64,000 nt of DNA, from the NCBI RefSeq assembly GCF_010093535.1, contig NW_022985222.1, positions 252,686-316,685 of the forward strand, read 5' to 3'. The notes under the pieces are model-generated. The model was given only the letters and a program-made list of their open reading frames with translations, did no database searches and had not been told where the DNA came from. Shown piece after piece: positions 1 through 64,000 of this stretch. Both the position numbers and the translations under genes were made by a program. Source of the stretch: Lindgomyces ingoldianus. Lineage: Eukaryota > Ascomycota > Dothideomycetes > Pleosporales > Lindgomycetaceae. Every line of letters begins with the position of its first letter. The stretch's first letter is position 1.

Positions 1-27
1 GAGAGACGCGACCGGCTGCGAAGGGTC

Positions 28-1812
28 ATGAACAGGCTTAGCCGCATCCACGACCCGCCAGCGTACGGCGACCGAATCCCCAGCCAGAATAACCTGTACG
101 ACTGGTCGCCCGCTAACGAGGCCGACGACGAGGACGAGCTGGACCGGATCCTCGCTGAGCTCCGCCGTGAGCAGCCGAACACCCACCCCGAGATCCTGCG
201 AGTGCTCGGCCGCTCGCAGCTGGATGCGGAGCGCGAGTCGCGCATTCGCACATACTCGTCGAGGCTGCTGAGCTCGAACCAGCCGTCCCAGTCGGCGGAC
301 AGCTCCCTCAGGTCGGCGACAATCCTGCAGTCGGTGCGAAGACACCCCCGCTTCTCTGCCAGCAGCAGGAGAGGCTACGAGCACGCTTTCCCGCCGGAGA
401 CACAGCGAGACTCGGGAAGCAGGTCGCCGCACCACAGTGAGTCCCGAGACCGGTACACCGTGTCTGAATCCGCTCGTCAGGCTGCCCGGCAGCGCCTGTC
501 CGAGCTGCACACTTCTCTAGAGCGAGACCGCGACCGGGACCGTGACATGTTGGCACGTGTAGACTCATACCGGCGGAGCTATCTCGACCGAAACTCGACC
601 TCGCCGTCGACCGTCTCCCCATTGCTCGAGCAGACGATCAAGTACCTGTCGCGGATACGGCACTCGAACACGGAAGATGACAGCCTAAACTTTGCTCTGG
701 ATGCGGGCTTCTTGAACAAGGACTACTTCTGTGAAGAGAACTCAGATTTCGTACTAGACACATGCACTCTCCCTCCCCCAGCCGAGACGTCATGGCTAGC
801 GCCGGGAGCTGTATTGAATGGATGTCAGCATGCCACCTCCGTCACCTCAACCGTCACCTCCACAGCAGGGGGCGCCACAACAACGCTGTACCGCTTCAGA
901 AACAATGATTCCATGACCTCTACCACATTCGAGCCCGGCCGGCCATGGCTAAGTCACAGCTACACTCCCCCACAGAGACGAGCTACAAATCCTACAGGCC
1001 CCGAAATCGTGACCTCGCATACGCCGACGCAAGATCGATGGCCAGTCAAGGTCACCATACACGCCGTAGACTACAGTACGATGTGTCTGTCAGCAACTAT
1101 GGAAGCGTACAACGTACCCTCACATCCCCACTCCCACCAATCCCTCCTCAGCGCCTCGGTCGACAGATCTCACACCCCATTCACCCGCACATCATCAATC
1201 ACCACCTACCTCGAAGGTGAAATCCTGGATTTCAACCAACACACCCTCCTCACCGAATCCTTCAAGTCTAGCCCCTCAAACGACGCAACGTACTGGCGAA
1301 AACTGCCCCCGTTCCAGAAATTCACCGATGACGAACTCGTCCGGAACCTCGTCAGCAAGCGCTGGTTCACAGAAGTGCTAAGTCGGGAGTGGATCCTCAT
1401 GCGGTGGAAGGAACGGTGTTTCGTTAAATCGCTGAACCGGTCCACGGCTGATCCTCCAGCTGCGCAACCCCCTCATCCCAACTTCGACTTCGCGTCTACC
1501 ACCTCATCCGATATCTCCGCCAGCTCGACGGCGGCGGTGGTGTCGTTTAATACGACGTCGTCGAGGGAAAACCACCCCGATTCCGCCGACTACCATCGGG
1601 GGAATGCAAGACAGCAAGAGATGGATAGAGATAGAGAAGTTTTTGATGATTCAGGGTGTGGGCTTACAATCTCGGGGTTTTATTATGTGTGTTTGAAACG
1701 TGCGGATGGGAAACTTGAGGGACTGTATTATGACCCTCAGAGTAGTCCGTATCAGCATCTGAAGCTGGAGAGTGTTAATGGGGGCGTCTTTCCTGCTTGG
1801 GAGTTTAAGTAG
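28..1812 (+). CDS. Gid4/Vid24-type GID E3 ubiquitin ligase substrate receptor
   Basis: The C-terminal half (about residues 240-594) has the features of the Vid24/Gid4 family: a start like SWLAPGAVLNG, the strand VTIHAVDYSTMCLSATMEA, the block DATYWRKLPPFQKF, then WILMRWKERCFV and the end SGFYYVCLKRADGKLEGLYY. In yeast this subunit is the receptor by which the GID complex recognises N-terminal-proline degrons, for example on gluconeogenic enzymes after glucose returns. The first 240 residues are polar and rich in Ser, Arg and Asp (a DRDRDRD run near residue 170) and probably disordered. No intron is needed. The frame stays open to the left edge of the window (nine more codons), so the real start may lie upstream and the gene may be 5'-partial. 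The insert between about residues 480 and 540 is low-complexity Ser/Thr, common in fungal homologues. The family is clear; the start is not. Confidence 0.88.
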   Translation: MNRLSRIHDPPAYGDRIPSQNNLYDWSPANEADDEDELDRILAELRREQPNTHPEILRVLGRSQLDAERESRIRTYSSRLLSSNQPSQSADSSLRSATILQSVRRHPRFSASSRRGYEHAFPPETQRDSGSRSPHHSESRDRYTVSESARQAARQRLSELHTSLERDRDRDRDMLARVDSYRRSYLDRNSTSPSTVSPLLEQTIKYLSRIRHSNTEDDSLNFALDAGFLNKDYFCEENSDFVLDTCTLPPPAETSWLAPGAVLNGCQHATSVTSTVTSTAGGATTTLYRFRNNDSMTSTTFEPGRPWLSHSYTPPQRRATNPTGPEIVTSHTPTQDRWPVKVTIHAVDYSTMCLSATMEAYNVPSHPHSHQSLLSASVDRSHTPFTRTSSITTYLEGEILDFNQHTLLTESFKSSPSNDATYWRKLPPFQKFTDDELVRNLVSKRWFTEVLSREWILMRWKERCFVKSLNRSTADPPAAQPPHPNFDFASTTSSDISASSTAAVVSFNTTSSRENHPDSADYHRGNARQQEMDRDREVFDDSGCGLTISGFYYVCLKRADGKLEGLYYDPQSSPYQHLKLESVNGGVFPAWEFK

Positions 1813-1968
1813 GAGGGGGAATGATGAGGGGCAGTGGAATATGGGATTATGGATGGATCATGGATTCGATGAGATGATGGAGATGGCATGCCGGATCACA
1901 CGGTTCTGTCTGTTCCATTTAACTTTAATATTGCATCTGTCCGGCGTTCATTGCTTCTTTTCTTCTGT

Positions 1969-1969
<1 letters not shown>

Positions 1970-2012
<43 letters not shown>
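1970..2012. repeat. (CT)n followed by (CA)n microsatellite
   Basis: About 12 CT units run directly into about nine CA units. It lies in the 3' flank of the Gid4-like gene. Confidence 0.9.
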
Positions 2013-2139
2013 TGTATGTCTGTCTTTCTCTGTCTATATCACTGACTGACCCTTACTACTGGGTCGGAGGCTGGATCTGGTTTCTGGTTTCGGCGTTCAC
2101 GGTCTTTCGAGCCGGCAAAGTACCCGTCCAAATGGCGTT

Positions 2140-2240
2140 ACACGGATGGCATGGGATGGCATGGGATGGCATGGGCTGGCATGGAATGGGTGAGGACGGT
2201 CTGCATGTGACATGATATGGCATGGCATGGCATGGCATCC
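2140..2240. repeat. Degenerate GGCATGGGAT / GGCAT tandem repeat
   Basis: A roughly 10-bp unit (GGCATGGGAT) repeats three or four times. After a short break a 5-bp unit (GGCAT) repeats four times. The two are plainly related. Confidence 0.8.
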
Positions 2241-3870
2241 TTGGGTCCACTCGCTATTTTCGTTATATCTACCAATTATATCGTCACTAAGGATGATAAC
2301 GGTTGTAGTGCTGGAGGGTAGGGTGTTAAGAGGCGGAGATATCCGATATATACCATAACAGATATCTGCATCTACTTAGACCTGCCTTCAATTCTAGCAA
2401 TGGGTTGGGTGGATTATGTCCTTCCTGTATATGTTTCAACTTGTGTGCTAGTACCCCTAATCATGTCCGGTCGTATCTAACTATCTGCACCCTGCCAACC
2501 CAGTACGCATTGCTAGAACAAGAGACTATGTCTAGCTTTGAGCCTGTTGAGGAGCTTGAGAAGCAGCCAAAAAAAATAGTTCTTCGAGTATCAAGATAAG
2601 GTGGGAGGGCTTGCCAAAGGGGTAGTAGAAGCACCCATCACTCACCATCCGAGAATTTCACAACACTTAAATTACAGTTAGCTATCTGCAGCACGCATAT
2701 AGCAACAAGACATCCTCTCCTAATACGAATACGTAAGTATTCCTTACACTTTACTACTTCAACATGTTACGTAAGGGCATTGGATGTTACAAGACATAGC
2801 TTTCATCCTTTTCGGAAACACCATTGGTATACAAGAACACTAAATACTGACATGACAACTCTTACCGCGATGGATGAGTTGTCCTAGTCAAGGACAAATT
2901 GAGAAGGGAGGTTCAACTCCTGTCACACTTACTCCCGCGGAAGATATGGTTTCCAAAATTGCTAGTAGCAGAGTTAACGTCCATCACTGCAGGTCGAAGA
3001 ACACCCTGCGCCGAGAAATATAAGGGGTAACGTTACTTGAAATTCAAATAAATCAAATTCCGTGCACACGATAATTTCTGCTTTAACCCTACGTAGGCAA
3101 TGTGCTGTAGCTATTCTTAAACACCTAGGACCTGTTTAATCTAAAATTTAAGTGTGCATCGCTGCCTTCTCACCTAATTTACTTAGAGCCTTCTTTTAGT
3201 GTAAAATAATGTCTCCTTGCTCTAGCACTACTATTAAGCTCTTACTACTTATAATGCAAATAAAAGGACTATATCTAAGCATATAAGCCTTACTGCAATA
3301 GGAGGAAGTTATCATCAGCCCTATGCCTGCTATCGCACGCAAATTCATGCAAGATCGCCACGCCAATCACTATCTCCAACTAAAGGAATCACTAATCTAG
3401 GCTAGACAAAAACAGCCCTATATGTTAACATTATTATTAAGTTGTAATTACTTAGAGTGGCTGTTAGAACTGTGGTTGCGTAGAACCTTTCTCTGTTAGT
3501 CTTAAGGCGCTAAGGACAAAGACTCTTTGCTTCCGTCAAAGGTCTTGAAGCCTTTTTCTAAACTAGATTAGCACAATCTTGAACCCATACTACTGAGATG
3601 CAAGCACACTAACGCTCCAACGCGAGTTATTTTTCGCTTCGATGGGAGATACGATCTTCAAGAGGCTGCGATCCAGAATCTGTGCACATGTTTCATATTT
3701 TCATAGTTCTTTTCAACTATTCTCTGCTTCATTCAACCCCCCATTGAGAGTCCTACATGCCCGCCTCCAGCATAAGAAATCAAAGGTGCTGGGCTAGTTA
3801 GAAACTCTATCGCGTGGAAGACCCTGCCCTGTTCACGCACAGTTGCAGTTTATCCCACCAAGTTCCAGTC

Positions 3871-4395
3871 CTATCCAACCTTTATAAATTCCCAGATGAT
3901 TCCCTCAGATAACTTATTCCCATTTCTCCCTATCTTCTGCAGCCCTTCTTCTGCATTAATCACTATGGGGCGAAGTGTCCACCAGTGCAACATCTGCATG
4001 ATATAACCTCCATTTGGCATCGGAGTGATGGTAAAGTGCCTCCATCCATTATGCTGTTCTGCCGAGCACTTTAGTCTTCCGCTCCAATCGTGACACAGAA
4101 ACCTATTCGAAATGGGATTTCGGAAACCGATCCAACCTTCGGTTTCCACACACTTCCAGTGGATGGAGCCTTGGCCGCCTGGTGGCGCCAGTACAACCTG
4201 GCCGTCAAGTAGTGTAATTACATATCCCGACGAGATAGAGCGGATGATAACGGTGAAATCATGCGAAGGGACACCGCTGGATAGGTCGTGATTTTCTAGG
4301 ACATCTGCGGTAACGTTTTCGGAGGTTGCAGTAGGCGTGTAATTGGAGTTATCGGGATCGGAGACGGATTCAGAGTCGAATTGATAGAAGCTCAT
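3871..4395 (-). CDS. Small beta-trefoil/fascin-like fungal protein
   Basis: A single-exon frame of 174 residues begins at an ATG at 4395. The first 45 residues are acidic and Ser-rich. The rest reads like beta-strand repeats of a trefoil: FTVIIRSISSGYVITLLDG, then SIHWKCVETEGWIGFRNP, then RFLCHDWSGRLKCSAEQHN and RHFTITPMPNGGYIMQM. Each block has a hydrophobic strand and a Gly/Asn turn, as in fascin or ricin-type folds that bind carbohydrate or actin. No signal peptide is visible, so it is probably cytosolic. Similar short proteins are common in Pezizomycotina but their function is unknown to me. That it is a gene is well supported by uniform coding character; the fold is inferred from sequence pattern only. 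Confidence 0.65.
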   Translation of the reverse strand: MSFYQFDSESVSDPDNSNYTPTATSENVTADVLENHDLSSGVPSHDFTVIIRSISSGYVITLLDGQVVLAPPGGQGSIHWKCVETEGWIGFRNPISNRFLCHDWSGRLKCSAEQHNGWRHFTITPMPNGGYIMQMLHWWTLRPIVINAEEGLQKIGRNGNKLSEGIIWEFIKVG

Positions 4396-6174
4396 GATGG
4401 CGTGTTTGGCCTGCGGAGAGTTGTTCTGTTTTCGAAGAATAATCCTCCAGAGGGTGGTTTGGTCAGGTGTTTAAGCAAACCCGAAGCAGCTCGCAGCCTT
4501 CTTCGGGCGTTGTCGTTGTGGGTGTAATGGACGGATGAGGTTAGGCGTGAATATGTTTTTAGTGTCTGAGTCGACTGATCATGAATCAAAAACCCCCAGT
4601 TGTATTCAGACCCTAGCTAGCGCGGCGCTAAAATGCCAACACGTGATCATTCATAGACGCTTCTGGAAGAGCGCCAGCGTAGAATCCAATACATGTAGCC
4701 AATCATCTAGTATTATATTATGTAAGCGCGCTAATTTCTCATGCAAAAACTTATTGTAGACTACTTCGCATAGATAAATTCGGAGTGCATGTTTTCAGAG
4801 GCTGAGCATCTTGAAAACTTGAAAACATCTTCTCCTTAGGTAGAACTATCATCCTAGTGCTCCGAAATCTGAAGAGGTATCAATAGCCGCAATGGAGCAG
4901 GGATGCAAAGCTAAAGCGGTCCTCGACAATGCGAACGGAATGGTCAACGGCAAGATCAACCGTCGTGTTTTTCGCGCTACAGACTGGTTCCTAGAAGAAA
5001 AATGTCTAAAGAAAAATATTACAAGCGCTTTTACTTTATATACTCACAAGTAGAAGAATTGTGGTGCCTAAACAATAGATTCATCTCGGCGTGGGGTGTT
5101 TCTCAACCAGCAGTGATGGACGTTAGCTCATAATACAAAATAAAAGGCCCTAATATTCCTTATATCATCTTGGACTATGGTATTGCATCACACAGCATAG
5201 CATAGCATAGCATAGCATAGCATAGCATAGCATCAAGAATATGCCGTACTTGTTAGCGTGAGTCTTAAACCGAGTCTGGGGTGGAGCGGGAGTCATTCTC
5301 ACCAGCATAAAGGAAGCGGATGAGCAGCGGTGGGGGAGTAAACTCTGCGCTAACATTACCGCGCTTATTTTCACAGCGACTAGATGCAGCACAGCATGGA
5401 GAGCGAGCAAGCTTGTAGGTAGCTTCTAATTACGTACTGCACCCCGTCATCTCTAGAACCTGGCAAATGGTAATTTTTGAACAGATCCTTTTTCATTCTA
5501 TTAGTGTACTCTTTGATTCTGGCAAGTGAAAAGTTGAGGTCCCCGTACGTCAAGCCGCTTCACCATCATTAAATTAACAATCGCTAATCTCAATAGTAGC
5601 CACTCTAGCCCAGCCGTAGACCCACAGAAAGAGGAATTAAGTGATACCTAATCTATCAGACTAAACACGCACGGAGCCGAAACAAGCAGCTGCGAACTCT
5701 CTGCAGCTCCCTCACAAAAATCGTAGCTCTGTCAGATCGGGGGTCCCGGGACCACAGAGCAAGTACACTTGCCTCTGGGTCTACTTCTAATTTAGGCCCC
5801 TGTTGGACGGTAGGAAAGAGAGAGGTTTGGACCGGTAGGCATGGTCAGATGTGGGAGCTGAAGAATAGAGAGATATAAATAGTTGGTGATCCGTTTAACG
5901 CCATGCTATTCCATTCCATGTAATAATGTACAGAATGCGCTGTGGGAATCTACGTATGCGTCGTTGGGTGTATAGAGGTCCATCATGTACGTATGTACAG
6001 TTACAATATGTACACAATAGCAAACCAGCCTACGCCTACGCTTGCGCCTCTTAGACTCCGAGTATTGTGTTGTATGCTCCGAAAAAGTGTCGACAGTAGC
6101 ATCATGGCCCCGGATACCCGATCATATCGCGATTATCGTCAATAATCCGGCCATACCTATTCTCACCATTAGCT
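4396..6174. other. Intergenic spacer, no gene seen
   Basis: It contains only short frames, a pentanucleotide repeat near 5195, and an AT-rich stretch around 4990-5170. The last few hundred bases should hold the 3' UTR of the GT90 gene on the minus strand. Confidence 0.5.
5194..5233. repeat. (CATAG)n pentanucleotide microsatellite
   Basis: About seven to eight perfect head-to-tail CATAG units with no spacers, so not a CRISPR-like array. Confidence 0.9.
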
Positions 6175-9100
6175 TTATTCTGCACCGCATTCGAGAAAAG
6201 GAAGGGGGTCCACATACTCAAGCAACAGTCTAAAAAACCACACTTCAAAATCCACATTCCTCAAGACCTTGCCGGCCCACTCCGAACTCCGTTCCGCGAT
6301 CTCCCTCGCCTTTTTCTCTCCCACACTCTCCCCATTCCCGTCTTTCCTTGGCTTATCCCTATCCTTCTCCCTATTCCTATCCCTATCCCTATCCCTACCC
6401 TCCTTTCCCTCACCGCCTTGCCCATCCGCCGCCGCCTCTCTGTCCCCTTCCTGCACCCCCCCAAACCATCTCACTAAATCTAAATGTTCTTCACCCTTCA
6501 AACTCAACGGCACATAATGCACCCACGGCCTCAACCACTCCTGATGCCACTCCCTAAACACCGCCATCTTATACGTCAAACTCCTACTCCTCAAAAAAGC
6601 ATAAAACCTCCCGCTAAACGCATTACCATCCATATCCAACAAATGCTTGAAGTACCACGCATCCTGGCCATCGGCCCTGGGGGCGATATTGAAGAATTCC
6701 TTTTGTGCGTCGCAGTCGCCAGGGTCACATTGCCCGATGTGGCTGAATTTGACGTCGATGAGGCGGGTGAGGGACTTGCGGTCTACATCTTTGACGACTA
6801 ATTCTGGGGTTTGGGTTTGTGGGTCAGAGTCTCGAGGTGGGAGATGGGATTGGGATTGGGATTTGGAGACCAGGATTTTAGCTTTGGAAGGCGCGTTTAG
6901 GTTGCGTACGATGTGTTGACGGTGTTGGCGACGCCATCCTCCGCTTCGGCTGAAGCCGCCCGTCGTGCTGCCGCGCCAATACATGGCGTTTGTTTTATTC
7001 TCCCACGTTGTGTCTCTATCTTCATCGTAACCGACTCTGCCAAACCAGTACCACGGACTGGGATACAGGATATCCTGGAAACTACTGATTTTTGATTGGG
7101 AGAAGATGGGAGTTAGCTCGTGGACGATGTTGAAAGCGTTAGGACGCTCGAAGAAGCCAAAAGAGGAAGAGAAGGAGGGGGAATTGCAGATGTCGGAGAA
7201 GGCGGAGACGTTGTAGACGTAGTTGAGGGGGCCCACTGCGTAGGAAGTGAGATTGTCGGCGGGGGAGTCCTCGTAGTTCCTTGCTTGGCTGTGTTGGCTA
7301 CAGGAGAGCCTGGAAACGGTCCAGGTCTGCTGATGTGCGAATCGATTGAACTTGGTTGTCTTCGCTTCCTCGAAGCGCCGGCCATCGTTCATATCGCTGG
7401 GTCTTGGCGAAAATGCGTTTTGAGGAGATGGGTTCCTCATTGCGTTCGGGATGTCGTGGTCTCGAGCCTTGGTTACAAGAAAGGAGAGTTGATCATGTGG
7501 CACGACGACGCGAGGTTCATCGTGGATGTTAAAGGCGAGGTCCATATCGGGGAGATACTGGACGAAATCCTTTATCATGCCGGTCGTGGCTTGTTGCTGC
7601 CATTCCTGTCCATTTTCAATCTTAACCACACTGCCATCTCGGATCATCATTCCAATCAAAGCATTCTCGTCGGAGCCTAGAGCAAGTCTCACGCGCGCCC
7701 TAATAGTAGAGGGTTTCAGAGCCCAGAATGGATACAATGAGCGGGTGATTGTGTCAAACTCGTCGATTAACTGGACCCCGTTCCTTGTTGCAAACTCGTA
7801 CCACTTGTCGAAGTTTGGGGGGGGAGGAAACCCATGTCGGCGACGGTATTCCTGAACAGCCTCTCCCAGAGATTTGGATTGCCTATTCAACAAATCACCA
7901 AATCTCTTCTCGGCAGACTCAATCAACTGCTCGGCCGGATGGCCCTTCTTCAAATCCATCGGAACCGGGCTAAAAGGCGATTCCGGTGAGACAACACCAA
8001 AGGTAGATAGGTCATGAGTCGTAGAGGGATAGCGCCGCGCCCCGGATGCATATCGCAGAAAAAGGAAACCAAAAGACGCCGCCGTAACACCAAAGATGAT
8101 CCGTCTGAGCCGTATAGAGCTCCGAAGATCGATGGATGATGAAGTTGAGGAAGTGGTCATGATTAGAAGTGCCGTAGCTGAATATATGACAGTAAACCAG
8201 AGGCCGGAAAAAGAGACGGCCAGGTGCAATCGAGCGCACATGTACGAAAACAGGACCAAGAAGGAAGTATGAACAGCACCCTGCTGAAAAGTCTGTAATA
8301 GCAGTCAGAAAGGGGATGGGTTTTGGAGCCTGATATTACGAAATGTTCCAATCGGGAAGGTACAAGAACGTTCCAGTTGGAAAGGGACAGTAAGGAAGGA
8401 AGGAAGTGAGCGATACGTACGATGAAGAAGAACAGAGTATTTACTATAACATCAACAACAATCATCCAAATGGAAATCTGGACCGTCCTACGATGTTGCA
8501 TCGCCTTCCAATCTCCTGGCAACTGTCGATAGACGGGTTCCCAGGTGAAACCATTCGGTGTCATTGGCTCCACGAGATACGCAGCCAGTCCGCACAGGAT
8601 AGTCATGATTGCCGCAACATCTCTCAAAGTGGCAATATGGTGCTCTCTCTGTGTGCCTTCGATTGGGTTGGGCCGAGAGAAGGTCCCATCGGCGGAAACA
8701 AACCCCCTCCTGCCAGAATGGTTGTCATCCTTGGAAGTCTTGAGCGCGCTTTCGAAGAGCACGAGGCCGACAGCCGCAAAGAGGACGCTACTTAGTCCGA
8801 GTGTAGTAGTCGGTGACGAGCTATATCGAGTGGAGAGGGCCGCAGCCGCAGCAACAGTGACTATAACCAACAGCCGGTAGGACCTTGCATGCGACTTCCT
8901 CTCGGAACCGGCGCCACTATCGGACGAGTCGTCTAGGGAATGGTAAGACGGTAGAGCGAAATGATGGGACCAAATCTCGCTCTCGGAGAGTAGGACCACG
9001 AGGAGCGGGAGCAATGCCTTGGTCGACCAGATGCCCTCCTTATCGCAAGCAGCTCTGTCACAAATCTGTGCAAAAGCCAGAAACCCTCCCGCCGCCCAGC

Positions 9101-9320
9101 TCGTGGCTTTCTTCGAGCCACCACTCCCACTCGCCCCCAGGCCCGCGCGGCATACCGCCGGTATCCATATCAGCGCCCAGGACACGGCCGTCACGAGCAG
9201 CGAGTGCTGCACGGGTGTGTCGACATTTGCGACGGTCGCGAGGACAGGGAAGAGCAGCGCAACGACGAGGGCCTGGTTCTTGAGGACATTCTCCGCGATC
9301 AGAGACACGGCCGGGTGCAT
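6175..9320 (-). CDS. GT90 (CAP10-like) glycosyltransferase with multi-pass membrane N-terminus
   Basis: Model: 9320-8421 joined to 8283-6175, 1002 residues. The 137-bp intron has GTACGT at its 5' end and TTTTCAG at its 3' end, phase 0, joining NTLFFFI to QGAVHTSFLVLF. The first 330 residues hold several hydrophobic segments (for example ALVVALLFPVLATVANV and LSSVLFAAVGLVLF). The C-terminal half has CAP10/GT90 marks: AMYWRGSTTGGFS, GGWRRQHRQHIV, and near the end FFNIAPRADGQDAWYFKHLLDMDGNAFSGRF. Relatives in Cryptococcus act in capsule xylosylation; in ascomycetes the acceptor is mostly unknown. It probably works in the Golgi or ER membrane. A charged repeat (RDRDRDRNREKDRD) is coded by a GGGATA-like hexanucleotide run near 6360. 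The start is uncertain: the frame stays open upstream of 9320 with a possible in-frame 84-bp intron (9338-9421) but no ATG in frame. Confidence 0.85.
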
Positions 9321-9572
9321 CGGAGCAAGCCAAGAGTCTGCAGAGGTCAGCGGATATCGAAGGACATATCCTGAGGTGGGTGTCGAGGTGCAGGCTCGAA
9401 GAGTTAGGATGGAGGAGTTACCAGACAGCTCGATCGAAATAAGGAGGATCGGAGGCAAGGCTAAACTTGTCCGTGAATGGCTCGGCGGGGATCGACGCCC
9501 TAAACGGCGCCATGGACAGGGATACGGTGGGGTTGTTTCTTCACTCACCTCTTCAGTCTTTCTATCAGTCAA

Positions 9573-10339
9573 ACAACCTTACCTCTATTTCTTTAAGCTA
9601 TCTTCGTAATCCTAACCAGCCTTATAGACTATGAACCTCGTGCTCTTTGTGCTCATAGTTGCTACAAGTTCCTTTTCACTCCATTACGAATCCGTACTGT
9701 CAGTTCTTATCTAAATTTGAGATCCTTTTGCTGCTGGCGCGCTCCTCTGCACACTGATGACGGCGGGCTCTCCATTCGCCTGCTCTCTAAATTCACACCA
9801 TATTACCCTTACTACTACTTTCTAACACGTTTAGGATTAGCAGTGCGCAACTTCCTAGCATAGTGGCGAAAACCTGTACATTCTAGACATTCCTGTAACC
9901 TTCCAGGAGGCACGAGTTATGAGAGTCATGTTTTGTGGACTGAGTGTCCGAAGAGCAAGGTGGTTTATATAGCGTCATGGCGCGCTAAGCTCAAGCTTGG
10001 CTAGGCAGCCCATCGTGGAGACTCCGGCTTACAATATCTAAAGGCGTAGTGCGCTGTCTTTCTGTGCGTTATTGTGTGCAAGGCAATGTCTATTCAACCG
10101 CCTGTACGTTTTTAGGGAAAGAAACAAGCTACAATTCATGTTAAAGAAATTAAGAAAAAATGGGTACGAGAGAGGTTTTGCTCTCTTGCTTGTGAAGTTG
10201 TAGGAACAGGAGACATGTTGACACGACTGTAGTTTGTAGCACAACAAAATCGGGTAAGATATACGTTGGAACAGAAGACAGCACTCGGGCGTAGGGCCGA
10301 AATATGATCTCTAGCTAAGAGCTTTCTAAATTACTACGA
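9573..10339. other. Intergenic spacer, no gene seen
   Basis: No frame of note on either strand. It should contain the promoter of the GT90 gene and the 3' flank of the next minus-strand gene. Confidence 0.5.
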
Positions 10340-11485
10340 TCATATAGATTTTGATATCGCATATTTGCCTGCAACAAGCCCAGCTTCACTAATCATCTCC
10401 CATTCTCCATTCTCAAACCCGACCGTTCCTAGGGTAAAGTCGTGAATAGAAGTCCAACCACCCTGTCCTGGGATTTCGAAACCGGTCTCCAAGTACTCAG
10501 CAGCCTCTACAACGTTGTTCCCGTGAACCACGATCTCCCTCATCCCAGTTTCCAGCACCAGGCGCCAAATGTTCCTTCTATGGTCTCCACTCCAGACAGG
10601 CTTCATGCGACATAATACTCCGGCTGTATAGTCAGCGCGGAGTTGAGCGTATGTATTCGCCTGCACAGGTTGTGAGTCGCACTCCAAAGAGCAAACTTCT
10701 TCAAACGAACTTACCAGACACTGGTTGAGCTTGGTCTGCCAGTTCAAATTATCACGAGTTGGCATAGTTTGCCACCTCCGGCAGATTCCCTGGGTTACAA
10801 AGGCCTTACGAGCCTTCTTGCTCATTTCCCAAGCAAACTGCCACTGGGCGCCTTCAAGATCTGTCCCCGCGAGGTCTGTCTTGGCGGGGAACCTATCGAG
10901 CAAGAAGCCGATCCTGTCGCTAAGATTGTCAATAGTCGTCTCAAATTGGCGGGTTGTCGGCAACGAGAAATTCGGAAGCTTCGATTGAATCGAATCCATC
11001 ATCTCTCCTACGTCCTTTCCCTCGAACGCGTGATTGACACTCGCTACAGCGGCATCAGATAGAGTTTCCCAAGCCCGCCCGCAGCCCCCTTGCAACTTCC
11101 CCCAGTCCAAAGATCGAGCGCGTCGATGAACAATCGTAGTGGTCCTGCGCGGTGACTTGATATATGCCATTGCTTCAGCCCACCTCGTGCCATTTCGATC
11201 GGAGTCGAAGTACTCAGCCGGCGGAAACAACACCGTTTCCGCGGCGGGATTTGCGAAGAATGAGCCCAGGTCGTCGAATTCAATCGGAGAGGGTGGAGTG
11301 GTGTTAGAGTCATGCGACATCCGCGAAGGAGAGGTAGAACGAGAAGTCGTAACGCTTCGTGAAGCTACGGTGCTGCTGCTCGGAGAGGCAATATTGGTGT
11401 CAAATGGATGAGACGATAGAGGAGACATGCCTCTCGGGGGTGTGGCAAGACAACAGCGGAAATCCAGAACTTTTGACGTCGTCAT
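10340..11485 (-). CDS. Conserved-looking hypothetical protein, 363 residues after splicing
   Basis: The start is the ATG at 11485 (MTTSKVLDF); codons upstream in frame lack an ATG. A 54-bp in-frame intron is very likely at 10661-10714: perfect GTAAGT donor, a GACTCAC branch-like site, and a TGCAG acceptor. Removing it joins NQCL to ANTYAQLRADY. The first 110 residues are Ser/Thr/Pro-rich. The rest is mostly helical with many Trp, for example LEGAQWQFAWEMSKKARKAFV and GDHRRNIWRLVLETGMREIV. The end, EIPGQGGWTSIHDFTLGTVGFENGEWEMI, looks strand-rich. No signal peptide, membrane segment or known motif is visible. I do not recognise the family. Coding is supported by the length, the intron signal and consistent composition. 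Confidence 0.6.
   Translation of the reverse strand: MTTSKVLDFRCCLATPPRGMSPLSSHPFDTNIASPSSSTVASRSVTTSRSTSPSRMSHDSNTTPPSPIEFDDLGSFFANPAAETVLFPPAEYFDSDRNGTRWAEAMAYIKSPRRTTTIVHRRARSLDWGKLQGGCGRAWETLSDAAVASVNHAFEGKDVGEMMDSIQSKLPNFSLPTTRQFETTIDNLSDRIGFLLDRFPAKTDLAGTDLEGAQWQFAWEMSKKARKAFVTQGICRRWQTMPTRDNLNWQTKLNQCLVSSFEEVCSLECDSQPVQANTYAQLRADYTAGVLCRMKPVWSGDHRRNIWRLVLETGMREIVVHGNNVVEAAEYLETGFEIPGQGGWTSIHDFTLGTVGFENGEWEMISEAGLVAGKYAISKSI
10661..10714 (-). other. Predicted in-frame intron of the hypothetical gene
   Basis: 54 bp with GTAAGT...TGCAG ends and no in-frame stop, so a simple ORF reading would wrongly include 18 extra residues. Confidence 0.75.
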
Positions 11486-14400
11486 GGTGTTTAGCGTTGT
11501 TGTGCTCCTCGGTAGGCAGGTCTTTCGGGTCAATTAGTCCGGTATAAGATGGAAGTGAAAAAGATGAGGCTATATATTCTTGGAAGAAAAATAAAAATGG
11601 TGAGCAGGGCTCAATGCACGGCTAAAATTGTGCAGTGACAATGTCGGTGAACGTCCTGGTGCTGCTGCCCTAGGAGTGAGAGAGATATGGCCTCAAACAT
11701 ATATTCTTCCGCGAGCTCGTCTGTGAATGACGTATTGAGCGCGAAGCTTCTTTGATGGCATGGCGGGAGGTTCTTGTAAGGGTTGGTGAGAGTGATTGGA
11801 GTGGGTGTTGTCAGTGATGGGGGTGAACGTGGTGAAGAAGGTTCGCTCGAGTCGCTCGTCCCTCCTCGAAAGAGCCAAGCGTTTGCGTCGCCCCAATCTT
11901 GTGTATGCTACACACCACGGCTTCAAATTCTCCTGTATATTGTGCTTTTAGACTGGCAGCTGTGGTATCATACTGTTGGGAGCGTTTCTTCGTCTCGATT
12001 CATCCATGTCGAGGGACTATTCTGAAGGACGTCACCGTGAGAGTGAAATTGTAAGGTTAGATACCCACCACTGCAGACACGCCTCGCCAGAGACTACGAA
12101 TTGCACCCATGTTCATCGAATTTGAGCCCCGAGGGGCTGCATTCGCTACTCGTTTGCCTACACCTTCACCGACTTGAAGGTAGCAGCATCGTGAAAGGTG
12201 CCTTCACTAAAATGGAAGCTGCTCAATATAATATCCTCTTAGGCCATGCTTTGTGCTTCTCTTGGATTGTCCAAATTGTTAACCGCGGCCGTGGCCACGT
12301 ATTTGTATGTATTCGGGGAGAGGCAGGGCCGCTGGGATCCTCAAAACGTGCAAAAATGTGACTGCTCCGTGAGCAAAATTCGCTTCAAATAAGAGTACAC
12401 AATAGGAAATGATGACTACACCCGAGAAAGGAAAGGAGTCACAGTGGATTCCAGGTTTTAGGAGAAGGTCCTCGTGATCTAACATCGTAAACTGCATGGG
12501 TGATTGAAAAGGCATCTGGATAGAGGCGATCAAGTGTGATCATCTCTGATGAAAGTGAGTAAAAAGTTACAGGAGTACTTTTGAGGTGTGGCAATATCAC
12601 AGAGAGTTTCGCTGAACGTCTGGTTACGCGTGCTCAAAGCGTCATGCTCCTTCGTTGTCGTCCGATGAGGCTTTTGTCGATTGGCCTTAACAGTAAGCGC
12701 CGTACTGTTTCCATTCAGCCAAGTAGATGAAGCGGTAATTTTATGACGACTTCTTTACTCCCTGTAATGGCATGCCTTCATTCAAATAATTCAGCTTACG
12801 CATCGAGGATAACCGGGGCGGGCGGTTCTCAGTAGCCCTTTCCAAGTCAAATTCAGTTGCTTGCTAAGTCTAAAGGCTGAAGGCGGGGTGGTTGATCCCA
12901 GTCAAGAGCGGACTGTTACAATCAGCAGCAGGAATTGACGCAAAAGTTAAACACTATGAAATTCACGTTAAGGGCGGTATTTATTCATGTAGAAAGCCAG
13001 CACAATCCCCCTTCATATAGCAATCCAAAATATACAGTGGATGTTGGGCGATTCGGCCTCAGCGCTCACTTCAGTCCTTTCGTTCCTCATCCAGTGCTCA
13101 GAGTAGGCATGACTAATGCCCACCCTTAGGTTTTCGTCTACGATTAGGATTCTGTCCACCAGCACTGCATCTCGAAGGATTGAGATGCACCAATGGAGGT
13201 CACTGGAGCGGCATGCACCGCTGACATCCTTCCGTGGTTCTCTAAACTACTGGCAGTGGTATGCATCCAGGAAGAGCCATGTTGAGCGGTGCGAGGCATG
13301 CCGTAGTGGAGTTGAACTTGTGCTGCTTCCTTGAGGTAGAAGGAGATGTGCCAGTTTGCCTTGAATCTCTGGCACAAAGTCGACCTCGGGATGCATACAA
13401 CACGTGTTATGGATGCATGCCGTGCTGTCTCACGGTGCTTTGAAAGGCGGTGCGAAACTTCTAAGTGCATGGCCCCGTGGATAGGGGTACAAATCCTGCC
13501 GTTGCATATCACGGTCCATTTGAGTTTTCTCGCAATGCTTCAGTGAAGTATTGATATATGCTGAGACGGTGATGAACTATAACGGGGTGTGATAAGTTCT
13601 CAGAGACCTTCGCTACAAGTCTTTGAGACAACTCCGCCCTGAGAATTACTGTGGACCTCAACGGAACCCCACTTACCATCAATTGAAACGGCACCATCTC
13701 CATTACCCTCACTCTCATCTCGCAATCGGCCCTCTTCCCATCCCTTCGAGGTGATGAATCAATTGAGTATGAGAAACCGGGTACGTACCTCATGTCTCAA
13801 CTCCCGGTGTGTTATAATACGTTCAATTAAGGTTTCTAGGCCCTCGAAAGATCATGGTCCAAGCTCCGGAGGTGCGCATTGGTTCATATCCTGACAGGAA
13901 TGTCTGGCGAACTAAACTAAGGTGAGTAACAAGCAGTGGTGTCCGACCACGGTCAATTCGTCGGCAAAACTAGGATTTGCTCGTGTTTTGCTGTTGTAGG
14001 TAAAGAACGTTAAATTTTCGGCTAGTGAGAGTACCGACGGACGTGCCTTACCCCTGTCAATCCCTTCATCCTTACCCTGTGAAGCTCAGGCCGCAACCCT
14101 CAGGTACGTAATTGTGCCTGGAAATTGCTCACTTCTGCACAATGGCACCCCACTTCGGATGTTGAACCTTTGACAAAGTGAGGCGTTAGTTCGATTGTAG
14201 AAATAGCTTGATGGGCAAATGGGTGAGGGGATGGCGATCGATGACGGTCCGTTTGAGGAAAATGAAAAGTGATCGCGAATGGCGAGTAGATGAAGCACAC
14301 CATGACAAAGGGAAGGTAACTTGCCACTCCCGAGGTTGTCAGGCTCGCATCAATGGTTTGTGGTGCTGGGCTAGGCTGTCTTGTAAAGATCGTCGATAGG

Positions 14401-15535
14401 CCGGAGCTTCAGTGTCCCTGTCAGGCACGGGAAAACTTGGCTTCGCTGAAGAAATTGATCCTTGGCAAACGGCAAGGAAGGTAGCAACATCTTTCATCCA
14501 TGGCCAGAATGCGCATTGTGATGAATTGTGATCGGGTCGGCACGATTGATAAATGTCAGCACCTTGATGCTGTTGTTGGAAACTGTGCTTGGGGGTTTGG
14601 AACTGGTCAATGGATAAATGCACCGGACTTCGGATCACTTCCTCGCGGAACTAGTGTTCGTCATGGAAGTCGCGAAGCCGTGATAGGGAGGGACAGTACA
14701 TCATCCAAAGTACCTCAACCGAGATTCATCACCAAAACAACGTCTCAGGCATACGAATCCGAGATGAGGATTGGTTAGGGTGAATTCGGATACTCTGCTT
14801 GAAGTACCTCGCGAAACGGGTGAGGGTTGAGCAGGCGACGGGTCGCAAAATGCGTAAGGCTGGGAGGCAATAACGGGGATATTGTTGGCTTCGACGGGGA
14901 TTGCTGATGCATATTTTCCTATCGTTATCAGCGGCGTTGGTGCTTCGAATAGCAGTGCACACTGCACAGCAAATCTGTCGAACCCTGTCACTCTCAACGT
15001 GCAACGGGGATCTCCATGCTAACATTAAATGTCCGGCAGCTGTCAACGTATGTTTCTTGCAGTAGTGCTTCTCACTGCTCTATACAAAAATGACTATCGA
15101 TAGAAAACAGGCCTGAAAAGGGAACTAGGGCGAGTGTGCACAGTGCGCGGCGTCCCACGGCGATATTATTTTCTCCCCAGCCGGCACAATCTCCGCGACG
15201 TTGACCTTCCTTTGTGCTTTAGAGGGATTAGTAACACTCGTAGCAAGCTTGGATATCCGTACCTGAGGCACTTCCCGAGCCCAGGAATAACTTCGGCGAA
15301 GTTGGTTGTGGATTCTTAGTTGCAAATAGATTGATCCAAGAACAGACATGCATACTGCTTTGTTCCGATTCCATTTCCGCAGATGGTAGGTAGTGAGCTA
15401 ATGAATCTTCCCCCTTTGTTGTAGTCGGGACAGGGTTGTCATTTCTACTCTCATATGTATTGATGGCGGAGGAGTGTTGAAAGAGTCTACACTAGGATTC
15501 GCCGGTTTTGGAAGAGGTGTTTCGTACCTGGCGGC
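11486..15535. other. Four-kilobase spacer, no convincing gene
   Basis: Several frames of 60-120 codons exist on both strands (for example 13144-13512 minus), but they overlap each other, lack intron or domain signals and read as random sequence. The stretch 11500-12000 is probably the promoter and 5' UTR of the hypothetical gene at 10340-11485. Confidence 0.4.
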
Positions 15536-16052
15536 TCATCCATCAATCGAGCCGCCGGTCGATTCGGCTACCTTTCGAACGTCGTCCTTGAGCTCTGGTA
15601 TAGCCAGTATGATATCCTTTGCAAGTATGTCGCGCATCTGGGCATAGGCCTCGCTGCGACCCTTCAGCATCTGGTTCATCCTCTGAGTTGTCTCGACTAG
15701 CTCGCGGGTATAGATGTCAGGATTCCGCGCCTTTTCGACGTAGTCGGTAACTTCGGGGGGGATGTCAATGTGGACTGACGGGGCCGCTCGTGAGAGCTTG
15801 ACGAGGTTCTCGATGAGCGACTGGCTATAGGTTGAGTTAGCTAACGCAATTTTAAGCGATGCAATGGAGGATAGGAGTAAGGTACATTTCTTGCTTCATA
15901 GCCTCCTGAGTTGCGCTGCCCTGGTGCTCGAGACCTTGCACAATGAGGTTGTAGAGGCTCTGCACAATAGCCTTCAATTGGGTTTCTACGAGCTTCAGTT
16001 TTTGCTGCTGGTCGTCAGAAACCTCCATTTTCAGCAGATTCTCGGGAGCCAT
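15536..16052 (-). CDS. MED10: Mediator complex subunit 10 (Med10/Nut2)
   Basis: Exons 16052-15886 and 15824-15536 give 151 residues. The 61-bp intron (15825-15885) has a GTACCT donor and a CTATAG acceptor, joining AMKQE to IQSLIENL. Med10 is an essential middle-module subunit that links Mediator to activators and RNA polymerase II in the nucleus. The family's hallmark lies in exon 2: HIDIPPEVTDYVEKARNPD followed by IYTRELVETTQRMNQMLKGR, then AYAQMRDILAKDIILAIPEL. This matches the conserved IP-x-V-x2-Y-V-x2-GRNPDIYT pattern, with Ala replacing the usual Gly before RNP. The length is typical. The gene is divergent from the PXA gene, with 272 bp between start codons, so the two promoters overlap. 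Confidence 0.92.
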
Positions 16053-16324
16053 TGTGCCTGATGTGTTGAGAGGGTGAGGCTGACAGGTGGGGGGTCCGTG
16101 AAAGTGAAAGTGCAGGGGGTGAGTGCGGGGCGCTAAGAGTTTCTCGGCTATACGTTATTCCATCCCCGGACGCTTCACTGGTCCTGCGTCATGGTGTTGA
16201 CTCCAGCTCAAGTATTACACACCCCCCAAACTACGCAACTGTCATTACTACCGCGTAGCGCTACGCGCCCTACTTGCTACAAGTCTGCCTGGCCACGGCA
16301 AGCAACAATGAACAACCATCGGCG

Positions 16325-19300
16325 ATGACTGAGAGCACTCTTCGAGAGGCCAATTTCCCTCAAGTGAAGCCACCGACCCTCCGAACTGCAACCCCATCTG
16401 CGCCGGAAGGACAAGGAGGAAACCTGCAAAATAAACCCCGTGCGACGGGTGCAACACGCCCGCCTGAAACACAAAAGCCCTCCCCTGACACTACTTCCGA
16501 TAAGGCGACAGCTGCCTTCATTCGACGTACTCTCTGCGCTCACAATGTGCTCCTTGGAAATGGAGAGAAAGGACGGAATACCCCGCGCCCGATTGACGAA
16601 GTACTACCGCCGTTGACAAGCTCCAACGAGGTTGACCTCCAACTGTACGCCATCATCGCAGTAATTATCAAAGAATTCGTGCAAACGTGGTACTCTAAGA
16701 TCACGCCCGACCACGTATTTGTGAATGAAGTGATTCAGATCATCGCACACTGCACTCGGGCCTTAGAACAGCGACTACGTAAGGTGGATTTGGAAGCGGT
16801 TATTCTGGACGAGATCCCTGGGCTTATTGAAGCTCATGTGAGCGGTAGGTGGTCCCATTCCCCGGAAGGCATGAAGACGATCTATGAAACGGCCTGATTG
16901 ATTTCCCAAAGCGTTCCGCCTCGCACAACAACAGGCCCAATATCACCATTCATTAGTTTCAGACCCTCGTACTGTCTACCATACGCTCCACCCACACCCT
17001 GCACTCTCTCCTGTTCCCTCCGAATACGTACCATCAAGTGTGGTCGAGCAGCGGGAAAATGAATCCGTATGGCGCCAACTGCTAGTCCAGGGCGTGTTAG
17101 CTGTGCTGCTACCCACCGAGGATCTTGAGAATGGATGCCTGCGGGCGCTGGTGGCGGAAATTTTCGCCGAGATGATACTTGGGAACGGCATCAGCGACAA
17201 GGCTTGCGAAGGATGGTTGTTGTGGGAAGCCATTACGAGGATCGCCGAAGTCCTACAGGACGCGTCTAAAGGCGCAGACTCCCTATCGAAAGATGCCCGG
17301 CGAGCGCCGGAGCAAACCCTGAGTCGTCTCGAGCGCTACGGATTGCTGGCTCCATCATCCTTGGGCGGATCGACTGAGCCTGGAAAGCCACTGTTACCCA
17401 ACAAGCGACGTCATGGGGGAGGGCCGTGGTCCACCATGTTTTGGGTCGTGGTCCAATATGCATTTTTGGCGTGTAATGCGATGCGCGCGGTGATCATAGG
17501 ATTTGCGACATCTTCGTCTTCCCCTCCGAGATCTGGCACAGCAGCTAGCGGGCAGTCACCCGTTGAGGCAAGCCGCCAATCGCATTTGCCGCACATGGAG
17601 CATCCGACTTCGAGGCGCCCCCTGGCGTTGAAACGGCCTATCGTAAGCATGAAGTTGTGGAGCTGCACGTCGCGACTTATTGGGCTTGAGTTGCGCATGC
17701 CTTGGCTCTCAGGCTGCCTCTCACTGCTGCACTGGGGAGTACTGGCTGGGCCTGGCAGGGTGGGTGACACTGACCATGTATTGGACAGGTGAGTGACAAA
17801 ATCCTTCTCGTCTTTTTTCTGGTTGGTTGGCAGCTCTCACCCCCCCAATTTCGTGCAACGTATGCTTTCCACCCATCCCTTAACTGCAGGACGCCCTGCA
17901 TCGACTTTCGATCACTTGACCTGGACGCCAGCGAATGCGACGGCCCGTAGTCTCTCAGACACAGTCACCCTGTGCCGGCGTGCATCGACTGCTGCAAGCC
18001 CCGGCACCCGTTCCCGGGCGGTAAGTCGAAGCGTCTCATGCCCAGGCCGCCCTGTTCTTGGCGCGCAGTGGCCCCTTTTCTCCCTCGGGCTCAACACCAC
18101 CAGCCTGTCCACCACCCCGCGAGCGGGCACTCTTCGGGACTGACTTCGCAGACCTCAACGCCGTTCACGATACACGAGGTCGGACACGGGACGCCAGCCC
18201 TGCGCCGTGAGGGGAGGCCTGTTCCGTCTTATCGTGGCCCCATCCTTTGCAGATGTCCCGCTTACGCGCCCGGTTGATCTGCCCAACTGTTCGTCTTGCT
18301 CGGGACTGGCCGTGGTCGCAGGCGCAACTTAGCTGGTCGCGAATGCTGTCCACACGACCCAGACCGCCAGAGGAGTGCGCCTCATTTTTGTCGACGGCTG
18401 ATTCGGTTCACGACGTGCGATATCGCTGCCCTCCTTCTCAACATGGCGGACCTGAGGGGCTCTCTCGTGGCTGGCGAATGCATGCTCGGCATTAGTGCAG
18501 TATTCAACGCTATTTGATCACTGCCCCGGATTGGCCTCCATTATGGGACTCTCTAGAACCCAGCAAACAATAATCTTGTGCCACGATGAATGCGTCCTGT
18601 TCAATCTACGCATGCTATTTGAGCGGGCTTCACATGCTGCAGATGTCCTGGACACTGTCTCCTCATCCTCGAACAGACTCGACAGGAGCGTCAGGAAAGA
18701 CGGCATCGACGCCTCACTTCTACCACCTTAGGAATCTGATGGCCAGATCGATTAGTGTTTTCCAGCTTCGCTTGGTTTCGCACGTATCGCATCCCAGGTT
18801 TTGGCACCGTTTCCACGATATCTCACTTTCTGCAGCCGTAAAATTTTATTCGTCGTCTGACTGTAGCGACCCACCCATCTAGATTACACAGCAGACATTT
18901 TGCATCATTTCGGACCAATCAGATAGCTTTTTTGACACTGAATTTTCAGCATATCCGACGAAACTAGTCAAGCTGATTTTGATTCCTTAGGTTTCTATCT
19001 CACACCATGCGAATGCATGTCCTGAACCCCGCCTTCGTTCCCATCCTTCTCCGCACTGTCCGCGCGACCCTCTTCCCAAACAACACTCTCGGGCCCCCAC
19101 GCAAGACGCCCAACGTTGAAGAGGCTAGGCTCATTAAGCGCCGTTGTGCAGCCACGTTATTGGGCTTGCTTCCCGGTAGTGTGGCAGCTATTTTCTTCGC
19201 GAGCGAGAATAGCGCGCTGCAAATGGTGCAGATGGAGGAGTTGCTCGAATGTCTCGACGATGCTTATCTCAACAAACACCTGATCTTCCAAATTGTAGAG

Positions 19301-19375
19301 TTGATTGTGGTAAGGTTGGTGCCGGAGCTGGGGGAGAGAGGGGTAAGGGAACTGCTCGAGGAGCGGCTGGGTTAA
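16325..19375 (+). CDS. PXA-domain protein (sorting-nexin related)
   Basis: Model: 16325-16844, 16912-17788 and 18991-19375, giving 593 residues. Intron 1 is 67 bp (GTAGGT...CAAAG, phase 1, joining IEAHVS to AFRLAQQQ). The second joins DHVLDR to FLSHTMRMHVLNP in phase 2 and is 1202 bp. Residues about 65-300 fit a PXA domain: FIRRTLCAHNVLL, IIAVIIKEFVQTWYSKI, FVNEVIQIIAHCTRALEQR, VILDEIPGLIEAH, and later VLLPTEDLENGCLRALVAEIF. The C-terminus (TLFPNNTLGPPR ... ELIVVRLVPELGERGVREL) matches the end of fungal PXA proteins and resembles a nexin-C region. Such proteins are thought to act at endosome, vacuole or ER contact membranes. A hydrophobic stretch, MFWVVVQYAFLACNAMRAVIIGF, may contact membrane. 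The exon joins are supported by frame and family pattern; the long intron is the odd part. Confidence 0.82.
17789..18990 (+). other. Unusually long (1202 bp) intron inside the PXA gene
   Basis: The donor is GTGAGT and the acceptor TTCCTTAG. All other introns I could define here are about 48-137 bp. The inside is GC-richer than a typical intron and has overlapping frames (17793-18143, 18247-18495, 18495-18731) that look like a broken coding sequence. No terminal repeats or target duplication were found. Confidence 0.6.
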
Positions 19376-20414
19376 TCCTGGTTAAACTTATTTTTTATTC
19401 CTACCGTGGAAATGGTACGGCGTCAGCTTTTTGCCTATATGTGGTGTTCTTTATAGGGCTTGCTGCTGGGTATCTGTTGCGTCTTTTGGACTCATCGAAC
19501 GGCGGTGCATAAGCCATATACAGCATGTTCCGCAGTTCTGTTCTGATGTGAGGTCAGAGCTCCGCGCATGTTGGGTGGACAAAGCTCAAGCTACTTCACC
19601 GCCAAAGACCTTCACCGAGATCTTCGCCTCACTCACTCGAAGAGCGAGACAAAACACTTCCCGTATCGCAGTGGCACAGCGATTCGCCTCGGAGCGAATC
19701 GAAACGAATTACCGCCTGTTAGAATCACTGGGCTCGTCTCCCCCTATTGTTCGCAGATCTCTCCGGAGCGAACGACAGAACCGATTGTTTCAAATTCTGG
19801 AGGGCAAGATTGCAATTGGCTACATCGCAAAGAGAAATGCAATGCCCATTGGCCGCGCAAACATGCATCCGCATATCCCTCAAAGTAAGGGCATATTACA
19901 GCGCATACTGCGTCTGCGGCAGGCAGGTACCACACCGCAATGTTGGAACTTGGGCCAATAAGTCTTCACATATTGCTTGATTGCTGGATGGGGGACGTAT
20001 GGAGGGATCCTGACTGCATCTCGTGTTGAGCACCTGATTGATGGGTGATGCAGATACTGAAGGAGGGGTAGTTGCTGGAGTACTTTGAGGTTCTTGCAAG
20101 GCGCTGTACACCGTATGTCGGACCGTGGAGGGGGCCAGTGTCCATGTCCTATTTGCGGAGGATCTGGTTCATTTTGGCGCGTTGACCGTTGCCCTGCTGC
20201 AGGAATGCCGTGTTAGGATGGAGCAGAATGAACCACATTTTAAAGCTTCGGATTTGCGGTACGTGGATGTGGTTAGTTGGAATCTGGCTGAATGAACGAG
20301 GTTGGATACGAGGACCTGCTGGGCAGTTTCTGAATGTACCTTCCTGTGCGTAACAAGAAGCTCGGGCACTCCGGACGCATGTCATTCTTTGGCATTGTCG
20401 ATGCTTTTACCTTA

Positions 20415-21146
20415 CTAGATTTGAGAGAGCTTGGGGAACAGAGTGGTCTTTGTTAGTGGAAGCAACATAATAGAAAGTGAGGCCTTCCAGAGGATTCTTT
20501 GCCTCCTTCGAATCGTTACGACCGGACGCATGTCTGACTTCGGAGAATGAGGCGTTGAAGGAGCCGGATTCTGGAAAGGTTGCACAAGACATGGGGTAGT
20601 ATTCTGAATCGTATGGTGTTGGTTGTGTGTCATGAAGATGGATCGAGCCCTTGGTCTTGGATATTGGTGGAGAGCTTGTTCGGAGGAAAGCCGGAGCACC
20701 ACTGGGTGCGCATCTCTGAAGGAGGGTCTGCCACGATCGTTCGACTTGAGATGCATACTATGGTACTCATCTGCCATTGAGAGATGGGTGACCTTGACAG
20801 TTCTCGGCGAGGTAATATGAACTTGAGTAACTTCCTCCAAGTAAATTAGGCCAAACTTCGTCTCCAATGTCGAGATCATGACATCCCCATCCGATCCATC
20901 GCCATCTTCCATGCACAACCCCACATTCCGAAACTGCTTGCTCCCCTCCTCGCCTCGTATCAGCGCCTTATGGTTCCAGACTTCAAGGTTTGGTTGCCAT
21001 GCCCCACACTGCAGATATGGCGACAAGAAACAATGTTTCAGATTTAAAAAACAAGCGTCCGAACGTTCAGATGACCTCATGCAGAGCCTGCGCACTAATC
21101 CAAGTCTCTGGCTCATCAAATGAGCAGAAAAGCCATTAAGGTTCAT
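20415..21146 (-). CDS. Hypothetical protein, doubtful
   Basis: This is the longest frame in the 6-kb gap (243 residues from the ATG at 21146). Its middle part (EVWNHKALIRGEEGSKQFRN, then STLETKFGLIYLEEVTQVHI) has protein-like alternation of hydrophobic and charged residues, while the ends look less convincing. No motif, signal peptide or intron signal supports it. It may be a gene remnant or chance. Confidence 0.25.
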   Translation of the reverse strand: MNLNGFSAHLMSQRLGLVRRLCMRSSERSDACFLNLKHCFLSPYLQCGAWQPNLEVWNHKALIRGEEGSKQFRNVGLCMEDGDGSDGDVMISTLETKFGLIYLEEVTQVHITSPRTVKVTHLSMADEYHSMHLKSNDRGRPSFRDAHPVVLRLSSEQALHQYPRPRARSIFMTHNQHHTIQNTTPCLVQPFQNPAPSTPHSPKSDMRPVVTIRRRQRILWKASLSIMLLPLTKTTLFPKLSQI

Positions 21147-21834
21147 GATTTTGTAGATACGGGACCCCACTTTTCAGGCACGCCATGATTGCCCTAATCA
21201 TACCAGCCTATCTCGAAAGCCTTGGATAACGGGATGTACCTGCCATGAAAGAAGAAAATATGCGCTTCTGAGGAGAAATACGCCACACGTCATCAATCGC
21301 GGAAAGAAACCAGTTTTTCGTTTGGCGTCCGTCTCTCGCCTTTCGAAAGAAACTAAACGTTCGCGTGCCAGGCGAGCGAGAGGCTTGATGCAGGAACCGA
21401 TAGGTCTCACTCACTCGTTCCAACCCGTTTCCCTCATCTTCAGCTCAACTTCTGCTTAAGGACCTGTGTACCGAACCCCATGATCCCTGACTCTTCCCTC
21501 CGCTCGCGTGTCGATCTATGATCTTCTTTAGTTCACGTTTCCTTGCCATGTGCTTTTCCCCATGGAAATGATAATCAGGGGCCGAACCGCTGCCTCAGGT
21601 ATCCACTAAAGCAACAAGCGAGGTCGCTGCCGAGCCCTCAGAAAATAACCACAGCAACAACACCAGAATGGTGGTAGATTTTTACATGAATGAATATTCT
21701 CCCTGGAGCATGCCCATCTCGGGGCTAGAAAGTACGACAAAGAATCGCACGACTCAGTTCGCATGGAAAGCCGGGCAAACGGCAGCCCCGGAGATGTATT
21801 TCCTGTTTTAGAAGATCTCCAGGGTGGGCTTCTG

Positions 21835-21955
21835 CGTGTGTGTGTGTGTGTGTGTATGTGTGTGTGTGTGTGGGATGGAATGGGGGCCCCCCATAGGCGT
21901 AACACGTGTCATCCTCCACGCTCACCTCCACGCCCACCTCCACGCTCAAACGCAT
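21835..21955. repeat. (TG)n microsatellite and a 9-bp minisatellite
   Basis: About 18 TG dinucleotides with one TA break are followed, after about 45 bp, by CTCACCTCCACG / CCCACCTCCACG units repeated three to four times. Confidence 0.85.
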
Positions 21956-24900
21956 GAAACGCCACTTCCGCTGCGGGGAACTGGGTGTGGTGGTGGGTTT
22001 CCAATGCTCTTTTGGTCGTTTCTGCGAAATGAAGGCTGATGGAGCTGATGAGAAACACCGCATCGCATGAATATCGAATTATACTTTGGGGCATGAAGGC
22101 AATATTGCAATGAAACGGTTTCATTGCCATGAAATGGGAGAGCCTCCTAACCCGGTAATGCGAGATGAAAATAGTTGCGACTTGCCTCCTGAATTACGAA
22201 TATGTCGAATGAGCGGAGGTGAAGTGTGTACCGATAGAGGAATTGCAGCACAGCTGAGACTCTCTGAGCATCAAAGCATCAATACTGACTACCCGTACGA
22301 GCCCAGGATGCTGGAATTCAATGTTCCTTGAATGGAGGATGCAGTGCTCATGCTCATATGCTTACTGCAGCTTCGCCCGTTCGGCCCGTTTGCGCTCTGC
22401 AAGGGCCCGTTGGAAGTGCAGCAAATTGGACAAGCAATGGGCGTTTAGAGGCCTGATACTGACCGGGGTGGCAGAGAGCAGATGGATTCCGTATGCCCTC
22501 CTACGGCGTGGTGTGGCGAAGCAGTATAACACTATAGCAATATAGCAAGCTTCTCTCACCGTTCGCCCCTGAATTAGAGGCAATAACTAACGCACTGATG
22601 TGCTGAAAGTGCTCCGAGCTAAGTGACGAGGCACAGTCATAGTATTTGAGTTTGAAGAGAGAAAAAAAATAAAGTCAAAACATAGCTGTTCCGTCATTGG
22701 TGGTTCTTTTGCGCGGAGCATAAGCCGGCACTTTCAACTGTCCCTGAATTTGCAAAAAGACAAGCTACTCTCAGGCTTTCAAACCACAGAAGAGATAAAA
22801 CTCGTATGTTGATATACTTTTGGAAAAAGGATTACCAAGTCTAGTGGCAGGCTAGTTGCACCCAACACTTTCTCCCGCTCCCTAAAGATTCGCGCAATAT
22901 AACACCAGCCCCAAACAAGCTGGCTCGGCATTCCCTTTTGGTGGCACAAACACATCATCCACGGTGGTCAGTTCCACAGCATGAAAGTCACATCACATGA
23001 CTTCAGCCTTATCTCATCGTCCATCCTCTACACTAGTCTCGCACGACAAAGCATGCCATCTGGCATTCGCTGCACTCCGAACGTGCACAGATTCCACAGA
23101 GAGCCCAGTACATGCTACCCTCACACAAGCACAGAAGTAATCATTTTTAAATAGCCCCTGATGCTGTGCACGCGCACGCAAATAGTCTACGTTAGCAACT
23201 GCAACGCTCGAAGCTTGAAACGACGTTTCGCTAGAAACCACATCAGCATCGTCAGTTGCATCGTCATCAACCACCATTAGAGGCACGAAATATGGAATAT
23301 GCCGTCCGTTGCGTTTCCACACTTCCAAGACTGTTGGACTAGTTACCCCCGCATGATCGTAGTGATCGCTCATCAACGACCCTTCGCTGCAACCTAGCTA
23401 CATCAACAGGTGGACAGGCTAGTTTCGCGTCTTGTTCTGTAACTTGCTCCAGCTGGCCATGATAGCCTAGCCACACCCATCCTCCTATCAATCTCGGCAC
23501 AAAAGCAAACGAAGCCAATGCCAAAAAAAAAACCAACGCTCTAATCCCGAAAGCATGAGCCCACATGAAACAATGAAACATTGCGCCAGTCACCTCGCTT
23601 TTCTGAAGACCGTGCTCATTCTGCTTTGCGCCTGCACTGACCTGATTTGACGGGCCAGAGTACCCGCAATGCTCGCTCTCGATATATCCCCGGAGCTAGA
23701 CGCGAAGTAGTTAGACGCTTTGCACACAAGCCAGTGTCCAGACGAGTTGGGAAAAGTACCGGTGTGAGACGGGTGAGTTGCAGAATCGTGACCTTCCTGG
23801 AGGGCAGAGCCTGGGAACTGGGGACAAGGCAAGTCAAGGCAAGATTAAGAGGACCGTCTCTCTGTGATCTGTGAGCTGGCATCACGCAAACTTGTCTCCT
23901 GGTTAGACTGGCTTTTGGTAGCATGGCCCTGGACGGCAACTTCCAGGGTGACTTTCTTGCCAGTGCCAGTGCAGTATCCGTATTACCAGGAAGCTGGAAG
24001 CTGGCTGTCTGAGAGCGGTGCGAACGGGCGTTACCCTCCCTTCCGCGACCTCCGCAACGGCGAGACGCGGAAACCAGACGAATATCATCCAAGGCCGTTA
24101 ATCAGGGCGAATTCCCAGAAACACTTCTGTCGCATATCAAATTGATTGCAATTGCATTTTTTGCTGCATGCATGAGTTCTAGGTATCCCTCGCAGCGAGT
24201 GATTGATGTCTGCGTGCATTAGCTACATGTGCCTCTGCTCCTGCCACAACTACCAAACTCTCTCACAGACACACATTTGCATAGAGTGAAGAAAGGGAGA
24301 TACTGCATGTAGATGCAACCGACGGAATATGAGGCTTTGATTCACGGAAGAAATTAACATCCTCTCGATGTTCTATCTAGCTCCAGCAGGAGGGTTCAAA
24401 GATCAAATCCACCCGGTCATGTTCCGTGCTATGCGATAACAAGCTGGAGGGCAGCTGTGAAGGGGGTTGAACACTGTCCCAGTAGTAGATCTCCCTTTTA
24501 CCCAGAGCCCCTCTTTGTCTCGCCTCTAGTGCACTGAGCGTTGATGAAGCACGCCCGACACTATCCCAGGCCGCATCGCTTGCCAATCCCACCGCTGCGC
24601 CATTCCCCTTTGCACAAGACTGTATCAAAGACACGCGAGACGAGACAAGACATAAATAAAAGTGAAAAAACGGGACAATACGGCCACAAAAACAAAAGTT
24701 GCTCATCAAACCAGGCTCCGGGCTCTTCGGAGCTCGGGAAGGGTGGTTATATCAGACTCAATTAAGAATCTAGTCTGAGGGGGTGAAACGATTGCGTGAA
24801 TTGAAACCGAACCCGATCATAAGCGTCCTGAGACATAACGTATGATAGTGGCAAACTCAGCAGTGGCGCCAGTTCTGAAGATTGGAAGAAAGAAGTACAG

Positions 24901-25385
24901 CAATACTTGCCCGCGCGAGCGGTTACAGTCTTTTTGGAGTGATGAGAATCAAGATTCACATGCTCGGAGGGTATAAAGGCAGCCGTCAGCGAAGGGAAAA
25001 AAGGGGGAAAATAGTAAGACAGACAGAAATAAGAAAGGAAATTCTCAACCGGGCGTACGGAAATGATGATCATGCTAATGATGCTAATGCTCGAGTGCTC
25101 GAAAGTCCGATGAGGTGTCCAAAATCCCGCAGCTCCAATATCGCCTATATCCTGTTCCAAAACATATCCTATGCCGAATGTACTTAAATTCTTCCATCTG
25201 CCATGCCTCTTTGGACCAAATCCTACACTTCCCAGTCTAATTCCGGTAATGGGTACCAGGAGACGCGTGCTCGCGAAGGAAAATGTGCGTCCATTGTCTT
25301 GAACGTTCAGGAGCCTGGAGTCGTCAATCCTAGGCCTCTTCAAAGGAACCCCCTTCCACTCCCAAACAAGGTGACAACTGGCCGT

Positions 25386-27170
25386 TCAGGATGAAGAGTT
25401 CATCGTATCGAGAGAGTTCTCAACCTTGTGGACCATCCCAAAATCCGGCTCTGACACACGGCGCATTCCTGACGGCAAGCTTGGAGAGCTCCGGTTGAGT
25501 TTGAGCTTCTCCATGAGCTTGCCAATCATAACATACTCTTGAGGTTCAACAAATCCGCTCGGTTGTTGCTGGAAGAAACTCATAACGAGCTCCAATGCAC
25601 GACGCGCTTCTTCCTGAGACGGAGTAATGGGCGATGTAGTATCCATTCCTATTGAAGTTGATTGCGATAGAGACTGCTGCATCGGAATGCTAACCGGAGG
25701 GACCGCAGGAACAGGAGGCGGCTGCATCGTGGCAGAAACCTGGGTTGGCGATGCTTGCATCGCTTCTTCAACGGCGGCCAGGGATGGTCGCACATCACCC
25801 ATGGGAGACTCAAGCGCCGTGCTGTGAATATACTTCGGTGTTAGGGCGTCGGACGAGGGTGGTGGCGACATGTACTGCTCCACGCCGACAAGCATCGGGA
25901 ACGTTTGGCTTCGCGGTCGCTGAAAATTGCTGCTTCCAGGCTGTCCTCTGGCTTGCTGATGTCCAATAAAGGGGCTCGTTCCGCACGCTGAGTCGGGAGT
26001 GAAGAAGGGCGATGTGGGACTAGTAGCCCCTGCAGAGAAAGACGACGGAGCGGTGTCCGTAAACACGCTCGAAAGTGATGTGTTACTCTGAGAATGAAAC
26101 GGCCGATGATGATTTGAAAAGTCATAATTGTCAGGGCTTTCTGTCTTGAGGGAGAGATTCTCCTCGCTCTTCTTCAGGGTGATGGGCGAGGGGGACGCTA
26201 CCCCGCTCGGCGATGTCGGTGAGATGCCTCCAGGAGTGTGTGCGTTTGACGGCGGGTTCGAAGTACCTTCAGATTCCTCTGCTATTGAACTCTTCCTGGA
26301 TTTCGCACCCATGAGATTATTCTTTTGCTTAAATTTCTCGAGCCAGCTGGCGCTGTTCGCCTTCAGATGGCTCTCTGAGTTGCCCACTGTAGTCGCGAAG
26401 AATTTGGCCTTCTCTCGTATCATGGCATCATTTAAAGGCAGGCCTTGTCTCTGATGGTTTCGCGCCCAGTTCGAAAGTGCCCTCTCAATGTCAGGAAACT
26501 TGCCTTTGGACCTTTTGATGGGTGAACGGCTTCCGTCGTCCTGATACAGATACTTCTCTTTCTGGCGCAAGACCTTCGAAACGGTACTAGACAAAATCAA
26601 CAGACGGACATTTAAGATTGGATTGCATCGCAGTACCTTCTCTCCACACCGAACATTGCTGGAGGAGTGTTAATGAGCTGCTGATATTGGCTCAGAGAAG
26701 CGATAGAGCTTACCTCCGATCTCAGTCTGCTTTACTGTTGGATGCTCTTCATGGTAGAGACACATTCGCCTGCGATCCGAATCCGTCAGGGTCTTCCGTG
26801 GGGTGGATGAAGTGTGCGATCGGGTAGATGTCGCTGATACTGGGGTTGCGGATGCCGGCGTGATGGGCACCGGTGCTGAAGGGAATATGGGAGGAACATA
26901 GGTCGACTGGCTGGTCAACATGCTCGGCCATTGGGGCATAATCAAGGGTTGGAGTTGCGGATGAGTAGTCCTAGGTGGGTGCATGCCGGTGGTATAAAGC
27001 GGTTCCATGGGCAGCGGGGCATAGTTGTTGAAGCCATTGTAGTCTTGCACGGGCGACTGGTGGTGGGGATGGCTGTATGTGTTAGTCTCGGCCCAGTTCG
27101 AGTTGCTGTCGTCATAGGCCTGGTCCTGGTGGTGGTGATGCTGCTCGTGGTCCATTTGCAGCTGGCTCAT
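25386..27170 (-). CDS. CENP-B-type HTH DNA-binding protein
   Basis: Exons 27170-26714, 26658-26637 (22 nt) and 26586-25386 give 559 residues. Introns are 55 bp (GTAAGC...TCCAG) and 50 bp (GTACTG...TCTAG). The exon joins rebuild a helix-turn-helix from about residue 126: KTLTDSDRRRMCLYHEEHP, then TVKQTEIGAMFGVERSTVSK with VLRQKEKYL. It is followed by a CENPB-type second HTH: FPDIERALSNWARNHQRQG, LPLNDAMIREKAKFFATTV, and SASWLEKFKQKNNL. The N-terminus is His/Gln/Pro-rich and the C-terminal 300 residues are Ser/Pro-rich and probably disordered. The pair of HTH domains is shared with pogo-type transposases, but no DDE transposase domain is present, so this is probably a domesticated regulator acting in the nucleus. 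The start is the first ATG of a frame that is otherwise open. Confidence 0.85.
26637..26658 (-). other. 22-nt microexon of the CENP-B-type gene
   Basis: It encodes AMFGVER plus the first two bases of the next Ser codon, in the turn and recognition part of the HTH. Without it the frame is lost. Confidence 0.8.
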
Positions 27171-28987
27171 GGCGAGCTGCGGTGGCTACGGGTGGGTGAT
27201 TGGAACCTTGATACAAACTATCCGTGCTATTGTGGGAGCGTCCGTGTTAGATCTTCAGTGATGCGGGTCGCAAGGCGGGCATTTGCGTCTTCCGGCGTGT
27301 TCCTGGGCGTGAGTGACCTCGCTGTCCGCCGCGCGCATGCATGCATGAGATGGGCGACGGTTCCTGAAGCGACAGCGGTGGTTCCGCGACGGCCTTTTGT
27401 CAGCAGTAGGCGGCGCAGCGGGGACTAAAAGAGGCAGAAAACGAAACGAGAATGCGGCTTGGGTGCGGCGATGATGGCTGAACTGGAGAATCTGGAGACT
27501 GCAGGGCAAGCGTTGCAAGTTTCGGTCTGCAGACTGCGAGTGTACTTGAGGATGGCCTGGAGGGCAGTGGTAGGCTAGCGGATGCTTCTGCGGGACCGGT
27601 TGTGCAGAGACGGGAGCCTCTGCGGGACGGGTCCCCTGTAGGAATGGGTTGTTTCGAGCCCAAGGATGGCCTGGGATGTCGGGGGGTGCATGCGGCGGGC
27701 CTGGCGTGTGCATGCGCTGCCCTGGCCGAGGGCGCCCCCGTCGCTTGGGGGTCGACAGCGTTAGTAGCGCCAGGACGTGGGCCAGAAAGGCGGCCGCAGT
27801 CCTCCAAGTCCCCCCTTGCACACCTACGCACGCCTGCATCTGTGCATCTGCCCGGCGGCAAATGGGAACTCTAGGCGATTTCGCGCGGCCACCGTCCCTT
27901 CGAGCTTTGCGGCCTTTGCGGGCCATAGGGAGGATAATCCATCTGACCCATCATGGCAGCGCAGCGCACTGCTCGACGGCCGGCTAATCTAACGCTGCCA
28001 AAAGCGGATGCGGCCAGAGTGGCTGCTCCATATTGGCACAAGACAGAGGACTCGTGCGCCTGTGTGCAGTGTTGCTGGCCGTTGCCGTGCTCTGGTGGCG
28101 TGCAACCCCAATTCACCACGGCTCTTCCCAGCCGGCCTGGCGATGACCGCAGGCGCTGCATAAAGGAGAACGACTGTCCGAGTATCGTCGCTGCCCAGAA
28201 AGTGTCGAAGGGCTGAAACGTATACGGAAAAGATGCAATGGCGCCCTGGCAAATCGAGCCACCAGAGACATTTTAGGTTTGACCGAAGAGCCACTCAGGC
28301 CCGAGAGAGCTGGCCGGCTGCCATGTCCAGCGAGCGATAATTAGCGCTCCGATGACAGCCAGTGCTCTGAGTCGGGGCCTTGCTCATCGCTCGACCGCAC
28401 CCCTGTTGTTTTTCTCCGACTCGACAACTGTTGTGATCAATGGACCAATGAAACAACCCAATATCAGGAGCGAGGGCTTGAAAGCGATCGTCGTATTCCC
28501 TGAGGTTCCGAAATAACAATATGGAAAAACAATGTTGCTGAGACCGTTCCAATAGCCACCACCGACTCACGTTCAACGACGAGGCTCTCGCTGAGATGTG
28601 CCTCTTCGGGACGCGGTGGACCACCTATGAATGATCTGCCTGTCTGTTTCGAAGAGCACTAGTTCGAAGCGGTCGTCGAAATGGCCTGGCGAATGATTGA
28701 TCCGATCCGCTGTGTAAGCTGCTCTGGCCGAAAATAAACGTGCTGATGTCGTTGCAATACTATTGGTACCGCGCCACGGCCAATCCAACATTCCATGCCG
28801 ACCATTGAGCTCCGCCTTGCTCGCCTTGACGTCCCATGACACCATCTAGCTCTGATACGAGAATGAGACACTCAAAAGCCATCCTTTTATAGCCCCCTTA
28901 TTGCACCATTCAGATCCCGTTGCGGGGGGAGTAAGACGTACATACACAATGACTCGCCGAAGACGCTGTTCCGTCTTCACGACAGTG
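27171..28987. other. Spacer, probably promoter and long 5' UTR of the CENP-B-type gene
   Basis: The sequence is GC-rich and has overlapping frames on both strands (27255-27926 minus, 27602-27987 plus) that read as Pro/Arg/Ala-rich noise. No gene is supported. Confidence 0.45.
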
Positions 28988-30557
28988 TTACCGCTTGATG
29001 ATAGTGACTGGATATGATGTAAGCGACCGAGATACACTATCTCGGGAAATCAGACTTACTGATGTCTTCATCGGCAAGCTCATGAGCCAGTCCCACCCGC
29101 TGTGGCTGATGTTTTACAGACTTGCCATACACGATGGCTTGCTTGAATTGCTCAACAATCGTCTTGTGGATCGAATTGCACTGCCGTGCCGTTAGCGGCC
29201 AATATATCACTCTACCCGACGAGCGACCTACGAAATCTTCCACCGTACAAGCCGTCGACCTCAGCACGACCGGGGCGGAGTAATCCGGCGTCTTTCCCTT
29301 GGGCTTCGTGTAGACTCGAACCAGATTCAGCTTTTCCCACATCTGTTCGAGCAATTCATCAACATTCCAGCCATGCTCTGAGCTGATAGGGCAAGCATTC
29401 GGAATTCGATATAACAGGTCCAGCTCCTCGATCGATATAGCATCAATCTTGTTCAGCGCGTAAATCACCGGAATGTAGCTTCGACTCTTCGCCTCCAATA
29501 CATCGATCAGGTCGTCAATCGTCGCGTCGCAACGAATCGCGATATCCGCAGATGCGATTCGATACTCATTCATCACGGCCTTTATTTCATCATGATCAAT
29601 GTGTGTTAGAGGGACCGTCGAGGTGATGGCGAGCCCCCCTTTGTCCTTCTTCTTGAACACGATGTTCGGGGGACTCTTGTTGATTCGAATTCCAAAACCT
29701 TCCAGTTCTTGTTCAATGACACGCTTATCTGTCAGAGGCTTGTTCACGTCCAGAACAATAAAGATCAAATGGCACGTCTTTGCTACCGCGATAACCTGCC
29801 GACCACGACCTTTACCATCTTTCGCGCCTTGAATAATACCGGGAAGATCAAGGATCTGGATGTTTGCACCATTATACTGGACTTGGCCAGGGACAGTAGT
29901 GAGCTACAGGAGGGTTAGAAAGGCCATGAGAGAGAGTTTCGGTCAAGTACCGTTGTAAATTCGTATGCGGCGGCTGTATACACGTCAGTTTCGCGAAGAA
30001 ATGGCAGAGAATCAAGCTAGACGCAGACCTTCGGAGTGTTGACCGGTCAGTCGACTCATGAGTGTACTCTTCCCCACTGAAGGAAAGCCAATGAAGCCCC
30101 TAAATTCAATTTAGTAAATGAATAAAGGTGTGCGAACTCATGCTGAGCATACACACTGGCAACACCAGTTCTTGCCACATCAAATCCAACTATCGCTATG
30201 TAAGCCAGCTATCTGAGTCGTTAGCAAGTCGTGTTTTACCTCCCCCTCCTCCACCACTAGACGTAGGTGTAAGGAGCTCCCGCTTCAGCTTCGCAAGCTT
30301 TGCCTTCAGTTGTCCTGTTTTTATGAGCACTAATGTACCCGATCTCGATTGCCACTCACGTACCCAAATGAAATGACGTAGCCTTGTTCTTTTGTGTCCG
30401 GGCCATCTAGAGCAGTATATCAGCCATGGGAAGGCTCGTTGAGCCGTATTGGCGTACTTCGGATTCAATTTCCTTGATCTGTTAAGAAGGGTATTAGCAC
30501 GATTCAAGCGATTCGTCTTAGGGTATCATGACTCACCTTATCCACCGTGGTCGCCAT
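28988..30557 (-). CDS. RBG1: DRG-family GTPase (DRG1/Rbg1)
   Basis: Ten exons: 30557-30537, 30478-30458, 30405-30363, 30314-30240, 30189-30153, 30099-30029, 29973-29951, 29903-29232, 29180-29060 and 29007-28988. The lengths sum to 1104 nt (367 residues), close to yeast Rbg1 (369). The start reads MATTVDKIKEIESEMARTQKN, and the end ELADEDIITIIKR. GTPase motifs are G1 [10 protein letters not shown]3 DLPGII, G4 NKID and G5 SSEHG, with a TGS domain near the C-terminus ([12 protein letters not shown] ... [18 protein letters not shown]). Rbg1 with its partner Tma46/Dfrp1 binds translating ribosomes and helps them through stalls. Introns are 47-58 bp or slightly longer. Intron 8 (29181-29231, 51 bp) keeps the frame open, so an unspliced reading gives 17 false residues. 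It is divergent from the cysteine dioxygenase gene. Confidence 0.95.
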
Positions 30558-31076
30558 TTTGCTGTTTAGAGTCTAGGCTAATGGTTCGATAGTAACGTAT
30601 GGGCAACGTTTGCGATTGAACAAAATTTGAGGTTGAGCCTTGCTGCAGGATGACGGAGGGGCGACACGTGGGGCTCGGAGAATGATTTGACCGCTCCGAC
30701 TTCGCCGACAAACAGATTCCGATGGAAGCCGAGCGTTCAATTCACTCGTTTCAAGCGGCGAATGTTTGATCTAACGACATACGTGGCTGCCTGATAACGC
30801 AGCTGACTGATTAGCACATCACAGGATCCTCGTGAAGCATGCTCTTACATAAGTGGAAATGCTATCCCGTTAGCATTGTAGGGGCTCTCAGCATCGTTTC
30901 CAGTCTGCTCTACTTCACAATATCCTTTGTCCGTTGCAGCGAGCTCAACAAAACAAAGTATTCTTTCATGATACACGCAACCTCTCACTGCTCTCGTATG
31001 CCAGTCCTTCGTGTCTGCACCGGCATTCCTCCACTGCATCTTTAGAGTGACAGTCTACTGCTACGTTGACTTCACT
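30558..31076. promoter_or_regulatory. Shared divergent promoter region of RBG1 and cysteine dioxygenase
   Basis: 519 bp separate the two start codons. No specific binding site is claimed. Confidence 0.5.
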
Positions 31077-31893
31077 ATGCCTGGAATTAGGCAAGATGTC
31101 GAAGTGAATGACAAATTTCAGGTCCTGGTAGATTCGCTCAATGAAATACTCGGGCCTAGCTCCGGCATAAACTCCGAAGATGTTGACGAGACCGAACTTC
31201 AAGAGTTAATGAATAGCTACGTCTCTAACGAGTCGGAGTGGGGAAAGTTTGCCTTTAAAGACGGTTCTAGATCCTACACGCGCAATCTAGTGGACAAGGG
31301 GAATGGAAAGTGCAACTTAGTATGAAAATTTGGTAGCTTTTATATACCTCCGCTGACACACAGCAGTTGATTCTTGTTTGGACACCGGGGAAAGGGAGCC
31401 CTATCCATGAGTAAGACCTTTTTTCGCCACTTACGGGAATATTCGCTGACTTCACTTAGCCACAACAACGCTCATTGTATCATGAAAGTCTTGAAGGGTC
31501 GATTAAAGGAAACACAATATTCATGGCCAACCGTCCATCTCAACAATTCTGAAGACTCTGCACTCAAAGTTAATAATGAAACAATCTACCACGAGAATGA
31601 AGTCACATACATGTCCGACAAACTGGGTCTACACAAAGTCTCGAATCCAGACTCCTCTGGGTATGCTGTTTCACTTCATCGTAAGTATTGCCTTGCCTCT
31701 CTGCCTTGCCATCCTCTCCCTTTCCTGACCTCTCTCCCTGAGCCTAGGTTGATTGTAGATAGTCTATACGCCCCCAAATGTCGCAGTGTACGGATGCCAC
31801 GTCTTCGACGAAAAAACCGGAACTCCATCGCACCGGAAACAATGCGGGTTTTTCTCCGAGTATGGGGTCTTGAACCCAGCGCGTCCGATGTAG
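31077..31893 (+). CDS. Cysteine dioxygenase
   Basis: Exons 31077-31319, 31367-31410, 31460-31680 and 31763-31893 give 212 residues. Introns are 47, 49 and 82 bp with GT...AG ends. The enzyme is a cupin that uses Fe(II) and O2 to oxidise cysteine to cysteine sulfinate, controlling cysteine level and sulfur flow to taurine or sulfate. Iron ligands are visible: HDHNNAHC supplies the HxH pair and, five residues on, the Cys of the Cys-Tyr crosslink. SLHLYTPP gives the third His region and the crosslink Tyr. Family landmarks include [50 protein letters not shown] and [19 protein letters not shown]. Fungal enzymes of this type are cytosolic. Length and motif order are normal, so it looks intact. The ATG chosen precedes [13 protein letters not shown], and no other in-frame ATG nearby fits better. 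Confidence 0.93.
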
Positions 31894-33285
31894 GGTTAGC
31901 CATCCATCCTCCTGGACTTTAAATCTCCTCGGTGTTTTGGTGCCGGCGCATTTGCAACCGGCGGGCATCTATTCTTCGGCATTCTAGATTTTCCTTGTCC
32001 TTTCAAAGGTGCCATTGGGTAACGTACGCATGAATGTTCATGGCGTTTGAGTGTCTTCGAAACCTGGGTCACAGAGACGTAGATTGCACGGGTTTAGGTA
32101 AAGTCATATTTTGTCAAGTGAATCGAACGTCCGAGAGAACTCTGCTTTCAATATTTGTAAAGGGACGAGGCCGGATGTCAGTTTTGGTTTTGATGCTATT
32201 AGGTAGCTGCCCGAATATAAACAGGGTCCACCATCGACTCCTGTGAGTTTTGCAATGAAAAGTTGGTCCCACTAGTTAGTCTATTCCAGTAATTAGGCAA
32301 AATCTCTACTTGCAAGTCTACTAATTACAGCCCATGAAGTGACTGCAATCGTACAGGCGTACGAATTGAAATGCCTAAAGTAATCGAAGGCCTGCGAAGC
32401 TTAGTGTAGTTTTACCTGTGGGGCTAACAGGTCCATAGTTCTAGGTGTAATTCGCCTGATGGCATTTTCGTGAACCAATAGCTATTAGAGACTCTAGTTT
32501 TACCGGGCAAAGCTACTTGGATCTCCAGAATGTAGACAAATAGAACAATAAAACTAATAGAAAGAGCGGTTCCATTGTAGTCTGCTATTCACCTCATAGT
32601 CTTATCTGTTAAGGTTGTTGCATTGAGTAACCAAGGTTTCAGCGTGAGAAAGGCGAATGTTTGGCAAAACAGACCCTTTTGCTGAATGATTGATTTAGGG
32701 GTAGAATACTTAATTTAGAAGACTGCAAACAATTGGCAAAGGAATGTCTTAGCTATAGAGTATGAAGTTGCGGAGCTAACGTTTTCTCTCATGTTCTAAA
32801 GCAAGTTATAGAGTATCTAATAACAAATTTCAAACCCTCAATAAAAGCTCCTGCGTCAGCTTATAAGAAGTATGATAATCTTAAAGGACCCTTGCCGTTT
32901 AATCGTGCATGTTAGCAATCGCTTGTCTTCTAAGACGCTTTGGGTTTCCCTAAACTCACCACTTGTTGTGAGTGTTTTTCCCTTCTATGACTATGCAGGA
33001 AGCCCACTAAGAAGTTGCCTTACACACGCTGGATTCACTAGAGAACTGCATGGTACTTCGCTAGAGTAAAATTGCATGCAGCGAAGCCTGTGGTAGTAGG
33101 AATGTATGTAGTAATTCATCAACTTGACAGTAGCAAGTAGACGGCACAGGTGCCAAATACTGCATCCATGTGGTCTATGTTAAAAGCATCTCCTAAGTTT
33201 GTATATATATTAATTTAAACCTAAGTACCCTTCCGGGTTTATCCAAATATGCGCATGCCATTTCCCATACACACCAAGGAAGCAT
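31894..33285. other. AT-rich spacer, no gene seen
   Basis: From about 32200 the sequence is AT-rich with short frames only. It resembles 2600-3600 in composition and may be an old decayed repeat. Confidence 0.45.
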
Positions 33286-33790
33286 CATGGCTCATCTAGG
33301 TACACATTCCAAGGCTCACAACAATTGACAGCTCAATATATGCTACGAAATCTGGGGCACAATATCAGTCCCGCTCTGCCCAACTAGTCACTCTCGACGT
33401 CGCGGCCTTGTAGAGATATGCACGCCCTTTCCCTCTTACCTTACCAAATCTCGTTCTAAACACACTATCATTCACGGGCCTGATCCTCCACATATCCGCT
33501 CATCATTCATCCACCCAAAAAGCAACACCGCCTATGCGAAATCGCCTTCCTTATTTGGCCGTGCTCGCGGTGAGGACGAATATCGCACGTTGAAACATGG
33601 CTCCCCTAAGGACCGCGTGCCAAGTACCAATCCCAGTGCCGTCTCCAGTCCCAGGATGCCAATGTTAAACACTACTTCAAGCGACATGACCACCCAAGAC
33701 GGCAACAAAAAGAGCATAAGCTACATCAAGAAGCTTGGCGTAGACCCAGACTTACGCTACAGAGGGCAGCAGTACATCGAGGAGAACTGA
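33286..33790 (+). CDS. Possible small two-exon protein, doubtful
   Basis: From about 33329 to the TGA at 33788 one frame stays open for 150 codons without an ATG, ending SISYIKKLGVDPDLRYRGQQYIEEN. That suggests a spliced start. One fit is ATG GCT CAT CTA G at 33286, donor GTACAC, acceptor ATATCAG, phase 1, leading to PLCPTSHSRRRGLVEICTPF. The C-terminal third looks coding; the N-terminal part is basic and unremarkable. I do not recognise the protein. Confidence 0.3.
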
Positions 33791-34962
33791 AGGCAGGATT
33801 TGTGCAACTCTGCTGATTCGAGAAGTTCTGGGGGGTGTTTTTTGGGCGATATTTGTGTTATATAAAGAGGGAATTGAACATGGCAAATCTTGAGTTTAGG
33901 AAGATTGTGGTGTGTCTAGTGAGTTGGCTTCTTTGTTTTCCTTTGCTGCGTTCGCCTTTGCGTTCAAATTGAAGGGATGCGAGTACGAGCTAACGAAATG
34001 GCTAGGAAATCAACATTACTACTACGATTGGTGGTGAAGATGCTCTCCCAGCGTGGAGAGTTCGTTGGCCCTGATGCCGGATGGAGCCCCGGTTTGTGAG
34101 TGCTCGCAACGTCTCCGCTAGAGCGCAATTTGGTATGGCGCCGCCACGGACGGGTTACCTTGATGGCAGAAATGAGTTGAAGGAGTTGCAGAGAAAAGGG
34201 GTGACTGGGAAACATTTGTAAGCATTTTTTTTCTAGAGAATTTGAACCAAGAAGGGGAGGAGATGCGAACAGTTCCAACAGCACGATTCCCAAAGACAAA
34301 AACAAGTTCTATACGAACAGTGGTGGTGATAAGACTGACGAGATATTCGGAAAGAAACTTCTAGACACTCCTCGTTCCACCCCTGCTGACTCCTGTGCAA
34401 TATCCTCCAGTTTCCGGTCTAATTTCATTCGATACCACTAATGCCACTGCAGGACAGCCACCTTGTTACCAAAACAACCCTACTAAAAGAAGACAAGGAG
34501 GCCTGGGGTTTCATCAACGAGGCCGACACTAGCTTCAGTTTCCCCCAGATGATGAGGGTGAGTACTATTATGAGTATGTGAGGGACAAGGGTGATCAGAA
34601 TGACGAATATGAGTATAAGGTGGGAGATTCTAAGCATGTGTAGAAGAGCTAGTTTAACTAGAGCTAGTAGGGCTTCAATGTGGGTGGTATATGATTGACG
34701 ATTTAGTTCGATTTAGGCTGAGCGAGCCTAGGAAAGGCGAGGTTCTTTGTCACCTCCACGAAAACATTGGGAATGAGTGGTGGAAATGGATACAAAGGGA
34801 ACGTTGGGGATACTTGGCTAGTATTTTGTACTTCTGCAGGCCGCTGCTAACTGTCTCGGCAATATACCAATGGATACCTTCCTTCTTCACAAGCAAACAG
34901 CACCTTATCTGTAGCTTCAACAAGAACTGCAATTCAAAATTATCCATCTCATGACATTCGAC
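33791..34962. other. Intergenic spacer, no gene seen
   Basis: The frame 33964-34305 on the minus strand begins with a hydrophobic stretch (MFLSLGIVLLELFASPPLLG), but the remainder reads as chance. The rest is 3' flank of Dbp8. Confidence 0.4.
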
Positions 34963-36711
34963 TTACTTCTTAAGCTTCTCCATCCCCATCTTCCTCTTCC
35001 CATACACGTCCTTTCCCTCTTCAATCTGCAATTGCGCCTCCCTCTTCTTCTCGCCTACAGGCTTCAACGCATCTCTTGCTACCCTCGTTTCTAAATTAAC
35101 GCCCTCTTCCGCGTATTGATCCATCTTCTTTCCTACTCTTTCTTCAATGGCCAATATCAGCTCTACGTCCCTTTGCCCAATGAACGTCACACTCTGACCC
35201 GCTCTCCCGGCTCTTGCCGTTCGTCCAACTCGGTGAATATAGTCATCTGGATCCCGTGGTACATCGTAGTTAATAATGAGGGCGACTTCAGGGATATCGA
35301 GACCACGGGCTGCGACGTCGGTAGCGACGAGGATCCTGGCGGCTTGTGCACGGAATCGGGCAAGATTGGCGACACGTTGTGACTGGGGGAGGCGGGAGTG
35401 TAGAGCAGTGACGCGGTGCAAAAGTAGACGGAGCGTATATTCTAGGAGATTCGCTGTGTCGGTGCGGTTGCAGAAGATTATTACGGATTTGCTAATATTC
35501 TCTGGGGTGCCTAGAAGAACGTGGAGATAGTGTTCTTTGTGTGTTACTGGGATTTGCAGATACTTCTGTTGTAGTTTTGGTGGGATGGCTAAAGTCTCCG
35601 TATCTACTTCGCAAATGAAGATGGGTGGGCGACCAGGACGCGGCTGCTCTTTCAAAGCAAGCACTTCCGACGTGACTGTTGCCGTGAACAATAATGTTTG
35701 TCGTTCAGTAGCGGAAGGTAGAACCGAGAGGCAGGTTTCCAAATCTGGCAGCATACTTCCTCGTCCGGGTGCGAGAAGTCGGTCTGCTTCATCAAACACC
35801 ACAAACCTGACCCTACGCAATCCGCAGATGGTGTCTTCACCGGAAGCCTTGATGTGCTCAGCAAGACGGCCAGGGGTTGCAATTACAATATGCGGCCGTG
35901 ATGCAAGATTAATAGCTTGTTCTCGCTGGTCGCCCCCTCCAGTTATTAGGACCGGTTTGAGGGACTGTGGTGCTGATATGGCCTTGATTTGCTCGAAAAT
36001 TTGGATCGCAAGTTCTCTATAGAAAGTGAGCAGAAGGCAATATCACTCACTACGCATGACCATTACCTCGTCGGTCTAGGGTCGGGAAGAGTTAGCAATC
36101 TTCGTATCTAAAGTTATGATTGAGGAGCTACTTACGTGATAACAACAGCAAATATCCCCACAGGATCTTCAGCCCACTTTTGAAGGATAGGAGCTGCAAA
36201 GGCTACTGTTTTACCAGTACCTGTTCGCGATCCACCAATGCTAGGGATTTCAATCAGCACAAGCAGGTATTTCAGGGAGAGAACAATCATACCAGTCCCT
36301 CCCTTTCAAGATCTCCGGGATACACGCCTTCTGAATCCCTGTCGGCCGTTTAATCTCCATGGCAGAAAGCGATGCAACTAGCCAAGGAGCGACATTGATC
36401 GACGCAAAAGATATCTTCTCTTTTCCACTCAACGCTGTTGATTCAGGATCCAATTGACCGGTTTGGCCTGGTACTAGTCCGGCCTTCTTTGTCTTGATTC
36501 TCGAAAGAATTGGGACTTGGTTATTCGAAGTTACATCTAATCCAGAAACTTCTTTAGGAGAAGGAGAGAGCTTTCTTCGCTTTCTGCTTCCATTCTGGTA
36601 TTCTGAAATGTCTTCATTGGAGGATGAGAAACCTGGGTCCGAATACGAGGGAGGCTTCACTGGGACGGATTCGATGACCTTATTCTTCAAGCGCCTCTCC
36701 ATGGTGCCCAT
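34963..36711 (-). CDS. DBP8: DEAD-box RNA helicase Dbp8
   Basis: Exons 36711-36293, 36240-36136, 36075-36067 (only 9 nt) and 36016-34963 give 528 residues. Introns are 52, 60 and 50 bp with GT...AG ends. Helicase motifs run in order: Q motif [24 protein letters not shown], Ia PTREL, GG, Ib TPGRL, II DEAD, III-like TAT (in [11 protein letters not shown]), [21 protein letters not shown] and [15 protein letters not shown]. The closest known type is Dbp8, an ATP-dependent helicase of the small-subunit processome that acts in 18S rRNA maturation in the nucleolus. The N-terminal 110 residues are Ser/Lys-rich and carry a basic patch ([13 protein letters not shown]) that could direct nuclear entry. 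The start is uncertain: another in-frame ATG lies at 36933, but [11 protein letters not shown] at 36711 is more like a family start. Confidence 0.9.
36067..36075 (-). other. 9-nt microexon in Dbp8
   Basis: Sequence ACCGACGAG, flanked by CCCTAG upstream and GTAATG downstream. It supplies most of the PTR of motif Ia; joining without it would destroy a motif essential to the family. Confidence 0.85.
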
Positions 36712-37719
36712 TGTTGGCAGGTATAGCTTGAACGCGAGTTGATCTGTGATCAGCGTGGGTGGAGGTGGAAGCTGGAGATTTTCGTGCAAGGATCGCAGGC
36801 ATGGAGAATTTCGACGCAACGCGTATCGATAAGCGCACAGGCCACATTGTTTCTTCAGCTTTTTGAAACTCTGGAGATCGGTTCCCTTGACTTGCGAAAG
36901 CTGGCTCAAGCACCAGTGCTTCCCGAAGTCCATGAAGAAAGTTTGCTCCTAGAGTATTTGCGAAAGCCTAATACCTTTGTCTCGAGCTATGGCAAATCTG
37001 ATCGCACTAAAGCTTCCTGCCTCTTCCCACCACACCACCTTCATCATGTCATTCTCTCGAAGGCGAGGGACTGGTCAATCAATCAGAGATCCTACTTTGC
37101 TCGTCGATCAACAAATTACTGAGACGACAAAACTCCACCATTGAGTACATCATCCTCTCCTGTATCCATTACATGACTCTCCACATACCCACTTCTTGTT
37201 CTAGCCTCCCCAGTTCCTATCGGAACGGTCCGCTGTTATTTCGGACCCCGCTTCTATTCCTTTGTTAACAAGTACTACCCGTTAGATGTCAGTCTATTGA
37301 GCTGCTATAACTGGGCTTTGGCTTTGCAATTGTGACTTACAAACCTGATGTAGTTGCGCTGTCTTCCTTGCCAGACCTGATAGCTAGGCAGGGGTGTAGA
37401 ACTATCTATTACGTCCAAATGCCCGATATGGATTTAGAGCGGTCAGACGAGCCAAGTTTGGCACCACCCAGGACGAGCAGACTCTATGCATTCGAGGGAG
37501 TGCGAGGATGTCGTCGATATTGGATGCTGAGGGCAGAATGGGGAATGTCCTAGGACGCTAAGCGACGTTTACCCTTATGCTGGAGTGATATTACGAATGC
37601 CTGGGCATATCGGACCTTTTAAAGCACGATCCGAATTCACTTCGTTGAGTAAGTGACTCGCATTACATACTCACTTTAACACTTACAGCCTGCTTTCTGC
37701 AGTAGCATATACGCTCAAA
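36712..37719. other. Spacer, no gene seen
   Basis: Frames at 36739-37122 and 37332-37553 on the plus strand have no supporting features. The region holds the Dbp8 5' end and promoter. Confidence 0.45.
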
Positions 37720-38630
37720 ATGACGCATCGGACTGGTGAGTTCTACGGTATGAACGAGGCATTGTTCTCATCGGCATTGGTAGAAATGGTTTTCAACATA
37801 CTTGTCGCCTGGCCCCTGATTGTCGTCGGTGTCGCAGGCCTGATCTCGCTCTTCTATATCGTCAAGCAATATGACGCTTCATTGTACCCTCGTTTCATGG
37901 CTTGGGCTTGTATCTTGGGCGTTATGGAGCTCTTTCGCGAATTCAGCGCCAAAGACAACTCCACAGGCTTCATGAGTTGCATTACCACCATCTCTCTTTG
38001 GCACAGTCTCCGGCCTCGAAAAGCTCGGGTCAAGCCCCATATGGAAGCTGTGGTTCCGAGCGTATCATCGCCGACTAATGCGTGAATTTTCGCGACGCTA
38101 TTCTGGGTTGGTTCCCCTCATCTTCCAGAGAGTCTGAAGGAAACACATATTACCTTTTTCCTGAAACACAGGGCATTCCATCCTGTATAGCCGAGCCGTA
38201 TGGAGATTATATGGAAATTTTTGCGACGTCGTTTGGGTTCCTGAAAATGTTATTCTATAATGACCATATAGGCTCCCTAGCTCTTCGTGTTGTGGTATAT
38301 ATATTTACTGGATGTAGAACGTAAGAAGTCTTCCTGTTTTAGCACGCTAGTTTCTCAAGAAACCCGCCAAAATTCTATTAGGATTTCTTCCTCCTTAGTT
38401 ACGCAACCTTCATCGTAGGCATCATGGGCCTTCCCATGCCCAACGGACGTATTCCACAGGCGTCTGTTCATACCGACTCCCTCACTATCTATGAAACCCG
38501 CCTCGAAGTCATTCACACCGCTAATAGCAATAACACCGAGATCCGCAAAATGTTAGTCGGTCGAGTAGCAAATTATGCGTTTCCAGATTGGGCTTGTGCT
38601 GGCCGAACCGATGACCGGACCATCACTTAG
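37720..38630 (+). CDS. Possible integral membrane protein, exon structure uncertain
   Basis: The first frame (ATG 37720) has two membrane-like segments, ALVEMVFNILVAWPLIVVGV plus AGLISLFYIV, and ARFMAWACILGVMELF-like sequence, ending at 38085. A second segment from about 38100 ends SLALRVVVYIFTGCR. A phase-2 intron with donor GTAAGA (38322) and acceptor CTCCTTAG would join it to TYATFIVGIMGLPMPNGRIP and a polar tail that ends at 38630. How the first and second parts join is unclear. The family is not recognised. It could be a decayed gene. Confidence 0.35.
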
Positions 38631-39490
38631 TGTCTCGTCGCTACCCCACGTTCGACGGTCACGAGTTTTCCATGGACTACCATGGCGGCTGGTCCAGGTG
38701 GTGTCACGGGGGGCATTGTCGCTCCCCAACTTTGACCATTCGGCTGCAAAGGAAGAAATATAATAGGAATGTGAGTGTTTTAAAACGACAGCTTGGAGTC
38801 TTGGACGATGCATTAGCCGTAAAGCTGCCCGGTGACTGCCCGTAGGGCTGTCCAATGTAATTGTCGACGTACCGCCCACTGAGAGAGTTACAAGCAGAAG
38901 GGCCGGCCATGTAATTGCCGGCAGGGACAAAAGCAGACGTAAGACGGATAGCTGAGGCAGACTATAGGAGCGTTAGAAAGCTTTGAGGAATGCGAACAAT
39001 CAGGAATACTGCATATTAGTACACAACATGGAACGTGACTAGGTTGTTAAACCTCTTGCTAAAATTAAGAAGAATGTTAATAGAATGCAAATTCCTAGCT
39101 TAAATCACTCTTGTTACTTGCTACGTTAGGCAATAAGATATAGTACAATGTTAGGATTGAAATAATTGCTTGCATTGATAAATGTGAACAAATATCTCTG
39201 AATCTTCAAACTTTTATTTCACTGTTGGGTTGTTGCTTCCCCGACTTGATCTACTTGGAATAACAATCTAGATATGGAGCGGGGATATGAAGTGACTACT
39301 TTGCGATCCTGCTAGAGTGGCTTCAGCCTTTGAGTTGGAGCAAAAGAGAAGGAGGATATTTGTCAATTTCTTTGAATCCGCAAAACAAAAAGAGGTTATT
39401 AGCGATAACCACCTTTATCTGCTTCTGAAATCAGGAAGGAATATCTTTTGGAAAGAGTTGGGAGAATAAAAAGACAAAAAAAGTGTTTCA
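38631..39490. other. Spacer before the tRNA gene
   Basis: AT-rich from 38940 on, with no gene. The run of seven T (minus strand) at 39476-39482 is treated as the tRNA terminator. Confidence 0.5.
39476..39482 (-). terminator. Pol III-type T7 terminator of the tRNA-Lys gene
   Basis: Seven T in a row on the minus strand begin eight nucleotides after the last tRNA base (39491). This is the normal signal and distance for RNA polymerase III release. Confidence 0.7.
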
Positions 39491-39505
39491 AGCCCGATGC
39501 GGGGG

Positions 39506-39556
39506 CTACGAATTGTTAGAAGACCGAAATAATGTTTAAGAATGATTTGTACTGAC
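39506..39556 (-). other. T-loop insertion of tRNA-Lys, spliceosomal-type intron
   Basis: 51 nt between positions 58 and 59, with donor GTCAGT, a TTCTAAC branch-like site and an ATTCGTAG acceptor. Removing it leaves the exact 7-nt T loop. Confidence 0.75.
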
Positions 39557-39577
39557 TCGAACCCGCAACCTTGAGAT

Positions 39578-39615
39578 TGCATGGGATCAATCGTTCTAAA
39601 GGAACGTGAATACTG
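39578..39615 (-). other. Canonical anticodon-loop intron of tRNA-Lys
   Basis: 38 nt between positions 37 and 38, the place where eukaryotic tRNA endonuclease introns sit. Its ends (CAG...GCA) are not GT-AG. Confidence 0.8.
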
Positions 39616-39639
39616 TAAGAGTCTCACGCTCTACCGATT

Positions 39640-39689
39640 CTGACAACATGTAAGAGTGTATTCGGGCATTGACGTAGTGTGAAACTTAC
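39640..39689 (-). other. D-arm insertion of tRNA-Lys, spliceosomal-type intron
   Basis: 50 nt between positions 13 and 14, with a perfect GTAAGT donor, CTTAC as a possible branch site and a GTCAG acceptor. The boundaries cannot be shifted by even one base without breaking the D arm. Confidence 0.75.
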
Positions 39690-39702
39690 GAGCTAACCGG
39701 GC

Positions 39703-40470
39703 ATTTACTGAATATTGAAGATGTTTAGAATTAATTGATTTATATACAAAAGCGACAGTAGACCCAAAAACCAATAGGTCCGGCTGCGCCGAGCTGAAGT
39801 CTAAAAAGCCGGCCGACCGTACCGCTCAACCCTCAGGCTCCAAACAAAGCCTGAATTTTGATCCCTGACTGTAGTTTATGTGCGGGGCTTCTCGTTGCAT
39901 GTCGGGTACTGTTCCATTTTGGGTCTAGCTTTGTTCGGTGTCCTTGTCAAAACCCCGAAACTACTCCAAACATCAGCAGGACCCATCTCAGCGCAATACA
40001 TCGAGCAGATCTCAGCATGTCGTGAATTATTCTAAATGATGACTGGGTGGCCACGTTGCCAGAACGCCCATCAAGGCTTGTCGAAGGAAGCCGGACAAAA
40101 GATATTAGCTCACCCTGCTCTCCTCACCACCCATTGGCGAAAAGGATTTAGATGTTTAGGACATCCTTAAGCAGGAATTTTTGAGCGAAGGGTTTACTCT
40201 GCAGGACTCCGAACCCTAAGAAATATAAAGATGAAATCAAGTCGTACACAAAGAACTTGGTTAACGGCAGCTCTCTTCATGAAGTCGACTCTTGCCAACT
40301 CGCCAATTGGCACTCCGCTGAAATCGACTGCACCCCTTCAAGCGATTTGCGAAGATGGCTCACAACCAATGGAGCAAGTTTCCACTTCACTTTTCAATCA
40401 ATAGACGAAACAGAAGAGTTACCGCAAGTGATGAGCACCGATATTGGAGACTTCGGTAATTTGCCGCCGA
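39703..40470. other. Spacer between the tRNA gene and the hAT-like element
   Basis: A plus-strand frame from 40257 runs into the element and has no recognisable content. Nothing else is seen. Confidence 0.4.
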
Positions 40471-43400
40471 AGTATGTCCAGCGCTTCCAACCGTACGTAA
40501 TACGATTCGACTCGACCAAATCTGGGACGTTACGTCTGACTATCTTAGTACGTTTCTACTATACAATTAACATGAGGACTACTTACAAGTCTTAACTGTA
40601 ACAATTAAAAATCCTTGTATAGCTTAACAACTTAGCAGAAGTTACAACATAACACTAGAACAAATATAATTTAAAAGAGCTAAAAGCTTAGAGTAAATTA
40701 CTCTCTAATAGAGCTAGTTTTTCTGTAATTAAAGAGCTTTAATTATCTCTCTAAAAAGGCAGTTTCTGTTAAAGTGGCAAGTTTTTCTCCTACTAGAGAA
40801 GGCTCTCTTACAGTTGTAGGACGTACATAAGATAGAGAGAAAATTAAGAGCAATTTTAAAAAGTGTAGAGTAGAAAAAACATCTTACTTTTATCTACTAT
40901 GTAAGAGGATTTGTAAACAAAGGGCTGTTGTTCTTAGCTATAGCAAAGTCTTTCTAATAAAAGTTATAATACTACTGCAACTCTAAGGTTTTCTGCTGCC
41001 TTTTATATAAGTAATTACTAGTAAAAAGAGAGATGTTTATAAAGAAAGTCTTTTTAAATCTATTATTATAATAGTTACTACTAAGTAACTTGCAACACTA
41101 GGGCAGCTAAAGGGGGTTATCCTTATTAACTTTAGCCTTAGCCTTTACATTAATATACTGCTAGAAAATAGCCTTTATTAAGACCTTAGCCTTTTTATGC
41201 TATAATAAGTGCTTTCTTTAATAATCCTTAAACTAAATAAGACAAAGTTAAGAGTTAAGTATAGTTATAATATAGTAATAAGATATAAAGGGTTTTAGGA
41301 CAAACTTGCCCTAGTATAATGTTAACTTTTTAATGCTATATAATATGCTATTCTTAAGGTAGGAGCTTTTATTTTTATGCTTTACCTTCTTCTGCACTTT
41401 ATAAAGTTTGTTATATAAGTGCTAAAGATTAATAATTATTATCTAAAAAAACTTATACTTACTATTACCCTTAATCTTTTTAGTTATAGAGTAAAAGACT
41501 TTAAGAAACTTATAAAAGTAGTTTACTTTCTTTTACTTATTCTTAGTTATCACTTTAGTAAGAGCAGAGATGCTAGGCGTAGTAGAGTTATTATTAGTGC
41601 CTCTTTACTTCTAGATAAATATTATAATAGTTGTTTTAAGCTTATAACAGCGTAATAGCATAAAATATACTAAATGCTAGCAGACACTGCTATCTTGTAT
41701 AAGAGAAAAGGTTCTAAAGCTTTAAAAAGAGTTATTAGTGTTAACAGTAGCCTAATATGTTATAAAGGCCTTCTAGTGTTTGTGTAATGCTAACACTATG
41801 TTTATAAAATTATAAAGCTTGCCTATAACTTTATGCTAGCAGTATATATTAAACTAATCTTAGGGAGCAGCTTAGGCTAGCTTACTCTTAAAAGCACTAA
41901 GCTCTTTGCTGTATATTACTGCCTTAACAACTAGCTAGATTGTATAACCACCACAGCGTATACAGTGCTTAGAGGTAAGTAGCATGTTAATGTGCTTAGT
42001 AAGGTTAGTAATAGTTTCTTTATTATTATTTAATGTGTTATTAGTGACTAAATAATAGAATTTTAACATAATTTTAAAGTTATAGATAATAGCAGCAATC
42101 TTATGCGCTTAATTTGCCCTTATATAGTTACTATAAAGGTTTTAAAAGCTAATAAATAGGTTTTAGTGCTAGTAGTTGCTATCTATTTTTACATAGTTAA
42201 TTATTATAAAGTTTTTAAGCTGCTAAGGCACTAGTGCTAAGGAATTACTAACTTACTAATAAAATAAGCTACTACTCTAAGGAAGAAAAAGTAGTTTAGT
42301 AAAGTCTATATATTAATGCTTAACACAACTTTTAACTAGGCTATCCTTAGTACTGTTTAAATCTCCTGCTTTTGCTCTATAACTCTAGAATTTATGTATA
42401 AAGAATATATAGTAGGCAATAATAAAAAAGTGCAGAGAAGGTTAGCGCAGTTTTAAGAGATAATACCCTAAAGTTTAGCTAATAAAGCCTTAGTAAAAAA
42501 AATATTATAAAGAATTACCTAGTTAATAACTACTTTCTGTAAAGACTCCTCTTACTAGACAGTGTAAGCAATAATATGCCCCCCTCTAGCAACTAAGTAA
42601 GTAATGTTAAAGGGATTAGCTAGAAGCTATAGCCTATTAGGTAAAAGACTCTTATTAGCATTAACTTAGTGCTTCTTTCTAAGATAGCTAATAATATAGT
42701 TGTAGCTGTTAACCTTCTTTACCCTAGCCTAGAGGCCCTACGTGTGGCATCTCTTGCATAGCTAAAGCCTTAAAAGGACGCCTTTATTGTCCTTGTACGC
42801 TAAATCTGCCCTATGCTGCTATATAGAGGAAACAGGACAATTACTGTAAAGCTAGCTCTTGTGTTTAACATAGTAACTAAGCCTTTTTAGTAAGAGCTTT
42901 TTATTTATTAGCTAGAGGTTATCTTACTTAATAGAAAAGTTTACACTATTATTAAGATAATTATTAGCTAAAAACTTTTTTATAAATTTAACTACTAGCG
43001 TCTTATTGCAAGAGCTAATAGATAGAGAGGATAATAAGGCTTTTAAGTAAGCAAGATAACAAGAACTAGCGTAATAAGCTACTTTAGCTTGTTAGAAGAA
43101 GCTAGCTTAGGAGGAGCTAGCTTAGGAGGAGCTAGCTTAGGATGAGGCTGTACGCCTGCTACGCTAGAGGAATTAAGACAATTAGCTTATAATAGGTAAG
43201 ACAATAGCAAATTATAACTTAAGGACAATATAGAGCGCAAAAAAGTTAACTATTTACATAGGATTTAATACCCTAGCCCCCCCCTCTCTAACGCGTCCTT
43301 GCTTGTAGCACACGACAGAGTTTTCACCTATTGTTACTTAAAAACGCCCCCTTAAACGCCCTCCTAACGCTTGCCTATAGATGTCTAATTAGGTCTTATA

Positions 43401-43565
43401 TTACTAGGAAAAATTAACTTTCTGAGACGTATTATAGACTGTAAGGGGACCTCTCTTAGTCGTACGTTACGATTGACAATCCTCTTACGTTTGTACGGCT
43501 TACGTGACCGTAACTATTCACTTTTCTGAGTCGTAGTACGTACGGTTGGAAGCCCTGAGTATGTC
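40471..43565. mobile_element. RIP-degraded hAT-like DNA transposon with 8-bp target duplication
   Basis: The element is 40479-43557 (3079 bp), flanked by perfect direct repeats AGTATGTC at 40471-40478 and 43558-43565. The ends are inverted repeats: left begins CAGCGCTTCCAACCGTAC, right (read inward) CAGGGCTTCCAACCGTAC; 27 of the first 30 bases match. CAGNG ends and 8-bp duplications are typical of hAT transposons. The inside is extremely AT-rich with TAG/TAA where CAG/CAA are expected, as RIP would produce. Restoring Q at stops in thought, the plus strand near 43060-43150 reads as a charged LAQEELAQEELA-like repeat. No intact transposase remains, and I could not assign the coding strand with certainty. 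Confidence 0.8.
43085..43150 (+). repeat. 15-bp tandem repeat within the transposon
   Basis: Unit GAGCTAGCTTAGGAG repeated about four times. It keeps a 5-codon period, so it probably began as coding sequence. Confidence 0.7.
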
Positions 43566-45053
43566 TGAGTGCTATCTCCAGACTTCGAAGGCTTGAATGC
43601 TTAATTCCTCTACAGGTCTAATACGCAAATAAATTGCGCTAGCTGCGGCAGGGGACCATGCATCTGTCGTGCACACCCGCCATCAGAAGAAGAGTTGATG
43701 CTGGCCTTGGTATTGCTCGACAGTACTCATGTATTAGATACGTGCCCCTACCTGCCACGGAAAGGAATATGGTTGCGTAGGCGATTAAGCTCCGAGTTCA
43801 TCAACAGATTCCTCACTGGCTACATTCCTTCCTCTTCCTTTCCACGCGTCATTCATCCTCCTCACTGACCCCACTGCCTGCCAATTGGCGGATAAATTAC
43901 TGGACATGGGATCTAAATTTAACAACAATTGGGGCTTGTATGGGGACTCAAATGATGTGAAATCATCAAAAAGTTGTGGGTGTGGGTGTTCAAATCAACC
44001 ATACAAGCCGTAAACTGTAGAAGGTGGCGCTGTAGCATATAGATGAGCCGAAGCCAATAACCAATCTAAGGCGGTATCCCATACATCCTTCCGCAACCCT
44101 CTCACCTGCGCTTAAACGAGATTAATTGCCGAGGAAGAAGAATGGAAAGATTTTTCTACCACCATTTCACTATTGGCTAGCCACTCCTCATTGGATATTG
44201 ATGGAGGTTGGCTGAATATGCTGAAGTACATCACAAATACGATCAACACAAAACCCCCCAAAGGTTTCCCTCCTTTTATTTAACCGACTCGATACTAAGA
44301 AATTGTCGATAGGGTCCCTCAATGGCATTACTAGATCTCCCACCAACCTCGATTCCCCCTCAAGCATGGCGAAAAGATCTATAATGAAGGCTGGAAAAGG
44401 CCAAGCAATCCTGATAAGGTTGGCGAGCTCTTGTATGAAGACATGCTTGCAGCACAGGGTGAGCGGATATGTTTCAGACGACGGCCACTCCTAGGTCCAT
44501 AAAGGAACTCCCCCTCGCCTCTAGGCCGGATACATGTGGCAACAAGCAATGGAAGAGTCTTTGTCTTTCGCTAGCAGGTCTGGCGATGCTTTAGCATCCG
44601 TTGAATTCATCGCATATCGCATGTCAACCAGCAAAGTAGATGGCCTCACAACAATCGTTGTCTCGACACAGCATTTGTGGTTTTTTCTCTAATTTTGGGG
44701 TAAAGGGATTCTAGATTGTCTGCTTTCGCGAAAATTGTTTCGCCAGGACAATGATGGATCGCTCGAAGTTAAAAACTGAAGGCTACGATTATCCCTCTTT
44801 GCTAGGAGCCGAGTTCTTAGAAGACTAGGCTAGAGACAATGGACAGCAATCTGTCCTGAAGTGCATTATGTATAGGATGCTGAATAAACTGTGGGATACG
44901 TGAGCGTATCTAGGAACAAGACGAATTCCAATATCTGTTACATTGGAGGCTATATGACGCGTTCAAAGATACTTAATATCGCTACTTCCGTTTTTATTGC
45001 ATCATAGACACGCGATGCTAGGAATAGTTAAAGCCTTGCGGCTTTCTTTCGCT
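43566..45053. other. Spacer with gene debris and a spaced palindrome
   Basis: An inverted repeat lies at 43933-44009. A fragment around 44340-44470 reads HGEKIYNEGWKRPSNPDKV in one frame and looks like a piece of a former protein, but it has no start or continuation. Confidence 0.4.
43933..44009. repeat. Inverted repeat, 11-bp perfect arms
   Basis: Arms GGCTTGTATGG and CCATACAAGCC are separated by 55 bp. It could form a hairpin or be the ends of a very small element. Confidence 0.6.
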
Positions 45054-45580
45054 TCAGCGATTTTGTGCAGCGGTATCCTAGGTGGTGTAAGCGTTCATTG
45101 CCCTATATCAACGCCAGTAACTCACAAGATAGACCTGATAGAAATCCATCTTGACAACCCCATTAACCTTTGTTAAATGTGCATATGCCGCCCAATCCAC
45201 ATTCGCTTCTCCACCAACCTTCAAACCATACTTCACTGTCCCATGAAGCATCACTTCATCGGAGTTTGGACCATATGGGAAGATCTTCAAGGGCCGGTGG
45301 ACCCTGCTGGATACCTTCTCCCATAATCCTTTTCGTAATGCAAGAATCTCTGACAAAAGATTGAGCATATTGGGAACCAGATCCTGAATGAGTGGAAGTG
45401 CTGACCAGACGAGCCTTTTCCTCGCTTCGAAGCCATGATCAACGTCGCATCTGGAGTGAAGAAGTCAACATACTTCTCATGCGCGTCTGGCGTGTCTGAA
45501 GTAGCGTAGAAGTCTTCGAAAAACTTCTTGTAGCCTGGATCAAAAGAGATGGAGGGGTATTCGGAAGCGTAGGCACTCAT
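45054..45580 (-). CDS. SnoaL/NTF2-like small protein
   Basis: Exons 45580-45406, 45349-45126 and 45077-45054 give 140 residues. Introns are 56 bp (GTCAGC...GTCAG, phase 1) and 48 bp (GTGAGT...CCTAG, phase 0). The last exon codes only DTAAQNR and the stop. The chain has the length and layout of an NTF2-like alpha+beta cone: YKKFFEDFYATSDTPDAHEK, then YVDFFTPDATLIMASKRGKG, LALRKGLWEKVSSRVHR, and strands MLHGTVKYGLKVGG and VKMDFYQVYLD. Many fungal members have no known reaction. The fold serves as a small-molecule pocket in some (SnoaL cyclases) and as a plain binding domain in others. No signal peptide is seen. An NTF2-like fold is inferred by pattern, not by comparison. Confidence 0.75.
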
Positions 45581-48500
45581 GATAGCGTCCTCTAGGAAGT
45601 AAATTTACGATGAAATATATTCAGAAGAGAGCAATGAATGACTCGAGCCCACATCTTAAAGGCCTATTTAACGTAATTGGAGAACATCGGATGATGGCTA
45701 AGGACCTCGGATGTGTGTTAGGGAAGGGTTGGTCAGCAAGAGGCTAAGGTCCAGAGAGGAATAGTGCGGTTTACGGTTTCCCAAGTCTATCTCGCAACTC
45801 ACATCGAGAGTCGACAACATAAATTGCGGAAAAAGAACTATTTTAAATGCACTCAACCGATAAAGATTTATCTCTGGGAACTATTCCGGCTTCGATTTGC
45901 CATCCTCCGGCCAATTCTACAGTGAAATTCTTTCGCCTTATCTTCAAGGAAGGAGGATCCTCAAGTCCTTCAATCACCTCGCTGGCTCCATCTATGAGCT
46001 GGGATGCCTTCCTTAGATGAAGTCTCTCAAGCCGTAGCACCATTGCCAATGGCCTGCTTTCTCGGCTTGCTAGCTGAGTTTAAGAAATTGATCTTCGAAT
46101 ATGTATGTATGTAGTAGGAGCTCTCGGATATCGACTCTAAGCTAAAACTTGAGAAATAGCTTGATAAGAAGGGCCTAACTGGATTATCCAAAACATGTTC
46201 GCCACTCTGGAGACTGCATATTCTATGGCATACACGAGCGCCGCCCTTCGCATTAAGCCAGCAAACCATCCAGCTGGACTGGCCTTGCAGTGAGACAACA
46301 AGTCGGCCCGCCAGGCCATAATTGGGTCCAATTTATTCGTCACCTTGAGATGCAGAGTTTCTATGGACATAGCCACACGCCGGGCAATGTAGAGGACTTA
46401 GCTATAGTTAGCATGCTCGAGTTCTTCCTCAACACAACCTCATCTCTTTCTGGTATGGTCGAAGTCTCGTACGACCACTAAATACATAATCACTAATGTG
46501 AGCACACTTACAGCAACACAATCAGAATCCCGCTCAGTGAATTCCTTGAGCGTCCGCGCCATCCTAGTGGCCCAAAATTCCCTTCAGTGACTTGAAATAG
46601 ATGGCACACAATGTTGTAATATACACCCGTATTTAGGACAAGACCCGAACCTCAAAAACTTGAATTATCTCGCTCTCACGGCTAGGCCACACTTTTCCCT
46701 AGCTGAAGAATAGTAGTCCATCATAAATTCACTCCATGAGCTGGCGGTGACCCACCTTCATATCCTACTGCCGGACTTTCATTCCTGCGTAGATTCTGTG
46801 CAAAGTTTTCCAGTCAGGCATAGAGAGCTACAAACTAGTCGATTCCAGCCTGATAGGACTCGCGCCGGCGCTTTTCCCGCCTCAAGACGATCGAGATAAC
46901 AAATTGCTGCGACATATATTTTTTCTTGACCCTTTTCCCTTCGCCAGCGTTTCCGAATTTGATGGCTTTCATGATAAATATGACGCAGCATACAGGTTGA
47001 TTCTCAGTGGACTTCAGCATTCTTAAGAAGCTTCAAAGGCCACCGGGAGCTATTCATTGAAGTCCCTTTCCAAAGCTCAATTAACATTGCAAGTATTGTA
47101 GCTCATGCAGAAACACTACGGCTCCAGCGAGATACCGAAGGACAATACCCACATCCCAGCTAGATGCAATCATTCTTATCGCAATGCAACCGCATTCGAC
47201 ATCTGGCTCTATGTTTTCCTGCACCTATTTTGGTGTCGAAAGGCCGAATTACTCCAGCTTAATGATGAAAGCATTTCATTTATAGGAATCCCTTGAAGGG
47301 TCTGAAAGAATGCACGTCGGGTTGATCCGTTAACGTGTAAATAGAATATTCCAGCTTCGAAAAATATACTCCAAACTCTGCCCTACCGGTGCCAGGTAGG
47401 TGGGACCAGCTACTACAATGAATGGGGCCCGGACGAGTTGCGTAGCCTTCCTCCTGACTTCGCCAACATCTTCGAGGAGGATATAGGGCGTTTACTCTTC
47501 ACAATCACAACACAAAAGTCCCATCCACTAATGACGTTCAGATATTGGAATATGTTTCCTTTATTCATTGTATCGGAGCTTTAACGTGGTTAAGATGGAG
47601 TAAAAGAAAGCAAATCTTTAAGCCACGAATCGTACTCAACTCAACAGTAATCGTGAAAGAGCAGGTGTCAGAGAGTTATGCCGGGGATGGTTATTATTTT
47701 TGTAAACCGGAGGGCTCTATGATGGCTACCCAATCAACCTCGGGCTTGGCGTCTCATCATACTCTATAAGTCACGTAGCTTCTCGGGCCCTCAAGTCACA
47801 ATATATAACTTCTTTCATAACTCATGCCCCCTTCAAGGCTTCAATTTTCTAAGCTCCCTTCTTGAGGGTGCCATGATGCCCAGTCCCATCTGAACTATTT
47901 TCTATTCGCAGAATGTTTGCACTAGCTAAGATTGTGAAGGAACTAAGGTGAAGAATTCCGAAGGCAACTGGTTATCTGAATATGAGTATCGTGGTATTCT
48001 TACCTCTCTATACTCCACACCACGCTGTCCAGTGTCAAACTCTCTCAACATTCCATCTCCTATCCATTCCTATTTACAATTCACTCCATACCCCGCAAAT
48101 CCCGTCCAAGCAGCGGTCAATCAACCCCATAGTTTATTAACCTGCCCATATTACGGAGCTTCAACAGGGCAAGTTGGCTCCTGAAGGCCCTTTTCTAGAC
48201 CTTCACAGGGAGCAGAATATTAAGAGTATCTCGATACACCATTTTATTAGAGCCTACTCCTCCTCCCTTTAATTGTTCCTTGTGCCATAAAGTGCCCTCT
48301 AAGGTCCTAGTATCTGCCCCTGCCTCTTGTTGCATGTACTCCACGCATACCAGCTGCCGTTCATATCTAGCTTCTAGCTTCTGGTATCCACACCCGCTAT
48401 TCACCATCCAGCACAACACTCCCACACACATCCTCCACCCATCCAAACCCTAACCAATCCCCAGCACCCACCCACAAATCCTACCCATCTACTTACCTTC

Positions 48501-49963
48501 CTTCCGAACAATCCGGCCATCACGCCTTCGATCCTTCACTCTTGCAATTCGGCACCCTTCTAAATCACCGCCCTAGTAGATAGACGTCGGGCGCACACAT
48601 ACTTAACACTTAACCCCCAACATTAATCCCTATAATTCTAGCTCGTATCGCTTAGCTCAATTCCATTTTTCTACAGCACCGTTAGATGGTCGTAATCATT
48701 ATTTATGTAAGCAGTTCCTGCGCTGTGCTACGTTACCGTAAGCCCCGGGGTCTGAAATCGGAATGAAGAATGGGAAGGGGGAGCGATGACGTAGGGATAT
48801 GCACGTATACAACCGCCCGAGCCCCTTGGTCGATGAATGAGATTGCCCCAAATGATAGAAATATGGACAATGTCACAATGCTCATGTCTCTATTCCAGAT
48901 TCCACTATCTGTTATCCACTATCCATGATTTCTCTGAATAGCTATTTGCAAATATGAGAGGGCTTAGGAAGACGGCGGGATTACCGTATGGCATGAGGCA
49001 CTGACTGAGAGATCAATCGCGATGCCTCCAGCATGAGTGTGTGTGTGTTCGTGCGCTCATCACCTTCCTACAGAGGGAGGTAGGCAGGATGATCATGATC
49101 AACGCCCGTAAGTAGCATTCATTTAGCCCTGCGTTCCGTCTGCCGTGCCTTTAGGACTCTATTTCAACGTCAGTCAGCCAAAGCCTCATCTCTTTCCAAT
49201 ACCTCTCCCTCTCCATTGCACATCACAACTCGACAACTCGCCAAACACACAATTATCGTCTCGTCTCGATATCAGAAGAAAAAGCTAAATTCAGTTATGC
49301 CAAATCCTACTTCTGAGTAGCTAATTTCCTACATTCCATTCATCCACCCATATCCATCACAATCACTCCCGCACCATCCCATCTCAACCTCTCTCCTCCC
49401 ATTCCCAGCCAAAAATATACACAGGGTGGCCAGAAGATGGGATTCAAGAACCCCAACTCATCAAGAAAGACCCCAATCCAATCCAAAAAGCTATCCTTTC
49501 TCATCATCTCGAAAGGTAATTTTGAAAGTATATGGTTTATTGATTTCCTGCATGCGTATTCTGAAGCTAAAAACATCTCAGGTCAGACAGAAAAAGAATA
49601 ATAGACTCCGGGTAAATGGCGAGATATTGTGAGTTATGCTCTCTCGACGCAAGACCATGGGAAAGAGGTTATTACCTGACCGAATCTGTAGCTTTAACCT
49701 CAAGAGCTGTCAACTTCTACCCCAGAACAGAATTGCCTGCCAGCTGGATAGACATAGCAGAGACAATGATATGCATGAGACAGATGAAGGCCCTCTCATC
49801 GGTGCTGCAGGAAACGCCTAGGTAGAGTCCGCGGAGATAGATGGCTGCATTGCTAAGTCGTTGTGTTACAGGCCGGAAAAGTTCGGTGAATGGAAGCAAC
49901 AAAGGAGAAGTGCATATTTGTTCGGTCGATATCGTGAGAGACATTAAAACGTGCCAGGCGGAG
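45581..49963. other. Long spacer with minor coding-like debris
   Basis: On the minus strand, 46560-45843 has several coding-like pieces (MARTLKEFTERDSDCVA, then SYETSTIPERDEVVLRKN, then SPAGWFAGLMRRAALVYAIEY) that do not join into one clean model; it may be a decayed gene. From 46600 to 49960 only short, unsupported frames occur. The last kilobase probably includes the 3' UTR of the zinc-finger gene. Confidence 0.4.
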
Positions 49964-51404
49964 TTATTCTTCCATTCTTCCGAAAAAGGCGTCGTCGTCC
50001 TCGTCAATACGTCCATGGCTACGAGAGTGCGGGTGGCGGAAGTCGTCGTCATCCGCAAAACTTTCTTCGTCCATGTCCACGTCTTTACTTTCGGGGTATT
50101 GGTATCTGCGTAAACTCGATTGGTGCGCAGTTACGGTGGTGCTGCCCGATATCGAATGCGGGTTGTTAAAGCCTAAAAATTTCGCTGGTAGGGGAGGAAC
50201 GGGGGGAACATCAGGAGGAAGAGCGATAGGGCCCGTCTTTGGGGTCCCGTAAGAGCAGCTCAGCAAACCAACAGCAGCAGCGAGATCGGCCTGATCATTT
50301 TCATCATCATGGTCGTGATAAGAGCCTGCGACCGAGGTGCCGGATGTGGTGGGGCGATCCGACACGTTGCTCCACTGGCGATAATGGCCACCGTGACCGT
50401 TGTCAGAAAACACAGCAGACTGGTAGGATTGGCTGTAGGCGGAGCTGCTGTTTGTGGAATAGCGTTTTGAAGAACGATGCCCAAAGTGGGAGCGAGGGAA
50501 GGAGCCCACAGCGTGGTCGTCAATTTGCGGGGGCGGGGTAGTGTCCGTGGAACTCAGCTCGTCGCGCACGTCGGAAGACCCTGACGCGGGAGGAGACGCC
50601 GAGTCGCTGTCTCGAGCAGATTCGCCCTCCTGGTTCATGGCGACGAGAACCGAGGCTGCCTCCAGGAGCTGCACCTGCTGGTGCTTGGAGATGAGCAGCT
50701 TGGACGTGTACTGCCATTCCGGGGTGTGCTCCCAACTAAAAAAAAAATTGTCAACACAAAATTCAGAAAACTGCGGTCCAGTGCATGCGAAGTGAGGGAA
50801 GGGCATTCGTCTCGGGACATGAAAGTATGCGGGCGGACGGCGGACTGTGGGCTACTGACAGATGTTTGGTCAGACAACTACTGTGCTTGTACCCTTTCCC
50901 ACATTTTTCACATCTCAATTCGCTACCACTTGTGCGCTTGCCCTCGCCTTTGGCGAGACGCGAGCCCTCGCTGGCGCGACGCATTCTAGACTTGGAGTTG
51001 CCCTTTTCATGCTCGGGCATGGTCGCCAGAGGGGGCCCGTCGGTCACAACTACCTCAGTCTTGGCAGCTGGATTGTAGCTGCCGGGGCTGTAGACGGAGC
51101 CATTGCTGGGGACGCTGCTGGCCATGGCGGGATAGTTGAGGGCAGGCCCTCGGAAGGCCGAGGCAGGCTTCGACGAGCGGCGGGCAGCAGTCGCGGTTCC
51201 CTCGAGGGGTGCGCCGGACATGCCCTTGGCAGCAGCCGTCATGGCAGCGACGTTGGCGGTCGAGGACATGCTCTTCCTCCGCGTCACACGGTGCGCGGGA
51301 TTTATAGAGCCTACAGACAGCGAGTGTGAGTGCGGGCGGGATTTTGGGAGAGAGCCAGCAGCAATGCTCGACGAGTGGCGGTGCTGGCTGGTCGGACGAG
51401 GCAT
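49964..51404 (-). CDS. C2H2 zinc-finger protein
   Basis: Exons 51404-50860 and 50735-49964 give 438 residues. The 124-bp intron (GTCAGT...TTTAG, phase 2) cuts the zinc finger between its two histidines; joined, it reads RCEKCGKGYKHSSCLTKH followed by LWEHTPEWQYTSKLLI, with CxxC and HxxxH ligands. Only one finger is complete. After it comes a short helix (SKHQQVQLLEAASVLVAM) and a long Ser/Asp/His-rich tail that ends DDDAFFGRMEE. The first 160 residues are Ser/Arg/Ala-rich with several SS and RRKS sites. It is probably a nuclear transcription regulator found across Pezizomycotina; its targets are unknown to me. The frame stays open upstream with another possible start at MTVLK, which would need a GC-AG intron. 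The long GC-rich region upstream fits an extended 5' UTR. Confidence 0.82.
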
Positions 51405-54400
51405 GATGGGCTCCTGCAGCGGGCACGGAGGGTTAGCGGGCGGGCAATTGAGTAGCGGGGGGAGTTGGGGGGGGAGGGGGATGCAATTGTGGAATTGTGA
51501 ATGAAAAGCGCGTGCCTTGAGGACAGTCATTCTACAATCTGTCGCCGTCTTTGTTCGACGCTGCGAGAGAGAGCTCCAGAAGTCGAGTGTGCAGTCTGTC
51601 CAAAAAAAGGTGCACAGCCCCGACAGTCCGGCCACCTGTGTGGTTGACAGCGGCGAGGAAGCGAGATTGAGATGCGGTCGGGATCCGAGCAACGCAATGC
51701 TTACGTGCGGGGGGCGTACTGTGCGAGTGTGCTGGGAGCGAGAGCTGCGAGATTTGAGGGCCGGTGATGGTGGGGGAGGTGTTGGCAGTGGCAGTGGGCG
51801 GGCGACGAGGTCTTTCAAAAAAAATGGACAGATTGGAATGCTGCGTGGTGGAAAGACCGACCCCACCGAGCGCAACCGTGCCTCTCGATATTGCGTTACA
51901 CGCTGGCTGGGGGCGTTTCGAATGCAGCCGCCTGCTCCTATGCGCGCGGGTTTCAGCGCGGAGATTGAGCAGTGCAGACAAAGACAGCAGAGCAAGACGG
52001 CAGTAGAGCAGGCGAGTGGGCGTGAGGGCGAGTGAGCGCCGGCAGCTGGACAGCGGAAATATTTATTGCGGTTTGGCACGCGGCGAGCCTGGTGAGCAGT
52101 TGGTCATTCGGACGCTTCTGTCGCGCAACAGACGGCTAGCGCATGATAGGGCAGCCCAAGCCCTCACTCAGCACACGGCAAGGTTGAGGAGCGAACGAGC
52201 ACTTTGAGCAGGACCAGCAGGTACCGGCCGGTGGCGTGGCTGATGCGATGCGCAAGAAAGAGTTGAATGTTTCTATTCTGGCTCTCACTGGCTGCAGCCA
52301 AATTGGTTCCCAACCCCAGCGCCGTCACGGAAACATGATGAAACAGGAATTCCACTCGCCGTCTGACACTGTTCCTTCGTCACGAACGCTCCCACCCTTC
52401 AGCCTCGACTCTATTCTCGGTCTGTGGTGTCTGCTGGCTGTTCATTGTGCCTCAGGGACCAAGAAGGTTCCTGGCTTCCACGCAAGCTGGGACGCTACCA
52501 AGTCTCTCGCTCCTGATTCGAGCGCCTCAATATCCCGTTGTGACCGCTTTGGGACGTCATGGCCGATCTGCATCTCCTACAATATTGCCGCTTTGGCCTC
52601 ACCTTCGCCTGCGGCACAGTGAACCACCTGGAGACTTCTCACTAACCCGCCCATCGCAGCGATCGCTGGTTTCGCTGGCAACGAGCGACAGAGATCTCCA
52701 GACCCGAACCGTTGCTCTGTGCTCGGCTGCCCATTATCACTGCCCTGACGTCCTGCTTGCGCGCTCGCCGCCCGCGAACGCCTGTGTGGCTGCGAAATCA
52801 GATGGTTTCCTCGTTTCGAGCGGCCTCTGGTTGAAGAGACGCGAGCTTGGCGCTATCGCGATCGGCCCCATGTTGCGTGCTGCAAATGAGAGCAGATAGC
52901 GCGCCCTCTCATACGCTATCCACAAGCCACCTCCTCACCAACATTCTAACATCCGTGGGGTCACTCGGCCATGCTGGGCAATGCCATGCCCACAGGATGC
53001 TGGGCTCACGACCATGATAAAATGCCGCTCACTACCCCGTATTTTGTCATGCAAGTCATGTCTGGATCAACCTCGATGTCGGGAGCGCCTTGGTCGAGAG
53101 CTTGCGCCATCAACGCTGTGCCGTGGCGGCCCGCCCGGAGAGCCCTCAGGGACAGCAATTGGACTCGGGGGTGCGAATCTTTTTCTTGCCCTCAAAAAGT
53201 TGCCGTCTTCCACTCCCAATCGCAGTGTTCGGCGCTAGCGCCAATGTGCCTGGAGATGTGGGGAAAGGATGCGCTAACACCATCTGGATCAGATGCTGTG
53301 CACTTCATCATGCAGGCCGTGAGGGGTCCACTCTAAGTTGAGTGTCAGGCCTGTTGGACCAGATGAAGCATCCGTCAACCCAAGGTTCCGGATAAGGTCG
53401 ACCTCAAGGCTTCACAAATTAACCCACGGCTGAGGCTCTCGGGGTCGCTGTCGACTGCCAGGAGTGCTTGGAATGAACGTGGAGAGGGACGAATTCAAGA
53501 GAGCAACGCGAAAACAACCACGGGTCAAGCGATCACTCAAATCCGTTCCTGATCGATCCTTGGCTGCTGGTCCCTTTGCCCTGGAGAGGTGTCCTATTGG
53601 AAGAGATCATTTTCCGTAGCCGGCCCAAAAAGATGTGTTGCAACCAAGTTTCACCTCCACAATCCTGACGTCATAATCCCCTGTGGCTTTCCTAAGCCAG
53701 AGATAAAAAATGGAATTCTCGATTTTCCCGTCTCTCAAACATGAAATGGCCAGTGGTGGCTTTAACTGGGATGTATTCGCTTTTCTGCCGCATATTTCTA
53801 GTCTTGATGCACAGACCTACTCCCGGTGTCCGGCAAGCCAACATGTCTAACGAAGGTTGATTCTCGTCTGTTCAGCCTTTCCAATTTAAAATTACTGAGA
53901 AGCTAAGAATTCAGTGGATTGCACTAGCTGAACCAATACAGAGCCGAGTGAGCCATGGCCGTCCACCAATCCCAAGGGAATACTGCTAGGTGAGGTGTTA
54001 GTCGAAATAAACTTCCTAATGACAGGATAAAGCCTCCTGCGCTTGCTTACAGCACATTCTTTCTCCTTCTAACAGCCTGTGCCAATAGCACTCAAGAGGG
54101 TTAATTGCTTCCCCTAACATCCTCTCGCTAAAACTTCCTCCATGCGACTTCTCGTTACACATCAGCCCTTTCTTTTCCCTCAGCAATTCACCTGCTGAAG
54201 CCTTACGCCATCAATCTCGATAACTCCGTGCAACCTCTCAAACAAGCAAGCATGAATCCAGACTCGCATATCTGAACACATACCTCCGGTCCTGTACACC
54301 AACCCGGAAGTCTCGAGTGTCTGTCTGCATCTTTCCCCTGCCTCTAACAACCTATCCTGCACCTTCGAGAACTCCCCGATTGAATGCCTGACGGATTCAG

Positions 54401-54801
54401 GCTTCTCGCTCGGGACTTCCTTCAAAAACAAGACTTTTTCCCTCCAGAGTCAAGCTTTCATGGCTGCGATCCATGGCAAAGATAGGTCAAGGCTGGTCGC
54501 ACGTGCCATCCAATTTTCAGCTCCGACCATTTTTGGTCTAGCCTATATCCACAAGAGGACGCCACATGTGCTTCAATTCGTCTAGTATCCGCTCGGCGTT
54601 ATCACTCCTTGAACAACCTGGTGGTTTCTAGCGAGAAGATGCATCGAAGCGTTCAATGGGGAACGCCGGCTGTGGCTTCGCTGTGTTACGAGGACTCGGT
54701 GGTGGAGAGGGAAAAGGAACAGCCTCGAGCCTTGTTTTCTCTCTTGCTCTGTTCTCCAGCTGCGTTGATGATAATTCCGCGCACACTTGATTAACACCAA
54801 T
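51405..54801. other. Long spacer: probable 5' UTR and promoter of the zinc-finger gene
   Basis: From 51405 to about 53400 the sequence is GC-rich with many overlapping frames on both strands (for example 51517-52035 plus and 52447-52899 plus), none with gene-like features. From 53400 to 54800 nothing is seen except a minus frame at 54180-54431 of unclear value. Confidence 0.4.
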
Positions 54802-56125
54802 ATGTCTCGACTCATATTTTTCGCTACTTTAGCTTCAATCGCGCAGATCGCGATCTCGCAAACATACCCTTCTTGCGCTGTACGTCGACAGAAACCCTCG
54901 ACCTTAGCCTTCGCAACGTTAACGAGATGCGCCCCCTAGAATTCCTGCATCTTCAACACCTCATTCGCTTCCAGCGCCGGGTGCTTACCGACGGATAGCT
55001 ACTGCCTCTGTTCTAGCAGCATTTTTATACAAGAGGCGGTGTGTTGCATCCGCGCGAGTTGCGGGTCTACAGATCAATCTAGTATGTTCAACCACCAGCA
55101 CATCAATCCAAGCAGAAGGAGCGGTGGAAGCGCTAAGAAGTGTTTCTAGATGCGTATAGTACCGCCGTATACAATTGCGGGACGTAAGTACTTTCCGTGG
55201 AAGCTTACGCCTTAGATACTAAATTAGTGTAGATGGGGGGTGACTCTGGTTTCTCTTAGATCTATAAGCTGTAGTTCTGTTGCAACTTGTATGTCTTCAT
55301 TACCTTCCCGCTTCCTTCTATCTAGATTAGCATCTGAATCTGGGTCTGTGACTATACAGCTTTCCTAACGAGTTCAATCTAGCTTCACACGCAAACTCCC
55401 TCCCCACAACCTCCTCCTACACATACACGCCCTCGAACTCAAATTACCGTTCCAAGAACAAAGGTATCTCAACCGGGATCCGCGCCGCTATCGGTTTAGG
55501 CATCACCCTAGTTGGCGGAATAATCGTTGGCATTGCATGTCTCTTCATTCTCCGGAAACAGCGAGCTAAAAAGAACGCGATCGAAGCAGCGAATGCGCAA
55601 CGAGCATCTGCTTTTATGGGAGGAAATCAGGGGGGAGGAGGCGGAGGTGGAGGTGGCCTGGAAGTCAAAGGAGGTGCACAAGCCGGTGTGAATGCGATTC
55701 CTCCTCCTTACACGGCCAGTTCTCCAGGTATCGGCCTTGGTTCTCAGCAACCTGGATTCCAAGCACAGCCTGGATTACAAGCAGTCTATCCACAACCGCA
55801 GAGTCAACCTCAATCACAAGGACAACTACCCGTATATCCGCCGCAGCAACAACAACAAGCACCGGTATTTCCTCACTACGGAAACATCCAGTCTCCCATT
55901 AGTCCTATGTCCTCGCCATCTCCGCCGCAGAATGGGGGTATGGAATTGCAGGGCCATGCTATCTCGTCCTCCCCTCCTCCACAGAACCAGAACGAGAACC
56001 ATGGAATGGAGTTATACGGAAGTCCCATAGCACGAGGGCCTCCCCAGCAGCAGCAACAGCAGGGCGGATTTCAGGGTGTTGAGTTACCGAGTGGGAACAC
56101 GCAGCCGCGTCACGAACTTTCTTGA
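54802..56125 (+). CDS. CFEM-domain membrane protein with proline/glutamine-rich tail
   Basis: The start MSRLIFFATLASIAQIAISQ is a signal peptide. It is followed by a CFEM-like cysteine region across two introns: YPSCA, then NSCIFNTSFASSAGC, YCLCSSSIFIQEAVCCIRASC and DQSKVFLDAYSTAVYNCGT. Introns I support are 54882-54942 approximately (GTACGT...CCTAG) and about 55083-55138 (GTATGT...GCTAAG). Between about 55195 and 55390 at least one more intron must exist, but I cannot fix it. The chain resumes with TYTPSNSNYRSKNKGISTG, a membrane helix IGLGITLVGGIIVGIACLFIL, a basic stop-transfer (RKQRAKK), a glycine run, and a 150-residue Pro/Gln/Gly-rich cytoplasmic tail to 56125. CFEM proteins bind haem or act in adhesion and host contact at the cell surface. 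The function here is unknown; the layout suggests a surface receptor or wall sensor. Confidence 0.75.
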
Positions 56126-58464
56126 TTATTTCCCTCTCGTCTGGTCGAAGAGTTGTAGGGGCTAGTTCGTGGAGTTGGTTGGGTGTATGATTTAGGCAAA
56201 GAGAAGAGTGTTTTCCCTCTAGGTATTTGAGGAGTCTCTCTGGTATTGGGACAGACGGAGGCATGTTCCTATATTTATCTCTCACGTCCAGTTGGGACAT
56301 GGTGCGAAGAACTGGAAAGCTGACAGGGACAACGGCAGGCGGTAAGCAAATAAACTCGCGCATTTCATAAGATCAAATCATTAATCAAGTATTTCACGAA
56401 TGTGCAGTATATACATACAATCTCTTTGCCACGGAACGCAACAATCAGTGTCCCCGACGCCGGCGCCAAGGGGGATTTCAACCCCTCACAAAACGTCATC
56501 GTGAATCTCAAAGTCTCTGGAAACTGCCATATTGCTTTGTGTGCGTATCTCCCTCCCTGTCACGTACCTATACCCCATCCCCATTCTCTGCACTATTTTG
56601 GATAAACTTCGCAAAGTGTTCCGGGCTGATTATTCCGTCAGATGCGAAAGCCGACCAACAAGGCGGTGTCATGCAGCGCTATAACACTGATACGATTGGG
56701 ACTTGTATTTTTGGGGGTCCCTGGGCTTCCTATGGATATTATTGTGACTAGGTGGTTGGAGTATTGAGAGGGTTGGAGATGGGGTTTAAATGGGGCAAAT
56801 TGGTCGAGTAGTTTGTGGTTGGAGTAGTGGTTGTAGTTGTTAGGGGATTCCTCACTATAGTCGCTCCTTTCGTAACTAAATAATTCGTGGCCCGAATTGT
56901 AAGAGTTTCCAAAAGTTTATGGATAATGGTGTGATTTCCTTCATACCAGGGCCTTATTTCTATCCGGAGTGCCGGAGTGGGCATTTTCGAGGCTGTCCGG
57001 ATGAGATGTTGAGAATGGATCGCGTTACGTTCGTGGCCTTCGAGTGGTGCCCAACAGTCGTCTACCACAGCCCAACCCTATCCCTCTAAATGCTCTTAGG
57101 ACAGCCAATGTGCTAGAATTAACTCAGAAGCAGTGTTAGGGGGGAGACGCGGAAGTGACATTTGGATTTGCAGAGACTCGGATGATCGGCGTCGAAAATA
57201 GTAATTACGAGGAGCATTGATGGATAACTGCAGTAGTCCATGGTCGGCCCAACTCACACCAATACCTTCATCCTTTGATAAGCTATTGGCACGCTCGGCG
57301 GCTGTGACAAATGCAGCAGCGTTGTTTTCTCATGGGCTGAACTGATTCTCAGTGGCTGATGTAGAACTGGTGATTTGGCACTGGGTGAAGAGACAAGTCT
57401 CCTGGGACGGACATACGTCGTGCTTTTAGTGTCGTGATCTATATCACATGATGCCTCATCCGGAGGAGTCCTCGCCTCGCAACCTAGGGCATTGGTTCTT
57501 GAGTGAAGTCTTCAAGTGGACATTCGCTGGCAATTCGTCGCCACTGGGATTACTCTTCTTGAACAGACCCTTCCAGTCAAGGCCTCAGAGGCTAGCTATA
57601 TCCTTTTAATGCCCTGCTCTTGGTTCATATTGGCCCGGGATTCGAGCTTAGAAGGCCTGCATTGTTTAAGGACCTAAAGATCTGCAGTCTCTCAACTCCA
57701 GACAACTACATATGGGGCTTGGCAAATGAAGTCGATTTGTGGAAATAGGCCAACCCAAATCTTTCACCGATATTAAGCATTGTCGTGCTTTGCAGCTTGA
57801 ATCTGTATTTCAGACAGATTTTTGTGTTGCCGTCGTACATAGTTGTCACCTAATTCATCGATGAGGCTAATCATTTTCTCTTTAAACATCTGCTTCAACA
57901 TGTCAAAAATGTATGTGTTAAAAAGGGATATACGTAGATTCTGGAAACTGTTCTGAATTTGCGGGCGTCCCAAGATATGCCTCTGGTCTATTTCTTTGAG
58001 GTGTGAATCTTGTTGGAAATGAGATGATTCCCTCGATCTTCAGGTAGAAATCGCGGGAGTCTGACTAGCAAGTATTAGCAAGACAAACAATAGAGGATTC
58101 GCATGAAGTCATACCGAATGGTTCAGTGACTATTCGACCAACCGAGCTTTGCAAACACGATAGTCTCTTGCTGTGGTGTCTCTAGAAGATTATCTCCCGC
58201 ATTTCCCAAATGGTGAGATGACCCTCTGTAACATCGATAGCGCGAGTCTCAAGGTGCTTCAAGAGCTCCCCCTTCCAAACAAATGACACTGGATCTTTTA
58301 TTAAGGCCTAATCTTGCTAGTAATCAATCGTGTATTTTGATTAAACTCGATATTCTAGCTCTCCTATTTCGCCCTGAACTTGGGAAGGCTCCGAGGGAGG
58401 CACTGATTCCTATGTCTGAGATTGCAGATAAATTGTGCGAGAAGGCTTGAACGAGACCAAGTAT
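56126..58464. other. Spacer with an uncertain small plus-strand gene
   Basis: Between about 56256 and 56751 on the plus strand, two coding-like pieces occur: ISLPRNATISVPDAGAKGDF with NVIVNLKVSGNCHIALC, and CSGLIIPSDAKADQQGG with TIGTCIFGGPWASYGYYCD ending at 56751. Four cysteines suggest a small secreted protein, but donor and start could not be fixed, and a minus-strand frame (55959-56363) overlaps. No other gene is seen to 58464. Confidence 0.35.
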
Positions 58465-60128
58465 TCAATAGCCCATGACTCGTGCCGCCTCGAGGACGAA
58501 GAACAATCTCTTATAGAACTGGACGTTTGCCTCTCTAGGAATCTTAGAAGTGAGCTCGTAACAGTCAGTGGTGGTGTCAAGATGGGATAGCGAAAGCGGA
58601 CTCTCCTGGTTTCCGAAGGGGATAAAACCTAGAGCGATAAAACGAACTGTCATAAAAGGCTCAAGGTAATCACTTTGGAAAGATTCAGGCACGATGGCAT
58701 TCCATCGTGCATTTTGGCCACACATATATCTGCTTCTCGGGCCAAAAACCCAAAGGCAGTGCCGTCAGACAGGGTTGGAACTTGTCGAACATCACTGTGC
58801 TGAATATTGTCAAAGCACTGAACGGACCGTCCGGTATACGACTCCATGCCCAGGGCAGGTAAAATACAGAGTCGATCTTCCAGAGTGATTTCGCAAGTTT
58901 TATTGACTCTACCACGAGACATTCATAGCCTCTCTTCATTTTTTCTCTAATTCTCGTAGCTTCGACATTTAGTATAATATGTATCACGAGGGCAAAAGAT
59001 TCGTCCTTGTAAAGCCGGGCATCTTTGTTGGCATCAAATATCATTAATAAGTGCTGTAATTAGTCGCCATATTACGAAATTTAATTGCATTTTCAAAATT
59101 TCGTTACAAAGCTGCAGAACCTTGCTGCGTGTAAGGTGGTCCTGGTTATTCCAATACTGGTGGGAACGCTCTTTTGGCCGTACAGGAAGAGGTATCTGAG
59201 CTAGGGGCTGGATGTTGTTAGCGAACAATGGCCCTAGCATACTGTAGATAATGTCTGGTTCTGGTCTCTTGTGGATGCTAATCTTCTGGCTGACTGGCAT
59301 GTGATGATACACCAGCTAGCAGGATGATGTCGTACATATATAGCGTTCCAAGGGGTCTGCGGCTCTTCGTCTGGAGTTGCATATGGAGCATCATCGCTCG
59401 GTGTGAAGGGGAGTTTTCAGTAGCGTTGGCCTGGCACGAGGTTGTGGAAGAAGTGCGGATCGCCAGTCGAGTCGGCACAGCTCCTGAAGGAGTGGCTGAG
59501 GACCCTATTCCTCTTTCCGTGGCGATTTTGTTAAGCTATCAGAGTAAGAAGGGCTTGTTCAGGGTAATGGAATCTGGATGAATATTCTTATCTTTAAGGC
59601 CAACTGTAGCAAGTTTGAAAAGTTTCTGTTTATCGACAAACCTATTGTCAATGAGTGCATAGGATAGCACGCTCGGCTGACAGGCACTAGTTTGGTACTC
59701 CCTTACGATGGTGTCTACGGCCTTCTGAACGTGGCTGACAGATAGAAAGATAGTAGAAATTAGCAACGGTTATCATGAAATTTTACGTGACGGGTCTACC
59801 TAGTGATAGATACCAAACTCGTGTTGCAGAGGTTCCGTGTTGTGCTGCATCTTCGCTAGGAGACCTTCCGAGTCCCTAGTGATGAACTTCAACAACTCCA
59901 CTAACCGTTACTTGCGCGTCCTAAGACTGGTGCATCTGTCTAAAATTGGGCTTCTTCGTCTAGGGTTGTGTTATAAGCTACGCACGCTGATACGCGAGAG
60001 GTAATCTTTGGGTCACTCACAGGGATCTGCTTTTCCTTGTCCGCATCCTCCAAGTATATTTTGGTCTCGTTGAGTACGATGTGCAGGATCTCGACGTGAC
60101 GTGCCAGTCGACTGTAGTTGCCAGGCAT
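58465..60128 (-). pseudogene. Decayed multi-piece gene, perhaps of the HeLo/kinase-like family
   Basis: Coding-like pieces follow each other on the minus strand in shifting frames: RHVEILHIVLNETKIYLEDA; RLVELLKFITRDSEGLLAKM (after a TAA codon); HVQKAVDTIVREYQTSACQP; KLFKLATVGLKDKNIHPDSI; RRPLGTLYMYDIILLAG; a region from 59044 (MIFDANKDARLYKDESFALV); and an end FYKRLFFVLEAARVMGY. Some stops look like C-to-T changes of CAA/CAG codons, and at least one frameshift cannot be an intron. KDKNIHPDSI recalls the catalytic-loop area (HKNIRPE-like) of degenerate kinase-like domains found behind HeLo-like N-termini in fungi, and such an N-terminus lies 3.4 kb to the right. The family link is a guess. Confidence 0.4.
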
Positions 60129-60430
60129 TTTTGTACCATTTGTTGTAGAGTTGAGGGAACAGGCCTCGAATTGGACGACTGTAGTAGACTTCAGGCCTGT
60201 CTTACCAGCTATGCCTTATCTGCCACTGAGATGAAGTCTCCGGTGGTGGACCCGCGCTCTGGCCGTGGTTTGGGGCCAGAATACCCTGTAGGGGAAATGA
60301 AAATCCGCTAAGATGCGGAGGGAAGGGTGCTTAGGCTTAGGGTGAGGGCAATTTGGAGGACTAATTTACAGCGAGAAATTCTGGTTTGAGATTGAGAGAA
60401 ATGGAGAATGTTGAGTGGTGGAGAACGAGA

Positions 60431-61162
60431 CGAGGGGACAGCGTTTCCAACAGGAAGTAGTACAATTGATACTTTTGCTCTACCTATAATCACGTGAGGC
60501 AAACAAACGTAACTACATTTTTAACTATTACAATTTAATTAATAAGGCTTAAAAGTAAGTAGTACATAATTAAGGTAGACTTTTTTAAAGTTGCAGTCTC
60601 TAACGCGCGTGAGGGCTAGGGGAGCGTGTTTGTGCCACTATTTACGTGTTAGTGTAGCCTTAGAGCTTGCCCTGTACTACAACAACCTTAGACAACTTTA
60701 TTATAGCAAAAAATAATAGTCCCTTGTATAGGGAACCTCTAGATTAGTGGCTCTAGGTTAGTTAGCGCAACTGTCCTGTACTCTTTAAGATAGCACAGAG
60801 CCTTTAGTAGGGGGAAAAGAACAGTTACTTATAACTATAATTATCTTTTAGGCTCTATAATTAAAGCTTTGCAACTCTAGAAAAACTAGCTACATTATAA
60901 AGTTATTTTTAGTAAATTAAATAACCTTATATGCTATATTAAAAGTAAGGGGGACCCTACTACTCTAAAAGCTTTAACAGTTATGTTATAACTTTTAGTA
61001 AAAAGTTAAGAAGTATAAGTAGCTTTAATTAAACTGTAACTTAATTGTATTAACCCCTGCTGTTAGGTGAAGCAAACAAAAGTATATGATAAGTGAGACG
61101 TAACTTGTCTAGAAAGCCTGAGTCGAATCGTACTACTTCCTGATGGAAACGCTGCGAGGGGA
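60431..61162. mobile_element. Short hAT-like non-autonomous element with 8-bp target duplication
   Basis: The element is 60439-61154 (716 bp) between perfect direct repeats CGAGGGGA at 60431-60438 and 61155-61162. The inverted ends begin CAGCGTTTCCAACAGGAA (left) and CAGCGTTTCCATCAGGAA (right, read inward) and match at 28 of about 31 bases. The inside is AT-rich, without frames, and seems RIP-mutated. Its right end also shares TACGATTCGACTC with the left end of the 3-kb element at 40479, at the same distance from the tip, so the two are related. Confidence 0.8.
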
Positions 61163-61776
61163 TGATGCTACGGATTAACTGCAGGCATCCCCATTATGTC
61201 ACTTGGAGGTCTAGCGGGGATCACAAACCCTGCTGCAGCCTTACCGAGTAGAGATATTTGGTTCTGATAGAAGGAGAGGTTTGCGACTGTCGAAACCGAT
61301 TGCGAAAGCCCGGCTTTGTGTTGAGACGTTGTTCTTGGAGAGTGCACCCACCACGTCGGGTTGGCAATGTGGTAGGGATAGCCTAGACTTGCCGGCGATG
61401 CCATGACAAGTGAACCTACTCGGTGCCTTGGAGCATTGGCTGGGGTCCCAAATATTAGTGGTCAAGGAAAGTGGCTGCTACTCGAAGACTTGTGGTGGTT
61501 GTCAGGACGGGTTGTTATCGTTTTGATCTAATCCATCTAATCAACCACGTGACCATGAGCTATTGGTTCGTCATCCACACCCGGATGCTCAACACCAAAC
61601 TGTCTGCCTGCGACAGCTCAACCCCAACCATCCCCAACACATCACCGGAAACACCTCCAGACCGCATACTAGCCCTGAAGGAGCTCATCGAATTCCATTC
61701 CGCTCTCCTGAGCCTGCCCTTCTGCACTCAAATTACCGCATAACTCGGCCCAATCCTCCCGACACTTAGAGTCGCG
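61163..61776. other. Spacer, promoter of the Rab5 gene
   Basis: A minus frame at 61168-61404 (78 residues, ATG start) has no support. Nothing else is seen. Confidence 0.4.
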
Positions 61777-62686
61777 ATGGCGGATTCGGGAGCTACAGCG
61801 CAGCCGAAGCCGAGCAGCAGTGTCAAGCTGGTGCTCCTCGGCGAGGCCGCAGTGGGAAAGGTATGCGATATAAATGGTAACATCGTTAAATGGAGGTAGC
61901 GGCTAACAAATCACATAGTCTTCACTGGTTATGCGCTTTGTGAACAACGATTTCCAAGAGAACAAGGAACCCACAATAGGAGGTGCACAATCCCATATGA
62001 ATTCCCACCACCGTCGTAGCCTTCATCCACCTTTCATTCCGTCCCCTTTCGCCCCTTGCGGCTTGCAGACGTCAAGCTAATCATGCCACCAAACAGCTGC
62101 CTTCCTAACCCAGAAATGCAATCTCCCCACCCGCACCATCAAATTCGAGATTTGGGATACCGCCGGTCAAGAACGCTTTGCCTCACTCGCCCCAATGTAC
62201 TACCGCAATGCGCAAGCCGCCCTCGTTGTCTACGACATTACAAAACCCTCGTCCCTCATAAAGGCACAGCACTGGGTTGCTGAGCTCCAACGCCAAGCCT
62301 CACCAGGTATTGTCATAGCTCTCGTAGGCAACAAATACGATCTGGCAAGTCCAAGCAGTGGCGACAGCGCCGAAGATGCGGATGCCGCACCTGCGGCAGA
62401 AGGCGAGAATCCTGAAGAAGAAGAGGGCGCTGATGCCAGAAGGGTGCCGACGAAGACGGCGAAGGCATATGCGGATGAGGAGAGCCTGCTCTTCTTCGAG
62501 ACGAGTGCCAAGACAGGCATGAACGTCGCAGAGGTGTTTACGGCCATCGCCAATGCTATCCCCGAGACGAGCTTAAAGGGCCCGAGAGGTGTCGGAGGCC
62601 AAACAAATCTAGGCAGGCAAGAGGACAATCGTGTGAATCTTGTTGGTGGCAGGACTGAGGGTCCCAAGGAAGGATGTGCCTGTTGA
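61777..62686 (+). CDS. Rab5-type small GTPase (Vps21/Ypt5-like)
   Basis: Exons 61777-61860, 61919-61982 and 62097-62686 give 245 residues. Introns are 58 bp (GTATGC...CATAG) and 114 bp (GTGCAC...AACAG). GTPase motifs are complete: P-loop GEAAVGKSS, switch I with KEPTIGAAF, G3 [10 protein letters not shown]4 NKYD and G5 ETSAKTG. The C-terminus EGCAC carries two cysteines for geranylgeranylation. Rab5 proteins direct early-endosome fusion and endocytic traffic on the cytosolic face of endosomes. The sequence [25 protein letters not shown] and the effector region fit the Rab5 subgroup. An acidic insert of about 35 residues ([20 protein letters not shown] and on) follows the G4 motif; similar inserts occur in one fungal Rab5 paralogue. 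The gene looks intact. Confidence 0.93.
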
Positions 62687-63501
62687 CAATAGTCGTGAGT
62701 AATGAGGACTGGTTGCGGAATCCGTCTTGTTTAGTAAGGTATCTTTTCACCGAGAATCAGGGCGTCTATGTCTGGGTAGTACATGCTTCTTTAGCAATAT
62801 ATCATGCCGGCAAGTGTATATCTCACAATCCATTCTTCCAATCATTCATCACTTGTTTCCAACCAAGGCCGCCATTTCAGTTGTGAACGCGGACTTGAGC
62901 TGCCTATCAATTGCCCTGGTGTTGACTTGTCCTGGGACTTTTGGAAAATTCGTGGCTATGTTTAGGGCCTATGCACATAGAAAAGGGTATGCGTAAAACT
63001 ACAGCCCAGACTTCAGATACAATCCCTATCCTGAAAGGAGAACCCCACAGTATTCTCACTATTTGCTGCTCTAATTGAATAAGTAACCCGGTACTCAGTT
63101 GGCCAACGACGGCACATTCAACAGAATAGGGGTAATTAGGACACCGGTTTCCTGTTGATGTTCTCCCTGATTCTGGCCAGAGGTTTTAGGCGCTATCCTA
63201 CTAATTATTCCACGTTCAGTGAGAAGAATAAGTACGGCAAGATTCAGAGATCTGGCATCCAAAGAATTTGATTGGACCAAACACAGATGGTATGAGCTCC
63301 AATAAAATGGGCTAGTTTGACTCAGCCGCGGATAGGCGGGGTAGGTAAACGGGACGTTCGAATCCTTTCCTGTTCACAACACCTAAACGATGCCACGATA
63401 CAATGACCAAGTCTCAGTCGCATTGCCATAAGCATATGATAGATCTAAACTTAGACGTCTAATTCGCAAATGAGCCCCACATCTCAGCGATTACTTCCCT
63501 A
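62687..63501. other. Spacer between Rab5 and the HeLo-like gene
   Basis: No frame of note. It should hold the Rab5 3' UTR and the next promoter. Confidence 0.45.
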
Positions 63502-64000
63502 ATGTCCGCCGAACTCGTACTTGCCTCGCTAGCAACTGCTGACTTGGCTATTAAAGTATGTTTGGCCCGATTCGCAGAACTCATGTAGCGAGCACGCTAA
63601 TTCCTGTATCATAGTATGGTAAGGTTTTGCTGGATCTTTATAAATGCTTTATAGGCGCTGAAGAGCTTGACGACCGCATCCTTTGCATCGAGTTCATTTG
63701 CATAAGCAACTACAAACAAGTCACATTCTTGAAAAAGATATGGGGATCGCTGGATGAAGAGCACCAGAACTTGCAGGGCCGGATAATGCAGAAGTTGGTC
63801 GCGAAACTAGAAGATGCGATTAACCAGATCGAGAGTGTTCTGAAGAAGAAGGATCACGATGATGGCAATACAATCATTGGCGTCAAAAAATGGAAGTACG
63901 TTTTCTGGGCTAAAGAAAGCATGGACAAAACGATTCAAGAACTACAAGAGTGGCAGAGAATGTTTGACCCCAGCTGGTACTTGATTATGAAGATTGCGGA
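63502..64000 (+). CDS. HeLo-like N-terminal domain protein, 3' cut by window end
   Basis: Exon 1 is 63502-63555 (MSAELVLASLATADLAIK). A 59-bp intron (GTATGT...CATAG, phase 0) follows, and exon 2 runs from 63615 off the window. The 146 residues seen are helical and match the start of fungal proteins with a HeLo/HeLo-like domain: YGKVLLDLYKCFIGAEELDD, WGSLDEEHQNLQGRIMQKLV, AKLEDAINQIESVLKKK, then VKKWKYVFWAKESMDKTIQE and QRMFDPSWYLIMKIA. Such domains are found on NLR and kinase-like proteins involved in nonself recognition and programmed cell death, where they can act as membrane-active or signalling modules. What follows beyond the window decides its class. The start is well supported: the first ATG gives the family's hydrophobic first helix. 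Confidence 0.7.

Follow-up and report, generated by a model that had tools for sequence, protein, structure and literature searches.

A 64,000-nucleotide stretch of the Lindgomyces ingoldianus genome (the window in what follows) very probably contains a nuclear tRNA-Lys(CUU) gene that carries two introns of spliceosomal form as well as an ordinary anticodon-loop insert, and whose transcript is likely to be matured by the spliceosome and then by tRNA endonuclease. Introns at position 37/38 of nuclear tRNAs are cut by a dedicated endonuclease, and of the three inserts in the window gene insert 2 alone occupies this site, inserts 1 and 3 lying at 13/14 and 58/59, respectively. The available text of one study describes nuclear tRNA introns as exclusively located at 37/38, with red algae as the exception (PMC3978253). 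The possibility that the window gene is a single odd gene was rejected, since a survey of the genome found 17 interrupted tRNA genes; interruption of tRNA genes is a genome-wide state. Our best reading is that many tRNA genes of this genome are RNA polymerase III (Pol III) genes that contain spliceosomal introns, and that their expression is predicted to require the tRNA endonuclease as well as the spliceosome. This reading draws on the exon structure, the GT, branch and AG signals, the recurrence of this form in 17 genes, the presence or absence of inserts between paralogues and the tRNA-like flanks, all of which are read directly from the sequence.

The window gene occupies positions 39702-39491 of the minus strand, where four exons of 13, 24, 21 and 14 nt together with a discriminator T join to give a 73-nt tRNA-Lys(CUU) (Table 1). 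The original prediction of four segments separated by three inserts is borne out by the computed coordinates, by the fold score of the spliced product and by a neutral removal scan, which, with no requirement for GT or AG, placed inserts at 13/14 in the D arm and in the T loop. The spliced gene scored 27.0 or 27.5, compared with 24.6-27.5 for 28 of 30 tRNAs reported by ARAGORN in the same genome (of the other two, L010 was not parsable and L024, which carries an insert of its own, scored 22.6). The further claim that no other D-arm boundary restores the fold did not hold, as removal of 51 nt scores equally to removal of 50 nt; the boundary of the T-loop insert also slides by a few bases when judged on fold, and the fold alone therefore does not fix these boundaries. 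That of the D-arm insert is nevertheless fixed at 50 nt because the empty site of a paralogue (see below) gives 72/72 identical exon bases. The boundary of the 38-nt anticodon-loop insert may shift by 1 nt. No tRNA was reported in the window by ARAGORN (bacterial settings) or Rfam (gathering cut-offs), and exon 2 had no exact match in viral or prokaryotic contig collections.

Table 1. Features of the tRNA-Lys(CUU) gene and its flanks, in window positions.
Feature	Position	Strand	Description
Exon 1 (nt 1-13)	39690..39702	-	Acceptor 5' strand, positions 8-9, D-stem 5' strand
Insert 1, 50 nt, spliceosomal form	39640..39689	-	D arm, 13/14; GTAAGT...CTTAC...CAG
Insert 1 branch-like CTTAC	39654-39650	-	Ends 10 nt before insert end
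Exon 2	39616..39639	-	D loop to position 37; anticodon CTT
Insert 2, 38 nt	39578..39615	-	Anticodon loop, 37/38, ordinary tRNA-intron position; without GT/AG ends
Exon 3	39557..39577	-	Position 38 to A58
Insert 3, 51 nt, spliceosomal form	39506..39556	-	T loop, 58/59; GTCAGT...CTAAC...TAG
Insert 3 branch-like CTAAC	39519-39515	-	Ends 9 nt before insert end
Exon 4	39492..39505	-	End of T arm and acceptor 3' strand
Discriminator base 73 (T)	39491..39491	-	Computed coordinates
TATATA, promoter-like upstream element	39741..39746	-	At -44; from sequence
7-T run, Pol III terminator-like	39476..39482	-	9 nt after nt 72
A-box-like TGTCAGAATCG, 10/11	39635..39645	-	Insert 1 end and exon 2; top-scoring of about 80 positions, evidence weak
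B-box-like GGTTCGAGTCA, 10/11	39553..39563	-	Exon 3 and first bases of insert 3

Elsewhere the window contains a gene for a DBP8 helicase, whose closest relative among the named matches is in Massariosphaeria phaeospora (Pleosporales; 82%), a VID24-like protein closest among the named matches to one of Clohesyomyces aquaticus (also Pleosporales; 82% over 80% of the query), and, at 25386-26600 of the minus strand, an open reading frame with a Tc5 transposase DNA-binding domain.

The survey covered a genome assembly of 68.4 Mb in 99 contigs (the window lies on contig C61). Candidate tRNA genes were sought with the Rfam tRNA model (63 of 3779 first-look candidates scored), with B-box patterns and with a pattern joining a B box to a 5' splice site, and the fetched stretches were parsed either by insert removal with no demand for GT or AG, or by reading combined with a GT-AG script. 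Matches to the combined pattern that had no matching acceptor stem were set aside (8/13 in one search, i.e. L105, L106, L108, L111, L112, L114, L115 and L116, and 4/5 in another). This partial survey yielded at least 17 tRNA genes interrupted outside the anticodon loop, by 21 inserts in all. Two genes each were found for Lys(CTT), His(GTG), Leu(AAG) and Glu(TTC), and one each for Leu(CAG), Glu(CTC), Gly(TCC), Thr(TGT), Ile(TAT), Ile(AAT), Ser(GCT), Arg(ACG) and Arg(TCT). Eleven of the inserts lie in the T arm (six at 58/59, three at 53/54 and two within the T stem), six in or bordering the D arm, three at 30/31 and one in the variable arm. Four genes, namely the window Lys gene, the Leu gene L107, Glu(CTC) and Arg(ACG), hold two each, those of the Glu(CTC) gene (L087, C38:569671-569856 and flanks) being GT-AG inserts separated by a 4-nt exon, CTAG. 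A further 33 tRNA genes in the same survey, one of which (L046) looks worn, are free of such inserts; as coverage was incomplete and leaned in part towards T-loop inserts, the ratio of interrupted to uninterrupted genes does not represent a frequency. The uninterrupted set leaves out L101, which is degraded, and doubtful ARAGORN calls in L052, L075 and L099; at L052 (C7, about 1699510-1700430) two tRNA-like genes were called by ARAGORN, one with the anticodon TCA.

Inserts outside the anticodon loop share a form. All 21 end in AG and 20 start with GT, the exception being the 30/31 insert of the tRNA-Leu(AAG) gene L107 (C8:354024-354207), which starts with GG and keeps a branch motif and AG; 20/21 have lengths of 48-53 nt, the remaining one measuring 86 nt. 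A branch motif (CTNAY or TTAAY) was present 8-14 nt before the end in 17/17 of the first set, compared with 10% of shuffles, and in the four inserts added afterwards its distance from the insert end is 12, 10, 11 and 9 nt (the value of 12 having been read by eye); over all 21 inserts a branch-like motif lies 8-12 nt from the end. When the inserts were shuffled and read in seven sliding frames, GT..AG with a branch motif occurred in a mean of 0.05/21 and a maximum of 2 (2000 rounds), against 20/21 observed. The 24 anticodon-loop inserts, which as parsed provide a built-in control, gave no GT start, no AG end and one branch motif. A chance origin of the splice signals is rejected by these shuffles together with the anticodon-loop control. 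The spliceosomal form originally proposed for inserts 1 and 3 of the window gene is thus confirmed, and recurs in 15 further tRNA genes as well as in the Lys paralogue.

The independence of these counts from the splice signals differs between inserts. For 15/21 a GT-AG frame scored at, or within 0.1 of, the top in the removal scan blind to GT and AG, whilst for the other six (that of the Thr gene, both in Glu(CTC), both in Arg(ACG) and the first of L107) parsing was done by eye, with knowledge of the splice signals; in the neutral scan, by which the Thr gene was not covered, the Glu and Arg genes gave either no GT-AG solution or a poorer, partial one. Four of the 21 (the second of L107 and those of L109, L110 and L113) were found through a GTRNGT pattern, so that their GT is not independent evidence; with these dropped, GT starts remain in 16/17. 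For the Gly insert two lengths are possible, 52 and 48 nt, with GT..AG either way. Two loci outside the 21 do not close by GT-AG removal, and with both included 20/23 fit: L084 (C36:258432), a second tRNA-Asp copy, has a T-stem insert with a GT start, CTAAC and a 3' A-run, and looks damaged, and at L082 (C33:263763), where the acceptor and T arm match, an insert of about 100 nt or more is resolved by no GT-AG removal.

These signals and lengths are shared with U2-type spliceosomal introns of fungal protein genes, as represented by the two introns of the DBP8 gene in the window (GTATGA..TAG, 52 nt, and GTAAGT..CTAAC..TAG, 60 nt; exons placed by tblastn and intron boundaries by eye, these being the only two mRNA introns compared). 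The difference lies in the host, which is here a tRNA gene whose promoter is internal to the transcribed region. Conversely, insert 2 and 23 others in the anticodon loops of this genome resemble ordinary 37/38 nuclear tRNA introns, from which the 21 inserts elsewhere, 20 of them with full splice signals, are distinct. An alternative agent of removal would be the tRNA splicing endonuclease, acting as in the red alga Cyanidioschyzon merolae, whose ectopic introns in the available text of the source are 11-69 bp long and form bulge-helix-bulge (BHB) motifs for that enzyme (PMC3978253). The arrangement of inserts over D arm, anticodon loop and T arm does resemble that of C. merolae tRNA-Ile(UAU), for which introns at 12/13, 37/38 and 53/54 are described (PMC9602550), and the accessible parts of both papers report an upstream TATA-like element and a downstream T-stretch, as found here (PMC9602550, PMC3978253). 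However, C. merolae introns are characterised by the BHB, and those of Lindgomyces by GT, branch motif and AG with a narrow range of lengths. The fixed spacing of these signals in 20/21 inserts, the absence of GT/AG ends from the anticodon-loop inserts and a length distribution like that of fungal mRNA introns make removal by the endonuclease highly improbable. A test for BHB motifs also gave no signal over shuffles in any of the 21 inserts, although, as 0/9 anticodon-loop controls exceeded shuffles too, the test is without power.

Comparison of paralogues gives a view of how exons and inserts have changed. The search for other tRNA-Lys(CTT) genes, which the original prediction had proposed as a check, identified a paralogue on contig C1 (L002/L104) with 72/72 exon bases identical to those of the window gene, in which the D-arm insert site is exactly empty and the T-loop position holds a diverged insert of the form GTGAGT..CTAAT..TAG. 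The T-loop inserts of the pair are 57.7% alike (shuffles: mean 48.8, maximum 57.9), the anticodon-loop inserts 75% and the flanks 56-59%. Identical exons together with a diverged insert that has kept its signals indicate that the exons are held constant, and that the inserts drift whilst keeping their splice signals; since the D-arm site is exactly empty, the insert there must have been gained or lost exactly. In a pair of Leu(AAG) genes the exons are identical at 81/83 bases and the 30/31 inserts 62% alike, and a T-loop insert in one copy is exactly absent from the other.

These comparisons bear on the possibility that the interrupted genes are decaying tRNA copies, hit by introns or short elements and never spliced or used. 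Some loci have the appearance of decay: the first insert of L107 lacks its GT, L084 is without a usable 3' end, and L117 and L120 look broken; moreover, an intact tRNA-Lys(CTT) gene exists. Decay would, however, be difficult to reconcile with Lys exons that are wholly identical while inserts and flanks are near background. All 17 spliced genes, moreover, score 24.3-27.2 as cloverleafs with the invariant bases, as ordinary tRNAs do, albeit with inserts that were chosen so as to close the fold. A T-run lies within 16 nt of 16/17 interrupted and 25/29 uninterrupted tRNA genes, compared with 5% of random window positions, and a TATA-like element accompanies 14/17 and 22/29, respectively, compared with 4% of random positions, so that such elements are as frequent at interrupted as at uninterrupted genes. 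Together with the several isoacceptors for which a non-exhaustive search listed no intact copy, these observations lead us to regard decay as improbable, and to retain interrupted genes that would be expressed and spliced as the preferred reading.

Both tRNA-His(GTG) genes found are interrupted, in each case at 53/54. With twelve spliced tRNAs as queries, intact relatives were listed for Lys(CTT) and Ser(GCT), and, within this non-exhaustive search, no intact gene for His, Leu(AAG), Leu(CAG), Glu(TTC), Gly(TCC), Thr(TGT) or Ile(TAT). The same search missed the window gene itself and the Glu copy L046, and the lack of intact copies is therefore not proven; if they are truly absent, those tRNAs could not be made without removal of the inserts. 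For tRNA-Lys(CTT), many intact copies had been envisaged as one of several joint marks of a pseudogene; no such abundance was seen, non-exhaustive searches yielding one intact gene (L011) and one degraded gene (L101). The existence of L011 means that the window gene need not be essential.

With regard to the source of the inserts, introner-like elements have been reported in Dothideomycetes, and the occurrence of inserts in many unrelated tRNA genes would be compatible with a mobile introner family now spreading in this genome. Genome searches (E up to 1) with 15 of the 21 inserts matched each insert only to itself, and we consider current spread unlikely, with the qualification that the search skips very common words and could miss a very abundant family. 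For the 15 inserts searched, the absence of copies leads us to reject a repeat or introner family of recent copies as their source. An old, diverged introner family may still have been the source. An introner origin, whether recent or old, concerns where the inserts came from and is compatible with the spliceosomal reading of these genes.

The open-access literature provided no described case of spliceosomal introns in tRNA genes, in so far as its text was available, with subscription journals and preprints outside this scope. A close parallel is the U6 snRNA of fission yeast, a Pol III product from which, according to the accessible portion of the source, an mRNA-type intron is spliced (PMC10484740). 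Both cases involve a small Pol III RNA with an mRNA-type intron; they differ in that U6, unlike a tRNA, belongs to the spliceosome itself, and for U6 the text available proposes that reverse splicing took place close to the catalytic bases (PMC10484740). In Lindgomyces no insert was seen in U6, the 12 matches listed here spanning 97-107 bases, too short to hold an insert (47 of 4215 first-look candidates scored). These 12 include several U6-like genes of differing score, with 8 above the Rfam cut-off. Among other RNA loci, L033 (C67:242753-242906) has an AT-rich, divergent 5.8S-like match that is perhaps a mutated rDNA copy, for which repeat-induced point mutation (RIP) is a guess.

The preferred reading suggests a putative order of maturation. 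RNA polymerase III would make the precursor, the spliceosome would take out the D-arm, anticodon-stem, V-arm and T-arm introns and so restore the tRNA fold, and tRNA endonuclease would next remove the 37/38 intron. The original proposal that the window tRNA needs both the spliceosome and tRNA endonuclease is supported at the level of sequence. Removal of D- and T-arm introns before the anticodon intron is likely to be the same order as in C. merolae, where the available text reports that the former leave first (PMC9602550).

Some of the inserts lie within the internal promoter. Best B-box matches are 9-11/11 in 17/17 genes and A boxes 11/11 in 14/17, as raw match counts, and in the window gene both boxes are partly built from insert bases. 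At 58/59 the GT of the insert continues GGTTCGA (GGTTCGA|GT), and at 53/54 the final AG precedes TTCGA (AG|TTCGA); inserts at these two sites leave 9-10 of 11 B-box positions. Inserts in the promoter may persist where the bases of the splice sites restore the greater part of the B box, and the promoter could select insert sites because those bases rebuild it.

Taken further, our judgement leans modestly towards a broader picture, in which entire tRNA families, beginning with tRNA-His, have no genes other than those interrupted by spliceosomal introns, the capacity for mRNA splicing and the supply of tRNAs form one coupled system, and the Pol III promoter has constrained the sites open to introns because splice sites there rebuild the B box. 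The inserts would represent spliceosomal introns in a type of host gene that is new for them, and in many genes of one genome. Their occurrence would break the 37/38 rule for nuclear tRNA introns, and would establish short Pol III transcripts as possible substrates of the spliceosome. In practical terms, annotation programs can miss such tRNA genes, as ARAGORN and Rfam did in the window, and a series of inserts in one structured RNA offers a handle on intron gain, tolerance and loss. For the fungus itself, spliceosomal introns in tRNA genes would tie translation to mRNA splicing, and, if the coupled-system reading is true, translation in this organism depends directly on the spliceosome.
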